Below, piece by piece: positions 1 to 64,000 of a stretch of 64,000 bases of DNA. This DNA comes from a virus: positions 1-64,000 of the IMG/VR virus record IMGVR_UViG_3300045282_000112. One strand, 5' to 3'. The translations under genes were made by a program, and so were the position numbers. How positions within the stretch are numbered: the first letter of the stretch is position 1; every line of letters begins with the position of its first letter. Under the pieces are notes generated by a model. That model saw only the letters and a program-made list of their open reading frames with translations, was not told the DNA's origin and did not search any database.

Positions 1-286
1 CAGGCAAATTACTCATTATGCGTAATTTGCCTCCGAACCGTTCGGCAACTTGCATGAACCTATTAGCCTGTTGTTGGCTCATCTCGAACTCTGCTTCTAT
101 CCACGGCAGGAAGTTGCCGTGCCCGATCTCCTCCTTGACCATGAGTAGTTCGCGACCGATGTCCAACACGTCCTCTGCGCTGCGCTTTAACTTTGCCTTG
201 ATGCGTTCCGCCGCCGCGCGCACGCTCTCACGCACACCCGGCTTGATGGCGGCATAGTTGAACTTTCCCATAATAATGATTTCCAT
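1..286 (-). CDS. DUF3102-domain protein, C-terminus cut by window edge
   Basis: An open frame runs from ATG at 286 off the left edge (95 codons visible). The start has TGGAGG 8 nt upstream. The visible protein has the DUF3102 pattern: a basic helix, then I-G-R-E-L-L-M-V-K-E-E-I-G-H-G-N-F-L-P-W, then a helix with Q-Q-A-N-R-F-M-Q-V-A-E-R-F. Members are common in phages and mobile elements; their role is unknown, though the HTH-like arrangement suggests DNA binding. The last visible codons (complement of 1-46) recur as a fragment at 40958-41003. It is the most downstream visible gene of the leftward group that starts at 3691. Confidence 0.8.
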   Translation of the reverse strand, partial: MEIIIMGKFNYAAIKPGVRESVRAAAERIKAKLKRSAEDVLDIGRELLMVKEEIGHGNFLPWIEAEFEMSQQQANRFMQVAERFGGKLRIMSNLP

Positions 287-354
287 TGCTCTGGCCTCCA
301 CAAGAGATCGGGGTGACTTGCGCCACCCCGACCAATTGCTCTACATGCCTTCAG

Positions 355-1440
355 TTACTCGGCGGCTTCGGCTTGCTCGTCCTCCTCCAGCTCAGTCGCG
401 TCATCGACCTCGACAAAGCGGGGGAAGTGATCGTGCAGCTTGAAGTTCTCCGAGAAGCTATCCTCCCCCAAAACGAAGGCGTTGGATGCCCGAATAAGGA
501 ATGCCAACGTAATCATCTGGTTGAAGCGCTTGGCGTAGGCGTTCGACTTCTGCGCCTTCTTCGACGCCTCAAGGTTCTTGAGCAACAGCGCATGCAACTG
601 AGCGACCGGCGCGGACGCCTGCTCCGGGTTGGACAACCCGGTCCAGAACTCGTCCATCCGCTCCTCGCCATACAACTGAAGCTGCCGGTAAGCCACGAAC
701 GTCGCGACCTCCTTGTGCTTCACGAGCGTGACGCCGGGCCGATAACCTTCAGAATTGACCGCCGTTGCGACCGCGATCAGATCAGGGTTACTGTTGATGA
801 AGTCGATGATCTGGACCTTCGTCAACGTCGGCATCTTCAGGCGCTTCAGCCCCTTGCCCGCGATGGCATAAGCCTCGATGTCGTAATCGTGGCCGATCTG
901 CACCGCCTTGCCCATGACCGTAGCGTGGCCGTTGAAGCCTGCCGTGCGCAGGACATCAGAGACCGTGCGGGTCTTGCCGTTGTCGTAATAGGCAAAGAGT
1001 TGCGGGTCGTTGGAGACGCCATCGGCGACGATGTAGTTCGGGAATGAGGCACCGCCAAAAAGGCAGGCCCAAGCCCGATGCTGCAAGTTCATCGCCCGAC
1101 CATCATCATTGACGACAATGGTCTCTCCGGTGCGTGGCCAATCGCCATCCTGCATATAGCGGGCGTAGCGCTTGACCGTAGCGAGGCTCGGCTTGCGATT
1201 ACCGGAGTTGCGGATGAGCAGCAGCTCACAAAGCTGCGGCTCAACGTCATACCAACCGCTCTCAAGGGGCAACTTGTCCTGCGGCTGGGTCTTCGCCCAA
1301 GCTTCAAACTCCTCAACGGCGTTGGAGAAGTCTGATGGGGTAGCCCGGTCCAGATCAAGGGCGAACTGCGGCTTCCAGTCCGTCCTCCACGCTGTGCTCG
1401 AAAGCAGCAACGCGTTAAGCGTCGTCTTCTCTTTGGGCAT
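355..1440 (-). CDS. Hypothetical protein, ParB-like 'QHR' family
   Basis: 361 residues if started at the ATG at 1440, which has a strong AGGAGGG Shine-Dalgarno 4 nt upstream; the frame is open further upstream but composition there is poor. The central segment (L-A-T-V-K-R-Y-A-R-Y-M...G-D-W...T-G-E-T-I-V-V-N-D-D-G-R...L-Q-H-R-A) is the pattern of a widespread phage/bacterial family with ParB-like features, in which an instruction-like N-terminal region precedes a 'GQHR' turn; here the turn reads N-L-Q-H-R. The C-terminus is very acidic. I cannot give a biochemical role. Confidence 0.75.
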   Translation of the reverse strand: MPKEKTTLNALLLSSTAWRTDWKPQFALDLDRATPSDFSNAVEEFEAWAKTQPQDKLPLESGWYDVEPQLCELLLIRNSGNRKPSLATVKRYARYMQDGDWPRTGETIVVNDDGRAMNLQHRAWACLFGGASFPNYIVADGVSNDPQLFAYYDNGKTRTVSDVLRTAGFNGHATVMGKAVQIGHDYDIEAYAIAGKGLKRLKMPTLTKVQIIDFINSNPDLIAVATAVNSEGYRPGVTLVKHKEVATFVAYRQLQLYGEERMDEFWTGLSNPEQASAPVAQLHALLLKNLEASKKAQKSNAYAKRFNQMITLAFLIRASNAFVLGEDSFSENFKLHDHFPRFVEVDDATELEEDEQAEAAE

Positions 1441-1537
1441 GTGCCCTCCTATGTTGCCGTGCTCCAGAGCCTTCCGGTGGAAGGATGGAAGCTCCCGGCA
1501 ACGACCCAAATAAGCTATGCCATAAGCTTTGCAAGAA

Positions 1538-2437
1538 TTATTTCTCAGTGGCGGCAATAACCTTGGCAACGAAGTCGGTGCGTGGCTCGACCGCCTCCAC
1601 CTGCGCGTCGGTGTCACCGATGGCAAGCTTGGCGAGAGCCACTGCCTGCTGATACTGCGCCGGTTCCAGCATGTCGCGTGTCAGCACCGTGCGCACGTCG
1701 AACCAATGGCAGACGCGCTCGGCCTGCCGGTCCTCGCTCACACGCATGCAGCCCTCGGCGAACAGCGGCTCGCTGTCCTTGCCATCCGGGTAGAAGGGAA
1801 AGTTGATGCCGCTTTCCGCCAGCTCGCGACGCCCGGATGCCGTCTCGGCGGCCTTCCAGCAGAAGTTCAGGAAGCGCAAGCCATCGGCGACGGTCGGTGG
1901 CACGGGTGCAGTCCAACGCTCACACAGTCGTCCGAGAGCGTGCGAGCAGACATAAGCCAGCACCTCGGCGATGGACGCATCGTCGCGTGACGGCGTCACC
2001 CGGAACTCATGGCGCATCGCCTGCACGCCCTCCTCGCCGTGCTCGACCATGATCGCCAGCGGATGGGTCGTGGGTTCCAAGGTGATCAGGATCAGCGTGG
2101 CGTCGCGCGGCGCGCTGGAGAAACGCTTGCGCTCGGATCGCATGTGCATGGAGAAGCCGCGATCTTCCTGCGGGATCGCGTCGAACCAGCCCGACGCCTT
2201 GCGCAACAGCCCGATGCGGTTCTTGGGTCCACTCAGCTTGCCGAAGTCGCGCATGAGGAGATGGAAACCGTGCGGCCAGCGGGCCTCGCGCACGCTGATG
2301 TGCTTGGCATAGCGGTCGGCGTATTTGGGGCGCAGCGTGGAGACCATCTTGCTGGCTCCGATGCGTTCGCGCCGCTTCAGTTCACGTGAGACTTGTGCCG
2401 CGAACACGCGGCCTTCCGTAGAGATTTGATCCTTCAC
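1538..2437 (-). CDS. Hypothetical protein
   Basis: About 299 residues. Two starts are possible: ATG at 2449, with no ribosome site, or GTG at 2437, with TGGAGG 5 nt upstream; I prefer GTG. The protein is rich in W, H and R, has no membrane segment and no motif I recognise. It lies downstream of an imperfect CTTATAT element (2478-2484) related to the phage promoter cassettes at 14-17 kb, so it may have its own promoter. Confidence 0.7.
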   Translation of the reverse strand: MKDQISTEGRVFAAQVSRELKRRERIGASKMVSTLRPKYADRYAKHISVREARWPHGFHLLMRDFGKLSGPKNRIGLLRKASGWFDAIPQEDRGFSMHMRSERKRFSSAPRDATLILITLEPTTHPLAIMVEHGEEGVQAMRHEFRVTPSRDDASIAEVLAYVCSHALGRLCERWTAPVPPTVADGLRFLNFCWKAAETASGRRELAESGINFPFYPDGKDSEPLFAEGCMRVSEDRQAERVCHWFDVRTVLTRDMLEPAQYQQAVALAKLAIGDTDAQVEAVEPRTDFVAKVIAATEK

Positions 2438-2463
2438 CGTCGCCTCCATAGAGTGATCCGCTC

Positions 2464-2924
2464 ATATGGGGGCACAGCTTATATTAGTCCACCTCCAATT
2501 CCACCGAAGCGCTCTTGAGTAGGCCCATGAACCACTCCCACTGCTTGTCGGTGAAGCTGACAACGGAGTAGACTTCGGCGCGGTCCTCAAGGCTGTCGAG
2601 GAAGCCCTTGGCCTTGGCGGACAGGTAGCAGCCCGACATGCGGATGCTGTGGACGAGGTCGCCGACATACTCGGCGTCGATAACCTGCTCTCTGACCGGG
2701 CGTGGCTTTGGCTTGGGCTGCGGTTGTGGCTGGGTGACGGGCACCGTGGTGAGCGTGGCGGTCAGGTCGTGCCAGTCACGCTCGGCGGCCCTCAGTGTGC
2801 GGGTGATCGCGGCGGCGGTCGCCGTCACCTCGCCAGCATGGTCAGACGAGAGCATCGGCAACAGCCGCGCCAACCGTTTGCACAACTCAACAGACAACGC
2901 CCGCGCCAACCTGTGCCCCCATAT
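2464..2924. repeat. 14-bp inverted repeats flanking a small gene
   Basis: ATATGGGGGCACAG at 2464-2477 and its exact reverse complement at 2911-2924 bracket the gene at 2484-2909. The right copy sits at that gene's start and the left copy lies between it and the next gene's start. Paired control sites are one possibility; no transposase or target duplication is seen. Confidence 0.6.
2484..2909 (-). CDS. Small hypothetical with N-terminal 'LAxLLxMLxSDHxGEV' domain
   Basis: 141 residues from a TTG start at 2909; the exact start is uncertain because no ATG is available in frame. The first 45 residues (K-R-L-A-R-L-L-P-M-L-S-S-D-H-A-G-E-V) match a short helical module seen at the N-terminus of many alphaproteobacterial phage proteins. 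A Q-P/K-P linker follows (residues about 60-70), then an unrecognised C-terminal domain. The gene is flanked by 14-bp inverted repeats at 2464-2477 and 2911-2924. Confidence 0.65.
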   Translation of the reverse strand: MARALSVELCKRLARLLPMLSSDHAGEVTATAAAITRTLRAAERDWHDLTATLTTVPVTQPQPQPKPKPRPVREQVIDAEYVGDLVHSIRMSGCYLSAKAKGFLDSLEDRAEVYSVVSFTDKQWEWFMGLLKSASVELEVD

Positions 2925-2938
2925 TGGCTCAACGTTTG

Positions 2939-3448
2939 TTATGCATGCGGGATCAGCAAGTGCAACATGTTACACGCCGCGTAGCCGGGAAACTCACGGT
3001 CGAGGCGGGCCGGGACCTTGTGGACGTTGCGTGCGATGATCGCGGTCGTGATGATGAAGGTGTCTTGGGTCTCTGCGAAGCGCTGAAAGAATTTGATCAA
3101 CAGCTGCACGCCGATGCGCAGGATGCCGTCCTGCACGCGCCGGTCATGGTGCTGCTCGGCGAGGAACGCAACGAGGCGCTCGGCCTTGCCGTCGAAGTTG
3201 GCACGCTGCGACAGCTTCCAATAGCTCTGCTCACGGGCATCGGCTAGACCGGCTGCCCGCATCTCGTCGGCAACAACCCTGAACACGCGCTTGCCTTCGG
3301 CCGAGGCGTCGCCGTTGATATTGACGTGCTTGGCTTCACCGCCCCACTCACCGAAGGCCATGAAGGCAGTGATCTTCTTGCGAACAGCATCGACCTCGCT
3401 GCGGGGCATTGCACGCAGCGAGGCGATCACGGCATCAGCGGTCGTCAT
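2939..3448 (-). CDS. Hypothetical protein
   Basis: 169 residues, ATG at 3448 with AAAGG 9 nt upstream. Mostly helical, with mixed charge and no recognised motif or membrane segment. It is 15 nt downstream of the HTH gene at 3464-3691 and probably in the same transcript from the promoter at 3732-3759. Confidence 0.65.
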   Translation of the reverse strand: MTTADAVIASLRAMPRSEVDAVRKKITAFMAFGEWGGEAKHVNINGDASAEGKRVFRVVADEMRAAGLADAREQSYWKLSQRANFDGKAERLVAFLAEQHHDRRVQDGILRIGVQLLIKFFQRFAETQDTFIITTAIIARNVHKVPARLDREFPGYAACNMLHLLIPHA

Positions 3449-3463
3449 TCAGCTCAGCCTTTC

Positions 3464-3691
3464 TCAGGCCGCAGCTCGTGCCGAGCCAGCGTGCTGCATA
3501 CGCAGCGAGCGGCGCTTGGTTGCCTTGTTGATACGTGACATGATCTGAGAAACACGCGCCTGTGTAATGCCGAGGAAGTCGGCAATTTCCACCTGACGGT
3601 AGCCCTGATTGTAGAGGGTGACGGCTTGCTTGCGCCTTGCCTCCGCGAGGTCGGCGCGTTCGTCCACCCGGTCGAGATTAAGTCGATACAT
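3464..3691 (-). CDS. Small HTH DNA-binding protein
   Basis: 75 residues. Residues about 22-52 form a sigma-70-region-4/TrfB-like helix-turn-helix: A-V-T-L-Y-N-Q-G-Y-R-Q-V-E-I-A-D-F-L-G, a turn, then I-T-Q-A-R-V-S-Q-I. The C-terminal tail is basic. It is the first gene of the leftward operon and lies directly under a promoter whose upstream edge carries a perfect 9-bp inverted repeat, so it is the natural candidate for an autoregulator of the divergent region. That role is inferred from position. Confidence 0.75.
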   Translation of the reverse strand: MYRLNLDRVDERADLAEARRKQAVTLYNQGYRQVEIADFLGITQARVSQIMSRINKATKRRSLRMQHAGSARAAA

Positions 3692-3731
3692 GGCCCTTGA
3701 AACTCCTGTTAGGCACCTTTCGTTGCCAAGG

Positions 3732-3759
3732 TATATATCGCAATATCAGCTATTTTCAA
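3732..3759 (-). promoter_or_regulatory. Leftward sigma-70-type promoter
   Basis: On the minus strand TTGAAA (3759-3754) is followed 16 nt later by TATATA (3737-3732), about 40 nt upstream of the HTH gene start at 3691. The surrounding 100 bp are AT-rich, unlike the genome as a whole. Confidence 0.6.
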
Positions 3760-3761
3760 TA

Positions 3762-3788
3762 TGTTGATGTGACATAACGACATCAACA
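3762..3788. promoter_or_regulatory. Palindromic operator candidate
   Basis: Perfect 9-bp inverted repeat TGTTGATGT (3762-3770) / ACATCAACA (3780-3788) with a 9-bp spacer. It abuts the upstream side of the leftward -35 box at 3754-3759, in the divergent region between two operons, as expected for a dimeric repressor or activator site. Confidence 0.55.
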
Positions 3789-4230
3789 CAATGACAGGTA
3801 TCGGCGGCTACAGCGTCACAGTCTTGGCGAGGTGATTTGATTGCATGGTTCCATGCCCTTCCGGCCGGGGAATTTTCGTCAAAAATTGCACGTTGGGTGC
3901 CAAAATGAAATTTCACATCAGGTCCTGCAATATCAACGACTTACAAGGTTTCGACCTTCTGCGCACATGACGCGCGCGATAAAGATATCTCTTACAGGTT
4001 AAGCTCGCTGCGCTCGCTTAACAGACCTACTCCACCTGCTGCTCGCTTCGCTCGCATCGTTGGAGTAGGTCTTGGAATAGGGTTGAAGAAAAGTAGGTTG
4101 GCTTCAGAGGATGAGGCTGGGGGTAGACTACCGCGCGCGCGACCCCCCCCCCTTGAAAATTAAGTTGCGCAGGAGGCTTGCAGGTCGCGCTCGACGAGCT
4201 TAGCTTGGCCGGTCTTTGGAGACCCCGACA
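3789..4230. other. Gene-free divergent control region with strong inverted repeats
   Basis: No convincing gene in about 440 bp. It holds GTTAAGC/GCTTAAC arms around 3998-4022, a perfect 12-bp inverted repeat AGACCTACTCCA (4023-4034) / TGGAGTAGGTCT (4061-4072) whose loop repeats a GCTCGCTTCGCTCGC-like sequence, and a run of ten C at 4143-4152. Leader RNA, terminator, or replication origin are all possible; there is no T-run after the 12-bp stem, so a simple terminator is less likely. Confidence 0.5.
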
Positions 4231-5031
4231 ATGCCAGCGAGCAAATTGGAAACCGAACTCATCAAGATCACGAAAGTCGCACAAGCCGCAGGTGAGCCCC
4301 GTCCGAAGTATTTTCTCCGGCTGCTGCAGGAGGGCCAGAAAATCGAGACCGACCACTGGGAAGCGACGCTCTCAGCCGAGGCGCAACTCTGGTATAACCA
4401 AGCCGTCCAGCTTTACAGCGCGCACCACAATCCCAACGATATCAAAGAGTTTCCCGACTACGTGCCAACCTCGACGCGTGCCACGCTGGCACCTGAGCCA
4501 GAGCCTGAGACCGAAGACGCCGCGCCGGAAGAGACCGACGAGCCCGAGGATGCAGACGGCGGTGAAGGGCCCGAAGACGACGACGAGCCCGAAGACGACG
4601 GTGACGAAGACGCCGAGGATGAGGGTGTGACGGTCGTCGAGCCTGAGCCAGAGCCCGCCCCGTTGCAGGCTGCCACGACCAAGAAAACAACCCGCAAGCC
4701 TCCTCCCCCGAGGAAGCCGCCGCCCGCCGTCAAGACCCCTGCGAAGCCACGTCCAGCGGGTGGCATCAAGGCCAAGGACGCCAACGGCGAGTTGCTCGTG
4801 GCACCCTCGATCAGTCGTCCGCCGAAGCCCGCATCGCCGGGTGCCTCGACCATGATCAAGCGGCTGTTGCTGAAGGATATCAACATCAGCAACGCCGAGC
4901 TGATCGAGAAGCTGCGCGAGGAGAATATCCCGGTCACGTCGATCTCGGTATCGACGATCAGGTCCGATTTCCGGCACTCGCTGCGCGTGCTGCAGGAAGC
5001 GGGCTACTGCACAGAGATCGCCAATCCCTGA
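4231..5031 (+). CDS. Acidic/proline-rich protein with C-terminal HTH-like domain
   Basis: 266 residues from ATG at 4231 (GGAG 9 nt upstream). Three parts: an N-terminal helical domain (about 1-80); a low-complexity middle, first nearly all E/D/P (about 85-140), then P/K-rich (about 145-185); and a C-terminal 55-residue domain (I-K-R-L-L-L-K-D-I-N-I-S-N-A-E-L-I-E-K-L ... V-S-T-I-R-S-D-F-R) that looks like a winged or bipartite HTH. First gene of the rightward replication operon; its stop overlaps the polymerase start (TGATG), so the two are translationally coupled. A replication accessory or transcription role is inferred. Confidence 0.75.
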   Translation: MPASKLETELIKITKVAQAAGEPRPKYFLRLLQEGQKIETDHWEATLSAEAQLWYNQAVQLYSAHHNPNDIKEFPDYVPTSTRATLAPEPEPETEDAAPEETDEPEDADGGEGPEDDDEPEDDGDEDAEDEGVTVVEPEPEPAPLQAATTKKTTRKPPPPRKPPPAVKTPAKPRPAGGIKAKDANGELLVAPSISRPPKPASPGASTMIKRLLLKDINISNAELIEKLREENIPVTSISVSTIRSDFRHSLRVLQEAGYCTEIANP

Positions 5032-7490
5032 TGGCGTTCCTTGCGCCGCCGAAAAAGCGCAGCAAGCAAGCGAGCCTGACCCCTGAAGAGATGATGGCAG
5101 CGGGCTGCGAAGGATGCCCGCTGCAAGCCGCACCGAAAGCGACACCGAGCGGTGCCGACCCGTGCGACGTTTACATTCTCGGTGAGGCTCCGGGTCAGCG
5201 CGAGGCGGATGTCGGCGAGCCGTTCGTCGGCCCGTCGGGTCGGCTGCTGAAGAGCATGATCCCCGCCGTGTGGAAGCCGACGGTGCGCTTCAACAACGTC
5301 ACGATGAGCTGGCCGCCGAAGGACAACAACGGCAAGCAGATGCCGCCGACGCCGACCGCCATGTGGCACTGTCACGGCTACTTGATCGAGGACATCGAGA
5401 AATCGAAGCCGCGCGCGATCTTCGGCTTCGGTGCCACGGCGCTGCTGGCAATGACCGGGCAGCGTGGCATCAAGGCGCTCGCCGGGCGGCACATGCCGAT
5501 CACGGTCGGCAGCCACGTCTGCTGGTATTTTCCCTTCGTCCACCCCGCCTCGATCCTGCACGCCCGCGAGAAGGACCAAGACGGGCTGAAGGCGGCGCTG
5601 CGGCGGCAGATCGCGGCGTCCTTCGCGCTGGTCGACACGCTGCCTGCGCCACGCGTGGAAGGAACCGACGAGGCGCAGGCAGGCGTGCGGACGCTGCTCG
5701 ACGCCGAGCAGGCTATCGAGTGGCTGCACCGTGCGTCGTCGCTGGATCGAGTAGGCATCGATTACGAGACGACCGGGCTGTCACCTTATGCGACGGGGGC
5801 ACGCCTGCTCAGCGTCGCGTTTGCAACGGCCGAGGAGGCGGTGGCGTTCCCGCTCGACCACCGGGCCAGCCCATGGACCGAAAACGAGCGTAGCGCCATC
5901 TACGGGGCACTGCGCGCGGTTCTGGAAGCGCCGGTCCTCAAGGTGGCGCACAACGCGTCGTTCGAAATGCTCTGGAGCCTGAGCCGCTTCGGCAAGCGGG
6001 CGGCGCGGCACCGGCTGTGGGCCGACACGCTGGCGCAAGCCTTCCTGCTCGACGGGCAGCCGGGCGCGCACAGCCTCGACCACCTCTGCCAAGAGCATTT
6101 CGGGCTGGCGCTGAAGTCGGTGTCGGACCTCGACGTGACCAACCTCGACAACGAGCCGCTGCACGAGGTGCTGATCTACAACGGCATGGACGCCAAATAC
6201 TGCCTGCGGCTGTTTGAACAGCAACGGCAAGCCATCGTCGACGAGGGACTGCAGCGCGTCTATGACCACCACATGGCGCGCGTCGCCGCGCTGGTGCGTG
6301 TGCAACACGCCGGTCTGCCGGTCGACCCGACGGTCAACGCCACGCTCGCCGCAAGCTACCATGCCCAGCTCAAGAGCATCGGCAGGAAGCTGGCGCAGCT
6401 GCCCGAGGTGCAGGCGTTCGAAGCGGACGGCAAGGAGTTCAACCCGGCTGCGCCGAGGCACGTGGCGAAGATACTCGGCATCGACACGTCGAAGCCGTTC
6501 ACGACCAACGTCACGGCGCTCACCGCGCTGCACTCGCATCCTGCCAAGCTGGTGTTGAAGCGGCGCGGCCTTGCCAAGATGCTGTCCACCTACATCGAGC
6601 CATTCGGGCCCGGCGGCGGGCTGGTGCACGGCGGCAAGATACACCCGGTCATCGGCACCACGGGGACGGTGACATGGCGGACCAACAGCCAGAGCCCGAA
6701 CATCCAGAATTTCCCCAAGCGGGCCGAGCGGCACAGGGCGATCCGCAGCCAGATCGTGGCACCGTCGGGCTGCAGCATGCTGTGCGTCGACTACTCCTCG
6801 ATACAGGCGAGGAACGTCGCCATGGAGAGCCGCGACCCGACGCTGGTGCGCTACTTCATCGATCACTACGACATGCATCAGGATTGGTCGGAGCGCATCC
6901 AGCGTCGCATCCCCGGCTGGGCCAAGAAGCGTGACCAGAAGACGCTGCGCAACTGCGCCAAGAATGAACTGGTGTTCCCGTTATTTTTTGGCGCGCAGCC
7001 AGCCTCAGTGGCAGGCTACCTCGGCGTTCAGGTCAAGCATGGATACAAGCTCTACGACGAGTTCTGGCACGAGTTTCCCGAGATCAGGGTATGGCACCAT
7101 AAGCTGCACCGCTTCTATGACCGGCACCACTACGTGACCGGGCTGAGTGGCTTCCGGCGGCATGCGCCGATCACCGACAACGAGCTGGCCGCCGCACCGA
7201 TCCAAGCCGACGAGGTGTTCTTGGTCTGCGAGGCGCTGATCCGGCTGTCGCAATACGAAGACGATGCATTGCAACCCGTCATGATGATCCACGACGATCT
7301 CAGCTTCATCATCCCAAACCAGCGTCTAAACGAATGTGTTGACATTATACTGCATGAGATGCTTAGGTGCGAACACTTGTGGCTGAACGTGCCATTGGCT
7401 GTGGAAGTCAGCATCGGACAAGACTGGTGTAACTTGAGCAAAGTCGGACAATTCGAGAGCATGGGCGACGGCGGATACATTCAAATCTGA
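5031..7490 (+). CDS. Uracil-DNA glycosylase (family 4-like) fused to DNA polymerase A
   Basis: 819 residues. Residues about 20-200 are a family 4/5 UDG-like domain: CxxC at 26-29, G-E-A-P-G-Q at 51-56 followed by G-E-P-F-V-G-P-S-G, and H-P-A-S at 171-174. A DEDDy 3'-5' exonuclease follows (D244/E246 in G-I-D-Y-E-T-T-G; H-N-A-S-F-E near 307-312; Y-N-G-M-D at 383-387). The polymerase palm has motif A D-Y-S-S-I-Q-A-R near 587, motif B R-N-C-A-K-N-E-L-V-F-P-L-F-F-G, and motif C H-D-D near 754-756. There is no 5'-3' exonuclease. Of the four Fe-S cysteines expected in family 4, C26, C29 and C114 are visible, while the K-C-R-P-P position reads M-S-W-P-P. This is the phage replicase; the UDG part may bind uracil or tether rather than excise. 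Confidence 0.93.
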   Translation: MAFLAPPKKRSKQASLTPEEMMAAGCEGCPLQAAPKATPSGADPCDVYILGEAPGQREADVGEPFVGPSGRLLKSMIPAVWKPTVRFNNVTMSWPPKDNNGKQMPPTPTAMWHCHGYLIEDIEKSKPRAIFGFGATALLAMTGQRGIKALAGRHMPITVGSHVCWYFPFVHPASILHAREKDQDGLKAALRRQIAASFALVDTLPAPRVEGTDEAQAGVRTLLDAEQAIEWLHRASSLDRVGIDYETTGLSPYATGARLLSVAFATAEEAVAFPLDHRASPWTENERSAIYGALRAVLEAPVLKVAHNASFEMLWSLSRFGKRAARHRLWADTLAQAFLLDGQPGAHSLDHLCQEHFGLALKSVSDLDVTNLDNEPLHEVLIYNGMDAKYCLRLFEQQRQAIVDEGLQRVYDHHMARVAALVRVQHAGLPVDPTVNATLAASYHAQLKSIGRKLAQLPEVQAFEADGKEFNPAAPRHVAKILGIDTSKPFTTNVTALTALHSHPAKLVLKRRGLAKMLSTYIEPFGPGGGLVHGGKIHPVIGTTGTVTWRTNSQSPNIQNFPKRAERHRAIRSQIVAPSGCSMLCVDYSSIQARNVAMESRDPTLVRYFIDHYDMHQDWSERIQRRIPGWAKKRDQKTLRNCAKNELVFPLFFGAQPASVAGYLGVQVKHGYKLYDEFWHEFPEIRVWHHKLHRFYDRHHYVTGLSGFRRHAPITDNELAAAPIQADEVFLVCEALIRLSQYEDDALQPVMMIHDDLSFIIPNQRLNECVDIILHEMLRCEHLWLNVPLAVEVSIGQDWCNLSKVGQFESMGDGGYIQI

Positions 7491-7502
7491 AGTGTGTGGA
7501 GA

Positions 7503-8015
7503 ATGAACAAATGGGTCAGACGCATGGTTGAACGCGCGCGCATGAGCAACGGACCAGCGGCACGCCACGAGCCGACACTCTCCGAGCTGGAGGCGGCGCT
7601 GCCAATCGATACCCTAAACCTCATCGAAGTGGGGAGCCAGCAGGCAGAACTGTTCTACCGGGTCGCCAAGCTGCTCGCTGGGCTGCACGCGCAGCGCGAC
7701 AAGCTGCTGCTCGAAAAGGAGGAAGCCGAGGCGCAGGCGCGCTCGGATATACGTGACAGCCTCACCGACAGGAAGCTGACCGTTGCCGACATGGAGGCTG
7801 GCGTCAAGCTGAACCCCGACGTGCGCCACCTCGCCCAACGGCTGCTTGGGGTGCACGAAAACATCGGCGCGGTGCACGCGCTGAAGGACGCATACGTGCA
7901 ACGTAAGAGTTCGCTCACCGACTTGGTTGAGCTGCAGCGACAGGTGGGGGCTGCAATCGATCCCGCCGTAGTCAAGACTGCAATGACAGAACACCGCAGA
8001 ACATACAGGAGATAG
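7503..8015 (+). CDS. Helical hypothetical protein in replication operon
   Basis: About 170 residues, largely predicted helix with a central K/E/A-rich coiled-coil stretch (L-L-L-E-K-E-E-A-E-A-Q-A-R). The start is uncertain: GTG 7494, ATG 7503 (GGAG only 1 nt away) and ATG 7542 are all possible. It lies between the polymerase and SSB genes, so a replication or recombination accessory role is likely by context only. Confidence 0.65.
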   Translation: MNKWVRRMVERARMSNGPAARHEPTLSELEAALPIDTLNLIEVGSQQAELFYRVAKLLAGLHAQRDKLLLEKEEAEAQARSDIRDSLTDRKLTVADMEAGVKLNPDVRHLAQRLLGVHENIGAVHALKDAYVQRKSSLTDLVELQRQVGAAIDPAVVKTAMTEHRRTYRR

Positions 8016-8019
8016 GCAA

Positions 8020-8940
8020 GTGCCAAGCCACCACGACAATCAGCAACGACCCCGCTTCCAGTATCAGGAGCGGACGCCAGACATGATGCAGGCGCGCCTT
8101 GAGCGTGCCAACCGCTTCGACAGCATCTACAAGGCAGGCTACCCGACATGGAAGCCGAAGCAGGGTGACAACCTCATCCGCTTCCTGCCGCCGACGTGGC
8201 CGAAGCCAGACCATTACGGCTACAGTGCGTGGACGCACGGCTGGATAGGCCCGGATCAGGGCTCCTATCTGTGCCTCTACAAGATGCAGAAGAAGCCATG
8301 CCCGATCTGTGTAATGGCACAGAAGTTCAAGGCGGCAGGCGACGAGGAGGAGGCACGCCATCACAACGCATCGGAGCGTGTGGTGACATGGGTCCTCGAC
8401 CGTGACGGCGACGACTCCTACAAGCCGCTGCTGTTCAACATGTCGGGGACGATGGACCGCGAGATACTCGCGCTCTGCCGCGACCGCCGCAACAACGCGG
8501 TGATCTGGGTCGACAACCCCGATGAGGGCTTCGACGTGTCGTTCCAGCGCACCGGGTCGGGCAAGATCGGCACCAAATACGGGGCCTACCTGATCGCCCG
8601 TGATCCATCGCCGCTCAGCCCGGATCGCCGTGTGCAGAACGGCATCCTCGACTACATCGAAGACAATCCGTTGCCCGACATCCTGCAGTATTACCCGGCC
8701 GACTACATCCAGCGTGCGATGCTCGCGGGCGCTGAACCGGAGCAAGAGCGTGAGCTGGTGTCAAGGCCGACGACACGCAGCCTGCGCCGCGCCGACCCTT
8801 ACGACGAAGGTGTCACGACCGAGACCGACACCGAGGCCGCCACTGAGGACGACGACTACAATTACGCGGGGCTGACCGGCGGCAAGCCCGAGCCGCAGCC
8901 ACCACGGCGCACGCCGCGCGCCACGCTGCGTCCGCGCTAG
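8020..8940 (+). CDS. gp32-like single-stranded DNA-binding protein
   Basis: 306 residues from GTG 8020 (AGGAG 8 nt upstream). The N-terminal 60-100 residues match the T4 gp32-like phage SSB pattern: F-x-x-I-Y-K-A-G-Y-P-T-W-K-P-K-Q-G-D-N-x-I-R-F-L-P-P-T-W, then I-G-P-D-Q-G-S-Y-L-C-L and a zinc-knuckle-like C-P-I-C. The C-terminal 80 residues are acidic then Pro/Arg-rich, a common arrangement for recruiting partner proteins. It would coat ssDNA during replication and feed the RecA-like protein encoded immediately downstream. Confidence 0.88.
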   Translation: MPSHHDNQQRPRFQYQERTPDMMQARLERANRFDSIYKAGYPTWKPKQGDNLIRFLPPTWPKPDHYGYSAWTHGWIGPDQGSYLCLYKMQKKPCPICVMAQKFKAAGDEEEARHHNASERVVTWVLDRDGDDSYKPLLFNMSGTMDREILALCRDRRNNAVIWVDNPDEGFDVSFQRTGSGKIGTKYGAYLIARDPSPLSPDRRVQNGILDYIEDNPLPDILQYYPADYIQRAMLAGAEPEQERELVSRPTTRSLRRADPYDEGVTTETDTEAATEDDDYNYAGLTGGKPEPQPPRRTPRATLRPR

Positions 8941-9894
8941 GTGGCAAAGAAGAGTAAGCCTGAGCCGAAGCCCGAGCCCACGATCCAGTTCGTCGGCTCG
9001 GGCTGCACTGTTCTCGATCAGGCGCTCGGCGGTGGCTGGGCGCTTGGTCGGATCAGCAACGTCATCGGCGACCGCTCGTCGGGCAAGACGTTGTTGGCTA
9101 TCGAGGCAGCGACCAATTTCAGCATGCTGCACCCGGCCGGTTCGATCTGGTATCGGGAGAGCGAACACGCCTTCGATCCGCACTACGCGCGCTCGCTGGG
9201 CATGCCGTTCGAGCGCGTGCGCCTCGATCACATCGACACCGTCGAGGCGTTCTACGACGACCTGAGCAAGGTCATCGACACGGCACCGAAGCCCGCCATC
9301 TACATCGTCGACAGCCTTGATGCACTGGGCGACATCAAGGAGCGGGAACGCAGCTTCCGCGACGCGACCTACGGCACCGACAAGGCCGCCGCGCTGTCGG
9401 AGCTGTTCCGGCGGCGCGTCGGTGACATGGCGCAAGCCAACGTCACGTTGATGATCGTGTCGCAGACGCGCTCGCGCATCGGCGGCTACGGCAAAGCTTG
9501 GGTGCGAGCTGGCGGCAAGGCGCTCGACTTCTACGCGTCACAGGTCGTGTTCCTGAAGCAGACCTCACTGGTGAAGCGCGAGGTGAAGGGCATCGAGCGG
9601 ATCACTGGCATCACGGTGCACGCGCGCATGGAGAAGAACAAGGTCAGCCTGCCGTTCCGCGAGGCGGACTTTGAAATCACCTTCGGTTATGGGGTCGACG
9701 ATCACAAGGCGTGCGTGGCCTACCTCGACGAGGCGGGGGCGCTGAACGGCGAGAAGCCCGTGGCGCTGCTCAAGGCGATGCGCGGCGGTGACACGGCGCT
9801 GTGCGCCTCGGTGAAGGCACGCGTGATCGAGCATTGGGCGGCGGTCGAGACTTCGTTCTTGCCGACCAGCCGCAAATACGGAGGAGAACAATGA
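8941..9894 (+). CDS. RecA/UvsX-like recombinase
   Basis: 317 residues, GTG start directly after the SSB stop codon. RecA-fold ATPase: Walker A G-D-R-S-S-G-K-T at 43-50, the catalytic-glutamate region Y-R-E-S-E near 71-75, Walker B A-I-Y-I-V-D-S-L-D-A-L at about 119-129, and a motif resembling L2 (S-Q-T-R-S-R-I-G-G-Y-G). Shorter than bacterial RecA and lacking its C-terminal domain, as in phage UvsX/Sak4-type recombinases. Expected to drive strand exchange for recombination-dependent replication with the neighbouring SSB. Confidence 0.9.
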   Translation: MAKKSKPEPKPEPTIQFVGSGCTVLDQALGGGWALGRISNVIGDRSSGKTLLAIEAATNFSMLHPAGSIWYRESEHAFDPHYARSLGMPFERVRLDHIDTVEAFYDDLSKVIDTAPKPAIYIVDSLDALGDIKERERSFRDATYGTDKAAALSELFRRRVGDMAQANVTLMIVSQTRSRIGGYGKAWVRAGGKALDFYASQVVFLKQTSLVKREVKGIERITGITVHARMEKNKVSLPFREADFEITFGYGVDDHKACVAYLDEAGALNGEKPVALLKAMRGGDTALCASVKARVIEHWAAVETSFLPTSRKYGGEQ

Positions 9895-10364
9895 GCTTCT
9901 ATGAAATCTACGGCTCGCAGATAGTCAATCGTCGCAACATCCGTGCGGCCCGCCTTACCGGCACGCACAAAGACCCTGTCCGTGACACCCTCATCACGCT
10001 CGACGACGGGGGGAACGTGCTCCTGCGTGGCAACCACCTTGACCGCATCGTGGAGGAGATCGGTATCATCCCGGCAGAACCCGGCTACCGCACCGTTACG
10101 CATTGGGCGGACGAAGAAGGGGACGGCGTCCACATGCACCCGATCATCGCTTGGCGCATCGAGGGTGGCTTGGTGTCGCCGCTCACCCCCGACTGGGGCA
10201 TGAACGACGGTGACTTCGCCATTCTCTACCCGGACGGGCGCGTCATCTCGCCCGGAGATCAGTGGTGGCCAAACGTAGAGGAATGGCTGGTGTCGGCGCG
10301 CGAGGAGTGGGCCAAGAAGCTGGCCAAGAGGCTGGCCAAGATGAAGGCCGAGAAGGCCGCTTGA
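9891..10364 (+). CDS. Hypothetical protein downstream of recA-like gene
   Basis: 157 residues from ATG 9891, which overlaps the recombinase stop as ATGA and is preceded by GGAGGAG. The C-terminus is a K/A-rich amphipathic helix (E-W-A-K-K-L-A-K-R-L-A-K-M-K). The core is W-, G- and D-rich with no recognised catalytic motif. Last gene of the rightward replication operon. Confidence 0.75.
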   Translation: MSFYEIYGSQIVNRRNIRAARLTGTHKDPVRDTLITLDDGGNVLLRGNHLDRIVEEIGIIPAEPGYRTVTHWADEEGDGVHMHPIIAWRIEGGLVSPLTPDWGMNDGDFAILYPDGRVISPGDQWWPNVEEWLVSAREEWAKKLAKRLAKMKAEKAA

Positions 10365-10394
10365 TCCCTGCCGGAAGTTACCCACCTGACGGTC

Positions 10395-10455
10395 GCGCCC
10401 GCCCCCTTGGGCTTCAATCCCCCCGCCCCCCTCGAAACCTTTGGACGGCGGGCGC
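10395..10455. terminator. Convergent inverted repeat, possible terminator
   Basis: Perfect 9-bp repeat GCGCCCGCC (10395-10403) / GGCGGGCGC (10447-10455) spans most of the gap between the convergent genes ending at 10364 (+) and 10464 (-). It lacks a T-run, so rho-dependent or bidirectional attenuation is more likely than a classic intrinsic terminator. Confidence 0.4.
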
Positions 10456-10463
10456 ACCATCCC

Positions 10464-10946
10464 TCAAGCGTCGTCTGGATCATCTCCCTTCATGCGCGAC
10501 CCGCGCCGGATGTCGTCGAGCCATTCACGCTCGTCGTCGTCGAAGCCACGGCTCCACAGGTTGGATGGCAGACCAGTGCTGACGGTTGAGATCGTGTGCC
10601 CGTGCATCGTGCCGCGCTTGTTGTCCTGCTCCTTTGGGCCAGCTCCCTGCGCCCGCTTGCGAGCGAGGTCACGCTCGCGCTTGCGCCGGTTGAACGTCTC
10701 GGTGTCGAGCGGTGGCGGCAGCGGCTCGGGCGGCTGGGTGTCGCGCAGCACCGTGCCGTCGCCGAGGCATTCCCAGCAGAGGCGCTTGCCCCGCGCGTTG
10801 CACTCGGGGCAAGGAATGTTGCGGTAGCGGTAGTGACCAAAGTTAACGTCGTAGTCGGCGGCGTTGACGCGGCCCGTGCCATAGCAGTTGTTGCACTTCA
10901 GGTCGCCAGTGCCACGACAGATCGGACACTTCCACAACCACGGCAT
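10464..10946 (-). CDS. DnaJ-type zinc-finger-like protein
   Basis: 160 residues. Four CxxC motifs, most followed by x-G-x-G as in the DnaJ central domain: C-P-I-C-R-G-T-G, C-N-N-C-Y-G-T-G, C-P-E-C-N-A-R-G and C-W-E-C-L-G-D-G in the first 65 residues. They would bind two zinc ions. There is no J-domain. The C-terminal half is K/R-rich and then acidic. It may be a zinc-dependent chaperone or nucleic-acid-binding protein; partner unknown. Confidence 0.75.
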   Translation of the reverse strand: MPWLWKCPICRGTGDLKCNNCYGTGRVNAADYDVNFGHYRYRNIPCPECNARGKRLCWECLGDGTVLRDTQPPEPLPPPLDTETFNRRKRERDLARKRAQGAGPKEQDNKRGTMHGHTISTVSTGLPSNLWSRGFDDDEREWLDDIRRGSRMKGDDPDDA

Positions 10947-10949
10947 GAC

Positions 10950-11243
10950 TTATGTCAGTCTCCGATGCTGCCCATCGCTCGGTGTCTCAAGGTCAGCAAT
11001 GGCGAGAGCTATCACCCGGATGATGCCGTCGTTGAACGTCTCGCCCGGGCGCAGCATGTCCATGACAGCCTCGATAAGGTTATCATGCATATCTATCCAC
11101 CACTCACCAGTGCTGTGGCGCTCGACGTTTGCACCGATCTTCCAGTAGCCCCCGCCGCTCAGGGACGAATACTTGTCGATCAACCTGAAGGCTTGGTCGT
11201 TGATCAGGACACGCTTCATGGGACGCTTCATGGGGCGCTTCAT
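10950..11243 (-). CDS. Small hypothetical with repeated start region
   Basis: 97 residues from the first of three in-frame ATGs. The 5' end consists of ATGAAGCG(C/T)CCC repeated (11243-11212), giving M-K-R-P-M-K-R-P-M-K-R. The first ATG overlaps the stop of the upstream gene (ATGA). The body contains Y-W-K-I-G-A-N-V-E and a C-terminal helix; no family recognised. Confidence 0.65.
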   Translation of the reverse strand: MKRPMKRPMKRVLINDQAFRLIDKYSSLSGGGYWKIGANVERHSTGEWWIDMHDNLIEAVMDMLRPGETFNDGIIRVIALAIADLETPSDGQHRRLT

Positions 11244-11449
11244 GGATTTCGCTTCTTCATCTCGCGACGCATCGCGGCTGTTGCACGCTCGTTGCGCTCG
11301 ACCGCGACGCCGATCACCCTGCCCTTCGGCGAGGCGACCATCAACATGTCATGCACCAACCCGCAGTCACAGCAGGAGAAACGGAACTTCTCGTTGCTGC
11401 GCACCGTGAAGTCGTCGACCGCCTTGAGCGTGCGGTAGCGGCTCTTCAT
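11240..11449 (-). CDS. Small zinc-ribbon-like phage protein
   Basis: 69 residues. F-S-C-C-D-C-G-L-V-H-D near residue 25 looks like half of a zinc site; the C-terminus ends V-E-R-N-E-R-A-T-A-A-M-R-R, a tail I associate with a common family of small phage proteins of unknown function. It sits between gcrA and the 97-residue gene with overlapping or near-overlapping ends. Confidence 0.7.
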   Translation of the reverse strand: MKSRYRTLKAVDDFTVRSNEKFRFSCCDCGLVHDMLMVASPKGRVIGVAVERNERATAAMRREMKKRNP

Positions 11450-11467
11450 TGCGGCCTCATTGCAGCT

Positions 11468-11923
11468 TCATCCCACGGCTCGGTGGTTCTGAATGGGCCG
11501 AGGGTGGTGGTGCGGGCCGTTGTAGGCGCGCTCGGTGTGCTCGGAACAATAGACCGAGCCAGCTGCCTGCGGCTCGCCGCAGAACACGAAGTCATAGTCA
11601 CCCTGCGGCCACTTGCACTGCCCCGGGCCCAGCTCAAGGATCGAACGGGTGAACGGCACATTGGGCCGCGACGGCGAGGGTGCGGGCGGCGGCTCCATCT
11701 TGAACCACTTGTCCGCGCTGGGCTTCCTTGGCCTTGGCTGGCGCTGCGCCTTCGGCTTCGGCTTCGGCTGCGCTACCGGCGCGGGCTTGACCTTCAGGCG
11801 GTAGAGCTTGCCGATGATGGAGTTCTTGCTGACGCCGAGCAGCTCGGCGATCTCGCTGGCCGAGCGTCCTTCGGCGCGCAGCTGCTTCAACCGCTCGATG
11901 GCGGCATCGTCCCATTCGCTCAT
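11468..11923 (-). CDS. gcrA: GcrA-family cell-cycle regulator, phage-encoded
   Basis: 151 residues. The N-terminus has the GcrA signature: W near residue 4, then L-K-Q-L-R-A-E-G-R-S-A-S-E-I-A-E-L-L-G-V-S-K-N-S-I-I-G-K (about 12-40, HTH). A Pro/Lys linker follows, then the C-terminal metal-binding-like module C-K-W-P (103-106), F-C-G (114-116) and Y-C-x-x-H (125-129). In Caulobacter GcrA binds sigma-70 and methylated GANTC promoters. The start overlaps the upstream stop as ATGA. By analogy it could redirect host RNA polymerase to phage or cell-cycle promoters; no CcrM-type methylase is seen in this window. Confidence 0.9.
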   Translation of the reverse strand: MSEWDDAAIERLKQLRAEGRSASEIAELLGVSKNSIIGKLYRLKVKPAPVAQPKPKPKAQRQPRPRKPSADKWFKMEPPPAPSPSRPNVPFTRSILELGPGQCKWPQGDYDFVFCGEPQAAGSVYCSEHTERAYNGPHHHPRPIQNHRAVG

Positions 11924-13110
11924 CTGGTCACCACATATTCTGTCGTGGCCACGCCTTGGCCACCGGTTGTGAAGTTTTCAGTCCACGTGCGGCGCTGAAG
12001 GCAGAGCGGGCACCAGTAGCGCTTGTAGTCGCCCGACAGCGTGCGGTCGGCCCCTACCGGTTCCCACGCCTGCCGACCGTCGGCATGATGGTGGTCACAG
12101 CCAATGCTGCGATTGTAGTGCTTCCAATGCCCCATCACATCGTGTGCAACCGGCGAGCGACGGTCGGTCAGGTTGAAGATGTCACGCACGCTCGTGGGCC
12201 GGTCAAGGCGCAACGTCACGACGTGATGCTCCTTGAACACCGTGCGCCTGCCCCGCCACAGGCCCACCTCGCGCGGCACCTGTCCAATGGCCACATGCTT
12301 CGATGGCTGGTTGAGCAACAAGAGCAGCGTCACCAGCGTCAGCGGATCGCCGCCCGCCATGAAGCACAGCTCGGTGAAGTCCTTCGGGGCAGTGTCACGC
12401 AGCTCGCCGTGCGTCACCCTGTGGAAGGTGGGGCTGATATCGAAGTGCGCGGCGATCTGGCCATGTGTCCACTGCTTGCCGATCTCGGGCATGACGATGT
12501 CGATGCCCAAGTCGCCGCGCAGTTCACCACGGGAGACCGAGAAGGTGTCATTGATGTGGGTGAGGCGCGGGTCGCGCGGATCGATACGCCGCTGACCGCC
12601 GAAGACATAGGCGTCGCGCACACGTATGGCGTCGACCTCATTGTGCCCGGTAAGCTTGGTGAGCGACACCGACTGTGGCCGGTTGAGGCGGAAGCTGATG
12701 CCGCCGAAGCCCACGTCGGGCCATTGTGGATCGCGCGCGGTGTTGGGTCGCTTGCCATTGGAAAAGATCAGCACGGTGCCCTCGTGCACGAGGTAGCCCA
12801 CCCGTTCGTCCGACGACGGCACCAGCGGCTGCTCTGGACGCCACTCACGCCACATGGCGCGGCTGTCGAACTCAAAATAGCAGGTTGGGTAAGGCGCACG
12901 CGCAAACTCAATGTTGTCGATCAGCAGATCGACATGGTTGAGCATCATCTCGCCAACGCGCGCCGAGGCAGCGTGATCGAATACGAAGCGCCGGGCGTTG
13001 TGCCGTTGCTGCCAGACCGCTTCCAGTGTCGAGCGCAGCTTCAGGCCGCGCTTCGGGTGGTCGGCGGGACTGGCGAGATCGAGCAGGGTAGCTCGGGCGT
13101 CGCGCTTCAC
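11920..13110 (-). CDS. Conserved-looking hypothetical protein
   Basis: 396 residues from GTG 13110, chosen for AGGAGG 7 nt upstream. No membrane segment. The C-terminal 60 residues carry C-D-H-H-H-A-D-G-R-Q and Y-W-C-P-L-C-L, a possible zinc-binding tail. It contains several W-R-x-W/W-P-D segments but no catalytic motif I recognise. Coupled to gcrA through an ATGA overlap. Confidence 0.7.
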   Translation of the reverse strand: MKRDARATLLDLASPADHPKRGLKLRSTLEAVWQQRHNARRFVFDHAASARVGEMMLNHVDLLIDNIEFARAPYPTCYFEFDSRAMWREWRPEQPLVPSSDERVGYLVHEGTVLIFSNGKRPNTARDPQWPDVGFGGISFRLNRPQSVSLTKLTGHNEVDAIRVRDAYVFGGQRRIDPRDPRLTHINDTFSVSRGELRGDLGIDIVMPEIGKQWTHGQIAAHFDISPTFHRVTHGELRDTAPKDFTELCFMAGGDPLTLVTLLLLLNQPSKHVAIGQVPREVGLWRGRRTVFKEHHVVTLRLDRPTSVRDIFNLTDRRSPVAHDVMGHWKHYNRSIGCDHHHADGRQAWEPVGADRTLSGDYKRYWCPLCLQRRTWTENFTTGGQGVATTEYVVTR

Positions 13111-13126
13111 AGGTCATCCTCCTTTT

Positions 13127-13339
13127 TCACGGGTATTCGTCCAGCAGCCGCTCGTCATCGGACTGCAAGCTCTCCTCGAACTCGCGGTCGAGGCGCTCCA
13201 GATCAGCGCGCGCCTCCTCCTCGGTGCAACCCCAGCCATGCTTCCACGGCTCTTCGTCGTCACCTTCGTGCAAGGCGCGCCAGTCCCAGCGGCGGTCGGG
13301 GATCGGCGGGTATTCGTGATAGACGACAACGCGTCTCAT
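13127..13339 (-). CDS. Small hypothetical protein (acidic)
   Basis: 70 residues, D/E-rich, with the N-terminus R-R-V-V-V-Y-H-E-Y-P-P-I-P-D-R-R-W-D-W. ATGA overlap with the upstream gene. The sequence type is frequent among small phage early proteins; function unknown. Confidence 0.7.
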   Translation of the reverse strand: MRRVVVYHEYPPIPDRRWDWRALHEGDDEEPWKHGWGCTEEEARADLERLDREFEESLQSDDERLLDEYP

Positions 13340-13605
13340 GCCGCACCCTCCGCTGTCAGCGTGGCGCGCTCAGCCTGCAGGGCTCCCCGCAGCGCCAGCA
13401 CCCGGTTGCCGTCGGCCGACCAGTGACCGCGCGCCAAGGCGCGCTGGCTGCCCCTCACGGCGCGCTCCAGCCGCTCGACGATCTGGGCGGTGCCTTCGTA
13501 GGGGCCAGCCATCAAATCGTGCAGGTGACGCTCCCTGACGTAGCCAGCGGCGATCCGGTCGACACGGGCGTTGGTGCTGCGCACCGCGATCTCAAGCATG
13601 TCCAT
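13336..13605 (-). CDS. Small hypothetical protein
   Basis: 89 residues from ATG 13605 (AGGAG 6 nt upstream); an alternative ATG at 13611 overlaps the previous stop but touches the ribosome site. Helical, A/R-rich, no recognised motif. Confidence 0.65.
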   Translation of the reverse strand: MDMLEIAVRSTNARVDRIAAGYVRERHLHDLMAGPYEGTAQIVERLERAVRGSQRALARGHWSADGNRVLALRGALQAERATLTAEGAA

Positions 13606-13607
13606 GT

Positions 13608-13775
13608 TCATCTCCTGCGAGCCGCGATCAGGCGTCCAGTGCGGACCTTGAGTTCGCGCTCGATCTTGTGGGCGGCGCGATAAGCGGCGTCGTCCTTGTT
13701 GGTGGCGAAGACCTCGACGGTGGCGCGGTTGCCCGCATCCTCGTCGTCGATCTCAATGGTCACAATCCAGAGCAT
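13608..13775 (-). CDS. Small hypothetical protein (55 aa)
   Basis: Starts at ATG 13775, preceded by GAGGAGTGACC, the stereotyped leader of this phage's small genes. The 55-residue product begins M-L-W-I-V-T-I-E-I-D-D-E-D-A-G and ends basic. It resembles short beta-alpha phage proteins but I cannot name a family. Confidence 0.65.
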   Translation of the reverse strand: MLWIVTIEIDDEDAGNRATVEVFATNKDDAAYRAAHKIERELKVRTGRLIAARRR

Positions 13776-13777
13776 GG

Positions 13778-13984
13778 TCACTCCTCGATCAGGTATTCGT
13801 CGTGCTGGTAGGTGCCCTCGACGCGCTCGACGATGCCCTTCTTGACCAGCGAGGAGACCACCCCGCCGATGCTGGCAGCGTCGATGCCAGCGTCGCTGGC
13901 GATATCGTGGCTGTAGATGCCGCCCGGCGCGCGCTCGCGCAGGGCGTCGATCACGGCGCGCTCCAAGGGGGTCAGGAAGATCAC
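13778..13984 (-). CDS. Small winged-helix protein
   Basis: 68 residues from GTG 13984, after GAGGAGAATGACCA. The sequence follows a MarR/replication-factor-like winged helix: L-T-P-L-E-R-A-V-I-D-A-L...I-A-S-D-A-G-I-D-A-A-S-I-G-G-V-V-S-S-L-V-K-K-G-I-V. Likely DNA-binding; target unknown. Confidence 0.7.
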   Translation of the reverse strand: MIFLTPLERAVIDALRERAPGGIYSHDIASDAGIDAASIGGVVSSLVKKGIVERVEGTYQHDEYLIEE

Positions 13985-13997
13985 TGGTCATTCTCCT

Positions 13998-14240
13998 CTA
14001 GGCAAACACGCGGATCGCGCAGTAGTCGATGCAGACCCACTTCCGGCCGCGCTGCAGGAAGGCCCCGTTCTTGGCGGCCTTGAACATCGCGACGTGGCGG
14101 TGGTCGAAGCGGGTCGCCTGCGTCATGGTGGCGATCACCACGGTGCGGCCCTCGGTGAGGTTGCGGACGATGGCGGCGACCATCACGCGGGCGCGGTGCC
14201 AGCGGAGGAAGCGGCCTTCGATCATCTGGTTGTTGGTCAT
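13998..14240 (-). CDS. Small hypothetical protein (80 aa)
   Basis: ATG at 14240 is preferred (AGGAG 9 nt upstream); another ATG at 14249 directly abuts the ribosome site. Basic, with a helical core R-W-H-R-A-R-V-M-V-A-A-I-V-R-N-L. It lies directly downstream of promoter cassette A (14263-14291). Confidence 0.65.
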   Translation of the reverse strand: MTNNQMIEGRFLRWHRARVMVAAIVRNLTEGRTVVIATMTQATRFDHRHVAMFKAAKNGAFLQRGRKWVCIDYCAIRVFA

Positions 14241-14262
14241 GGTGGTCATCTCCTGCTCAACT

Positions 14263-14299
14263 TATATAAGCCCGACCCCGATGACCTTCAAGGGGGTCG
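14263..14299 (-). promoter_or_regulatory. Promoter/stem-loop cassette A
   Basis: Leftward TTGAAG (14291-14286), 17-nt spacer, TATATA (14268-14263) inside the palindrome CTTATATAAG. The -35 box lies in the loop of an inverted repeat CGACCCC (14273-14279) / GGGGTCG (14293-14299). One of four cassettes sharing CCCCCTTGAAGGT and the TTATATAA palindrome. Confidence 0.7.
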
Positions 14300-14310
14300 A
14301 GAGACTTTTC

Positions 14311-14670
14311 CTAGTCGAGCCGCTCCCCGGCGTAGGCGCTGTAGCCAGCCGCGCTGAAGACCTCGGCCATCGCTCGCGCGTGGGCAGTCTTCATCTCGTG
14401 GCTCTGGCCATGCTCGCTGATCCAGAGGTGGACCCCGCCGCCGTAGCCCGTCCGACCGTGACCGGCCTTCTTCAGCCAGTAGCCGAGGCTCCGGTCCTTG
14501 ACGACCACCCAAGCGAAGCCGCACAGACCGTGCAGCAGCCCAACCTGCTTGCTGCCCTGCATGACCGCGTAGTGCGCCATGCCCTTCTCTGCCTCGACCG
14601 CCGCCAGCCGACCGGCCAGCACCGCGCGAGCGTAGAGCAGCTCGTAACCCTTGCTATCAATCTTTGCCAT
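14311..14670 (-). CDS. Hypothetical protein (119 aa)
   Basis: ATG 14670 after GAGGAGAATGACC. No recognised family; contains G-Y-G-G-G-V-H-L-W-I-S-E-H and a cysteine-poor, A/G-rich composition. It has its own promoter cassette (B) immediately upstream. Confidence 0.65.
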   Translation of the reverse strand: MAKIDSKGYELLYARAVLAGRLAAVEAEKGMAHYAVMQGSKQVGLLHGLCGFAWVVVKDRSLGYWLKKAGHGRTGYGGGVHLWISEHGQSHEMKTAHARAMAEVFSAAGYSAYAGERLD

Positions 14671-14696
14671 GGTCATTCTCCTCTTCAGGCACAGCT

Positions 14697-14738
14697 TATA
14701 TAAGCATGGGCCCGACCACCTTCAAGGGGATCGGGCCC
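14697..14738 (-). promoter_or_regulatory. Promoter/stem-loop cassette B
   Basis: Leftward TTGAAG (14725-14720), 17-nt spacer, TATATA (14702-14697) in the palindrome GCTTATATAAGC (14694-14705). The inverted repeat GGGCCCGA (14708-14715) / TCGGGCCC (14731-14738) surrounds the -35 box. On the plus strand the stem is followed by T-rich sequence, so it could also terminate rightward transcripts. Confidence 0.7.
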
Positions 14739-14760
14739 AATGTTTTCAGTCTTTTGGACC

Positions 14761-15362
14761 GGGGAGCCTTGGCCAAGCCTTAGTGCTTGAGTTTCGCAAT
14801 CTCCCGCGAGAGCGCGCGATAACCGCCGCCCTGTGTCGTTTCGTTGCCCTGAGAGGTCAATGGATGGTGGATGGTCCTCTACTGTCGCCGCACCGCAGCG
14901 ACCGGATCGACGGCCATTGGTCCGATGGCAACAAATCAAGGAGCGCGGGTCACTGCAACAGTGGTCGAAAGCGCCGGTTGATGACCCGGCTCCCACACTA
15001 CGTCCGCGCTTATTCCCGCCGTCGGGCACACGCCCGATACTCGCTTTTTCGCGGTCCTCTTGGGCCCGGTCTTACGCCGTGGGCCCACGCTCCTTGTGAC
15101 AGGCTCATCAAATGATCTCTCGCCAACCCTTCGGCGGGTCGCATTCCCGCTGTCTCGGCAGTCAGTTGCGTCCGTTACACCCGGCTGCTGCCTATGGCGT
15201 CCGACGAGAGATCGTTTGATGAGCCTCCTTTCTGCTGGTTTCTGGGAGGAGCCCTCGACCCTCTGGCATCCCGGTCCACCCACTCTCTGTGCGGCCCACG
15301 TGGGGCTCTAGGCGAGGTGTTAAGTGGTGGCTGGAAGTTGCGCTCTAGGTCTTGGTCTCCTC
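14761..15362. ncRNA. Candidate large structured RNA (about 600 nt), strand unresolved
   Basis: No convincing gene here, but the ends pair: GGGGAG (14761-14766) with CTCCTC (15357-15362), and CCAAG-C-CTTAG (14773-14783) with CTAGG-T-CTTGG (15345-15355). Inside are a 22-bp helix (15101-15122 with 15205-15226, one G-U), GCCAT/ATGGC (14913-14929), CACTG-caa-CAGTG (14951-14963), GCCGG/CCGGC (14973-14990), TCGGGC-acac-GCCCGA (15022-15037), TGGGCCC/GGGCCCA (15061-15087) and GGAGCCCT/GGGGCTCT (15248-15255 with 15302-15309). Non-Watson-Crick pairs are G-U on the plus strand, and a hairpin plus T6 at 15380-15417 would end a plus transcript. However, promoter cassette C would start a minus transcript at about 15363, right at the closing helix. 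GOLLD/ROOL-type phage RNAs are the nearest known analogy by size and setting only. Confidence 0.55.
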
Positions 15363-15369
15363 ACCAGCT

Positions 15370-15417
15370 TATATAAGCTGCACAGGATGACCTTCAAGGG
15401 GGTGTGCCAACTTTTTT
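15370..15417 (-). promoter_or_regulatory. Promoter/stem-loop cassette C
   Basis: Leftward TTGAAG (15397-15392), 16-nt spacer, TATATA (15375-15370) within AGCTTATATAAGCT. Inverted repeat GCACA (15380-15384) / TGTGC (15403-15407) encloses the -35 box; on the plus strand it is followed by T6 at 15412-15417, giving a plausible rightward terminator. Confidence 0.65.
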
Positions 15418-15422
15418 GGGCA

Positions 15423-15445
15423 CATTTACACGCCCTGTGTAAATG
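15423..15445. promoter_or_regulatory. Palindromic site, copy 1 (CATTTACAC-N5-GTGTAAATG)
   Basis: Perfect 9-bp arms with a 5-nt centre; the same arms recur at 49232-49254 upstream of the protease-scaffold gene. A shared operator or RNA hairpin is likely. Confidence 0.55.
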
Positions 15446-15468
15446 GTGCTCCCCCCGCGAGGAAGGCA

Positions 15469-15507
15469 GGGGCGGGCTCAAGCACTCTACAAAGGCGAGC
15501 CCGCCCC
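15469..15507 (+). promoter_or_regulatory. GC-rich 11-bp hairpin before a 33-aa gene
   Basis: GGGGCGGGCTC (15469-15479) / GAGCCCGCCCC (15497-15507), loop 17 nt, ending 8 nt before the GGGGAG ribosome site of the gene at 15522. Position suggests an attenuator or stability element. Confidence 0.45.
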
Positions 15508-15521
15508 CTCCGACGGGGAGA

Positions 15522-15623
15522 ATGACCATCAAACCACCCGACGGGAGGCGCACATGTAAAGAGTGTCAGCGCGTGCTGCAAGCGGGCAGACGGCAGTGCC
15601 GCTGCTGCGGCCACCGCTCCTGA
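15522..15623 (+). CDS. 33-residue zinc-ribbon-like protein
   Basis: The ATG at 15522 follows GGGGAGA closely. The product is M-T-I-K-P-P-D-G-R-R then C-K-E-C...C-R-C-C-G-H, four to five cysteines in 33 residues, typical of a minimal zinc ribbon. The leader resembles the stereotyped GAGGAGAATGACC-ATG of neighbouring genes but with ATC in place of the usual ATG, so translation would use the earlier ATG. It overlaps, antisense, the 3' end of the minus-strand frame 15566-15772; at most one may be real over that stretch. Confidence 0.5.
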   Translation: MTIKPPDGRRTCKECQRVLQAGRRQCRCCGHRS

Positions 15624-15772
15624 TACTCTCGGCGTGCACGATCCTGCGGCGTTTCGTATCCGCCTTGGCTCTGGACCTTGCCATCGTAGTGGTCAAAGTT
15701 GCGCGGCAGCTGCTGGTAGGAGGAGTTGTCAGCTAGCAGAAAGCTTGCGCCCAAAACGATCATCGTCAGCAT
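15566..15772 (-). CDS. Possible small exported protein (68 aa)
   Basis: Open frame from ATG 15772 with GAGGGA 9 nt upstream. The N-terminus (M-L-T-M-I-V-L-G-A-S-F-L-L-A-D) could be a short signal or anchor, followed by a Q/Y/R-rich body with plausible amino-acid usage. It conflicts with the 33-residue plus-strand gene, and there is no neighbour context, so confidence is low. Confidence 0.35.
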   Translation of the reverse strand: MLTMIVLGASFLLADNSSYQQLPRNFDHYDGKVQSQGGYETPQDRARREYQERWPQQRHCRLPACSTR

Positions 15773-15862
15773 TTTTTACATTTCCCTCTTGCATTGTCGT
15801 GTCGAGCTTATATCTGTGTTGCAAGGCCGACGCAACGTCGGACCTGATTGGAGAGAATGACC

Positions 15863-16969
15863 ATGAAGCAAGGACGTAACATCATCGAGCTGGCGACCGA
15901 GCTGGAGCGCCAGAAGGAGGCGAAGGTCGACCTCGTCGCGTCGACCAAGGACATGCACGTCACGGCGCGCACCTACGCCAACAGCAACGAGAGCCACGTC
16001 GGCATCGATGTCGGCGACCGGCAGTTTGGGATCAACAACACCGGGCACGCGCAGATCGGCGGGCACACTGGCATCCCGAGCGCCTACTACAAGAAGATGC
16101 AGGCCGAGGCTCCCGACCTCCTCGCCACCAACATCAACCGCTGGTTCGAGAAGTATCCGGCCCCGCGCATGGCCCGCACGCTCGACGGCAAGCTGCGCGC
16201 CTTCCTCTCGCCTGCCTACCGTCCGCTGGAGAACGCCGACCTTGCCGAGGCGGTGCTGCCGGTCCTCATGGACCTCAAGATGATGATCATGAGCTGCGAG
16301 GTCACCGAGACGCGCCTCTACATCAAGGCGGTCGACGAGCGCATCCTGCTCGACATCCCGACCGGCCGCGCACTCGGCGACGGCAGCCACGTGTTCTTCG
16401 ACACGGTGTCACCTGCGGCGATCATCTCCAACTCGGAAGTCGGGCTCGGCAGCCTCTCGGTCGAGACCGGAACGTGGACCAAGATGTGCACCAACCTCGC
16501 GGTCTTCTCCTCCTCGGGCATGAAGCGCCGCCACATCGGTGCCCGCACCGTGTTGGATGACGGCGAGCAGGTGCGCCACCTGCTGACCGACGAGACGAAG
16601 CGCGCCACCGACAAGGCGGTCTGGATGCAGGTGCGCGACGTGGTCGCCGGGGCCTTCAACGAGGAGAAGTTCAAGGCGAACGTCGACAGCATGAAGGGTG
16701 CGGTCGAGCAGAAGATCGAAGGCGACCCGGTCAAGGTGGTCGACCTCTCGGCGAAGCGGCTGGGCCTGACCGAGGCCGAGGGCAAGTCGGTGCTGCGCCA
16801 CCTGATCGCGGGTGGTGACCTGACCCGCTACGGGCTCTTCAACGCGGTGACCCGGTCGGCTCAGGATCACGAGAGCTACGACCGCGCCACCGAGATCGAG
16901 CGGATGGGCGGACAGGTGATCGAGCTGCCGAAGCACGACTGGGAAGTGATCCAGAAGCAGGCCGCCTGA
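15863..16969 (+). CDS. DUF932 phage/plasmid-like protein
   Basis: 368 residues from ATG 15863 (GGAGAGAATGACC leader). Matches the DUF932/TIGR03299-type family: H-A-Q-I-G-G-H-T-G-I-P-S-A-Y-Y-K-K-M near residues 69-86, N-I-N-R-W-F, F-L-S-P-A-Y-R-P-L-E-N, then a long C-terminal helical region. The family is common on phages and plasmids and has no settled function. Upstream lies a variant promoter element CGAGCTTATATC (about 15803-15814). A strong intrinsic terminator follows at 16988-17013. Confidence 0.85.
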   Translation: MKQGRNIIELATELERQKEAKVDLVASTKDMHVTARTYANSNESHVGIDVGDRQFGINNTGHAQIGGHTGIPSAYYKKMQAEAPDLLATNINRWFEKYPAPRMARTLDGKLRAFLSPAYRPLENADLAEAVLPVLMDLKMMIMSCEVTETRLYIKAVDERILLDIPTGRALGDGSHVFFDTVSPAAIISNSEVGLGSLSVETGTWTKMCTNLAVFSSSGMKRRHIGARTVLDDGEQVRHLLTDETKRATDKAVWMQVRDVVAGAFNEEKFKANVDSMKGAVEQKIEGDPVKVVDLSAKRLGLTEAEGKSVLRHLIAGGDLTRYGLFNAVTRSAQDHESYDRATEIERMGGQVIELPKHDWEVIQKQAA

Positions 16970-16987
16970 GACGGCACCAGCTGAAGG

Positions 16988-17013
16988 AAAAGGGCGGCTT
17001 CGGCCGCCCTTTT
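16988..17013 (+). terminator. Intrinsic terminator
   Basis: AAAA-GGGCGGC-TTCG-GCCGCCC-TTTT: a 7-bp GC stem capped by a TTCG tetraloop and flanked by A4 and T4, so it can act on both strands. It ends the DUF932 transcript just before promoter cassette D. Confidence 0.9.
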
Positions 17014-17027
17014 GTTTGCCTGCCCCC

Positions 17028-17056
17028 TTGAAGGTTACCAGCGGACAGCTTATATA
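17028..17056 (+). promoter_or_regulatory. Promoter cassette D (rightward)
   Basis: CCCCC-TTGAAG (17028-17033), 17-nt spacer, TATATA (17051-17056) within AGCTTATATAAGCT, followed by GGAGG and the ATG at 17077. Unlike A-C there is no inverted repeat around the -35 box; instead an intrinsic terminator sits just upstream. Confidence 0.75.
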
Positions 17057-17076
17057 AGCTGTGAAAGGAGGGTGTC

Positions 17077-17307
17077 ATGAGACACCTCAGAACAGAAGGC
17101 GAGAGCGAGAGACAACTGCGTAGCTGGGGCTTTGAGCTGCGGTCCCACAACATAGCCTACGGGCTCTGGGACCACTACAGCGACGGGCGGACCCTCGCCC
17201 TCTACGACGACGGCGGCTGGATCGAGATCAAGGCGCACGGTCGATACGGCCGAGGCACCGCCAGCCTGATGGCTTACCTGCGGACTGCCGCAGCGGAGAT
17301 GGAATGA
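17077..17307 (+). CDS. Small hypothetical protein (76 aa)
   Basis: First gene under promoter D, with AAAGGAGGGTGTC before the ATG. Contains L-R-S-W-G-F-E and G-G-W-I-E-I-K-A-H-G-R-Y-G-R-G; no family recognised. Its stop overlaps the next start (ATGA). Confidence 0.7.
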   Translation: MRHLRTEGESERQLRSWGFELRSHNIAYGLWDHYSDGRTLALYDDGGWIEIKAHGRYGRGTASLMAYLRTAAAEME

Positions 17308-17513
17308 CCAAGACCGCCAACCCGGTCGCCAGCGGCAACCACGGGATCGACAGTTCGCCCCGCCGGGGCACCGTCGAGGTCTACGACCGGGGCGAACTGC
17401 TCTGGCTGATTGCCGAGAACGTCCGCCGCAAGGGTGCCGACCTCGACGAGCTGGCACACATCGCCGCGCTGACCGAGGCCGAGCTGGCCGACATCCGCAC
17501 CATGATCGACTGA
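17304..17513 (+). CDS. Small hypothetical protein (69 aa)
   Basis: ATGA overlap with the preceding gene. The second half is helical (L-L-W-L-I-A-E-N-V-R-R-K-G-A-D-L-D-E-L). No family recognised. Confidence 0.7.
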   Translation: MTKTANPVASGNHGIDSSPRRGTVEVYDRGELLWLIAENVRRKGADLDELAHIAALTEAELADIRTMID

Positions 17514-17526
17514 GAGGAGAATGACC

Positions 17527-17739
17527 ATGAGCAAGCGCCTCCCCGCCCGCTACTGGCAGGCCATCGTCTGGATCGCCGCCAACGACGACAACGAGTGGCT
17601 CGATGACGAGCATGGTAGCCCGAGCGTGACCCTCTCGCTCGTCACCGACGTGTTCAACGTGCCTGTTGAGCAGGCCACCGAGCATCTGCGCAAGGCGCTT
17701 GGCCTTGAAGCAGCGTTCCAAGCCAAGAGAGGAGAATGA
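17527..17739 (+). CDS. Small HTH-like hypothetical (70 aa)
   Basis: ATG 17527 after GAGAGGAGAATGACC; the earlier in-frame ATG at 17521 lies inside this leader. L-V-T-D-V-F-N-V-P-V-E-Q-A-T-E-H-L-R-K-A-L resembles a helix-turn-helix. Function unknown. Confidence 0.7.
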   Translation: MSKRLPARYWQAIVWIAANDDNEWLDDEHGSPSVTLSLVTDVFNVPVEQATEHLRKALGLEAAFQAKRGE

Positions 17740-17741
17740 CC

Positions 17742-18005
17742 ATGAGCTACTACATCGCGACCCGCACCACGCCGAGCGCCACCACGCCGGGCATCGCCTA
17801 CCGCAGCAGCATGCTGCACGAGCCCGCGAGCAAGGGTGATTTGGAGTGGCTGCGCAAGAACCACGACCACGTCGAGAAGGTCGACGGGGCCACCGCCCAC
17901 AAGTGGGTGAGGGACGGGCTGCCGCACAGCACAGGGCTCTACCTCGACTACAACTACTACCACAGGCTGGTCGTCAGGAAGGCGACCGAGGAGAAGGACA
18001 GATGA
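17742..18005 (+). CDS. Small hypothetical protein (87 aa)
   Basis: Same AGAGGAGAATGACC leader before ATG 17742. Y/H-rich (Y-L-D-Y-N-Y-Y-H-R-L-V-V). The stop overlaps the next start (ATGA). No family recognised. Confidence 0.7.
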   Translation: MSYYIATRTTPSATTPGIAYRSSMLHEPASKGDLEWLRKNHDHVEKVDGATAHKWVRDGLPHSTGLYLDYNYYHRLVVRKATEEKDR

Positions 18006-18298
18006 GCATACAGAAGTTGGTTGACGCCTACCGGCCCTACGACGAGCTGCGCTGGGCCGTCGAGGTGGTCGCCGCAGGGGGCGGGGGCGTCTTTTGGTGG
18101 GAGCCGATAGCCGCCTTCAACTCGCGCGAGGTCGCTGTGGACTACGCAAAGCGTAGCCGGGAGGCGGCGGACGACAACGACATGAACCTCGTCTACCGGG
18201 TGCGCGAGCGCGGCGACGACGACAGCTGGGTCGTGGTCGGCAGCCTCGCGGACGACCAGCGGCGGGTCAAGGACCGCTACGGGAGGGCGCGCGCATGA
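18002..18298 (+). CDS. Small hypothetical protein (98 aa)
   Basis: ATG 18002 overlaps the previous stop. W/D/R-rich with W-A-V-E-V-V-A-A-G-G-G-G-V-F-W-W-E-P. A typical small early phage protein, no family recognised. ATGA overlap with the next gene. Confidence 0.7.
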   Translation: MSIQKLVDAYRPYDELRWAVEVVAAGGGGVFWWEPIAAFNSREVAVDYAKRSREAADDNDMNLVYRVRERGDDDSWVVVGSLADDQRRVKDRYGRARA

Positions 18299-18765
18299 CC
18301 CGCTTCGTAGTGATGACGCGCTCGGCGCACATGCCGAACGCGTGCTGGGGCGTCTACCGGCGGGTGGCAGTGGTCGAGACCGACCTTCCCGAGCCGCTGG
18401 AGCCGACCATGATCAGCGCCCGTGCGAAGCATGTGATCAGGATCGTCGAGACGTGGGAGCGGCTCAACGTCGGCAAGACCGAACGCTGCGCCTACCGCAA
18501 GGCACTGGCTGAAGCCGAGGCGCTGGCCGAGAAGCTGAACGAGGCGGCGATGCGCTGGGTGGTGGAGTTTCGCTACGCGGGGAGGCCGAACTTCCTCACC
18601 GAGCGCGCCTTCTCCGGGGAACTGGCGGCCATCGGCTACGCCGAAGCCTGCTCGCTGGCCCACCCGACCGTCGACTACCGGGTGCGCGAGCTGGGTGCGG
18701 GCGACCGCTGGAACACCGTCTGGCAACGTGCACAAACACTTACACAGGAGAGCGTAAATGCCTGA
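18295..18765 (+). CDS. Hypothetical protein (156 aa)
   Basis: Starts in an ATGA overlap. Central helices (K-A-L-A-E-A-E-A-L-A-E-K-L-N-E-A). The 3' end overlaps the next gene by 8 nt. Function unknown. Confidence 0.7.
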   Translation: MTRFVVMTRSAHMPNACWGVYRRVAVVETDLPEPLEPTMISARAKHVIRIVETWERLNVGKTERCAYRKALAEAEALAEKLNEAAMRWVVEFRYAGRPNFLTERAFSGELAAIGYAEACSLAHPTVDYRVRELGAGDRWNTVWQRAQTLTQESVNA

Positions 18766-18949
18766 GACTGTTCATGTCTGCTCGATCTGCCAAGGACCCT
18801 ACATGGGCTTCGGCAACAACGCCTACCCGGTCAACGACGGGCGCTGCTGCGACGACTGCAACTCGACGACCGTGATCCCGGCGCGCATCCGCGCCATGAC
18901 TTCCCGAACTTCCCCGGGGAAGTCGGGGAAGTTGACAAAGAGCCACTAG
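18758..18949 (+). CDS. Small zinc-binding phage protein (63 aa)
   Basis: C-S-I-C near residue 8 and C-C-D-D-C near 29 with Y-M-G-F-G-N-N-A-Y-P-V-N-D-G-R between. This motif is familiar from small proteins of many alphaproteobacterial phages, function unknown. Last gene of operon D. The 3' end of the gene contains an AACTTCCCC/GGGGAAGTT hairpin (18908-18934). Confidence 0.8.
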   Translation: MPETVHVCSICQGPYMGFGNNAYPVNDGRCCDDCNSTTVIPARIRAMTSRTSPGKSGKLTKSH

Positions 18950-19036
18950 CAGCCCCGTAGGCGCGAAAAAGCCCCGGTCAGGTGTCATCCACCCGGCCGA
19001 GGCTTTTTTCGTCTGTAGGGCCCTGCGTAGGGGCTG
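18950..19036. terminator. Bidirectional intrinsic terminator with outer stem
   Basis: AAAAAGCC (18966-18973) / GGCTTTTT (19001-19008) with an inner CCGG pair gives A- and T-flanked stems on both strands. CAGCCCC (18950-18956) / GGGGCTG (19030-19036) adds an outer helix. It lies between the convergent operons ending at 18949 (+) and 19168 (-). Confidence 0.85.
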
Positions 19037-19043
19037 TAATGTA

Positions 19044-19147
19044 GCGGCGAAGCCTTGCTCGCGTCCAGCTCAGCTTCGCCGCCGCCACGGCTTGAACGCG
19101 CGGGCGGCCCCCGTTGGGGTGTTAGGGCGGGAAGGACCGCCCGCGCG
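19044..19147. terminator. Two further GC-rich hairpins at the end of the virion operon
   Basis: GCGGCGAAGC (19044-19053) / GCTTCGCCGC (19073-19082), and CGCGCGGGCGG (19097-19107) / CCGCCCGCGCG (19137-19147). Both are perfect and fill the 3' side of the leftward operon. No T-run; probably transcript 3'-end stabilisation or rho-dependent termination. Confidence 0.5.
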
Positions 19148-19167
19148 CGCTTACCGCTTTCCGGGTT

Positions 19168-19680
19168 TTAGGTGAGGTTGCCGACGATGGCGGCGGTGTC
19201 GGGCCCCTGCTCGACGGCATCCATCGAGCCGATGATCGGCAGCGGGCCGAGGCTGCCCGTGATGGCAGCGAGATCGATGGCGGGACCCTCGACGGCATCC
19301 ATCGAGCCGATGATCGGCAGCGGGCCGAGCGTGCCGGTCGCCAGCATGGTGTCGTAGCCTTCGCTGGCTGCCATCGTGCCCATGAGGATCGGGCCGGGGT
19401 CAGTGGTCGTGAAGCCGTCGGGCACCGTCGCCGCATCGATAATCGACTGCGGCTGCAAATACTTGACCACGAACTCGCGGCCCATGGTCTCGGCCGTCCA
19501 CATGTTGGCGGCGTAGAACGAGCCACCCCACAAGGCGGCGGCACCGTCGCGGTCGATGTAGTCCACCTGCACGTTGAACAGATACTGCGTGCTGGGCTGG
19601 CTGATGCCTGGGGACATCGGTGCCTTGGGCGCAGTAGCGCCGAGCAGCACTGGCTTGTAGCGCTTGCCGTGGCGGATCAT
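19168..19680 (-). CDS. Putative tail-associated protein with internal duplication
   Basis: 170 residues. Contains a tandem pair L-G-P-L-P-I-I-G-S-M-D-A-V-E encoded by identical 41-bp copies 78 bp apart. The N-terminal half is Y/W/G-rich, as in fibre-associated proteins. Last gene of the leftward virion operon, downstream of the large tail fibre; a fibre or adsorption accessory role is inferred from position. Confidence 0.65.
   Translation of the reverse strand: MIRHGKRYKPVLLGATAPKAPMSPGISQPSTQYLFNVQVDYIDRDGAAALWGGSFYAANMWTAETMGREFVVKYLQPQSIIDAATVPDGFTTTDPGPILMGTMAASEGYDTMLATGTLGPLPIIGSMDAVEGPAIDLAAITGSLGPLPIIGSMDAVEQGPDTAAIVGNLT
19211..19329 (-). repeat. 41-bp direct repeat
   Basis: Identical 41-nt copies at 19211-19251 and 19289-19329, offset 78 bp (26 codons, in frame). 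They encode the doubled G-P-L-P-I-I-G-S-M-D-A-V-E segment of the gene at 19168-19680. Confidence 0.9.
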
Positions 19681-19910
19681 CAGCCGGTCTTCCTGCTGCC
19701 CTGACCGTCTTTCAGCTCATCGACGATCTGGGCGACCAGCTCACGTGGCGGCGGCTGCTTGCCGTAGTCGGTAGCCTTCCACCACGCCTGTCGCGTCTTC
19801 AGCGTGAGCCTGAACCAATGCACGCCGCAGACCGCCCCCTCGCGCCCGCTGTAGGGCGAGCGCGTAGTGTTACCACAACCGGGGACGATGCACGGCATAC
19901 GGTCGGCCAC
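19680..19910 (-). CDS. Small cysteine-containing hypothetical (76 aa)
   Basis: C-I-V-P-G-C-G-N-T-T near the N-terminus and a later C-G-V-H-W suggest a zinc site similar to those of HNH-like or phage zinc-finger proteins, but no nuclease motif is present. It lies in the fibre region of the virion operon. Confidence 0.65.
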   Translation of the reverse strand: MADRMPCIVPGCGNTTRSPYSGREGAVCGVHWFRLTLKTRQAWWKATDYGKQPPPRELVAQIVDELKDGQGSRKTG

Positions 19911-19913
19911 CCT

Positions 19914-20252
19914 CTATTGCTCGACCAGCTTCATCGAAGTCTTGGGCATTGTCTCGGCACCGAGCACGTCGTCGATGATGGTGAGAAGCGTATGGCTGGC
20001 GGTCGCCCACGGGAAGTCCTGCACCGCCGCGACCAATGACTTGTGATCGTCGTCTTCCAACATGAAGTAGCCGTTGGTGTTCTCAGCCGTGATGCCGTCG
20101 AGCGCGTCGATGATGCGGACACGCTTGCGTATCTCGTCGACCGGTAGTGGCTTATGCGGGCTGTTGCTCGCCACCAGCCGCAGCACGGTGATCGACGAGG
20201 TAGGCTCGCTGCCGGTAGGCCCCTCTTGCACCCTGATCCTGATTTTCTTCAC
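19914..20252 (-). CDS. Hypothetical protein following tail fibre (112 aa)
   Basis: GTG start at 20252 with GGGGAG 8 nt upstream; the start codon overlaps the tail fibre's stop (TAGTG). Alpha/beta composition with V-D-E-I-R-K-R-V-R-I-I-D-A-L-D; unknown family. Position suggests a fibre assembly factor, unproven. Confidence 0.65.
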   Translation of the reverse strand: MKKIRIRVQEGPTGSEPTSSITVLRLVASNSPHKPLPVDEIRKRVRIIDALDGITAENTNGYFMLEDDDHKSLVAAVQDFPWATASHTLLTIIDDVLGAETMPKTSMKLVEQ

Positions 20253-23200
20253 TATGCAGTCTCCCCTTTTTCGATTTGGCTCATCCAAGCGACCGCGAAC
20301 ATCTCTACTGCCAGCCATAGCCGGTTGACCATTTCGCCGACGCCCAGCTCGTTGTGTTTCCAGTCGCTTTCGGTTGGCATGCCCGGAAGCGCCTGCATCT
20401 CGCGCATCTTGGTGATGAATTTCTTCGGGTCGCGCGGGTCGACGCCCTGCTTCAAGAGCTTGGCAAAATGATGCGCGGCCTCGTGCTGCTTGCCGTTGCC
20501 CGCGACCGCGATCTTGTCCCACTTGTCCAGATCGACGCCGATGGCACCTGAGAGGAACTCGCTTTGCATCGCCATGCACGTCAACGCCACGCCGCTGTCA
20601 TAGACGGCGACCTGTGCGTTGAGCGTGCCTCCCCCCTTGTCGGTGCCAACGGGGTTGCCAACCTGCACGCCAAGCCCGAGCGTCATCACGTTGGTCGCAA
20701 CCCCAGCGTTGAAGGTGCGCAAATACATCTTGCTGGCGTGCGCGCCGCTGGTGAGGTTGGTGGTGTAGATCATGATCTCGCCGAAGGTGACGTTGGCTTT
20801 CGCCGCGTTGTTGCCTTGGAAGCTGATGTAGCCAAGGTTGCCAAGGACGGGCGTCGCCATAGTGCGGCGGATGACGTAGGCGGGGCTTGCACCAGTGCCA
20901 GCGGCTGTCGAGAGGGCCAAAAACCAGTTGGTCTGTATCGAATTGACAGCGGTGATGACCGACGGGTTGTTGAGCATGCAGTCGAGCCAGCCGATAACCT
21001 GACCCTTCGACACCACGACCGGGGGAGCGGTCGCCGTCGTGAAGTTGCCGATCATGCGGTCGGCGAGGACAGGCTCCAGCCGCGCCAGCTTGAGGCTGCC
21101 GGTGGCGTGCACCATGTCGGTTGAGGTGGCGAACGCCTTCAGGCCGCCAAGCATGGTTGACAGTTGCGCGGCGGTGATCTGGATCGGCGACGCGTTGCCT
21201 GCAGCGACGTTGCCGAGCACGTGGTTGGGGGCGATGGGCACCAGCCTGTCCAGCGTAACCCCGGCGAGCGGGAGGCGGGCATTGGCGAGTGTGCCGGTCC
21301 CATACTGGAGATCGGTCGAGCGCGCGAACTGCTTCAAAGCCATCGCCGCGTGCAGTTGGTCCATGCTGACCGTTTGGGCATAGTCGGTGGCGGTGCCGAC
21401 GTTGCCGATGACGCGCGCGGCGGCGATCTTCACCATGCGCGCGAACGGGATCGAGGCATCGGCGTAGCGCGCCACGGGGATGTAGCCGGTGATCAGGTCG
21501 GTGGCACTGCCTGACGAAGCGATGGCTGCCAGCGGCGCGCCGGTCGCGCCGCCGATGCCGAGCATGATCCGCACCTCTGCGGCGGTCAGTTGATACGGCG
21601 ACTTGGTGGTGCCGCTGACGTTGCCGAGGATGTGGGCGGTGGTGATGGCCGCCAGCTTGTTCAACATGACGCCTGCATCGGGCAGGCGTTGGTTGTTGAT
21701 GGTGCCGGTGACCAGATCGGTGGCACTGCCCGAGGTAGCGATCTTGGCCAGCCCGCTGCCCGCCGTGTCGAGGCCGAGCATGGTCTTCACTTCGGCGGCG
21801 GTCAGTTGGTAAGGCGACTTGCTGGTGCCGCTGACGTTGCCGAGGATGTGGGCAGTGGCGATAGCCTGCAGCTTGTTCAGCATGACACCAGCGTCGGGGA
21901 GGCGCTGATTGTTCAGCGTGCCGGTGATGATATCGGTGGCACTGCCCGAGGTGGCGATCTTGGCCAGCGTCGCGGTGCCGCCGCCACCTGACAGGTCGAG
22001 CATCGCGCGCACCTGTGCAACGGTGAGGGCGATAGGCGCTATTGCGCCTGCGGTGTTGTTGCCAAGGATGGTGTTGGCAGCCTGCACCGCGAGCTTGCCG
22101 AGCACCAGCGAATGGTCGGCGATGCGCGTCACTGGGATGTAGCCTGTGATCAGATCAGCGGCGCTGCCCGACGTGGCAATGGCCGCCAGTGTGCCAGTCG
22201 AGCCACCAAGGTTGAGCATCGCCCGCACCTCAGTCACCGTTAGCGGGACCGGCACCGCGTTGACCGTCAACGTATTGCCGACGAGGGTGTCAGGCGGGAT
22301 CAGCGCCAGCTTGGCGAGCAGGATCGTGTGATCGGCGAAGCGCGCTCCGGGGATGTAGCCCGCAATCAAGTCGGTGGCGCTGCCTGAGGTGGCGATGAGT
22401 GACAGCGTCCCGCTCGACCCGCCGAGGTTCAGCATCGTCCTGACCTGTGCAACGGTCAGCGCGGCAGGTGAAGCGTTCGCGGCTCCTGCGTTGCCAAGCA
22501 GCATGTTGGGCGCGATTACCGACAGCCTGCTCAACGCAATGGTGCCTGCGGCGTAGCGCCCTGCGGGGATGGTGCCTACCACCAGATCGTCGGCGCTGCC
22601 TGACGAAGCGATGGCGGCCAGATTGCTGCCCAGCGTGGCGATGCCGAGCATCGTCTTGACCTCAGCCACCGTCAACGCCTGCGGCTCAGCCGCCGTCGCC
22701 CCATCATTGCCGATGATGGTGTGGGTCGGGATCACCACCAGCCGCGCCAGCGCTATCGTGCCGTTGGCGTAGCGCGCGGCCGGAATGGAGCCTGCGATCA
22801 GGTCGGCGGCGCTGCCGGAAGTGGCGATGGCGGCCATCACGGTGCCCGCCGTGACGCCGAGCATTGCCTTCACCTCAGACACGGTGAGCGCCTTCGGCGA
22901 GGCAGCGGCTGCACCGTTGTTGCCGAGGATGGTGGCTGCCGAGATCACCGTCAGCTTGTTCAGCGCGATCTCGCCGACAGCGATGCGCGCCGCAGGGATG
23001 GTGCCAGTGATCAGGTCAGCGGCGCTGCCCGAAGAGGCGATAGCAGCCAGATTGCTGCCGAGGCTGGCGATGCCGAGCATCAACTTGACATCAGCCACGG
23101 TCAGCGCGACCGGCGCGGCAGGCGAGGAGGCAGTGTTGCCGAGCAGCGTATCGACCGGCATGATCGCCAGCTTGGCCCACGTGATGGTGCCCGTGCCGTA

Positions 23201-25231
23201 GCGCGCCGCCGGGATGATGCCCGCGATGAGATCGGCGGCACTGCCCGACGCAGCGATGTCGGCCAGCCCCGGACCTCCGGTGATGCCGAGCATCGCCTTG
23301 ATCTCACCCACGGTCAGCGCGACGGGTGGGCCGAGGTTGACGAGCGTGTTGCCGAGGATGGTATCAGGCGGGATCAGCGCCAGCTTGCTGTAGGCAATCG
23401 AGGCCGAGCCGTAGCGTGACGTGGGGATGATGCCGGTCACCAGATCGGCGGCGCTGCCAGACGTGGCGATAGCCGCGAGAGGACCGGTCGAGCCGCCGAG
23501 GTTGAGCATCGCGCGCACCTGCGCGACGGTCAGCGGGTAGGCCGTCAGGTTGCCGCCGCTGACGTTGCCGATGATGGTGTCGGTGGGGATCACCACCATC
23601 TTGCTCAATGGGATGGTGCCGGTGCCGTAGCGGGCTTGTGGGATGGTGCCGGTCACCAGATCGGCGGCGCTGCCCGTGACAGCAATGGTCGCCAAGCCTG
23701 CACCCGGCGTGGCGATGCCGAGCATCGTCTTCACCTGTGAGGGGGTGAGCGGATAGGGCGACAAATTGTTGCCGCTGACGTTGCCGAGGATGTGGTCGGT
23801 GGAGATCACCACCAGCTTGTTCAGCGGTATCGTGGCTGCGCCGTAGCGGTTGACGGGGATGAGGCCGACGATCAGGTCAGCGGCGCTGCCCGACGAAGCA
23901 ATGGCTGCCAACTGCCCACCCAGCGTGTCGAGGCCGAGCATCGCCTTGACCTGTGCAACGGTCAACGCTACCGGCGCGAGAGGGGTGGTGCCGGTGTTGC
24001 CGAGGATGGTGTCGATTGGAATGATGTGCAGCGCGGCCAGCGGCACCGTGCCTGCCTGATAGCGTGCCGCTGGGATGTAGCCGCTTGTCAAGTGCGCGGC
24101 ACTGCCCGAGGTGGCGATAGGAGCCAGCGTGCCGGTGCCGTCGCCGGTCCCGCCACCCGACAGGTCGAGCATGTCCCTGACTTGTGCGGCAGTGAGCGCG
24201 ACCGGTGAAGCGTTGGCACCGCTGACATTGCCGAGGATGCGGTCGTGGGCGATCACCGCGAGCTTGGCATAGGGCAGCGAGTGGTCGGCGATGATGTTGA
24301 CCGGCAGCGTGCCGGTCAGGTTGGCAGCGTTGGTGCTGGTTGCGAGCGGACCCACCGCCACGCCGTTGAGCATGATCTGCGCACCAGCATTGGCACCGCT
24401 GCGCAGCACGAGATCGCCCGCCGCCGTCGCGTGCGTCGAGCCGTAAGCGACGATGTAGGCACCCCGCGAACTGTCAAAGCCGCCGGGTGCCGCCGACAGG
24501 CCAATGTAGCCGGTCGTGGCCGCGCCGCTCTTGATCGTCATCAGGACGACGGGAATGCCGGTGGTGTTGGAGGTTACCTGCCCGCCGTTGAAGACCAGTG
24601 GTTGGGCACCCAGCAGGGAGAGCGTGGTGAAGTCGAGGTAGGGGCCGACCAGCCCCAGCGTCGCGCGCATCGCGGGGAAGGTAGCGTCGTCGAGCAATTG
24701 CCGCGCGCTCGGCGTGAACGGCGTCAGCGCCATCGTGCCGGGGCCGGTGAAGTAGCCGAGCGTGTTGGCAGCCGAGACGAGGTTGCCGAAGGCGATGACA
24801 TTCGGCTTGCCTGCGGCGGTGATGCCGAGCGCCGTCTGCCATGTCGCGAGGTTGGCGTGCGCCATCAGGCCGCGCGAGAAGGCGGTGGCCACGAACGTCG
24901 TCAGCGAGGCGGTCGAGGTGCTCGACCAGAACGGCACCTTGTCGGCACCCGGGATGATGGCTTGCAGCGCCGCGAGGTTGCCGGTGAGAGCTGTCGTGCC
25001 CTTGACGATGGCTTGCCGCAACAGCGTGTCGTCGCCCTCCACGTCGGGGATGGCGAAGTGATCGATGACGTGCCTGATCTGTGCAATGATGCCGTTGAAG
25101 TCGTGGTCCCGGACCTCAGTGTTCAAAGGGTCGGAATACCAGCGGCGCTGCGCAGCACCGCCTACCGGCGCGACAGGACGCGTTGCCGTAGAATGGTCTT
25201 TGTCGGCAGGATTGAGAACGCCGATTGGCAT
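20252..25231 (-). CDS. Giant repetitive tail fibre protein
   Basis: 1659 residues. The N-terminal ~330 residues are a unique fibre/attachment region. Residues about 325-1400 consist of 16 units built around I-L-G-N ... L-T-x-A-Q-V-K-x-M-L-G-L ... I-A-x-S-G-S-A-x-D-L-x-x-G-x-I-P-x-x-R-Y, about 72 residues each. The C-terminal ~100 residues (G-G-G-T-L-N-A-Q-V-A-V-Y-D-S-G ... D-L-D-K-W-D ... R-L-W-L-A-V-E) match C-terminal regions seen in tail fibres of alphaproteobacterial phages. Expected to form the trimeric host-binding fibre. It follows the gp48-like baseplate gene, as fibres do in Mu-type operons. Confidence 0.9.
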   Translation of the reverse strand: MPIGVLNPADKDHSTATRPVAPVGGAAQRRWYSDPLNTEVRDHDFNGIIAQIRHVIDHFAIPDVEGDDTLLRQAIVKGTTALTGNLAALQAIIPGADKVPFWSSTSTASLTTFVATAFSRGLMAHANLATWQTALGITAAGKPNVIAFGNLVSAANTLGYFTGPGTMALTPFTPSARQLLDDATFPAMRATLGLVGPYLDFTTLSLLGAQPLVFNGGQVTSNTTGIPVVLMTIKSGAATTGYIGLSAAPGGFDSSRGAYIVAYGSTHATAAGDLVLRSGANAGAQIMLNGVAVGPLATSTNAANLTGTLPVNIIADHSLPYAKLAVIAHDRILGNVSGANASPVALTAAQVRDMLDLSGGGTGDGTGTLAPIATSGSAAHLTSGYIPAARYQAGTVPLAALHIIPIDTILGNTGTTPLAPVALTVAQVKAMLGLDTLGGQLAAIASSGSAADLIVGLIPVNRYGAATIPLNKLVVISTDHILGNVSGNNLSPYPLTPSQVKTMLGIATPGAGLATIAVTGSAADLVTGTIPQARYGTGTIPLSKMVVIPTDTIIGNVSGGNLTAYPLTVAQVRAMLNLGGSTGPLAAIATSGSAADLVTGIIPTSRYGSASIAYSKLALIPPDTILGNTLVNLGPPVALTVGEIKAMLGITGGPGLADIAASGSAADLIAGIIPAARYGTGTITWAKLAIMPVDTLLGNTASSPAAPVALTVADVKLMLGIASLGSNLAAIASSGSAADLITGTIPAARIAVGEIALNKLTVISAATILGNNGAAAASPKALTVSEVKAMLGVTAGTVMAAIATSGSAADLIAGSIPAARYANGTIALARLVVIPTHTIIGNDGATAAEPQALTVAEVKTMLGIATLGSNLAAIASSGSADDLVVGTIPAGRYAAGTIALSRLSVIAPNMLLGNAGAANASPAALTVAQVRTMLNLGGSSGTLSLIATSGSATDLIAGYIPGARFADHTILLAKLALIPPDTLVGNTLTVNAVPVPLTVTEVRAMLNLGGSTGTLAAIATSGSAADLITGYIPVTRIADHSLVLGKLAVQAANTILGNNTAGAIAPIALTVAQVRAMLDLSGGGGTATLAKIATSGSATDIITGTLNNQRLPDAGVMLNKLQAIATAHILGNVSGTSKSPYQLTAAEVKTMLGLDTAGSGLAKIATSGSATDLVTGTINNQRLPDAGVMLNKLAAITTAHILGNVSGTTKSPYQLTAAEVRIMLGIGGATGAPLAAIASSGSATDLITGYIPVARYADASIPFARMVKIAAARVIGNVGTATDYAQTVSMDQLHAAMALKQFARSTDLQYGTGTLANARLPLAGVTLDRLVPIAPNHVLGNVAAGNASPIQITAAQLSTMLGGLKAFATSTDMVHATGSLKLARLEPVLADRMIGNFTTATAPPVVVSKGQVIGWLDCMLNNPSVITAVNSIQTNWFLALSTAAGTGASPAYVIRRTMATPVLGNLGYISFQGNNAAKANVTFGEIMIYTTNLTSGAHASKMYLRTFNAGVATNVMTLGLGVQVGNPVGTDKGGGTLNAQVAVYDSGVALTCMAMQSEFLSGAIGVDLDKWDKIAVAGNGKQHEAAHHFAKLLKQGVDPRDPKKFITKMREMQALPGMPTESDWKHNELGVGEMVNRLWLAVEMFAVAWMSQIEKGETA
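21040..24260 (-). repeat. 16-unit coding repeat array in tail fibre gene
   Basis: A unit of about 216 bp recurs across 3.2 kb; units differ at many positions but keep I-L/I-G-N, M-L and S-G-S-A. The two most alike neighbours lie at about 21560-21960. Units nearest the C-terminus (three at 21040-21440) are degenerate. Confidence 0.85.
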
Positions 25232-25244
25232 CGCTGGTCCCTTT

Positions 25245-25931
25245 CTAGGTCGTTACCGCCATGTCCACCTTGCAGTGCGCGGGGACGTAGCGTTCGAGCA
25301 TGCAGTCGATCTCTTCCAGCGTGGCGAGGCCCAGCTTGACGTTGTGCCCGAGCTTGAAGTTGAGCACCGCCCCCTGCTTGAATGCAGGTGACATACCGGT
25401 GTTGATCACCACGTGGAAGGTGGAATAGACGTTAGGATATTGAGTATCGTGGCCAGTCAGCCAGCGACCCGTCGCCGTGTAACCATTGGCAGCCAACAGG
25501 TCTAACAGATATTTGGCCGTCGGTATTGCACCCACACTGTGCTGCACCTTGGCGCACAGCGACATATTGTATATGTCGCACTCGTCAGGGATGCCGAAGT
25601 CGGCGGCCCACGCATCGAGGTCCTCGTCCGACGTGGAGCAAATCCACTCGTCGAGGCTGATGCACATCGCGTCTTCGTAGTTCAGCCATGACAGCGCGAG
25701 CCCCGACATGAACTGCCGGATGATGCTGCCCCGCTCGTAGCTCGTCTCGGTGTTGTCCCACGCCGTGCCGCGTGGCAGCAGGTTCATGAACGCGAGGAAG
25801 CATGCGTCATGGTCGGGGCAGTAGGTGTAGTCGGACGGGACCGGCTCGCCTTCCAGCTCCGCTGGCGCAGGCTCCCAGTCGGCCACGTAGGTGTCTGGAC
25901 CAGCAGGCACTAGGACAAGGTCGTTGCTCAT
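25245..25931 (-). CDS. Mu gp48/YmfQ-like (DUF2313) tail protein
   Basis: 228 residues from ATG 25931 (ATGA overlap with the baseplate J gene). Shows the DUF2313 pattern: F-M-N-L-L-P-R-G-T-A-W-D near residue 48, a helix with S-G-L-A-L-S-W-L-N-Y-E-D, then D-L-D-A-W-A-A-D-F-G-I-P-D-E-C. This protein joins the baseplate wedge to the fibre in Mu-type phages; the next gene is the fibre. Confidence 0.82.
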   Translation of the reverse strand: MSNDLVLVPAGPDTYVADWEPAPAELEGEPVPSDYTYCPDHDACFLAFMNLLPRGTAWDNTETSYERGSIIRQFMSGLALSWLNYEDAMCISLDEWICSTSDEDLDAWAADFGIPDECDIYNMSLCAKVQHSVGAIPTAKYLLDLLAANGYTATGRWLTGHDTQYPNVYSTFHVVINTGMSPAFKQGAVLNFKLGHNVKLGLATLEEIDCMLERYVPAHCKVDMAVTT

Positions 25932-27019
25932 GCGATGAACCGCACGGTGCCGAGCGTCGGCAAGCCGCCCGGTGAAGTGATCGGGATCACGATGTTGGCG
26001 CTGCTCGGGTAGTCGGTGAAGTAGTTGTGGCTGCGCACCCACTTCGGTGCCATCGCCACTGCCTCGTTGATCCACGCGAGGCTGAAGTGCGAAGGCTCGA
26101 TGGTGCTCGCGGGCTCGGCGCGGCGCATGAACATCGCCTTCAGTTCTTTCACCACGTCGTCACGCACTGCGCTGGTGTCGGGCACCAGTGCCTGCACTGT
26201 GACGTTGACCACTGACGGCACGGGCTTCGCGACGATGACGTTGGCGTCGCTGGGTGCCAACGTCTGCAGGATGACCTTCAGCTGTTCAACGTCGTTGTCG
26301 GCGGGGATGCCGTTGCCGACGCTGTCCATCATGAAGTAGATCGTCACGCTGCCCGGCTGTGGAGTAGCGCGCTTGACGAACACGCGCGTGATGCCCGCCT
26401 TGGTCTGGCACCACTCAACATATTCGGCAGGCGTTCCGCCGTGCGGCGGGTTCTGTTTGCGATACAGAATGCGCTGCCGAAAGCTGTCATCACTCTCGGC
26501 AGCGCGCCCCCCGATGAGGCCGCCGGTCGCGACAGTGAAGCCTGTCACCCCAGCAATTGGCGTCAACGGCGTGAGCGTAGCGCCTGCATCGGTGTTGGCA
26601 AGCTCACCCGCCGAGTAGGCGCGCATGAACAGCGTGAGCGTCGAGGTGGTGGCAGTGACGGTGCCGACGGTGATGAACGTCTCGCCGTCGGAGCGCATGA
26701 ACGCGGTGCCGTCGTAGACCACGACGCCGAGCACCGATGGCGAGGAGACCGAGCCCTGCGCAAAGCCGGGTGGATTGCGTGACAGGCCGCCCGCTTGGAT
26801 GCCGTGCCAGTCGAGGTAGTCGCCGGTCGCGGTGGTGACAAACGCCTGTTGATGAATGAACTCCAAGCGCAGGTAGCCCATGCGCAGCGCCTGCCCGAAA
26901 GCTTTCAACACGGGCACGAGGTTGTTTGGCCAAATCCAAGGATCGGTGCCAGCAACTTCGGACTGCACAGAATTGCGCAGGTCCTGAATGATCTCTTCTG
27001 TGCTTGGAGCGGTATACAT
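25928..27019 (-). CDS. Baseplate J-like protein (Mu gp47-like)
   Basis: 363 residues. The baseplate wedge pattern is clear: N-terminal E-I-I-Q-D-L-R, T-A-T-G-D-Y-L-D-W-H-G near 65-75, E-S-D-D-S-F-R-Q-R-I-L near 175-185, P-P-H-G-G-T-P-A-E-Y-V-E-W and I-T-R-V-F-V. Forms the wedge of the contractile-tail baseplate. Downstream of gp46 and upstream of gp48, the Mu order. Confidence 0.92.
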   Translation of the reverse strand: MYTAPSTEEIIQDLRNSVQSEVAGTDPWIWPNNLVPVLKAFGQALRMGYLRLEFIHQQAFVTTATGDYLDWHGIQAGGLSRNPPGFAQGSVSSPSVLGVVVYDGTAFMRSDGETFITVGTVTATTSTLTLFMRAYSAGELANTDAGATLTPLTPIAGVTGFTVATGGLIGGRAAESDDSFRQRILYRKQNPPHGGTPAEYVEWCQTKAGITRVFVKRATPQPGSVTIYFMMDSVGNGIPADNDVEQLKVILQTLAPSDANVIVAKPVPSVVNVTVQALVPDTSAVRDDVVKELKAMFMRRAEPASTIEPSHFSLAWINEAVAMAPKWVRSHNYFTDYPSSANIVIPITSPGGLPTLGTVRFIA

Positions 27020-27027
27020 GCTGGTGC

Positions 27028-27612
27028 CTATTGCATAGCGTAGAGATCATGTCGGAAGGCGCGTTCGTATTTCTTGGCATAGACCTTGATATAGATGGAG
27101 ATCATGCCACGGGTCCTGTCGATCTCAGCCTTCACCTCGACATTGTTGATGACACCAGCGCGGATCATCACTTGCAGGGCTTCGGCGCAAAAGTGCTCGG
27201 CCATCTTGCAGGTGTAGTCGGTGAGCGGTGCGCGGCGCAGCGTCCACAGCAGCGAGCCGAGCGGCTCTTCGCCCGGTGCAATGCCCTCCGTATTGCCGTG
27301 CCACTCGTGTTGATCGGCGACGGTGAAGCCCATGCGTCCGATCATCCAGTCAGGCAGCCGTGCATCAGAGGCGATGCACAGCAGCACGGCGGTGCCGACC
27401 GGGTCGACGTTGGCGAGGCCGCCCGAGTTGAGCACCCGCTGCACCGTCGTAACCTCCCCAGTGCGCGGATCGACCACCTCATAAGGCGAAGCTATCGGCT
27501 CCCCCGGTATTCCTTCCGGCTCCGGTGGCGGCTGGAGTTGCCAGTTGCCGACCGTGCCGAGCGCCGGATCGGTTGACCAGATGGTGTCCCAGAGAGCACT
27601 GCTGCTGCTCAT
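27028..27612 (-). CDS. Mu gp46-like baseplate protein
   Basis: 194 residues. The second half follows the GP46 family: P-D-W-M-I-G-R-M-G-F-T-V, P-L-G-S-L-L-W-T-L-R-R-A-P-L, then E-A-L-Q-V-M-I-R-A-G-V-I. Acts as a baseplate wedge component (gp25-like role). The N-terminal 60 residues are an unusual P/G/E-rich extension. Confidence 0.8.
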   Translation of the reverse strand: MSSSSALWDTIWSTDPALGTVGNWQLQPPPEPEGIPGEPIASPYEVVDPRTGEVTTVQRVLNSGGLANVDPVGTAVLLCIASDARLPDWMIGRMGFTVADQHEWHGNTEGIAPGEEPLGSLLWTLRRAPLTDYTCKMAEHFCAEALQVMIRAGVINNVEVKAEIDRTRGMISIYIKVYAKKYERAFRHDLYAMQ

Positions 27613-28058
27613 GACACAGCTCCCACGAATGTCCGATACGTTGCCCCCACGGTGCCCGAGACGATGATCGGTGGCGTCCCGGTGCCGGGTTGCGCGCCGG
27701 GGATGGCGATCTCGAAAGCGGTCAGCGTGAAGGCGTTGCCCGCCGCCACGTCGAGCGGGTTACCGAGCGAGCCTGCAGCCAACAGCCGCACCGCCCCTTC
27801 GCGGTCATCGACGAGCGACCAGAAGGCGGCGTGCCCGTCGTGGAAGACCATGCCGTAGATGATCTCCAGCACGATCACCTTGCGGCCGACCGGCAGGTAG
27901 TTCGACGGGCCGACGACGCTGGGCACGACCCAGCCGAGCGCACCGTGCATCGCGCTGCCGTAGTCAGTCGGCTCAGCAGGCCCGATGAGCAGGCGCGTTG
28001 TCTCGCGCACCAGCACCTCCAGTCCACGGTCGAGCACGCGTGCATCAAGGTAGCTCAT
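27609..28058 (-). CDS. Hypothetical baseplate-region protein
   Basis: 149 residues inserted between PAAR and gp46-like genes, ATGA overlap at its 3' end. G/V/P-rich beta composition, no recognised family. Probably a baseplate or tail-tip component by location. Confidence 0.65.
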   Translation of the reverse strand: MSYLDARVLDRGLEVLVRETTRLLIGPAEPTDYGSAMHGALGWVVPSVVGPSNYLPVGRKVIVLEIIYGMVFHDGHAAFWSLVDDREGAVRLLAAGSLGNPLDVAAGNAFTLTAFEIAIPGAQPGTGTPPIIVSGTVGATYRTFVGAVS

Positions 28059-28062
28059 GCGA

Positions 28063-28323
28063 TCAGTCCTCGACGTAGGTGCGGACGGCTGTTGCGGTGA
28101 GCGTTGCGCCGCACGTCGCCATGCTGCCGTTGAAGGCGACCAGCTTGTCTTCGACGTAGGTGCGGATGCAGCCGGTCGCGATTGGATTGGGACCGTGGAT
28201 CGGGCAGCAATAGATGTCGCCGATGCGGGCGATCAGGATGTCCTCTGCGTAGGTGCGCGTGGCAGACGTGCAGACCACGTCGCCGTGCGAGCCGGGATCA
28301 CCGAGACGCAGGATCAGCGGCAC
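28063..28323 (-). CDS. PAAR-repeat tail spike tip protein
   Basis: 86 residues, GTG start. PAAR-like pattern: R-L-G-D-P-G-S-H-G-D-V-V, I-A-R-I-G-D-I-Y-C-C-P-I-H-G, I-A-T-G and V-A-F-N-G-S-M-A-T-C-G-A. Conserved Cys/His residues would bind the metal ion at the tip of the membrane-piercing spike. Directly downstream of the gp45-like spike gene. Confidence 0.85.
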   Translation of the reverse strand: MPLILRLGDPGSHGDVVCTSATRTYAEDILIARIGDIYCCPIHGPNPIATGCIRTYVEDKLVAFNGSMATCGATLTATAVRTYVED

Positions 28324-28734
28324 TCACGCGCCCGACCGGTTGATGTGAACTTTTCCATCGCGGAAGCACTCGATGGTGGCCTTGCCGACCTTGCGCTTCC
28401 ATACGTCTTTGGTGCCGTGGTCGAAGCCGCCCCACATCTCGTAGAGTTTGAACTCGCCCTCTTTTAGGTCTTTCGGCCTATACTTCGGGTGCTCCATGCC
28501 AATCACCATTGCGGCGTCGTTGTTGCCGCCAAGGTTCATGTTGACGCCCTGTGAGCCCACGGGTGCGTGGTTGGTGAAGCCGTAGCTCTGCACACGTGGG
28601 ATCGCGAACTTGCCGCTGGTGCCGCCGTAGCGTTCACCCTGACGACCGTCAGCCTCCACCCGCTGCTGCTCCTTGTCGTCGTGTGTTTTGACCAACTGAT
28701 TGCGGTGGATCATGTTGTCCATCTGCGTGGCCAT
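28324..28734 (-). CDS. Mu gp45-like spike / baseplate assembly protein V
   Basis: 136 residues. R-V-Q-S-Y-G-F-T-N-H-A-P-V-G-S-Q-G-V near residues 47-64 and E-G-E-F-K-L-Y-E are the gp45/gpV pattern. It trimerises as the central spike and carries the PAAR tip encoded next. Short compared with Mu gp45, lacking much of the C-terminal beta-helix. Confidence 0.82.
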   Translation of the reverse strand: MATQMDNMIHRNQLVKTHDDKEQQRVEADGRQGERYGGTSGKFAIPRVQSYGFTNHAPVGSQGVNMNLGGNNDAAMVIGMEHPKYRPKDLKEGEFKLYEMWGGFDHGTKDVWKRKVGKATIECFRDGKVHINRSGA

Positions 28735-28745
28735 AGCTCACCTCC

Positions 28746-29945
28746 TTATCCGGGGAAGCCCCCACCTCTGAGGAAGTCCGTATCGACGATGGTGCCGAGC
28801 GTGTTGATATCGAAACGCCGGTTCCACATGCTGCCGCTATTGCATGGCGTTGCACCCGCAGGATCGATGCTGGTCGGTGCCTCCAGCGAGGTCGGATCGA
28901 CCAGCGTCAACTCGGTGACCGAGCCTTCAGCCAGCGACTGCTTGAACACGATGCGCGAGGTGCGCAGCGTGCAGTTGACCTTCAGCCATGGTGCGAACAC
29001 GTAGACATCGGCGAGCAACACCCAGATCGGCCCGCCCGACGATGCCTCACGGCCATACGGGACGTTCTTCGGCACGAAGCTCTCACCTGCGGGCGAGTGC
29101 CAACCGGGCACCGTCACGGTGCACTGCAAGCTGGCCCCGCTTGACCGCTGCGCCTCCCATGCGGCGCGTGTCTGTGCACGTTGCACATCGACCACCGCTG
29201 GCTCCAGAATGATCTTGGTGCGGTTGCGGGCGAGGAAGGACTGTGCCATCGCACCCGGCTGGAGGTTCTGCTTCAAGTCGGTGCCGTAAGGGGTCTGCCC
29301 GAGAACCTTCGTGACGGCATCCTCGTCGGTCAGGCGTGCCGACATCTTGAGGATGTTCTCGCCCTGCACGATTGGGCCCTGCACGCCCAAAGCTTTGCCT
29401 GCGCTGACCGAGATGCCGCCGTCCATCATGCCGTGCAGGAGGTGGCCGTAGTTCTTGAGCATTCGCATGCTCTCTGCGTAGATCGTCGCCCCCTGCCGTA
29501 TCTGCCAAACCGGCACAATCGAGTTGTCGCTATCGTTCGTCACGGTGAGGCCAAGCGGCTGCGCCCACGCCTGCACCAACTCCCAAATCCCCTTGTTCTC
29601 GTAGTAGCCACCAGTGTCGGAGACGATTGAACTCAGGTTGATGCTCGACCCCTCGTTCTTGGCGGTGATCGTGATCGAGTGCTGTTCAGCGTCGGCGCTA
29701 GGTGCGTATTGCCAGACGGCGGCGCGTGCCACGAAGTCACCGTTGGCGAACACCTCGATGATCGTCCCGGGAGGAAAATTCCACTTGTCGAAAGCCGCCA
29801 CTGTGCTCGCCCCGACCGGCGTGATCTCAGTGGTGGAAAGCATGATGTTGACGATGTCGGTCGCGGTATCCTGCTCGATGACGACTGTCTCCCAATCGGA
29901 ATAGACGCCGCTGTCAGCCACCACTGTTATCTGCTCGAAAGGCAT
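28746..29945 (-). CDS. Mu gp44-like baseplate hub protein
   Basis: 399 residues. Hub family by order and pattern: N-terminal beta barrel with W-E-T-V-V-I-E-Q-D-T-A-T-D, G-T-I-I-E-V-F-A-N-G-D, a central D-E-D-A-V-T-K-V-L-G segment and G-W-H-S-P-A-G-E-S-F. Forms the central hub joining tail tube to spike. The C-terminal ~70 residues look like an added module. Confidence 0.82.
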   Translation of the reverse strand: MPFEQITVVADSGVYSDWETVVIEQDTATDIVNIMLSTTEITPVGASTVAAFDKWNFPPGTIIEVFANGDFVARAAVWQYAPSADAEQHSITITAKNEGSSINLSSIVSDTGGYYENKGIWELVQAWAQPLGLTVTNDSDNSIVPVWQIRQGATIYAESMRMLKNYGHLLHGMMDGGISVSAGKALGVQGPIVQGENILKMSARLTDEDAVTKVLGQTPYGTDLKQNLQPGAMAQSFLARNRTKIILEPAVVDVQRAQTRAAWEAQRSSGASLQCTVTVPGWHSPAGESFVPKNVPYGREASSGGPIWVLLADVYVFAPWLKVNCTLRTSRIVFKQSLAEGSVTELTLVDPTSLEAPTSIDPAGATPCNSGSMWNRRFDINTLGTIVDTDFLRGGGFPG

Positions 29946-29948
29946 CGC

Positions 29949-31562
29949 TTATATTCCGGTCACCAAGCTCATGCCGTGCTCGGTCAACGCCACCATCTGC
30001 TGCGGCGCGAACATCGGGTGGGTGATCCCATTGAAGCGCATCAGGTCGACATCCCTGCCCGCCGCGTTGCGGCCGTAGACAGAGGCGGCGATGGCCGCGA
30101 GGGGCTTGCCCGCCCAGCTCGTGGGCAGCCGCACCGAACCGTTGCCGCCCGCTGAATAGTGGGCGACGAAGTCGGGCACGGTCCTGCGCAGCTTGCGCAA
30201 GTTATCCTGCAAGTCAGTGTCCGATGGCAGCAGCGCAATCTCCTCGTCGAGCTGTTCGAGCAGCCGCCTACGCGTCAGCGATGCGTCGGGCTGTCGCGCG
30301 GGCGCGACATCGATGCCTGCCCGGATCGAGTAAGCGAGAGCCAAGCGGCGCGTCAGCGAGCACACCGTCTCGGCGAGAGCCAGTTCAGCCTTCACCGACG
30401 CCGTCGATAGCTGGGCGGCGCTGAGCGCGCGCTGGATGCGTGGCTTGATGTTGGTCATCGGGATGAGCGCCATCGCGAGGTCGGAGGCGTTGCTGGTCGT
30501 GCCGGTCTGCAAGGCTGCGAAGCCGTTCACCAGCATGCCGCCGAAGCCCTCGCCCATCTTGCCCTGCGCTGGCAGCACCTCGCCAGTCGAGGCGCGGACG
30601 GCGACACCACGCAGCGCCTCCGAATAGGCCGACAGGCCGGATGCCTGTTGTGCCTGCACGGCAGCGGTCTTGGTCATGGTGTTGGCTGCCGTGCGCTGCA
30701 CAGTGGCGAAAGCGGAAGCGTTGTCGATGAAGCGTTGCGAGATGAACTTCACAATCGCGCCCGCCTTCTCGTTGAGGCGCACCGCTCCTGCCGCCTTGAG
30801 CAGGTTCTGCCCAATGCCGCGAATGTAATTGGCGGCGGTGGTGCGCGCGACCGATGGCTGCGTGCCGGTGAACACCTCATTGAAGCGTGCGAGCGCACTG
30901 CTTACGACATTGCCCGAGGCGCGGTGCACCGAGTAGGCCAATTGCAGGGGCGACGGATGGTTGCCCGCCGTCGGAACAGAGCCTGCTTCACCACGTGGCT
31001 CGACCGAGAACGACATGGAAAAGTCGATGCGGCCCATACGCTCGGCATGGAAGCTGCTTTCAACCGTCTGGCACACGGCCCACATCGGCACGCGCATCGG
31101 CAAGTAGAGCAGGCCCGCGCCGGTCACGTTGGTATTCTTCAGTGGATCGGTGCACGCGGCAAACAACAGCTCGGCCCACAGGTCGCACTGATCACCAAAG
31201 ACGTAGCCCTCTATCTGTATCTGTTGGCGCAGCCTTCCCAAGTCTTCATTGTCCCACCACTCTTTACTCGGATATTCATGCACATGGATGCGTCGCCCAC
31301 CCGAGCGGCTATCGGTATCGACCGCGAACGGCACGTCCTTGAACGATGCCTCCCACTGCACCTTCTGCCAAGGCTGGCAGCCGACCGAAGCGTTCCACGG
31401 GTCCGACCCCGCCGACGAATGACGAAAGTTGTTCTGCGCGCCGATCTCGTTGCAGACCATGCCGCCCAGCGGCTTGAGCACCTCGAACGGGTGACGCTGA
31501 CCGACGCCGCCACCTTGGTTGAGGAACTCCCATCCGGGCTTGGTGATCAGTTCATTGGACAT
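29949..31562 (-). CDS. Mu gpN-like (DNA circularization family) tail protein
   Basis: 537 residues. The N-terminal domain matches DNA_circ_N: W-E-A-S-F-K-D-V-P-F-A-V-D, G-G-R-R-I-H-V-H-E-Y-P and D-L-G-R-L-R-Q-Q-I-Q-I-E-G-Y-V-F-G. Despite the family name, the member in Mu is a distal tail/baseplate protein; position between tape measure and hub supports this. The long C-terminal part is helical. Confidence 0.85.
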   Translation of the reverse strand: MSNELITKPGWEFLNQGGGVGQRHPFEVLKPLGGMVCNEIGAQNNFRHSSAGSDPWNASVGCQPWQKVQWEASFKDVPFAVDTDSRSGGRRIHVHEYPSKEWWDNEDLGRLRQQIQIEGYVFGDQCDLWAELLFAACTDPLKNTNVTGAGLLYLPMRVPMWAVCQTVESSFHAERMGRIDFSMSFSVEPRGEAGSVPTAGNHPSPLQLAYSVHRASGNVVSSALARFNEVFTGTQPSVARTTAANYIRGIGQNLLKAAGAVRLNEKAGAIVKFISQRFIDNASAFATVQRTAANTMTKTAAVQAQQASGLSAYSEALRGVAVRASTGEVLPAQGKMGEGFGGMLVNGFAALQTGTTSNASDLAMALIPMTNIKPRIQRALSAAQLSTASVKAELALAETVCSLTRRLALAYSIRAGIDVAPARQPDASLTRRRLLEQLDEEIALLPSDTDLQDNLRKLRRTVPDFVAHYSAGGNGSVRLPTSWAGKPLAAIAASVYGRNAAGRDVDLMRFNGITHPMFAPQQMVALTEHGMSLVTGI

Positions 31563-31571
31563 CGCGCACCA

Positions 31572-34500
31572 TCATCTGCTCATGGCTGGAGGGAAGGCGG
31601 GATCGCCGGGGCGTGAGAAGGAACTACCCGTGCGGTCAACATCGACGCCGAGATCAAAGTGGCTGGCGGGCAGCACGCTCGGCACCGCCGCCTGCAATTG
31701 CTTCGCCAGCTTGACATTGATGTCCACCGCACCGCGCCCGAGTTGCAGCGAATTTGCACCCGCCAGCCCTGCAATCGGATCGCGCTGCTGATCCACCTGC
31801 AGCAAGTCGATTGGCTTGCGTCCGCCTCTTACACTCGCAGCGTTGTCGTCCACTTGCAGCAAGCTGACTGGCTTGCGTATTACGGCGCTGCCAGTCCCCA
31901 TCACAGGCTCACGCGTCAGGCGGTCTTCTGTCAGCGAGTTGTTGCCGCGCGCTCGCGACATCGCCTGTGACTGTGCCTGCAGCTGCTTTGCCATCGACAT
32001 GTTGCGGGCAGGCGCGCTGGGAGTGTTGGTTACCGCTGCAAAGCCAGAACCGGACGCAGCCTGCTGCGTGCCAGACAATGCCAACCATGCTTCGTCGGGC
32101 GACATTCCTGCAGCAAGGTTCTTCTGATACTGCGCGCGCTCCGCTTCCATTGCGCCGCCCATCTTCTGCGCCGATATCGACGCACGGTTACCACCCGTGC
32201 CACCGTAGACGCTGCGCCCCGTGCGCGGGTCGGCAACCGAAGCGAACTCTTGCGCCGCTGCAAGTTGGGCAGCGCCTAGATTGCCGCTCTGTCCAGTGAT
32301 GTAGCTCTTGATCTGTGGACGCTTCTCGTCGATCAAGTAATCACGGAAGATGCGCTCCTGCAATTCTGGCGTCAGCTTTGAATTAGGGTCAATACCCATT
32401 GATCGCACGGCTTCACGCATCGTGCCGGGGATCACCTGATACTTGCCGACAGCGAACAGACGGTTGGGATCGCCTCTGCGCAGCGCCTGCCGCTGCATGA
32501 CCTCACCGATGGTCATCTTTGAGAAGTCGATCTTGCCGCGACTGTCGCCCGCCACACCGCGATTGTAGGAGCCATAGCCCCCTTCGCCTGACGATATCGT
32601 CCTGCCTACCGATCCACCCGCACCTGAAATTCCAGCAGTTGCTGCCGCCGTGTTTTTGAGGAACTCCGAACCGGGCTTGCCAGCGGGGCCGAAGCCTGTG
32701 CCACCACCTGCGCCCGCGCCACCTGACATGCCGACGCCGGTCTGTTGCCAGCCGGGAGCACCAACACCAGCCTTTGCACCGCCGAGCCCAGTGCCCGCTG
32801 CGCCGCCCGGTGCACCGACGCCCGCCGTGCCACCGCTAATCCCGCCCGCGCCGCTGCCGGGAATGCCGTAACCAGAACCGCTGCCTGAATAGCCGCCACT
32901 GCCGAGAGCACCACCCGGTGCACCGACGCCCGCCGTGGCATCGCCACCCATGCCGATGCCGCGCGTGCCACCAAGCGTCATGGTGGCCAGCCGCAACGCG
33001 TCATTGAAATCTTTCGTGGTCTTCGTCGCGTTTTTCACGATGGCGGTGAAATAGGAGAGCTGTGGATCGCCGCCCGTCATGTCGTCGTGCGTGCCAATGG
33101 TGCTCTGTGGGATTTCACCAGCAGGGTAGGACCACTTGCTGCGCGGGATGCCGCCGTGCATGCCGGGGTCGCCTTGACCGCGCCAGTAGTCACCTGTCTG
33201 TTCTGACGTGCTGCCCATCCCGCTGCTGTAGGCGGGCACGTATCCACCTACAGACGGTCGCCGCGACAGCATCAGCAGCTCGTGCGTGCGTCTGGCACGA
33301 CCGACCTCTTCCTCCGTCATGCGGTCCATTTCCCTTGGACCCTTGCCCGCGAGGAGCCGTCGCTGATCGAAGCTGACGGCGTCGGAGGTTCCCTGCTTGA
33401 ACTTCTGCCACGTGCTCTTGCTGGGCAGATACTCATCCACACGGCCCGCAGGGTCGTCGTCGGAGAATATGTCGTATACCTCCCAAGCCGCGAACGCCGG
33501 TCCCAGCGCTTTGCCCAGTCCCAACGGGAGGCGTGGGCCCCTTGGCACACGCGCGCCGGGGACACGTGGCATGCGCGGGCCGCCGCCGGGGATACGTAGA
33601 CCGCCGCCGAGCCCAATAGCACTCCCGATGAGACGCAACGCCCGCACGGCACCCCACGTCCCGATAACAATGGCTCCTAGCGCAAGACCAAAAGCGGCAA
33701 GCCCCTTGTTCGCCTCACTCAGGCTGTCGTAGAAGGGGATGAACTGCGCAGTCATGTCGTTCATGACCTTCAGGAACGCTTCGCGTCCCTCGTTGAACTG
33801 CTTGCCGCCGCGCTCGATAATATCGTCCTGATAGCGCAGGCGACGGTTCTCCTCGACGGCGTCCTTGTTGACATCTCGTGTAGATGTCAGTGTTCCCGCC
33901 TTCCTTTCCCTATCCGCCTCGGCAACAAGCGCGGACAGCAGCATCTTGTAAGCTGCCTCGGGGCCCTCCCGCTCGAACACGCGTTCATAGCCCTTCACCG
34001 CCCGCTCGCGCGCATGCGGGCCCACGTAGAGCTTATCATTAAGGGCAGCGAGCAGCCTTACCGCAGCAGCCGCGCCGCGCGGCGTGCGCATCAAATTCAG
34101 CGTGCCCATGATATCAACGTCGGGCCCGCCTACATTAGCACCCATCTTGGTTTGCAGATCGATTACCGCCTCGGTGCGCCTGCGGATAAGCGCCGTGTCG
34201 TTGCCCGCACCGCGCGCGGTCGCCGTCATAACGCGGCGCGCATCCCAAGTGCTCGGCAGCCGCATGAACTCGGCGATGTCCTTCGCCATATCGTCCATCA
34301 CCTTGGACGAGAGCTTGGTGCTGTCTTTCAGCCGGTCATGCCAGATCGTCATGTTCTTGACTTCGTCGCGGTAAGCCGTCGCCATGTTGCCCATGACGAT
34401 GCCGACAGAGGTGGCGGCGGCGGTAACCCCAGTGACGAAGCTGGCGAACATGGACCCTGCCATGTTCGTCGTCTTCTCGATGTCGCGCTGACCCTGCTCG

Positions 34501-34682
34501 TGCATGCGGTGCTGGTTCTTCTGCCCGCGCACGAACTCCTGCTGCATCTTGTTGGCTTGCGTGGTGTAGCGCTGAAGATCACGCAAAGCTTCCGCAAAAC
34601 CCTGACCCGTCCGGTTCTCGGCGGTCAGGATTATGCGGCCTTCAATGGTGGAGGCTGTGCTGGCTGAGAAGGCCGCGTTCAT
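31572..34682 (-). CDS. Tail tape measure protein with embedded lysozyme-like domain
   Basis: 1036 residues, ATGA overlap with the preceding frame. N-terminal helical coiled coil, a membrane-compatible segment (about 325-350) and a glycine-rich linker (about 570-680) with repeated G-V-G-A-P-G. Residues about 695-890 are a lysozyme-like domain: G-E-G-G-Y-G-S-Y-N-R-G-V-A-G-D-S, D-F-S-K-M-T-I-G-E-V-M, F-A-V-G-K-Y-Q-V-I-P-G-T-M. It would set tail length and locally digest peptidoglycan during DNA entry. Longest gene between chaperone and gpN-like genes, as expected. Confidence 0.9.
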   Translation of the reverse strand: MNAAFSASTASTIEGRIILTAENRTGQGFAEALRDLQRYTTQANKMQQEFVRGQKNQHRMHEQGQRDIEKTTNMAGSMFASFVTGVTAAATSVGIVMGNMATAYRDEVKNMTIWHDRLKDSTKLSSKVMDDMAKDIAEFMRLPSTWDARRVMTATARGAGNDTALIRRRTEAVIDLQTKMGANVGGPDVDIMGTLNLMRTPRGAAAAVRLLAALNDKLYVGPHARERAVKGYERVFEREGPEAAYKMLLSALVAEADRERKAGTLTSTRDVNKDAVEENRRLRYQDDIIERGGKQFNEGREAFLKVMNDMTAQFIPFYDSLSEANKGLAAFGLALGAIVIGTWGAVRALRLIGSAIGLGGGLRIPGGGPRMPRVPGARVPRGPRLPLGLGKALGPAFAAWEVYDIFSDDDPAGRVDEYLPSKSTWQKFKQGTSDAVSFDQRRLLAGKGPREMDRMTEEEVGRARRTHELLMLSRRPSVGGYVPAYSSGMGSTSEQTGDYWRGQGDPGMHGGIPRSKWSYPAGEIPQSTIGTHDDMTGGDPQLSYFTAIVKNATKTTKDFNDALRLATMTLGGTRGIGMGGDATAGVGAPGGALGSGGYSGSGSGYGIPGSGAGGISGGTAGVGAPGGAAGTGLGGAKAGVGAPGWQQTGVGMSGGAGAGGGTGFGPAGKPGSEFLKNTAAATAGISGAGGSVGRTISSGEGGYGSYNRGVAGDSRGKIDFSKMTIGEVMQRQALRRGDPNRLFAVGKYQVIPGTMREAVRSMGIDPNSKLTPELQERIFRDYLIDEKRPQIKSYITGQSGNLGAAQLAAAQEFASVADPRTGRSVYGGTGGNRASISAQKMGGAMEAERAQYQKNLAAGMSPDEAWLALSGTQQAASGSGFAAVTNTPSAPARNMSMAKQLQAQSQAMSRARGNNSLTEDRLTREPVMGTGSAVIRKPVSLLQVDDNAASVRGGRKPIDLLQVDQQRDPIAGLAGANSLQLGRGAVDINVKLAKQLQAAVPSVLPASHFDLGVDVDRTGSSFSRPGDPAFPPAMSR

Positions 34683-34912
34683 CGGAGGGGCCTCGTCACG
34701 GCTTGCGCCCGCTGTTGCGTTTGCTCCTGCCGCTTGTTTGCCTTGGCCATTTCACTGCGCCACGCGACGCAGAGGTCATACCAAAACAATAGTTGGCGGA
34801 CGGGATAGGTCAGGAGGCGGTTGGGATCATCGCGGCAGACGCCTGCCTCGAACACGAGGCCCGCGATGACCATGGTCAGTTTCCCGCTTGGTTCAGCTCC
34901 GTGTTCAGCCAT
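34679..34912 (-). CDS. -1 frameshift extension of the tail assembly chaperone
   Basis: This frame overlaps the chaperone's end by 37 nt in the -1 frame. It has an ATG at 34912 but no ribosome site, and a GGGAAAC slippery heptamer lies just before the upstream stop. Slippage would continue as K/N-L-T-M-V-I-A-G-L-V-F-E-A-G-V, giving a fused protein of about 238 residues. The extension is helical with a basic, Q/R-rich end. This corresponds to lambda G-T and P2 E+E'. Confidence 0.8.
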   Translation of the reverse strand: MAEHGAEPSGKLTMVIAGLVFEAGVCRDDPNRLLTYPVRQLLFWYDLCVAWRSEMAKANKRQEQTQQRAQAVTRPLR

Positions 34913-35394
34913 TCAAAAATGCTGCGGATGTCGCGCGCCGGGACACGGTTGAGGGTGCCCAGATCAACGTTGGAGAGCCGCGTCAGCCATTTCCTGAAGC
35001 GGTCGATATCCATCTCGACAGACATGCCGGTCGATGTCCAATTCGTCTTGGTCGGCATGCCACCCACCTCGAACACGTCGAGACCCTGCGGTGCGCGCAT
35101 CTTGATCTGGGTGACGGTGCTGCCGTTGTTGGACTGCACTGGAGCGGAGAGAATGAACAGGCGCTCGGCTTCCCACTTGGGCAGCGCGTCGAGCGGTGCA
35201 GCCAGTGTCGCTTCGGGATCGGGCGGACGCTCAGGCTCAGGCGGCGGCTTGTTGATCTGCGCCTCCATCGCGCGCTGCATGGCTTGATTGCGCTCAGGAG
35301 GCCGAGCATTGACAACTGGCGCTTGGCTCTGCCCATCGCGCCTTGGCACACGGCTGGTATCAGGCTCAGGAGCCTGTGAGAAAGCTTCGCTCAT
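34876..35394 (-). CDS. Tail assembly chaperone (Mu gp41 / P2 gpE-like)
   Basis: 172 residues. The N-terminal half is a P/E/R-rich disordered extension; the C-terminal 100 residues follow the family pattern (I-K-M-R-A-P-Q-G-L-D-V-F-E-V-G-G, R-F-R-K-W-L-T-R-L-S-N-V, L-N-R-V-P-A-R-D-I). It wraps the tape measure protein during tail assembly. The gene ends in a programmed frameshift site. Confidence 0.85.
   Translation of the reverse strand: MSEAFSQAPEPDTSRVPRRDGQSQAPVVNARPPERNQAMQRAMEAQINKPPPEPERPPDPEATLAAPLDALPKWEAERLFILSAPVQSNNGSTVTQIKMRAPQGLDVFEVGGMPTKTNWTSTGMSVEMDIDRFRKWLTRLSNVDLGTLNRVPARDIRSIFEWLNTELNQAGN
34879..34885 (-). promoter_or_regulatory. Slippery site GGGAAAC for -1 frameshifting
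   Basis: In the chaperone frame the codons are (GC)G-GGA-AAC then TGA at 34878-34876. G-GGA-AAC fits X-XXY-YYZ exactly; a -1 slip re-reads GGG-AAA and continues through the stop into the 34679 frame. Confidence 0.85.
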
Positions 35395-35416
35395 TGAACA
35401 CCCCTATGTTGAGAGA

Positions 35417-35914
35417 TCAGGCGGTCGGTCCACCTCGACCAAGCGGCCCTGCGTCAGGCGTCGCGATGTCGTCGTATTGCGGGCAGAAGCGGCCGAGCAC
35501 CTCGGTGGTTTGCTGCGCCGTGTAATCATCGGTCACCAGCTCGATGCCGCTGATCTCACCTGTGCTGAGGTTGACCTCGGGTGCGCCCACCACGAGACAT
35601 TGCGTCAGGCTGTGCGTGAAGCCTCGGCTCTTCTCCACCACCACGATGTCCACCAGACAGCGCGAGCAGTAGAGCCGGATCGGGTTCTGGTCGCACCTGT
35701 TGATGAACGACATGACGACGCGAATGGGCCTCGACGCCTCGGTGACCCAGACGCGACCGGCGGACGAAGCGCCCGCCGTGCGTTCGATGCGCGCTGGCTG
35801 GATACGCACGTCACCCAGCGCTTCGTAATACTCGCTCGTGTTGTCGAAGTTGGCGATGATGTATACTTCACCGCCAATGATTTCAGAACAGCAAGCTGAA
35901 AGATCATTTGCCAT
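35417..35914 (-). CDS. Tail tube protein
   Basis: 165 residues, between sheath and chaperone genes exactly as gpM in Mu. Beta-rich with R-I-Q-P-A-R-I-E-R, T-H-S-L-T-Q-C-L-V-V-G-A-P-E-V-N-L-S and I-S-G-I-E-L-V. The call rests mainly on gene order; forms the inner tube through which DNA passes. Confidence 0.75.
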   Translation of the reverse strand: MANDLSACCSEIIGGEVYIIANFDNTSEYYEALGDVRIQPARIERTAGASSAGRVWVTEASRPIRVVMSFINRCDQNPIRLYCSRCLVDIVVVEKSRGFTHSLTQCLVVGAPEVNLSTGEISGIELVTDDYTAQQTTEVLGRFCPQYDDIATPDAGPLGRGGPTA

Positions 35915-35944
35915 TGGGATAGACCCCTTTCTCGAATGTCAGGA

Positions 35945-37531
35945 TCAAGCGGCTTGCTGCATCAGTGTTGGGTCGGTTGCATCAAGCTCAAGGTGCGTCT
36001 CGACCAGCGCAGCGACGACCCTCAACTGGTTGACGAAGTCAGGCCGCATCAAAGCGTCCACCCTGTTGCGGTCGGTCGGGTTGCGTTCGCAGACCAGATA
36101 GCGAGTGAACAGGTCGGCGTTCTCCACCAAGCCCATTGACGCCATGCGCTTGTATTCGTGGATGATGAGGTTCCTGATCTCGATGGGGCTGGTGAAGCCG
36201 TTGATGCCCTTCGGCAGCGTGGAGAGCGCCGCGCGCGGGTAGGCACCTGTGATGCGCGCCCGCATCTGGCGCACGAAATACTGTGCTTGGAACATCGTGA
36301 TCGCGTCGGCCCAAGAGGGGTCCGGGTCGCCGAACACGTTATATTTGCGGCAGGTTCTCACGCGGTCGATGCGGCAGGTATGGTTGTCGTCGACCGTGAT
36401 CGTCGAGCCGCCTTGGTTGAGCAGCGTCTGCTTCTCGATGCGCGTGAAGCTCTCGTCGTCGTCGCTGCCTGCGCAGCAGTTGCGCAGCTCCAGCGTCTGC
36501 AATGGACGTGACAGTTCAGGAGGTGCCGCCCAGTGCGTTGTCGCGAGACCGCCGAGAGCCGATGCCCACAGCCAATATGGGATCACCGTATTTTTCACCG
36601 TGATGATCGACATGTGTGGGTCTTGCTGCGGGGCAAGGTAGTCGTAGGTCGCCTGCCAAGAGGCGTTGTTGAGGCCAGTGAAGACGTGGCCATAGAGTTG
36701 CCGGTTAGGTGCCCAGCGACCGGCTGCGTGGTCCATGAAGTCCTCGCATTGGGCGAGGAAGTGGGCGCTCTGGTAGCCCATCACGAACACGTCGAATGGC
36801 CGGTCCTGTATCGTCGAGAAACAGGCTGTCGGATTGTGCTCACCTGAGCCGTCGCTGGTCTGCTTGGTGATTTGCAGGCAGTGGCGCGCGATGATGATGT
36901 TCTTGGCACTGAGGTCGGCGCGACCGAAGCAGCCGACGTAGCTGACCTTCAGCCAATTGCCGACGGTGCCCGGGTAGCGTGCCGTGAGCAGCACCGTCTG
37001 GTGGCTGGTGTCCTTCGGGTCGATGGTCGCGAGCACACCGATCTCGCGGGCGTTGACCGAGTTACGGATCGACGCTGCGATGGTCGCGGCAGACCAATTC
37101 TTCTGCACGTTGAAGTGCACCGGGACGCCTTCGATGTGGAAGGTGCCAGTGCCGAAGAAGTTTTGGGTGCCGCCCCGGATCACGCGCACCTTGGCAGTGG
37201 CGCGAAATGCATTGTTGAGCGGGTCTGGGTCGTCGAGCGTCGAGGGAATGGCGATGCCCCAGATTTCCGCGAACGGTGCGTTGGAGCGGGCGAAGTCATA
37301 CATGCGCGCCAACATCGAGCCGCGCCCGAACAACTCCTTCGCGAGCGTGCCTGAGAGCAGGTAGGGTTGGTTGGGGACGTGCGTGCCCTCGCCGTAGCCC
37401 GCGCCCTGATTGGCTGAGCCGACAAGGCACATCCTGAGAGCGGGCGACCATGGCTCGGCGGCGGACGTGACCTCCGCATAGAACAGCGGCAAAAGCACGT
37501 CGGGAGGGATTTGACCAAAGGCGACTGGCAT
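35945..37531 (-). CDS. Contractile tail sheath protein (Mu gpL-like)
   Basis: 528 residues. The sheath pattern includes P-D-V-L-L-P-L-F-Y-A-E-V near the start, a central domain (G-T-F-H-I-E-G-V-P-V-H-F, A-T-I-A-A-S-I-R-N-S-V-N), A-R-Y-P-G-T-V-G-N-W-L-K-V-S-Y, and the C-terminal R-M-A-S-M-G-L-V-E-N-A-D. It is the outer contractile layer; its presence makes this a myovirus. Confidence 0.92.
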   Translation of the reverse strand: MPVAFGQIPPDVLLPLFYAEVTSAAEPWSPALRMCLVGSANQGAGYGEGTHVPNQPYLLSGTLAKELFGRGSMLARMYDFARSNAPFAEIWGIAIPSTLDDPDPLNNAFRATAKVRVIRGGTQNFFGTGTFHIEGVPVHFNVQKNWSAATIAASIRNSVNAREIGVLATIDPKDTSHQTVLLTARYPGTVGNWLKVSYVGCFGRADLSAKNIIIARHCLQITKQTSDGSGEHNPTACFSTIQDRPFDVFVMGYQSAHFLAQCEDFMDHAAGRWAPNRQLYGHVFTGLNNASWQATYDYLAPQQDPHMSIITVKNTVIPYWLWASALGGLATTHWAAPPELSRPLQTLELRNCCAGSDDDESFTRIEKQTLLNQGGSTITVDDNHTCRIDRVRTCRKYNVFGDPDPSWADAITMFQAQYFVRQMRARITGAYPRAALSTLPKGINGFTSPIEIRNLIIHEYKRMASMGLVENADLFTRYLVCERNPTDRNRVDALMRPDFVNQLRVVAALVETHLELDATDPTLMQQAA

Positions 37532-37565
37532 GGGGGCTTCCTTTCAAAAGCTGGTGTGACGCCGC

Positions 37566-37943
37566 TCAGCGCGAGATCGCGTTGGGCTCGGGCTCAGGCT
37601 CCGGCTGTGGCTCTGGCTCGGGCTCTGGCTCGGGCTCTTCCTGCGGCTCGGGCAATGGGGTGGGCGCATCGGGCTGCATGAGCACCAGATCACCGTCGCG
37701 CATGCGGCCACTGATCCACAGATCGTCGGCGCGCACTTCAACGGGGCCAGTGATCTCCGACATGTCGGAAGCCATCACCCGCTTCATGTGCGGTGCGGGT
37801 GTCACCCAGATCATCTTGGGTGCGGGCTTGCGGGGGCGCAGGCCAAGCGCCTCCTCGTCCCTGATCCGCTCCTCGTTGCGGTCGATGACCTTCTGCGTGG
37901 CCTCAAATTCTTGATCTGCGACGCTCTTTGTGGGCATGGGCAT
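37566..37943 (-). CDS. DUF2635-like protein with EP-repeat tail
   Basis: 125 residues. Core: I-T-G-P-V-E-V-R-A-D-D-L-W-I-S-G-R-M-R-D-G-D-L-V, related to Mu gp38/DUF2635. The last 30 residues are E-P and Q-P repeats encoded by hexameric GGCTC(G/T) repeats (about 37580-37650). Immediately upstream of sheath in transcription. Paralogue of the next gene. Confidence 0.7.
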   Translation of the reverse strand: MPMPTKSVADQEFEATQKVIDRNEERIRDEEALGLRPRKPAPKMIWVTPAPHMKRVMASDMSEITGPVEVRADDLWISGRMRDGDLVLMQPDAPTPLPEPQEEPEPEPEPEPQPEPEPEPNAISR

Positions 37944-37961
37944 TGGTGTTCCTTTCGAAGT

Positions 37962-38342
37962 TCACTCGGTGGCGACGGTCGCCGTGATGACGCAGATGTC
38001 CGCGCCGCTCTCCTGTGCCGCCATCAACATCCAGTCGGGCACTGGCTCACTCAGCAGCAGCGAGCCGTCGCGTAGGCGGCGGTGGGCGTAGGTGTCGTCG
38101 CGGGGCACCGCCATTCCCGCGACCGGGTAGGGGAGGCCATCGATGTCGAGGATCGTGCGCCCCTCGGCAGGCTTGACCCACATGGTCGTCGCCGCAGGCT
38201 CGCTCTTCGGTGCCGCACGCATCGCCACGGCGCGGCGCTCGGCTGCCATCTCGCCCAGCGATGCCATCGACAGGCCGCCGGGAATGCCCGCCGTCAGTGC
38301 GTCGGTCGGCGGGTCCGAGTTGGGATCGACCTCACCCGGCAT
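37962..38342 (-). CDS. DUF2635-like protein (Mu gp38 position)
   Basis: 126 residues from ATG 38342 (overlaps the upstream gene by 11 nt). M-W-V-K-P-A-E-G-R-T-I-L-D ... G-M-A-V-P-R-D-D-T-Y-A-H-R-R-L-R-D-G-S-L fits DUF2635. Small neck/tail protein of unknown role between tail terminator and sheath. Confidence 0.75.
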   Translation of the reverse strand: MPGEVDPNSDPPTDALTAGIPGGLSMASLGEMAAERRAVAMRAAPKSEPAATTMWVKPAEGRTILDIDGLPYPVAGMAVPRDDTYAHRRLRDGSLLLSEPVPDWMLMAAQESGADICVITATVATE

Positions 38343-39168
38343 GGTCGACGGTCGGCGTGCCCGTTTCCGGGGGAACCATAACGTTCGCAGTCTCAACGAA
38401 CGGAGCCTCCTGCTCGATGGGCCACATCGCCTCGATCTCAAGGCTCGGGATGGAAGCCCACACGCGTTGCAGCGGCGGGTAGGTCGGGCGTGGCAGGTAG
38501 CCGTGCGCCTCGATGATGGCTGCCAGCTGCTCGATGCTCTTCTTGAAGTCGCCAGTCGCGGTGCAGATCAGGTCGTTGACGACGCGCACCCAGCCCTCGG
38601 GCAAAACGTCGGGCACGGGATGTGCAAACTCTTTGACCGGGCTCGGCGGGCACTCAGGTGGCAGGTTGACGACGATTGACAGCGTGCGCACTGCGAGGCG
38701 GACTGCACCGCGCTCGGGCGCGGAGAAGCGTGGCACCGATGAGTAGCCGCTGATCGAGCCGTAGTGCCAGCGGTCCTGATACAGGCTCGCCCAGTAGCCA
38801 TGGCCACGCAGCGCCGCCCATATCTGCCACTCCAGCAGGTCGAGGAAAGCTTCCAGCGAACTGTCGGTGCGCGGCCAGTCGATGCGTGGCTCTTCCTTGC
38901 CGTTGATCATCGTGGTGGCGGCAGTGAGCACGCCGAACTCGATCAGCAGCCGCGCCTGCCTGCCGATGATCTGGAAGCGGTTGAACGCGAGGTTGTCGTC
39001 ATCGACACGGATGATGATGACCGGGCGTCGCTTCGACGGCACCACATCGACGACGCTGTCGATCATGCTGTCGTAGACAAACTCGCCCGCCACCGTCGGC
39101 CAAGGCGGACCATGCCCGCCATTGATCAGCGTCGCGACCGTTGCCAGTCTGAGCGCCGTCCGTTCCAT
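38332..39168 (-). CDS. Putative tail terminator (Mu gp37 position)
   Basis: 278 residues. Located where Mu has gp37 (DUF1834). Contains R-R-P-V-I-I-I-R-V-D-D-D-N and a long alpha/beta core, but I see no strong family signature; the assignment rests on gene order. Confidence 0.55.
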   Translation of the reverse strand: MERTALRLATVATLINGGHGPPWPTVAGEFVYDSMIDSVVDVVPSKRRPVIIIRVDDDNLAFNRFQIIGRQARLLIEFGVLTAATTMINGKEEPRIDWPRTDSSLEAFLDLLEWQIWAALRGHGYWASLYQDRWHYGSISGYSSVPRFSAPERGAVRLAVRTLSIVVNLPPECPPSPVKEFAHPVPDVLPEGWVRVVNDLICTATGDFKKSIEQLAAIIEAHGYLPRPTYPPLQRVWASIPSLEIEAMWPIEQEAPFVETANVMVPPETGTPTVDHAG

Positions 39169-39196
39169 CTATAACCTTCCAGAATGTAAAGTTTGC

Positions 39197-39379
39197 TCAC
39201 CCGTGGATCGGCGCGCCGAACACCTGCCAGCCAAGAATGCCCAGCAGGATGAACAGCAGAATGCTGTGCCCCCACAGGCCGTAGGAAGTAGGGACATTCG
39301 CTGGCCAGCCCCAATTGATGACGAAGCCGAAGATCAACCAGATCAGCATCAGTATCCAAAACAGCAGACCACTGGTCAT
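39197..39379 (-). CDS. Small membrane protein, two TM segments
   Basis: 60 residues: W-I-L-M-L-I-W-L-I-F-G-F-V-I as TM1, G-W-P-A-N-V-P turn, then I-L-L-F-I-L-L-G-I-L-G-W-Q-V-F-G as TM2. GGAGG lies 11 nt upstream. Sits with a DUF3309 gene between neck and tail genes. Possible holin or envelope protein. Confidence 0.7.
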   Translation of the reverse strand: MTSGLLFWILMLIWLIFGFVINWGWPANVPTSYGLWGHSILLFILLGILGWQVFGAPIHG

Positions 39380-39385
39380 CTGAGT

Positions 39386-39544
39386 TCAAAGCCTCCCTAG
39401 CAGGAGCAAAACAACGACAATGACGAGGATGGCCCCAATGATGCCTGATGGTCCGTAACCCCAGTTGGCGCTGTATCCCCAAGTCGGCACAGCGCCGATA
39501 AGGATCAGGATCAGCAGGATGAGCAGGATTGTTCCAACTGACAT
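39386..39544 (-). CDS. DUF3309 small membrane protein (52 aa)
   Basis: Begins M-S-V-G-T-I-L-L-I-L-L-I-L-I-L-I-G-A and continues P-T-W-G-Y-S-A-N-W-G-Y-G-P-S-G, then a second TM and a G-R-L end: the DUF3309 pattern almost residue for residue. The family is widespread in alpha- and betaproteobacteria, function unknown. GGGG ribosome site 5 nt upstream. Separated by 6 nt from the 60-residue membrane gene downstream. Confidence 0.85.
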   Translation of the reverse strand: MSVGTILLILLILILIGAVPTWGYSANWGYGPSGIIGAILVIVVVLLLLGRL

Positions 39545-39555
39545 GGCATCCCCTT

Positions 39556-40002
39556 TCACCAAGGCGGCGTTGCATCGTCAGGTGACGGCGGCACATCGAT
39601 GCCGCTGATCTCGACCAGCGTCGCCTCGTAGCGACCGAAGCCCACGGGGGTCGGCCCGTCCCCCACTTCGTAGACACGCGTGCCCGTGTAGTCGGGGTTG
39701 TGGCGCGAGCCGGTCAGCGTGAAGCGGTCGAAACGCTGCACCTTGGTAAGCGCGCCACGCGCCATGAACGACAGCTTCGGCTCGCTGCTGGCACGCTTGT
39801 GCATGGCGTTGAGGCTGTGCCCGGAGCCCAGCGCAGCACCCGGCTGCAACAGGATGGCACGACACGATCCGCCCGCGCGCTCGGGGTCGGGCTCGGGCAA
39901 CGCGTTGATCACCTCGCGCATTGGCACATACTCGAACGCGTCGGTGAACTCCTCGTCGAGCTTGGCGTAGGCCGCCGCGATGCGTGCACCAAAGACGCTC
40001 AT
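39556..40002 (-). CDS. Neck/head-completion region hypothetical
   Basis: 148 residues, start overlaps the previous stop (TGATG). Contains R-F-D-R-F-T-L-T-G-S-R-H-N-P-D-Y-T-G and an I-S-G-I-D-V-P-P end. Position between MuF-like and tail genes suggests a head-tail joining or head-closure protein. Confidence 0.65.
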   Translation of the reverse strand: MSVFGARIAAAYAKLDEEFTDAFEYVPMREVINALPEPDPERAGGSCRAILLQPGAALGSGHSLNAMHKRASSEPKLSFMARGALTKVQRFDRFTLTGSRHNPDYTGTRVYEVGDGPTPVGFGRYEATLVEISGIDVPPSPDDATPPW

Positions 40003-40526
40003 CAGAAGCGCGCCCAGACGCGCGAGAACTGTTCAAGCACGCCCTCGGCGACACGCTCCATCGCATCGGGCAGCAGCTCGGCACCAGCCCGCAGCATGCT
40101 GTCGGTGATGCTCAGCCGCTCGATGCGACAGCGGCAATTTGGGTGCGCCGGGTAGATGTCCATCACGTCGATGATCCGGTAGACGACGCCATCACGCGGC
40201 CCGCAGATCGGGCAGACCTTCTCGTCGCGGCTGGTGACCCACTCGACGTAGGTGACCATCTTCTCGTCGGACGAGATGCCGAAGCTTGGCAGCAAGGCAC
40301 TCGCCTCGCGGCTGGTAAGCGCCGACGCGATCACCTGCGGCGGCACTTCGGGGAAGTCTTTGGCGATCTCATCGACCACGTCATTGAACAGTGCGTGCCC
40401 ACTGTTGTTGACCTCGATGGGGATCGCCCGCTCGATCTCGCCTTGGCTGATCGTCACGGCGTAGTGGTATTGCGCCTGCAGCAGACTGGTATCGATGCCA
40501 AGCACCAATACCTCGATGTCAGCCAT
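40002..40526 (-). CDS. Short MuF-like C-terminal domain protein
   Basis: 174 residues. The second half is the C-terminal MuF/SPP1 gp7 zinc-like module: E-W-V-T-S-R-D-E-K-V-C-P-I-C-G-P-R-D-G and Y-P-A-H-P-N-C-R-C. It lacks the usual long N-terminal head-morphogenesis region, and a second, longer MuF-like gene lies at 49963. May be a minor head component or a stand-alone ancestor of MuF effectors. Confidence 0.75.
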   Translation of the reverse strand: MADIEVLVLGIDTSLLQAQYHYAVTISQGEIERAIPIEVNNSGHALFNDVVDEIAKDFPEVPPQVIASALTSREASALLPSFGISSDEKMVTYVEWVTSRDEKVCPICGPRDGVVYRIIDVMDIYPAHPNCRCRIERLSITDSMLRAGAELLPDAMERVAEGVLEQFSRVWARF

Positions 40527-40741
40527 CAGAAGCGGCGCACCGTGAAGGGTCGCGGCGGATCAACTGGCTGCGCGGCCGGTTGCCAGTTCTTGCTGATGGT
40601 CGCCCTGCCGACGCGAATGTCGTCGCCAATCGAGCGCGCCATCTCACCCATGTGTGCACGCAGTGCCGTGTTGTCACCACGCTTCAGCGCGCTGACCATG
40701 CGGCTGCCTATCTCGCGGCGCTGTCCACATCCACACCCCAT
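40526..40741 (-). CDS. Small hypothetical protein (71 aa)
   Basis: ATG 40741 with AGGAG 8 nt upstream (an in-frame start at 40750 also exists). N-terminus M-G-C-G-C-G-Q-R-R has two cysteines; otherwise basic and helical. Shares an A with the next start (TGATG). Head-region protein of unknown role. Confidence 0.65.
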   Translation of the reverse strand: MGCGCGQRREIGSRMVSALKRGDNTALRAHMGEMARSIGDDIRVGRATISKNWQPAAQPVDPPRPFTVRRF

Positions 40742-40746
40742 GACGA

Positions 40747-40932
40747 TCACTCCTGCGGCTGTTGCTCTGGCGCAGGGTCTTGCTTGTTGAGCCCTGCGTC
40801 ATCGCGCGGGTCCTCGGTGGGCTTGGTGCCGCCCGGGTGCGCGCCGGGAGAGATGCCGCCGCTGGCAGGCGCGTAGGTGCCCTCGCGGACCTTCTCTTTG
40901 CGGTCTTGCTTGTCATCCTTGTCGTCTGCCAT
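40747..40932 (-). CDS. Small charged hypothetical (61 aa)
   Basis: K/D/E/P-rich, apparently disordered; A-S-G-G-I-S-P-G-A-H-P-G-G-T-K-P. GGAG 6 nt upstream. Located immediately after the DUF3102 relic. Confidence 0.6.
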   Translation of the reverse strand: MADDKDDKQDRKEKVREGTYAPASGGISPGAHPGGTKPTEDPRDDAGLNKQDPAPEQQPQE

Positions 40933-40957
40933 TGGTCTCTCCTATTTAGGACAGTCA

Positions 40958-41003
40958 CAGGCAAATTACTCATTATGGGTAATTTGCCGAACCGCTCAGA
41001 CAA
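40958..41003 (-). pseudogene. Relic fragment of DUF3102 gene
   Basis: The minus strand still reads E-R-F-G-K-L-P-I-M-S-N-L-P, matching E-R-F-G-G-K-L-R-I-M-S-N-L-P of the gene at 1-286, with one deleted codon, one silent change and one R-to-P change. It begins inside the last codons of the DUF4054 gene and has no start or domain of its own. It also forms GGCAAATTAC-N9-GTAATTTGCC. Confidence 0.7.
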
Positions 41004-41493
41004 CCAGCACAGCTGGCTTGTTCACTTTCAGAAGCTCTAAGTAACGTTGCCCATACGGCGTCGAGGTGAGCCCGTATTGGTCGCCGATGCCTGCACCGCT
41101 GCTGCCCTGCGCTGTCTGCTTCGCCGTCGGCGGGTTGAAGCTCACCGACATGCTCTCAAAGTGCAGCGAGGTGACCGAGCCGCCGGGGATGAGAATGGTG
41201 TTGCCCTCGTCGTCGGTCACCACGTCGGGCACCAGCGTCGCGGCGAACAAGGCCAGCATCAGGTAGTGAGCCGCGAGGTAGCCGATGGCCTTGGTGCAAT
41301 CAAAACATGCCGTGTCGATCCACGTGCTGTCGGCCCAGCACGAGGCGTCGTTGATGGCGTTCTCAATCGCGCCGTCGCTGATGTTGGCGAACTCGGGGAA
41401 GCGTGCCCTGAACTGCTCGACGGTCGGCGGCTCGCATGGCAGCGAGGAGACGCCGATGTTGATCGGCCATCCGGGCATAAGGCTGTAGCTCAT
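40996..41493 (-). CDS. DUF4054 head-tail connector-like protein
   Basis: 165 residues. N-terminus T-V-E-Q-F-R-A-R-F-P-E-F-A-N-I-S-D-G-A-I-E and Y-L-A-A-H-Y-L-M-L match DUF4054, a small protein found among neck genes. The C-terminal stop codon lies within the DUF3102-like fragment. Confidence 0.75.
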   Translation of the reverse strand: MSYSLMPGWPINIGVSSLPCEPPTVEQFRARFPEFANISDGAIENAINDASCWADSTWIDTACFDCTKAIGYLAAHYLMLALFAATLVPDVVTDDEGNTILIPGGSVTSLHFESMSVSFNPPTAKQTAQGSSGAGIGDQYGLTSTPYGQRYLELLKVNKPAVLVV

Positions 41494-41954
41494 GTGCCGA
41501 AGCGCCTCCGCGCGGCGATGTGGTGCGGTCGTGGCGGCCAGTCAGTGGTCATGTGCGGGTGGTCAGTGAACGCGCCGTAATGGTCGGGCCACTCGATCAC
41601 CTGCATGTGCAGCACCTTGCCAGTAATATGCGCCGTGTCGCCGCCCTCCTGTGCATACATGCCCGGGGGCGTCGGCAGGCGTGGGCTGCGGCAGAAGATG
41701 ATCCACGGCTCGCCGAGCAGCGGCTTGTAGATCGGGTTGCCTGCGCCGTTGCTCTTCGGCACCTGTTCGAAGAACAGCGGCGTGAATTGCTGGGCAGCGG
41801 CGTTGAAGTGTGGGAGGTCGCTGCCATCGTCGTCGTTGAGAAGCGTCTGATACGATGGCGCGACATTGCGCTTGATCGTCGCTGTCGCCTTGCCACGCAG
41901 CGGCGCTGTGCCGCTGAAGACTACATACGGCCCACCAATGAAGACGCCAGACAT
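41490..41954 (-). CDS. Head-region hypothetical (154 aa)
   Basis: ATGA overlap with DUF4054. Beta-rich, P/G/H-rich, ends R-R-R-F-G-T. No family recognised. Lies between the head fibre and connector genes, so probably virion-associated. Confidence 0.65.
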   Translation of the reverse strand: MSGVFIGGPYVVFSGTAPLRGKATATIKRNVAPSYQTLLNDDDGSDLPHFNAAAQQFTPLFFEQVPKSNGAGNPIYKPLLGEPWIIFCRSPRLPTPPGMYAQEGGDTAHITGKVLHMQVIEWPDHYGAFTDHPHMTTDWPPRPHHIAARRRFGT

Positions 41955-41964
41955 CGGCGCACCG

Positions 41965-44900
41965 TCATGGCGCGAAGGCGAAGGTCTTGGCTACGCCACC
42001 GACTTGCATCTTCAGCGCCGTGCCATCGAACCAGATAAGGCCATCGGTTGGCGCTGCTGGTGTGCTGACCGGCATTTGCACAGACGACGTGAACAGGCTG
42101 CGCAGCGATTTGGCGAGCGCCCCGATGTCGAGCGTGTTGTCCGTCTCAGGCACGAGATGGCTGCCTGTCGAGTGAGACATGCGCCACTTGGCCGTCGGGC
42201 CGTCGGAGCAGAAGACGAGGTCTTTCTGCACGCCACCGCTCAGTGCACCCACCTCGAAATTGAACTGGGCGGATGGGAGAGTGGGGTCCATGTAGTTGTC
42301 CCAGCCAAGCTGGGCGATCCCCTGCGGGGTTCCCGTGTGGTCATACAGGCCGATGGCTGCCCCATAGGTGGCCAGCATCTGCGGCTGTATGCTCATCACA
42401 TATATCCCGGTATCGATGTCCTCCACCGGGGTGTCACGACCGGGCGTGTTGGGCATCACGCTACGATCAAACGTGTGATCAACAGGATCGATGAAAGCGT
42501 TGCTGAGCAGGACGCCAATGTAGTTGGCGGCGTGACTGTAACCCAAGCCGCCGCCGATATACATGTTGCGCGAACGCAGGCCGATGATCGGCCCATCGTA
42601 GTCGGAGATGTTGAGAACTGTCGTGGGCGTCGTCTGGTCGGCGGCCTTCGACACGATGCTGCCGCCGGATACCGCGCTGTAGCCGCCTTCGGTCTTCGTC
42701 TCCAGCATCAGTCTGGGCGAGGACACGCCAACCTCGCCGGATGCATAGATGTTGCGCACCCGGTTGACCTCGGACCCGATGTCCACCGTGTTGCTCATCA
42801 CCGGGAGCAGGTGGCTGCCCAGCGAGTGGTGGATTTGCCAATACGGCGCACCATCCACGTCGGAGGCGAAATACACGTCGCCCTTCAGCGAGACAGCATT
42901 GATAGCTTTGACGCGCTTCTCGGGCGAGCCAATGTTGAGCGTGTTGTCCACCTCGGGGATGAAGTGGCCGCCGGTCGAGTGCGACACGCGCCACACGGGC
43001 ACATCCGTGTTAGTGCAGAAGGCAAGGTCTTTCGGTGTGCCGTAACTAGCGACCGCGAGTTGGAAGAAGCTCTTGTCCTCTGACCAAGCGAGGCCGCCGT
43101 AGCTGCTCTCGTAGTCGGACAGCGGGCCACTGGAGAACATATGAAAGTGGTCGTAGAAGTAAGACCCGACTGATGCCATCATCTGGATCAGTCGGCCACC
43201 ATTGGGCTGGCTCTCGATGGTGCTGTCATCATCAACGAAGAACATGATGACGTTGGCATCCAACCCATCCTCTTGTTCGTCACTGCCGCTGCCGCCGAAC
43301 TCTCCACCACCACCGCCACCGATGCTCATCTGACGCCACTTGTAACCCTCGGTGCCGTTGATGATCACGCCGCCGCTCATCATGTGCAGCGGTGGTGCCG
43401 TCCCTTCTGGTCCTTCCGGCGCGCCGGGGTCGCTCTGCCGCACTTGGATGGTGCCACCGCGCCACGTGTCCCCCCTCTCGCTCGTGGTGCCACCTGTGTC
43501 CGACAGGAGCAGCCTCGGAGTGCTGACGCTGGTGCCCGCGTGCACGTCACGCAGCCGGTTGGTGTGTGAACCAAGGTCCGACACGTTGTCGCGCCACGGC
43601 GTGATGTGTGGCTCGTGCCACGCACCGAAGGACCAGTTGGCGGTGATGTAGAGCGGCTTGCCCGCAAACTCACCTTGCCCCCACGCCTGCGCGCCGACGA
43701 GCCAGCCACCCGGCCCGCCACTGATGATCATGGCCTCACCCGGCAGGCTCAGGTCGTCAAGGTTGTTACCGAAGCCGTCGAGCCAAAGGCCAGAAGTGTA
43801 GTTGGGGTTGATAAATCCCACGTAGCCGAAGGCGTTGTAGAGCGTCTCAGTGCCGACGCTCTCGTAGCCCGCTGGTGGCGGCAGGACGACCTTGTCGGAT
43901 GTGAAGTTTTCCACGCCGAGACTGCCAGCGTGCACGGCGCGCACGCGATGCGTGGGATCACCGATGTCCTGCAAGTTGTCGGTGCCGGGGATGAGGTGAT
44001 TGCCGTTCGAGAACGCCATCGTCCACTTCGGCTGACTGTCATCGGCGCAGAACGCCAGATCGGCCTGTGAGGCCGTGACCGTTCCGCTCCAGAAGCCAAC
44101 CCTGATGTTGAAGCGGGTGGGAGCCTCTTGGTTGTCCCAACCAATCGTCGCATCCCAATTGTTGGTGTAGTCGTAGAAAGCTGCCTCACAGGCATAGAGG
44201 CCAAGGATACCGGCGTAACCGGGCGTGTAAGGATAGAGGTAGGCAACCAAGTTGCTTTTGACGGGATCAGGCGGGGCTGTTGAGCCGTAGTTGTCGCTGG
44301 CGTAGAAGTAGATACCATTGGTATCGACAGGGGGATTGTCACCCAGCATCCAAGGATCGGCGGTGCCAAGGTTGAGGGTGCGAAAGCGGATGTCAGGGTA
44401 ACCAAAATCCTCAAAGGTCATGTCGGTGTTGGAGAGCACTGCCGCTGCCGGAACGTCGGGGCGGTCAATGCGCTCGCTCACGACAGAGCCGCAATCGAGC
44501 AGGCCCTCCTGCTTCAACTTAACCAGTGGCGTATGCACCGTGGAGCCAGCATGGATATCGCGCACGCGATGCGCCTCGTCGCCAACGTCAACAACGTTGT
44601 CGGCGTTGGGCACGAGGTGGCTGCCGCGCGAGTGGGCGATCAGCCACTGCGCGATGTCGCCCTGCGAGCAGAAGGCCATGTCGGGCTGCACGCCCGGTTC
44701 GTCGGTCGCCCAGTTCTTGTCGAAGCCCAGTGTCAGGTTGAGCTTGTCCTTGGCGGCGCTCCAGCCGAACGAGAACGAGCGGTCGAACTCATCGTAGTCG
44801 TTGATGAACTCAACGGTGTTGGCGAGGCCAAGGAAGTAGCCGGTCTGCAAGATCAGCGACGGGACCGACGCATCGAGCGGTGCAGGCTGTGCATCGCTGT

Positions 44901-45546
44901 TGATCCAGTTGTCGTCGAGCCAGAAGCTGATCATGTTGCTATCGACGGCACCCGCCGAGAAGCCGCCGCCGACGTTGGTCATGCGCAGGCTGTAGGTAGG
45001 CGTGGCCGCACCCGGCACGCCAAGCGCCATCTCGCCGCCGCTGACCATGTGGATCGGGGCGACGGTCATGCCTTCCCTTGCGGAGGCATCTCTTGCGACA
45101 GAACTGGCAGCGCCAGCAGCGGGGGGCAGTGCTTGGATTGTGCCGCCCCCGATAGCACTATCCTCGAAAGGGGGCTGGAGCGCCATTTCGTCGTTGAGGT
45201 AGATGGCGCTCGCCACGTGCACGGTGCTGGCCATCGCCGTGGTCGGGATCGACAAGACGAAGTCGGCCCATTCCTTCGGGAAGCTCTGGTCGATGCCGAC
45301 GATGGTCACCACGTCGGCAGCCATCTCTTCTGGGGTGAGCGTCACCCGCACCAGCACCGAGCCAGCGGGCTGCACGACCGGCGCGATGGTCAGCGGCGCG
45401 AGGCCGTAGCCGTCCTTGTCGATCTTGAAGTCGCCCGCCGCGAGGCTCGGGTTTGCCTTGAACGTTCCGGGCATCGCCATGTCGGACAACGACACGCGCA
45501 GCACAAAATCCTCACCCTTGATCGGGGGGTTATACGGGGCAGCCAT
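41965..45546 (-). CDS. Large repetitive fibre, probably head fibre
   Basis: 1193 residues. The N-terminal ~110 residues form a distinct anchor (G-E-D-F-V-L-R-V-S-L-S-D ... P-K-E-W-A-D-F-V-L-S-I-P-T-T-A-M). The rest has six units ending S-x-G-x-H-L-V-P-x-x-D-N-x-x-D-I-G-x-x-x-H-R-V-R-x-I-H-A-G, separated by about 100-200-residue variable beta domains. Typical of trimeric phage fibres. Located among capsid genes rather than with the tail fibre at 20-25 kb, so a capsid-bound fibre is inferred. Confidence 0.8.
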   Translation of the reverse strand: MAAPYNPPIKGEDFVLRVSLSDMAMPGTFKANPSLAAGDFKIDKDGYGLAPLTIAPVVQPAGSVLVRVTLTPEEMAADVVTIVGIDQSFPKEWADFVLSIPTTAMASTVHVASAIYLNDEMALQPPFEDSAIGGGTIQALPPAAGAASSVARDASAREGMTVAPIHMVSGGEMALGVPGAATPTYSLRMTNVGGGFSAGAVDSNMISFWLDDNWINSDAQPAPLDASVPSLILQTGYFLGLANTVEFINDYDEFDRSFSFGWSAAKDKLNLTLGFDKNWATDEPGVQPDMAFCSQGDIAQWLIAHSRGSHLVPNADNVVDVGDEAHRVRDIHAGSTVHTPLVKLKQEGLLDCGSVVSERIDRPDVPAAAVLSNTDMTFEDFGYPDIRFRTLNLGTADPWMLGDNPPVDTNGIYFYASDNYGSTAPPDPVKSNLVAYLYPYTPGYAGILGLYACEAAFYDYTNNWDATIGWDNQEAPTRFNIRVGFWSGTVTASQADLAFCADDSQPKWTMAFSNGNHLIPGTDNLQDIGDPTHRVRAVHAGSLGVENFTSDKVVLPPPAGYESVGTETLYNAFGYVGFINPNYTSGLWLDGFGNNLDDLSLPGEAMIISGGPGGWLVGAQAWGQGEFAGKPLYITANWSFGAWHEPHITPWRDNVSDLGSHTNRLRDVHAGTSVSTPRLLLSDTGGTTSERGDTWRGGTIQVRQSDPGAPEGPEGTAPPLHMMSGGVIINGTEGYKWRQMSIGGGGGGEFGGSGSDEQEDGLDANVIMFFVDDDSTIESQPNGGRLIQMMASVGSYFYDHFHMFSSGPLSDYESSYGGLAWSEDKSFFQLAVASYGTPKDLAFCTNTDVPVWRVSHSTGGHFIPEVDNTLNIGSPEKRVKAINAVSLKGDVYFASDVDGAPYWQIHHSLGSHLLPVMSNTVDIGSEVNRVRNIYASGEVGVSSPRLMLETKTEGGYSAVSGGSIVSKAADQTTPTTVLNISDYDGPIIGLRSRNMYIGGGLGYSHAANYIGVLLSNAFIDPVDHTFDRSVMPNTPGRDTPVEDIDTGIYVMSIQPQMLATYGAAIGLYDHTGTPQGIAQLGWDNYMDPTLPSAQFNFEVGALSGGVQKDLVFCSDGPTAKWRMSHSTGSHLVPETDNTLDIGALAKSLRSLFTSSVQMPVSTPAAPTDGLIWFDGTALKMQVGGVAKTFAFAP

Positions 45547-45573
45547 GAGTTGATCCCTTCTACATTCAGAGGG

Positions 45574-45945
45574 TCACAGTGCGTGGGTGACTGTCGCCGC
45601 CGTCAGCGTGACGTTCTGGCCTACGGCGATTGTAAGACCGGGCAGGATCACGTCGGTGCCCGCCGTGCCGACGGTGAGACCGGTTAGGTGGGCGAGGCCA
45701 CCGCCGACGACGCCGGTCCTCACCTGCGCCTTGGCAGCGTCGCCCGCACCGACTGCGGGCACGGTGCCGAAGTCGAAGGCCAGCGTCCAAACACCGTTGG
45801 ACACAGTGCCGCCATCGTCCGCCAGCCCGAACGACACGAGCAGCACGTCGGTGGCTGAGAGGATTTCCAGCGTGCCATTGGCGAAGTGGTCACGCGTGAC
45901 GGTCATCCGCGTGTCCTTGAGTGACGGATCGTAATAGACGGGCAC
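45574..45945 (-). CDS. Putative virion beta protein
   Basis: 123 residues. D-P-S-L-K-D-T-R-M-T-V-T-R-D-H ... G-T-L-E-I-L-S ... V-W-T-L-A-F-D-F-G-T-V-P is a pattern I associate with small structural proteins next to phage major capsid genes; ends with I-A-V-G-Q-N-V-T-L-T-A-A-T-V-T-H-A. Likely capsid decoration or fibre-base protein. Confidence 0.65.
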   Translation of the reverse strand: MPVYYDPSLKDTRMTVTRDHFANGTLEILSATDVLLVSFGLADDGGTVSNGVWTLAFDFGTVPAVGAGDAAKAQVRTGVVGGGLAHLTGLTVGTAGTDVILPGLTIAVGQNVTLTAATVTHAL

Positions 45946-45956
45946 TGGCGTTCTCC

Positions 45957-46205
45957 CTACAGCTTGGCGCGGCCTTCGGGATGCGGGTGCTGCTCCTTGT
46001 TCTTGCTGCTACGCGCAGGAGCGCCACCGACGACCTCAAGGTCGCCGCCGCTCTCCCACGTCTCGGTCAGCCACGCTGCGGTGTGGTCGTCCACGTCGAT
46101 GTCGGCTTCCTCGCCGCCCGGAAGGATGACGTGGTGTTTGTTGGCCAAGTCGATGACCCCTCGGGGGCCAGTGCCATTGCTGTTCTTCAGGCTGATGAGA
46201 GCCAT
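45957..46205 (-). CDS. Small hypothetical after capsid gene (82 aa)
   Basis: ATG 46205 with AGGAG 9 nt upstream. Mid part I-L-P-G-G-E-E-A-D-I-D-V-D-D-H-T, basic C-terminus. Lies downstream of the capsid hairpin. Function unknown. Confidence 0.65.
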   Translation of the reverse strand: MALISLKNSNGTGPRGVIDLANKHHVILPGGEEADIDVDDHTAAWLTETWESGGDLEVVGGAPARSSKNKEQHPHPEGRAKL

Positions 46206-46226
46206 GTCTTTGTTCTCCTGTGCAAA

Positions 46227-46244
46227 GTTAGCCCGGAGGCTAAC
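46227..46244 (-). terminator. Hairpin just after the major capsid gene
   Basis: GTTAGCC-UCCG-GGCTAAC on the minus strand, 5 nt beyond the capsid stop codon, with a UNCG-like tetraloop and a short T-stretch (TTT). Likely a partial terminator or mRNA-end stabiliser. Confidence 0.6.
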
Positions 46245-46249
46245 GACCA

Positions 46250-47188
46250 CTAAATTCCGTCAACGTAGCGAACCGCGCCGGGGCGACGAACTTCGGCACC
46301 ACCAAGGCGGAAGATACCGGGGATGTCGAAAGTGATCGGGCCGGTCTGCCAGACGGGGAGGAACCTGTGCCGCATCGGGATGTGCATTTTCAGCACCGTC
46401 GGGTCGCGGCGGTAGACCATCATGCGCGCCGTGCCGCCCGCGCCTGCGGTCGCAAGCTGCCGCACCGCACGAATGGTGAGTGGCTGGCCCGTTTGCGCAG
46501 TGTAGACATTGTATTGTGACAGCCACTGCAAGATAGTCATATCAAGACTATCAGACAAACGCTTGGTGGCGATCAGCGAATACTGGTTGATCGGCAACAG
46601 GATTGTATTCGCGGTCTCGATGGTCAGCGAAGTGTTGTAGATGTCCGCCAGCGCGTTGTTAACGTCGCGCAGGATTTCATCTGCGGTCTTCACCGCCCAC
46701 GGGATGCCAGCCGCGCCTGCCTGTGCAACAGTGGCGGTGACACCTGCGGCATTGATGATGCCGGTCCACCCCTTCGTCGGGTCACCGACCATGGCGACGC
46801 GCTCGGTGAACTCCTCAGCCGCACGCACAGCTGCGCCAGCGCGCTCGGTGGTGAGGTTCCACCCGATCATCATCGCCTGACCGATCTCCTCAAGGGTATA
46901 TCGGTAGCCGATGGCCGCCATCTCGATGCCCTGTTCGTGGGCCGAGCGCTGCACATCAGCCAGCCGGATGTCGGTCGACATGTGGTGGAACCACTGTGCC
47001 TCACCCACCCGGTCGATGGAGTAGAAGGTGACGGACTTGGTCCACTCGGGCGCACTCTCGTCGATGGGGACGAGTGTCGGGTATTGGATTTCTGGATACT
47101 GAGTGCGGTAGACCTCGCTCTCAATATAGGCTGCTTGGTTGACCATAAAGGCCATCGCAGCCTGTGCATCCACGAATTGACGGGGCAT
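46250..47188 (-). CDS. Major capsid protein (DUF2184-like)
   Basis: 312 residues. Matches the DUF2184/encapsulin-like capsid pattern: R-V-G-E-A-Q-W near residue 60, I-R-L-A-D-V, Y-R-Y-T-L-E-E-I-G-Q-A-M-M-I-G, E-F-T-E-R-V-A-M-V-G-D, then L-L-P-I-N-Q-Y-S-L-I-A-T-K-R. The size, a hairpin after it and its place downstream of the scaffold/protease and cement genes support the call. Confidence 0.85.
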   Translation of the reverse strand: MPRQFVDAQAAMAFMVNQAAYIESEVYRTQYPEIQYPTLVPIDESAPEWTKSVTFYSIDRVGEAQWFHHMSTDIRLADVQRSAHEQGIEMAAIGYRYTLEEIGQAMMIGWNLTTERAGAAVRAAEEFTERVAMVGDPTKGWTGIINAAGVTATVAQAGAAGIPWAVKTADEILRDVNNALADIYNTSLTIETANTILLPINQYSLIATKRLSDSLDMTILQWLSQYNVYTAQTGQPLTIRAVRQLATAGAGGTARMMVYRRDPTVLKMHIPMRHRFLPVWQTGPITFDIPGIFRLGGAEVRRPGAVRYVDGI

Positions 47189-47245
47189 GCTTAACTTCTC
47201 CTTATCCTGAATAGCTGGTTGATGACACCCCGTTTTACTTTATAG

Positions 47246-47710
47246 CTAGGCAACAACGCTGTGGATGCGCAGCAAGGCAAGGCCGTTGGCTGCGCCGCCG
47301 CGCATCCACTGGGCATTCGCCACGATGTTGAGACCCGCGCTGCCGAAGAGACCGTTCACGTCAAACTTGACCGGGTCGCCTGCAGCGATTGCTGAGATGG
47401 GCCGCACCCAGATGTCACCACGCACCATCAGCGAGATGTTCTCGCCTGCGGCGTAGCCCTCTGGGGAGCGGGGAGGCTGCGTGATGTCACGGTAGCTGAC
47501 GCCCCGGAACAGTGCAGCGGTGCCGCCGATGATCACGCTGAGCGGATCGCTGGCAACCTTCAGGGAGCACGCCACTCCGAAGGGTATCCTGACGGTGGCG
47601 GCCTTATCCACGATGAAGCTGTCGCCGTCCCAGCCATGCTCTGTTGCAGGCTGGCCGGGCAACCCAATGGGCTGGGTGCCGGTATAGGTAGGTTGCAGGT
47701 TGACTGCCAT
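47246..47710 (-). CDS. Capsid cement/decoration-like protein
   Basis: 154 residues from ATG 47710 (AAAGGAA upstream). The composition and motifs (P-V-K-F-D-V-N-G-L-F, G-A-A-N-G-L-A-L-L-R-I) fit phage structural cement proteins encoded between protease/scaffold and major capsid genes. Expected to stabilise the shell. Confidence 0.72.
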   Translation of the reverse strand: MAVNLQPTYTGTQPIGLPGQPATEHGWDGDSFIVDKAATVRIPFGVACSLKVASDPLSVIIGGTAALFRGVSYRDITQPPRSPEGYAAGENISLMVRGDIWVRPISAIAAGDPVKFDVNGLFGSAGLNIVANAQWMRGGAANGLALLRIHSVVA

Positions 47711-47733
47711 TGTCGTTCCTTTCCGAATAGGGC

Positions 47734-55788: not shown

Positions 55789-56549
55789 AGAGCGAACAGC
55801 TCCTCCCACATCGCCTGCGCGTTGGCGAGCGCTTGCGTGGCAGTAGGCCCGCTGCCGAGGCACCTGCCAGTGTGCATGGCCACGAAGCTCTCGGCTTCGA
55901 ACTGCTCGCGGCTGTCCATGGCGTAGGGTGAAACGGCGTCCTTGTCGGCGTAGCGGGCGACGATGGCGTCAACCACATCGGGCCCGTGCGCGGTGCGCAG
56001 CTCCTGCATGAGGATGTGCCCGAACTGGTGCAGGAGCGTGCCGTCGGCGCTGCTGTCGACCATCAGGCCCTTCCACTCACGCTCGTGTGCAGCGAGCTGG
56101 TCGGGGTGCCACTGGCGGGCGTTGAGGATAAGCTTGCCGTCGCCCGCCAGAACGAACTCGCGGTCGCCGAGGTCGCGCATCTCGACCTTGATGGGGCTGT
56201 CGATCAACGGGGAATAGTCCTCCGCGAGCTGGTCCATGGCGTCCTTGGCGTTGAGCTTGGCCTCGGTCTGCTTCATGCGGTAGCTGTAGCTCGGGCTGCC
56301 GTCCGGTCGCACGTCCTCCTCTTCGCCTGCGTCGTCGGGTTCCACGTCCCATTCGAGCAGGTTGTGCATGGGCATGGCGAGGTCGGAGGCGTTGAACGCG
56401 CTCTCCGGGCCCCATGTGCCCGTGCGGTTCGACCATGCGCTGATGACAGTGGTCTCTGGATTGCGCACCTCGGCGGCGCGGAACTGCTCGCCCTGCGGGG
56501 AGGTGACGTTGTAAACCCGCCGTGCGTTGGGCGGTCTGTCGGCGGCCAT
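55785..56549 (-). CDS. Virion protein with degenerate metallopeptidase motif
   Basis: 254 residues. G-T-L-L-H-Q-F-G-H-I-L-M is a zincin helix with Q in place of the catalytic E, followed by V-S-P-Y-A-M-D-S-R-E-Q-F-E-A-E-S-F, the pattern carrying the third zinc ligand in minor-capsid-associated peptidase domains. It may keep the fold and zinc but not catalysis. The N-terminus is unrelated. The stop overlaps the downstream effector gene's start. Confidence 0.68.
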   Translation of the reverse strand: MAADRPPNARRVYNVTSPQGEQFRAAEVRNPETTVISAWSNRTGTWGPESAFNASDLAMPMHNLLEWDVEPDDAGEEEDVRPDGSPSYSYRMKQTEAKLNAKDAMDQLAEDYSPLIDSPIKVEMRDLGDREFVLAGDGKLILNARQWHPDQLAAHEREWKGLMVDSSADGTLLHQFGHILMQELRTAHGPDVVDAIVARYADKDAVSPYAMDSREQFEAESFVAMHTGRCLGSGPTATQALANAQAMWEELFAL

Positions 56550-56583
56550 TAGTTGTCCTTACAAATCGTTTGTATATGGTGCC

Positions 56584-58977
56584 TCAGCAGTCCTTCTGCC
56601 AGCCGCAGCCGTCACCGGAGCGGTTGTAACCCTCGACGTATCCGCGCTCCGAGGTCTTCTCGATCTCGTCGATGCGCGCCTCCTCCTCGGGGCTCTTGTT
56701 CTCCTTCGCCACGAGCACGCGGCGCTCCTCGTAGAGCTGGTGACCCTCGCCGAACTTGTATTCGAGCAGCGCGTGGGTGTTGAACTGCAGCTCGGTGACG
56801 ATGCCGTCCTTGGTGCGGAAGTTGAGCATCAGGTCACGGTAGCCTGCCATGGGGGTGAGGAAGCGGTCCTTGACGCGGATCACGTCGTTGTTTTCGACGA
56901 AGTCCGCCACCGCCTGACGCACGGTCACGCAGTCGTCGAAGGCGACGGTAGCGCGCAGCACATCCTTCAATCCCTCGGGTGGCACCTTCTCGTCGCGCAT
57001 CTTGCGCTCGGCCGACGAGCGCGCCTTCATGGTGCGGGTGCCGGGCTCGGCACTGGTAGCGGGCGGGTAGGTGACCTTGCCGCCGAACTTCTGTGCAAAC
57101 TCCTCGACCGTGCTCATGAACTCAGGCTCGGCGGTCTTGCAGGCCGCATACAGCTCGTCGATGTCGTTGGTCGGCTGTATCTGCTGATCCGGCGGCTGGT
57201 AATCCGCGCCCATGTTCTGCGCGATGTCGGTCTTCTTCGCGACCGTGGCCGTGCCCTTCGACTGCGGCGCGGTCTGGGTCTTGGTGCTGCCGGTAACCTT
57301 GGTCTCGCTGCTGGAGCTGCCGCCACCGCCGGGGCCGAACTTGCCCTTGTTGTCGGGCTGGCCGCGCGGGTGCTTGCTCTCTTCCCACTCGTCGCGCGAG
57401 CGCACGCCGAGTAGCTGCCGCACATGATCAGGATCGTAGTCGCGCGTGTGCCGGTAGCGGCGCAGGTTGAGGCGACCGGCGCTGACCGGCTTGGCGTCAC
57501 GGGTTGGCTTGCCGCCACCCTTCTGGAACGGGCTACCACCACCGGGCTTCTGCTGCCCCTGCTGGCTCGGGTGCTGGTTGCCCATGGCGTTGCCCGCCAG
57601 CATCTCCTTGCGCTTCTCGGCCTCGGCTTGCGCTGCCTGCTCCTCGGGGCTCTGCATGCTTTCGAGCGCGAGCTGTTCCTGATCCTCAAGCGCCTGCTCA
57701 AGGCCCGGGTAGACGCCATCCTCGATCAGCTGGTTCTGCCGCCCGATGCGCAACGCCTCGGCGTCGACCAGCCCCATCATGACATCAAGGTTGGTGACAT
57801 CGGCCTTCAACTTGGAGACCGCCGCCTTCTCGGTGGCGGGCATCTGCCACAGCGGGTTCCAGATGTAGTAGATCGACGGGTCGCGCTTGCCCAGTGCAGA
57901 GCGGATCAGTGCATCGTCAAGAGAAGCAAGGGCGGGAGACAATACATTGGTCTGATCTGAGTTAACTCGGTCGTAGTAGTTACGGACATCACTCTCTCCA
58001 GTAGACTGTAGTCCAGCAGGGGACTGTCCCAGCATACGTGTAGCGGGGATGTCTGCTGCACCGGAGGCGATGAGGAGATACATCTGCAGGACATCGGGGA
58101 GTTGCGTGAAATTCGCATTGATGCGCTCCCACTCCTCCTCCTTGTCGAGGAGCAGCGTGTTGATCACCGACTTCACCGAGTTGGCATACATGAAGCGTGC
58201 GGTGAGCCGGTTCTGATACTCGGCGGTGGCGATGTTCTGCGACAAATCGGGGATTTTAATGATGTCGAACTTGCTTTCGGTGACCAACGTCGCGATGGAC
58301 TGTGTCACCAGCGTCGCCGACATCACGGCGTCCTGCACGTTCTGCAGCACGGGATCGCCCCAGATTTCCCCCATCATCACGGGGTCGGGCAGCTGCATGC
58401 CCTTCAGCACGATGACCCGCGACGGGTGTATCTGGAACTCGTCGCGCGACAGCTCGGTGCCAACGTCCATGTTGCGCGTGAAGTAGAGCGGCTTGCCGTA
58501 GAGCGGGTCCATCACGTCCTTGATGAGCGGACCCGTGCCCAGCGCCCAGCGTGAGACGGGAATGATGAACTCCAGATCGCCCTTGCCGACCTTCTCGAAA
58601 TTCAGCGGCTGGCTGGCGCGTCCCTGCTTGATGCCCATGATGATCGCCGCGCCGCCGTAGAGGCGCGCCAAGATCAGCGCCTCCTTCAGCACGCACTGCA
58701 CATCGAGGCGCGTCTCTTCGGCCTCCAGCTTCTCGATGACGTTGGTGTCAGCCTGCCACGCACGCCACGCGCGGGTGGCATCCTGTGCCGGGATGTCGAT
58801 CAGCTTGCGGGCCAGCCAATTGGCGCGGTAAGCGCTCTCCAGCTCATACTGTGACAGCGGGTTGAACTGGAAAAACGACGCGCCCGAGGCGGCCTTGTCG
58901 CGCCCCGGCACGCCGAAGCCTGCCATGAGGTTGATCAGGCTGTCCTTGAACTCGGCAGTCACCCCTTGATAAGTCAT
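56584..58977 (-). CDS. Portal protein (DUF1073-like) fused to RelA/SpoT-like domain
   Basis: 797 residues. Residues 1-430 are a DUF1073-type portal (Y-R-A-N-W-L-A-R-K-L-I-D-I-P-A-Q-D, A-R-L-Y-G-G-A-A-I-I-M-G, G-E-S-D-V-R-N-Y-Y-D). Linkers D-Y-D-P-D-H-V-R (513-520) and W-E-E-S-K-H-P-R-G...G-K-F-G (531-548) lead through an S/G/T tract to residues 610-750, a RelA/SpoT-synthetase-like fold: K-A-R-S-S-A-E-R-K, L-R-A-T-V-A-F-D-D, R-V-K-D (701-704), G-Y-R-D (712-715) and E-L-Q (729-731). The portal forms the DNA channel; the appended domain keeps the RxKD and ExQ motifs of nucleotide pyrophosphokinases. Alarmone-type activity is inferred. Confidence 0.82.
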   Translation of the reverse strand: MTYQGVTAEFKDSLINLMAGFGVPGRDKAASGASFFQFNPLSQYELESAYRANWLARKLIDIPAQDATRAWRAWQADTNVIEKLEAEETRLDVQCVLKEALILARLYGGAAIIMGIKQGRASQPLNFEKVGKGDLEFIIPVSRWALGTGPLIKDVMDPLYGKPLYFTRNMDVGTELSRDEFQIHPSRVIVLKGMQLPDPVMMGEIWGDPVLQNVQDAVMSATLVTQSIATLVTESKFDIIKIPDLSQNIATAEYQNRLTARFMYANSVKSVINTLLLDKEEEWERINANFTQLPDVLQMYLLIASGAADIPATRMLGQSPAGLQSTGESDVRNYYDRVNSDQTNVLSPALASLDDALIRSALGKRDPSIYYIWNPLWQMPATEKAAVSKLKADVTNLDVMMGLVDAEALRIGRQNQLIEDGVYPGLEQALEDQEQLALESMQSPEEQAAQAEAEKRKEMLAGNAMGNQHPSQQGQQKPGGGSPFQKGGGKPTRDAKPVSAGRLNLRRYRHTRDYDPDHVRQLLGVRSRDEWEESKHPRGQPDNKGKFGPGGGGSSSSETKVTGSTKTQTAPQSKGTATVAKKTDIAQNMGADYQPPDQQIQPTNDIDELYAACKTAEPEFMSTVEEFAQKFGGKVTYPPATSAEPGTRTMKARSSAERKMRDEKVPPEGLKDVLRATVAFDDCVTVRQAVADFVENNDVIRVKDRFLTPMAGYRDLMLNFRTKDGIVTELQFNTHALLEYKFGEGHQLYEERRVLVAKENKSPEEEARIDEIEKTSERGYVEGYNRSGDGCGWQKDC

Positions 58978-59022
58978 GTCAGTTACTTACCGTCGAAAGG
59001 TCGGTTGCAAACTGCATATCCA

Positions 59023-59118
59023 TCACGTCCCTTCATCGGGCTGGTCACCGCAGCGCCACGCCAGCGAGACGAGGAAGCCGACGAGCGCACCAGCCAAGAA
59101 GATCAGGGTCTCAAACAC
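59023..59118 (-). CDS. 31-residue membrane protein
   Basis: GTG start at 59118 overlaps the preceding tiny gene by 8 nt. M-F-E-T then a hydrophobic helix L-I-F-L-A-G-A-L-V-G-F-L-V-S-L-A-W, C-terminus charged (R-C-G-D-Q-P-D-E-G-T). Next to the endolysin, so a lysis accessory (holin or spanin-like) is plausible. Confidence 0.5.
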   Translation of the reverse strand: MFETLIFLAGALVGFLVSLAWRCGDQPDEGT

Positions 59119-59221
59119 CGTAGTGCTGTTGTGCCCACATGATGCCGACGACCACGCCGATCACCATGCCGCCGAACATCGCGAGCACGGCAAACAGCGT
59201 GCACAGCGCGGCGGTCGTCAC
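59111..59221 (-). CDS. 36-residue membrane protein
   Basis: GTG start at 59221 overlaps the endolysin stop (GTGA). One long hydrophobic helix (L-C-T-L-F-A-V-L-A-M-F-G-G-M-V-I-G-V-V-V-G), ending W-A-Q-Q-H-Y-G-V. Coupled to the amidase gene, candidate holin/pinholin. Confidence 0.55.
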   Translation of the reverse strand: MTTAALCTLFAVLAMFGGMVIGVVVGIMWAQQHYGV

Positions 59222-59907
59222 ACCATCACCTGCACTTCACGCCGCAGCTTGTCGCCGCACTCCCTCGCGCCCTGCTCAGTGCTGTCGAAGGCGAGGCGCG
59301 TGTAGTCCCACTTGCCTTCCTGTGCGACGCCGCAATTGGCCTGCACCTCGGCGTGGCTGAGCACGGTCTGCGGCGTGACCGGGATGCCGTAGAAGACGCA
59401 GAGGTCGGCGACGACCGCGATCAGCACTTCCCATTGGTCCTCGGTCATCGGGTAGTCGCCTGCGTCGAACGGGCTTTCCTTCGCGCCCGACATGCAGCAC
59501 AGCGAGACGCCGATGGACCCTGTGTTGAAATTCTTGGTGTGCGCCGCGTAGGTGCCGTCGCTGGTGCTGACGTTGTCCTTGATCGAGTAGGAGCCACGCA
59601 CCAGCTTGCCGTCGCCCTCGATCAGGATGTGGTAGTGTGGTGTGTCACCACCGCCCGCCTTGTGCGTGCCAGCGGTCCAGTGGCAGATGACACGCTCCAT
59701 GTCGCAGTCTGGCATCCACGACGGCGGCACAATGCCGGGGACGGGGCCTTCACCACCCTCCTCGACCTCGGGCGGCGCAGGCAGCGGTGCGAACTCGTCG
59801 AGCGCATCGAAGATCGCCTCCTCGGTGAGCGGCCCATACATGCCGTCGCTCGGACCCGGGTCGAAGCCCAGCGAGCGCAAGCGGTCCTGCAGTTCGTCGG
59901 TTCGCAT
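59218..59907 (-). CDS. N-acetylmuramoyl-L-alanine amidase endolysin
   Basis: 229 residues from ATG 59907 (GGAGG 5 nt upstream; another ATG at 59910 is nearer). N-terminal ~35 residues are a half peptidoglycan-binding repeat (D-E-L-Q-D-R-L-R-S-L-G-F-D-P-G-P-S-D-G-M-Y-G). Amidase_2 core: I-C-H-W-T-A-G-T-H, H-Y-H-I-L-I, Y-A-A-H-T-K-N-F-N-T-G-S-I-G-V-S-L and V-L-S-H-A-E-V-Q, giving the zinc ligands. Cleaves peptidoglycan for host lysis. Confidence 0.9.
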   Translation of the reverse strand: MRTDELQDRLRSLGFDPGPSDGMYGPLTEEAIFDALDEFAPLPAPPEVEEGGEGPVPGIVPPSWMPDCDMERVICHWTAGTHKAGGGDTPHYHILIEGDGKLVRGSYSIKDNVSTSDGTYAAHTKNFNTGSIGVSLCCMSGAKESPFDAGDYPMTEDQWEVLIAVVADLCVFYGIPVTPQTVLSHAEVQANCGVAQEGKWDYTRLAFDSTEQGARECGDKLRREVQVMV

Positions 59908-59936
59908 CATGTCCTCCCGGTATGTCTAACTTGCAC

Positions 59937-59977
59937 GGCTACTTGCCCAACTCGCCCCATGAGTTGGGCAAGTAGCC
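59937..59977. promoter_or_regulatory. Perfect 17-bp hairpin upstream of endolysin
   Basis: GGCTACTTGCCCAACTC (59937-59953) and its exact reverse complement (59961-59977) with a 7-nt loop. The arm base is 27 nt from the endolysin start on the minus strand. No T-run. A weaker near-repeat (CACCCGAAGGGT / ACCCTCGGGTG) lies at 59981-60043. Confidence 0.7.
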
Positions 59978-60049
59978 TCCACCCGAAGGGTCCAGTGAAC
60001 CATCAGACCGGGCTGGGGGCGATGGGAAGGAACACCCTCGGGTGAAGCT

Positions 60050-60328
60050 TCAGTGTGGCAGTGTCGTCGGTCGCTGCGCGTCCTGCGTGACGCACACCTT
60101 GACGATGTCGAGCACGTTCGTGACCAGCCCAACGCGGCTCGTCTCCAGCGTGGCGAGGAAGTAGGCAGCAGCCACGACGAAGGCGAGGTTGAGCAGCACG
60201 ATCAGCAACAACACCGGCTGCGCGCCAAGCGAGCCTATGGCATCATGTGCAACGGCAATGCCTGCCTGCACCGCACCGGGCGGGTGCGCCGCGAGGATGA
60301 CCTGACCGTTGGTGGGGGGCTTGCCCAC
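60050..60328 (-). CDS. Small membrane protein (92 aa)
   Basis: GTG start at 60328. One strong hydrophobic segment (V-L-L-L-I-V-L-L-N-L-A-F-V-V-A-A-A-Y-F-L-A) around residues 38-58; both ends are soluble. Directly upstream of the endolysin region, so a holin candidate; the fold is not one I can name. Confidence 0.6.
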   Translation of the reverse strand: MGKPPTNGQVILAAHPPGAVQAGIAVAHDAIGSLGAQPVLLLIVLLNLAFVVAAAYFLATLETSRVGLVTNVLDIVKVCVTQDAQRPTTLPH

Positions 60329-60341
60329 TGCATGCAGGCGC

Positions 60342-60668
60342 TCAGCCGCCGTATGAAAAGCTGACGCTGGCGCTGCCGCGCATCACGGTCACCTCGGTGT
60401 CGCCGCTCTCCGACTTGACCCACAGGCGTTCGCCCTCGACCGGGTCGAAGCCCTGCACAGTCATGGCGCTGCCGCGCGCCGACGAGCCGCTCGGCCCGGT
60501 CACGCGCACGTATTTCGGCGTGTCGGTATTGGGCACGCCGGGGCCGCCGATGCTGACGCGCAGCGTCTGCCCGCTGCTCACCACCAGCGTGCAGTTGAGG
60601 TTGCCCTCGCCGCTCACGTCGGTGTAGCCGTCGGCGTTGACCGGAATGCGGTGCGTGGTGGTGCCCAT
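60342..60668 (-). CDS. Hypothetical beta-rich virion protein (108 aa)
   Basis: G/S/T/V-rich, predicted beta structure (L-V-V-S-S-G-Q-T-L-R-V-S-I-G-G-P-G). Ends S-V-S-F-S-Y-G-G. Resembles short decoration or fibre-tip proteins; family unknown. Confidence 0.6.
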   Translation of the reverse strand: MGTTTHRIPVNADGYTDVSGEGNLNCTLVVSSGQTLRVSIGGPGVPNTDTPKYVRVTGPSGSSARGSAMTVQGFDPVEGERLWVKSESGDTEVTVMRGSASVSFSYGG

Positions 60669-60677
60669 GCTGATCTC

Positions 60678-61034
60678 CTATGCCTTGGCCTCGGCTCGGC
60701 TATCCAGTGCGGCAGAGTTCTCACGCATCACTTGTTTTAGAGCCTCGGATGGCGAGCCGCTAACGTCACTCACGCCGACGGTCGCGGCCTCGGTCTTCGC
60801 CGCCTGACCAAGCTGGTAGGGCATCCACGCGCACCAGAACGCACCGCCTTGCGGCTTGTCGTCGTCCTGTAGAAGCTGCACGGAGGTCTGGCCGTAGGGG
60901 ATACCCTCTTCCGCGATCACCATGAGGTTGACCATCTTGTCGCTGTGCACATGCGCAACGATGGCGGCTTGCGCCTTCTCCGGGGCCTTGCTGCTGTAAA
61001 ACCAGACGACGCGTCCGACAGTTGGCTTGATCAA
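60678..61034 (-). CDS. Hypothetical protein (118 aa)
   Basis: TTG start at 61034 is favoured by AGGAG 8 nt upstream (an open frame extends slightly further). Core V-G-R-V-V-W-F-Y-S-S-K ... A-A-I-V-A-H-V-H-S-D ... G-G-A-F-W-C-A-W-M-P-Y resembles a small family of phage proteins near lysis and terminase genes; role unknown. The leader upstream is strongly structured. Confidence 0.65.
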   Translation of the reverse strand: MIKPTVGRVVWFYSSKAPEKAQAAIVAHVHSDKMVNLMVIAEEGIPYGQTSVQLLQDDDKPQGGAFWCAWMPYQLGQAAKTEAATVGVSDVSGSPSEALKQVMRENSAALDSRAEAKA

Positions 61035-61053
61035 TGCTTTATCTCCTGTCAAA

Positions 61054-61221
61054 GGGCGGCGACCTACACACGCTCTCGCGGTCCAGTCTCAGGGTAATCC
61101 TGAACCAAATGTGTGCAGGCCGCCTAGTCCGGTAAGCGCTATGCGGGGATGCTGGGAGGTGAGCAGTCCCCAAAACGCAAACCGGGATCAGGTTGGGGCC
61201 GGGATTGCAACTCCCGGCCCC
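61054..61221 (-). ncRNA. Structured leader / candidate small RNA
   Basis: A 228-bp gene-free gap contains GGCGGC (61055-61060)/GCCGCC (61119-61124) closing CACAC/GTGTG and TCAGG-gtaat-CCTGA, then GGGGA (61145-61149)/TCCCC (61167-61171), then a perfect GGGGCCGGGA (61195-61204)/TCCCGGCCCC (61212-61221). On the minus strand these lie in the 5' leader of the gene at 60678-61034. A tRNA was considered and rejected. Confidence 0.45.
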
Positions 61222-61262
61222 ATTACGCCAGCGCTTGCTTTTGCCGAGCCACGCGGGCGCGA

Positions 61263-61535
61263 TCAGGTGTCTTCGTCGTAGCCGTAAAAGGCTATCTCCC
61301 CCCAGTCAGGGTCGTCGACATCTCCGCGTTGCCACGGCGGCTCAGTGGTGATGCGGTAGCCGAAGTTGGGGATTAACTCGACGAACCAAGCGGTGGGCTC
61401 GTGCGCGTTGGCTACGCCCCGCTGCCGCCACTTCAACTCGCAATACGAGCGCAGCTCGTAGGGGTGGACCGCAAGTGGGACGATGCGCGGTTCATCGCGC
61501 GCGATGACCATCCTCGGGTCGTCCCACTCGGTCAA
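61263..61535 (-). CDS. Small hypothetical protein (90 aa)
   Basis: TTG start at 61535 overlaps the upstream stop (TTGA); ATG 61511 is an alternative. Alpha/beta mix with P-Y-E-L-R-S-Y-C-E-L-K-W and acidic end. No family recognised. Confidence 0.6.
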   Translation of the reverse strand: MTEWDDPRMVIARDEPRIVPLAVHPYELRSYCELKWRQRGVANAHEPTAWFVELIPNFGYRITTEPPWQRGDVDDPDWGEIAFYGYDEDT

Positions 61536-61744
61536 TTCTTGAACTTCGGCATACCGGGACGGTCAAGCCCGACATCGGGCAGCGGCTGCTCTGGCCTCGG
61601 CTGCGGGCGCACCGAGCGGGCCGCCTTCATGCGTGTCGCCATCTCGCGGATGAACTCGTGGCGCGTGATGCCCATTGCGTCCCACGGCGTCTGCTTCTTG
61701 TCGCCGGTCGCGGGCTTCGCGGCGGTCTTCGCTGCTGCTACCAT
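61532..61744 (-). CDS. Small hypothetical protein (70 aa)
   Basis: Overlaps the terminase end by 7 nt. Basic, P-rich C-terminus; W-D-A-M-G-I-T-R-H-E-F-I-R-E-M near the middle. Function unknown. Confidence 0.65.
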   Translation of the reverse strand: MVAAAKTAAKPATGDKKQTPWDAMGITRHEFIREMATRMKAARSVRPQPRPEQPLPDVGLDRPGMPKFKN

Positions 61745-63288
61745 AGCCTTGCTCCTCCGAACACCTTCTGTGCCAGAATGTTGCTGGGAACGTCGCCGAC
61801 CCAGCTCATGTCGCTGCGGTAAGTAGAGCCCAGCGTGAGCTTGGAGAACGCGCCTGCGGCTGCATCCACCATGTCAACGTAGGCTCCGTTGGGGAAGGTC
61901 TCGTGCTCGCCGATGAACTCCTTGTTCCACTCGGCGGCGAGGATCGACACGTTGCCTGCCTGAACTTGGGCGGCGTAGGGATCGGCGCGGATGTGCTTGG
62001 CATCGGTGACCTTGTCGGCCTCCACCTTGTAGCCCGACAGCATGCGCACCGTGGCCTCGGCGCTGTCCTTGCCACCTGAGCCGGGCTCTTGCTCTACCAC
62101 GGTCAGCACGTTGTTGCCCACGTCCTGCCGGTCGAGCTGTGCTGTCTGCAGGATCATCTTCTCGCGGTCGAGCGCCGAGAGCTGCTTGCGGCGCACGTCG
62201 GTGACGATGAAGCGCCCGTCATTCAGCTTCGACATGCGCACGCCCGCAGTATAAGCACCACCCATTTCTGTGGCTGCTTTGTCCCAGTAACGGACAGTCT
62301 TGGCGATGTCCTTGGGTGCTGCTTGCACAACACGAAATTGCTCGATGGGGAACATACCCCCGCCAGCAATGATCGGGTTCTGCTGGTATAAGCTCACCCA
62401 TGAGGCTTGGCTCAGGCCACGGCGGCGTTCCTCTAGGAACTCCAGCGACTTGAACTCGGGGAACAGCGCCTCGCCCTTCTTGCGGTGCGCCTCGTCCTTG
62501 ATGGCGATGGCCGGGTAGTCGAGCACCACGGTCTCGGGGAATTTTTCGAGGAAGCGACCGGCCGGATCGTCGAGGTGCCAGCGGGTCAGCGTCATCAGCA
62601 GCGCGGCGTGATCCGAGAAGCGGGTGAAGAAGTCGTCGGTGAGCCAGCTCCACGTCGCGTCGCGCACGGTCTTGGAATTGGCCTCGCGCCTGCCCTTGAT
62701 CGGATCGTCGATGAAGCCGAAATCAAGGCCCTTGCCCGTGACCTGTCCCGACACCGTCGTGTTGCGGAAACTGCCCTTGAATGCGCCCTGCACGGTCGGG
62801 TTAGTCGGCGTGTGCTCGCCCATGTATTCGAGCAGGTTGTTGTTGCGCATGCCCCCGACAGAGCGGCCGAAGGTGGGGAGGCGAGCACCGAACACTGACT
62901 TGAAGCGGTCGCCGTCCATCATGCGCTGCAGTGAGACGTTGACGCCCTGCCCGAGGTCGTCGGAATAGCTGGTGAACAGGCACTTGAGATTTGGATTGCG
63001 GCCCGCCACCCATGCGATGAAGTCGGTGACCACGGTCGTCTTGCCGTGCTGTGGTGGTGCCATCAACACAAGCTTTGGCCGCTCACCGTTCATGAAGCGG
63101 TAGTAGAACGCCTCAAGATGGTCGCATACTTCCTTGATCCACCAGCCGCGAACCAAGTCTTTCTCACGGATGTGACAACGGAAATTGTAGAAGAACTGTC
63201 GCGCCTCGCAGCGCGCCAACTCCTCTACCAATGCTACATCACGGCTGTTCTTGACCTTCGGCAGGAGGTCAGTGGTAAATCCGGTCAA
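61738..63288 (-). CDS. terL: Terminase large subunit
   Basis: 516 residues. ATPase: Walker A A-P-P-Q-H-G-K-T near 73-80, then F-T-S-Y-S-D-D-L; Walker-B-like F-G-F-I-D-D-P near 183-189. Nuclease: R-Y-W-D-K-A-A-T near 325, V-E-Q-E-P-G-S-G-G-K-D-S-A, and D-M-V-D-A-A-A-G-A-F. Cuts and pumps genome DNA into the prohead. A TerS-like gene overlaps its start by 20 nt. Packaging gene at the head of the virion operon. Confidence 0.95.
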   Translation of the reverse strand: MTGFTTDLLPKVKNSRDVALVEELARCEARQFFYNFRCHIREKDLVRGWWIKEVCDHLEAFYYRFMNGERPKLVLMAPPQHGKTTVVTDFIAWVAGRNPNLKCLFTSYSDDLGQGVNVSLQRMMDGDRFKSVFGARLPTFGRSVGGMRNNNLLEYMGEHTPTNPTVQGAFKGSFRNTTVSGQVTGKGLDFGFIDDPIKGRREANSKTVRDATWSWLTDDFFTRFSDHAALLMTLTRWHLDDPAGRFLEKFPETVVLDYPAIAIKDEAHRKKGEALFPEFKSLEFLEERRRGLSQASWVSLYQQNPIIAGGGMFPIEQFRVVQAAPKDIAKTVRYWDKAATEMGGAYTAGVRMSKLNDGRFIVTDVRRKQLSALDREKMILQTAQLDRQDVGNNVLTVVEQEPGSGGKDSAEATVRMLSGYKVEADKVTDAKHIRADPYAAQVQAGNVSILAAEWNKEFIGEHETFPNGAYVDMVDAAAGAFSKLTLGSTYRSDMSWVGDVPSNILAQKVFGGARLW

Positions 63289-63646
63289 TAGGGATACCCC
63301 GTGCGGCCAGCTCGGCGCGCACCTCGTCGATGCTGCGGTAGGTCACCTCCTGCGTGGTGGTCGAGGTAACCTGCAGCGGGATGACGCGTGCCAGCAGGCT
63401 GGCGTAGGTGCGCGGGTCAGTGCGGGCGATCTGCTTCAGGTAGCCAACCAGCCCGTCGAGCCCCTTGCCGTCCTCGCCCACGCATTGCGCGGCGTAGAGG
63501 ATGGCGTCCTTCAGGACCACTGAGGTGCGGGATTGGCCGCCCCTGCGTCGGCCTCGGCTGTCGTAGGGGCGGTTTTCGTCGCCGGGCAGCGGTGCACCGA
63601 GCATGTTCAATTCGGCGCGCGGCACCTTCAGAACGGCTCGTTTCAT
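63269..63646 (-). CDS. Putative terminase small subunit
   Basis: 125 residues from ATG 63646; the frame continues upstream but composition favours this start. S-V-V-L-K-D-A-I-L-Y-A-A-Q and L-V-G-Y-L-K-Q-I-A-R-T-D-P ... L-L-A-R-V-I-P-L-Q-V resemble proteins encoded directly upstream of TerL in many alphaproteobacterial phages. Expected to recognise the packaging site. The call depends mainly on context. Confidence 0.7.
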   Translation of the reverse strand: MKRAVLKVPRAELNMLGAPLPGDENRPYDSRGRRRGGQSRTSVVLKDAILYAAQCVGEDGKGLDGLVGYLKQIARTDPRTYASLLARVIPLQVTSTTTQEVTYRSIDEVRAELAARGIPIDRIYH

Positions 63647-63714
63647 TGCTACCGCAGCGGCACGGGAATGCCGCCGTCCTCTCGCTAGAACAGACAACAC
63701 CCCGAACACCTATA

Positions 63715-64000
63715 TCAGACTGCAGCCACCAATGTCACGGGGCAATGCACGCGGCTTTCGCGACCGAGGATTGACAGGAGGATAGCGACGCGCTGCTGCG
63801 CGTCCATCCCCTCCACGATCCCGACATGATTGACAAACGGTCCATCGGTGATGCGCACCGACTGTCCCTCGCGGAAGGTGTTGGTGGCATCGGGCAGGCA
63901 CACGACGCCGACCTCGTCGGCCAGCACCTGATAGCTCTCTACGATCTGCGGAGACACTTCACACGCCCTCGCTCCCATGGCCAAGACACGCAGCACGCCC
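63715..64000 (-). CDS. NusG-like KOW transcription factor, N-terminus beyond window
   Basis: The frame is open to the right edge. The visible C-terminal part has G-Q-S-V-R-I-T-D-G-P-F-V-N-H-V-G-I-V-E-G-M, then R-V-A-I-L-L-S-I-L-G-R-E-S-R-V, the KOW domain of NusG/RfaH proteins. G-V-L-R-V-L upstream suggests the end of the NGN domain, so the protein is probably cut by the window edge. Position ahead of the packaging and virion genes suits an antiterminator of late transcription. Confidence 0.8.
   Translation of the reverse strand, partial: GVLRVLAMGARACEVSPQIVESYQVLADEVGVVCLPDATNTFREGQSVRITDGPFVNHVGIVEGMDAQQRVAILLSILGRESRVHCPVTLVAAV

What the first reader, a model, noticed from the sequence alone, without database searches (positions are those of the whole stretch)
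56584..58977. Portal protein carrying a RelA/SpoT-like domain
After a DUF1073-type portal body and a flexible linker, the C-terminus has R-V-K-D and E-L-Q with surrounding G-Y-R-D and L-R-A-T-V-A-F-D-D, as in (p)ppGpp/ToxRel-type synthetases. An alarmone-type or RNA-pyrophosphorylating enzyme in each virion would be delivered in up to twelve copies or act during assembly.
Basis: partly seen in the sequence, partly recalled or inferred. Interest (0 to 1): 0.85.

Follow-up and report, generated by a model that had tools for sequence, protein, structure and literature searches.

The report
Phage portal carrying an alarmone-synthetase domain
This bacterial virus has fused an intact-looking enzyme of the kind that makes bacterial alarm nucleotides (or kills rivals by doing so) onto the ring protein through which its DNA enters and leaves the capsid, apparently as cargo in a slot where related viruses carry other enzymes, including an anti-immunity one.

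Summary
The finding holds up. ORF 56584-58977(-), 797 aa, is a DUF1073/HI1409-type portal (Pfam PF06381, E=7.5e-99), a low-complexity linker, and a C-terminal RelA/SpoT-type (RSH) synthetase domain (residues ~605-797). Alone, the domain matches Tas1, a T6SS (p)ppApp-synthetase toxin (E=3.9e-5). A profile built without it finds it at E=8.6e-28 (best of 2000 shuffles 8 bits, against 93). AlphaFold2 gives pLDDT 90.6, and Foldseek ranks Tas1 first (E=1.6e-8). Donor-site and catalytic residues are all kept (D672, R675, K703, Y713, E729, Q731). The acceptor-base motif is Asp-x-Met, neither the SxH of (p)ppGpp makers nor the GxN of (p)ppApp makers, so the product is open. The portal C-terminus is a swap slot: an 83-85% identical portal in a syntenic phage carries an oxidoreductase instead, and many relatives carry Acb1, an anti-CBASS enzyme. 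A shared linker motif marks the junction. RSH fused to MuF and other enzymes fused to portals are published; I found no published portal-RSH fusion, and this record is the only one found. Most likely it is a virion-borne synthetase, released at the linker and acting on nucleotides in the newly infected cell. Fold and fusion are shown; delivery, activity and product are inferred.

The parts
56584..58977 (-). Whole fusion ORF: portal + linker + RSH synthetase domain (797 aa)
57793..58848 (-). Portal core, residues 44-395 (Phage_portal_3 / DUF1073; HI1409 family)
   Evidence: PF06381 E=7.5e-99; TIGR01555 E=8e-72; 85% identical to L029 portal over residues 7-444
57166..57642 (-). Linker, about residues 446-604, Gln/Pro/Gly/Ser-rich; homology to the closest relative's portal ends at its start
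   Evidence: searches (match to L029 ends at residue 444; weak similarity to residue 466), sequence
57325..57372 (-). Linker motif HPRGQPDNKGKFGPGG, residues 536-551, recurring in cargo genes of this and related phages
   Evidence: 4 copies in the 84-kb proteome against 0.04 in shuffles (pattern chosen after seeing the sequences)
56587..57165 (-). RSH synthetase domain, residues 605-797; catalytic D672, R675, K703, Y713, E729, Q731; syn3 motif G712-Y-R-D715-L-M717
55785..56549 (-). Next gene downstream, 254 aa, unknown; only positional candidate for an immunity gene; no relative found
   Evidence: low-confidence model, pLDDT 48.8
53350..55863 (-). Downstream multi-domain cargo-type protein with two copies of the linker motif; part matches a cyanophage polyvalent protein, part matches minor capsid proteins
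51629..53533 (-). Downstream protein with one linker motif and DUF7178
49963..51048 (-). Separate MuF-type minor head protein without an RSH domain (in Apk2 toxins the RSH is fused to this protein instead)
   Evidence: PF04233 E=1.4e-6, just under cut-off; SPP1_gp7 E=2.6e-9
61738..63288 (-). Terminase large subunit, placing the fusion in the head/packaging operon
   Evidence: PF03237 E=3.4e-16
46250..47188 (-). Major capsid protein
   Evidence: PF09950 E=4.5e-84

Best explanation
The gene makes a functional portal whose C-terminus carries an active RSH-type pyrophosphokinase as cargo. SHOWN by computation: portal, linker and RSH domain lie in one ORF; the domain has the RSH synthetase fold; its donor-site and catalytic residues are conserved; the portal C-terminus is an exchangeable slot in this portal family. 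INFERRED: the portal C-terminus faces the capsid interior, as in solved portals, so up to 12 copies sit beside the packaged DNA. The domain is freed by cleavage in the linker (about residues 531-560) and enters the cell with or after the DNA. There it transfers pyrophosphate from ATP to the 3'-OH of a purine nucleotide (most likely, about 65%) or of tRNA (about 25%). This would drain ATP/GTP, make alarmone and push the host into shutdown that favours the phage, as a head-borne host-takeover or counter-defence enzyme rather than a lysogen's rival-killing toxin. The acceptor motif is Asp-x-Met, so whether the product is a G or an A alarmone cannot be told from sequence.
For: Portal. RSH: phmmer Tas1 E=3.9e-5; profile against PDB, Tas1 1.4e-20, Rel 3.8e-10, YwaC 1.2e-9, SaSAS 1.3e-9; profile without the window finds it at 8.6e-28; model pLDDT 90.6; Foldseek Tas1 1.6e-8, SaEAS 4.5e-7, then RelQ/RelP/Rel. 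Active site: K651, K659, D672, R675, K703, E729, Q731 and H746 invariant in the 19-sequence alignment; they correspond to SaEAS D121/R124 and Apk1 R330/K353/E382 (PMC12691689). Cargo slot: L029 is syntenic from the terminase genes to portal residue 444 at 85% identity, then carries an oxidoreductase; 11 portal relatives carry Acb1 at Pfam significance, and isolated phages do too. Other RSH relatives also sit on head or polyvalent proteins: MuF fusions L024 and L068, polyvalent L014 and L065, and the gene after the portal in Bordetella phage PHB04. Precedent: MuF-RSH Apk2 domains make (p)ppApp and kill E. coli (PMC12226406).
Against: Only one record has the portal-RSH fusion. No virion proteomics or enzymology. 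No HD_4-type alarmone hydrolase in the 84-kb record, though such a gene accompanies the RSH in PHB04-type phages; an active enzyme made late would have to be tolerated by the producing cell without it. A cargo attached to 12 portal subunits may be hard to release. The syn3 residue that is Asn in Tas1 is Met here.
Confidence: 0.55

Rival explanations
1. The RSH domain works in the producing cell, not the next one: during late expression the portal fusion makes alarmone to shut host processes down or retune nucleotide pools, and is then trimmed off or left as a passenger in the capsid.
For: It is expressed with head genes, so active enzyme would be present before assembly; no dedicated hydrolase is seen in the record, so a tolerated late activity is conceivable.
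Against: ATP drain late in infection would harm assembly. A fusion to a low-copy head protein is not needed for cytoplasmic action, whereas relatives repeatedly place RSH on head or polyvalent proteins, which fits delivery.
Confidence: 0.17
2. It is a MuF/Apk2-type polymorphic toxin moved to the portal: a (p)ppApp synthetase used by a temperate phage or its lysogen against competitors, with immunity encoded nearby.
For: Best sequence and fold neighbour is Tas1; MuF-RSH toxins are established (PMC12226406); an unknown 254-aa gene lies directly downstream.
Against: No Phage_integrase match in the record and no HD_4 hydrolase. The syn3 motif is DxM, not the GxN of Apk enzymes. The downstream gene has no detectable relation to a known immunity protein. 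Acb1 in the same slot points to an infection-stage role.
Confidence: 0.13
3. It is a counter-defence enzyme: like Acb1 in the same portal slot, it blunts nucleotide-based or toxSAS-type host immunity on entry.
For: Acb1 (Pfam 'Anti-CBASS protein') is the commonest recognised cargo at this portal end.
Against: Acb1 degrades signals, RSH makes them. No defence target is evident; PADLOC gives no match.
Confidence: 0.1
4. The domain is a catalytically dead structural add-on, or the fusion is an assembly chimera.
For: Single record; divergent acceptor motif; missed by Pfam.
Against: All donor-site and catalytic residues are kept; coding statistics are uniform across the junction; head genes lie on both sides and upstream synteny with L029 is intact; the linker motif is shared with two nearby downstream genes.
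Confidence: 0.05

Closest known systems
Apk2 / MuF polymorphic toxins (S. pneumoniae, M. haemolytica, P. multocida, B. caccae prophages; PMC12226406)
   Same: RSH synthetase domain fused C-terminally to a phage head protein of the portal/MuF region
   Different: Carrier is MuF, not the portal; syn3 is GxN against DxM here; Apk2 is followed by IapK and Aph1 immunity genes, while no HD_4 hydrolase is found here; MuF is a separate gene in this phage
Tas1/Apk1 (T6SS effector, PDB 6OX6)
   Same: Closest solved structure by sequence and by fold
   Different: Delivered on a PAAR protein by T6SS; makes (p)ppApp; about 24% identity
Phage polyvalent proteins with RelA/SpoT domains; 2H, PBECR and InPase domains fused to portals (Iyer 2017, PMC5512222)
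   Same: Same principle of enzyme domains riding on virion proteins; RSH reported on MuF and in large polyvalent proteins, other enzymes reported on portals
   Different: In the passages found, RSH is reported on MuF and in polyvalent proteins, not on a portal; here the RSH is the only cargo on an ordinary-sized portal
Portal-Acb1 fusions (seen here in Rhizobium, Pseudomonas phiPSA1, Synechococcus and Aminobacter phages and IMG/VR contigs)
   Same: Same portal family, same C-terminal slot
   Different: Cargo is a 2H phosphoesterase (Acb1) rather than a synthetase
RSH head/polyvalent relatives in viral contigs (PHB04 type, L014, L065, L068)
   Same: Shared GYxD syn3 signature and full catalytic set
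   Different: Carrier is a different head protein, MuF or a giant polyvalent protein; PHB04 type has an HD hydrolase just downstream

Membership tests
RelA/SpoT homologue (RSH) synthetase superfamily | SYNTH fold | tested here: met
   AlphaFold2 pLDDT 90.6; Foldseek top hits are all RSH synthetases, probability 1.00
RelA/SpoT homologue (RSH) synthetase superfamily | Mg-binding Asp and Glu, donor-site Lys/Arg, base-stacking Tyr | tested here: met
   D672, E729, K651, K659, R675, K703, Y713 conserved and aligned with Tas1/Rel
RelA/SpoT homologue (RSH) synthetase superfamily | Significant sequence similarity | tested here: met
   phmmer Tas1 3.9e-5; profile against Rel/SAS 1e-9 to 1e-10; not reached by PF04607
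RelA/SpoT homologue (RSH) synthetase superfamily | ATP:nucleotide (or tRNA) 3'-pyrophosphotransfer | not testable with these tools
   needs enzymology
DUF1073/HI1409 phage portal | Portal domain in the terminase-portal-capsid operon | tested here: met
   PF06381 7.5e-99; terminase upstream, capsid downstream
Apk2 MuF toxin | N-terminal MuF domain | tested here: not met
   N-terminus is a portal; MuF is a separate gene at 49963-51048
Apk2 MuF toxin | Adenosine-type syn3 motif GxN | tested here: not met
   D715-L-M717; GxN as described in PMC12226406
Apk2 MuF toxin | Adjacent Aph1-type hydrolase and IapK inhibitor | tested here: not met
   no HD_4 in the 84-kb record; the downstream gene has no recognised relation to an inhibitor; the record may be incomplete
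(p)ppGpp synthetase of the stringent response (RelQ/RelP/Rel) | Guanosine-type syn3 motif SxH | tested here: not met
   DxM
tRNA-pyrophosphorylating toxSAS (FaRel2, CapRel) | Basic tRNA-binding patch in the N-terminal helices and a small acceptor-site positive patch | not tested
   CapRel and FaRel2 are weaker structural matches than Tas1 (E 3e-4 and 6e-3)
Virion-delivered (polyvalent-type) cargo | Fusion to a virion structural protein | tested here: met
   fusion to the portal; modular exchange in relatives
Virion-delivered (polyvalent-type) cargo | Presence in particles and entry into the host | not testable with these tools
   needs virion proteomics and translocation assays

The most novel reading that the evidence does not exclude
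A phage carries an alarmone- or tRNA-modifying synthetase of a new acceptor class (GYRD-x-M) in up to 12 copies on its portal ring and injects it with the genome, so that host nucleotide signalling is reset before any phage gene is expressed; the portal C-terminus is a general loading slot that swaps such enzymes with anti-immunity enzymes such as Acb1.
Probability: 0.35. Interest if true: 0.85.

Novelty: new variant of a known kind. Interest (0 to 1): 0.58.

Why it matters
If right, the portal, a universal part of tailed phages, doubles as a loading slot for enzymes. One phage family then offers a matched set (no cargo, Acb1, oxidoreductase, RSH) in which delivery, release at a shared linker motif and the effect on host nucleotide signalling can be tested directly. 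It also adds an RSH subgroup with an acceptor motif of neither known type, whose product is open, and whose window member Pfam's RelA_SpoT model does not detect.

Tried and rejected
Pfam RelA_SpoT (PF04607), PADLOC and NCBIfam do not name the domain. The window domain alone found no viral relatives by peptide patterns; relatives came through PHB04 and mixed alignments; A2 was too diverse to scan with; a further scan gave nothing new. Genome contigs gave one hit, and 369 genomes of that host class gave one more: rare in bacterial genomes. A second portal-RSH fusion was sought among 43 portal contigs and not found; the 35 were searched with the RSH profile, the later ones only read. A tree of the RSH domains could not place the window (long branches, few supported forks). 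The downstream gene 55785-56549 was considered as immunity: no relatives, no PDB match, model too poor to use. The 'RelA/SpoT' annotation of a Synechococcus phage MinM2 polyvalent protein that shares a domain with 53350-55863 does not match the RSH profile at E<=1. Distances between active-site residues could not be computed: coordinates not available.

Full report
Observation. ORF 56584-58977 on the minus strand encodes 797 aa without interruption. Residues 44-395 are a Phage_portal_3 (formerly DUF1073) domain, E=7.5e-99, of the HI1409 family. Terminase large subunit lies upstream (61738-63288), and a MuF-type protein (49963-51048), a DUF2213 protein (47734-49206) and the major capsid protein (46250-47188) downstream. 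The window belongs to an 84,383-base IMG/VR virus record with its own DNA polymerase, RecA, DnaB-type helicase and SNF2-type helicase and no Phage_integrase match; its completeness is unknown.

The C-terminal domain is an RSH synthetase. The 193 C-terminal residues alone match Tas1 (6OX6) at E=3.9e-5. A 12-sequence profile reaches Tas1 at 1.4e-20, S. aureus Rel at 3.8e-10, YwaC at 1.2e-9 and the exported synthetase SaSAS at 1.3e-9. To avoid circularity I rebuilt the profile from 18 relatives without the window: the ORF is the only hit in the window's six frames, E=8.6e-28, 92.7 bits, and the best of 2000 shuffles of the domain scores 8.1 bits. AlphaFold2 gives pLDDT 90.6 and pTM 0.83. Foldseek against the PDB ranks Tas1 first (1.6e-8), then SaEAS, RelQ, RelP, Rel and CapRel; against viral models it finds polyvalent proteins and others labelled RelA/SpoT. 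Pfam's RelA_SpoT model misses it.

Active site. Across 19 aligned sequences K651, K659, D672, R675, K703, Y713, E729, Q731, K741, H746 and R753 are invariant. D672/R675 correspond to SaEAS D121/R124, and R675, K703 and E729 to Apk1 R330, K353 and E382 (residues from PMC12691689; correspondence from the and 40 alignments). The acceptor-base motif differs: PMC12226406 describes SxH at syn3 for (p)ppGpp synthetases and GxN for Apk (p)ppApp synthetases, while the window has D715-L-M717. The Asp is kept in 18 of the 19 sequences; the exception, MuF fusion L024, has GxN. The product therefore cannot be read from sequence. Swapping syn motifs did not convert Apk2 either.

Relatives of the domain. They sit on phage head or polyvalent proteins: a head gene next to the portal in Bordetella phage PHB04 and many contigs, MuF fusions L024 and L068, and giant polyvalent proteins L014 and L065. 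In PHB04 and in L010's phage an HD_4 hydrolase lies just downstream; none is found in the window's record. In 369 genomes of one host class the profile found only two matches at E<=1e-14.

The portal end is a swap slot. The closest portal, L029, is syntenic with the window from the small genes before the terminase to portal residue 444 (85% identity over that stretch; 83% over the aligned portal), then departs into a pyridine nucleotide-disulphide oxidoreductase. Among 43 portal contigs about half end without a large extension. Eleven carry Acb1 at Pfam significance; L072, L074 and L075 look the same by motif and L055 has the same extension as L048. Two (L037, L038) carry a weakly ADP-ribosyltransferase-like end (E about 0.003-0.005, under Pfam's cut-off). 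No other carries RSH by profile among the loci searched. In isolated phages Acb1 falls within the annotated portal gene of Rhizobium, Pseudomonas, Synechococcus and Aminobacter phages.

Linker. The window linker holds HPRGQPDNKGKFGPGG (residues 536-551). Similar motifs (for example PDQPRDPSGQW) occur four times in the 84-kb proteome, in the portal and in two nearby downstream genes, against 0.04 expected from shuffles, and recur at cargo junctions in related contigs. The pattern was written after seeing the sequences, so the number is descriptive. A cleavage or loading signal is a hypothesis.

Mechanism. Shown: fusion, fold, conserved catalytic set, exchangeable slot. Inferred: capsid-interior position and up to 12 copies (general portal architecture, own knowledge); release at the linker and delivery with DNA; pyrophosphate transfer to a purine nucleotide (preferred because Tas1 and SaEAS are the nearest structures) or to tRNA; effect on the host by nucleotide drain and alarmone. 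Rivals are late action in the producer cell, an Apk2-like lysogen toxin, counter-defence, and a dead domain or chimera.

Known or new. Iyer et al. 2017 (PMC5512222) described RelA/SpoT domains fused to MuF and in polyvalent proteins, and PBECR, 2H and inorganic pyrophosphatase domains fused to portals; Apk2 enzymology is in PMC12226406. Exported synthetases on many delivery systems are described in PMC12691689, where the phage carrier listed is SPP1/MuF. I found no report of a portal-RSH fusion in the searches made, which cover open-licence papers only. Hence a new variant of a known kind, with an acceptor motif outside the two described classes.

Noticed in passing
L033, L035, L036, L040, L042, L044, L046, L048, L049, L050, L054 and isolates H41-H61: The anti-CBASS enzyme Acb1 is fused to the C-terminus of DUF1073-family portals in many phages, which would put an anti-immunity enzyme in the virion.
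   Followed up: partly
L029:5974-10326: Portal (85% identical to the window's over the core) fused to a pyridine nucleotide-disulphide oxidoreductase (PF07992, E=3.3e-34), followed by a second linker-motif copy and an unidentified C-terminal domain.
   Followed up: partly
window 57325-57372, 53350-55863, 51629-53533; L029, L039, L041, L046, L051, L074: Recurring inter-domain motif of the form (D)P(D/N)(Q/E)PR...G(Q/K/R)(W/F)..GG at cargo junctions of head genes; possible processing or loading signal.
   Followed up: partly
window 5031-7490: DNA polymerase A with an N-terminal uracil-DNA glycosylase domain fused in front of the exonuclease and polymerase (UDG 42-187, exo 221-397, polA 446-800).
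   Followed up: no
window 55785-56549: 254-aa orphan directly after the portal-RSH gene; has LLHQFGHILMQEL, like a zincin HExxH with Glu replaced by Gln.
   Followed up: partly
window 53350-55863: 837-aa protein: residues 104-283 match a cyanophage polyvalent protein, residues 438-590 match the C-terminus of Microbacterium phage minor capsid proteins, and an HEVMH motif lies further on.
   Followed up: partly
L002:5008-7968 (Bordetella phage PHB04) and L010: RSH head gene followed by an HD_4 alarmone-hydrolase gene (in PHB04 then a protein phosphatase) between portal and MuF: looks like toxin plus immunity inside a virion operon.
   Followed up: partly
L081:2578-10989 (Synechococcus phage MinM2): Protein annotated 'RelA/SpoT' that does not match the RSH profile built here; annotation may rest on another domain or a distant RSH.
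   Followed up: partly
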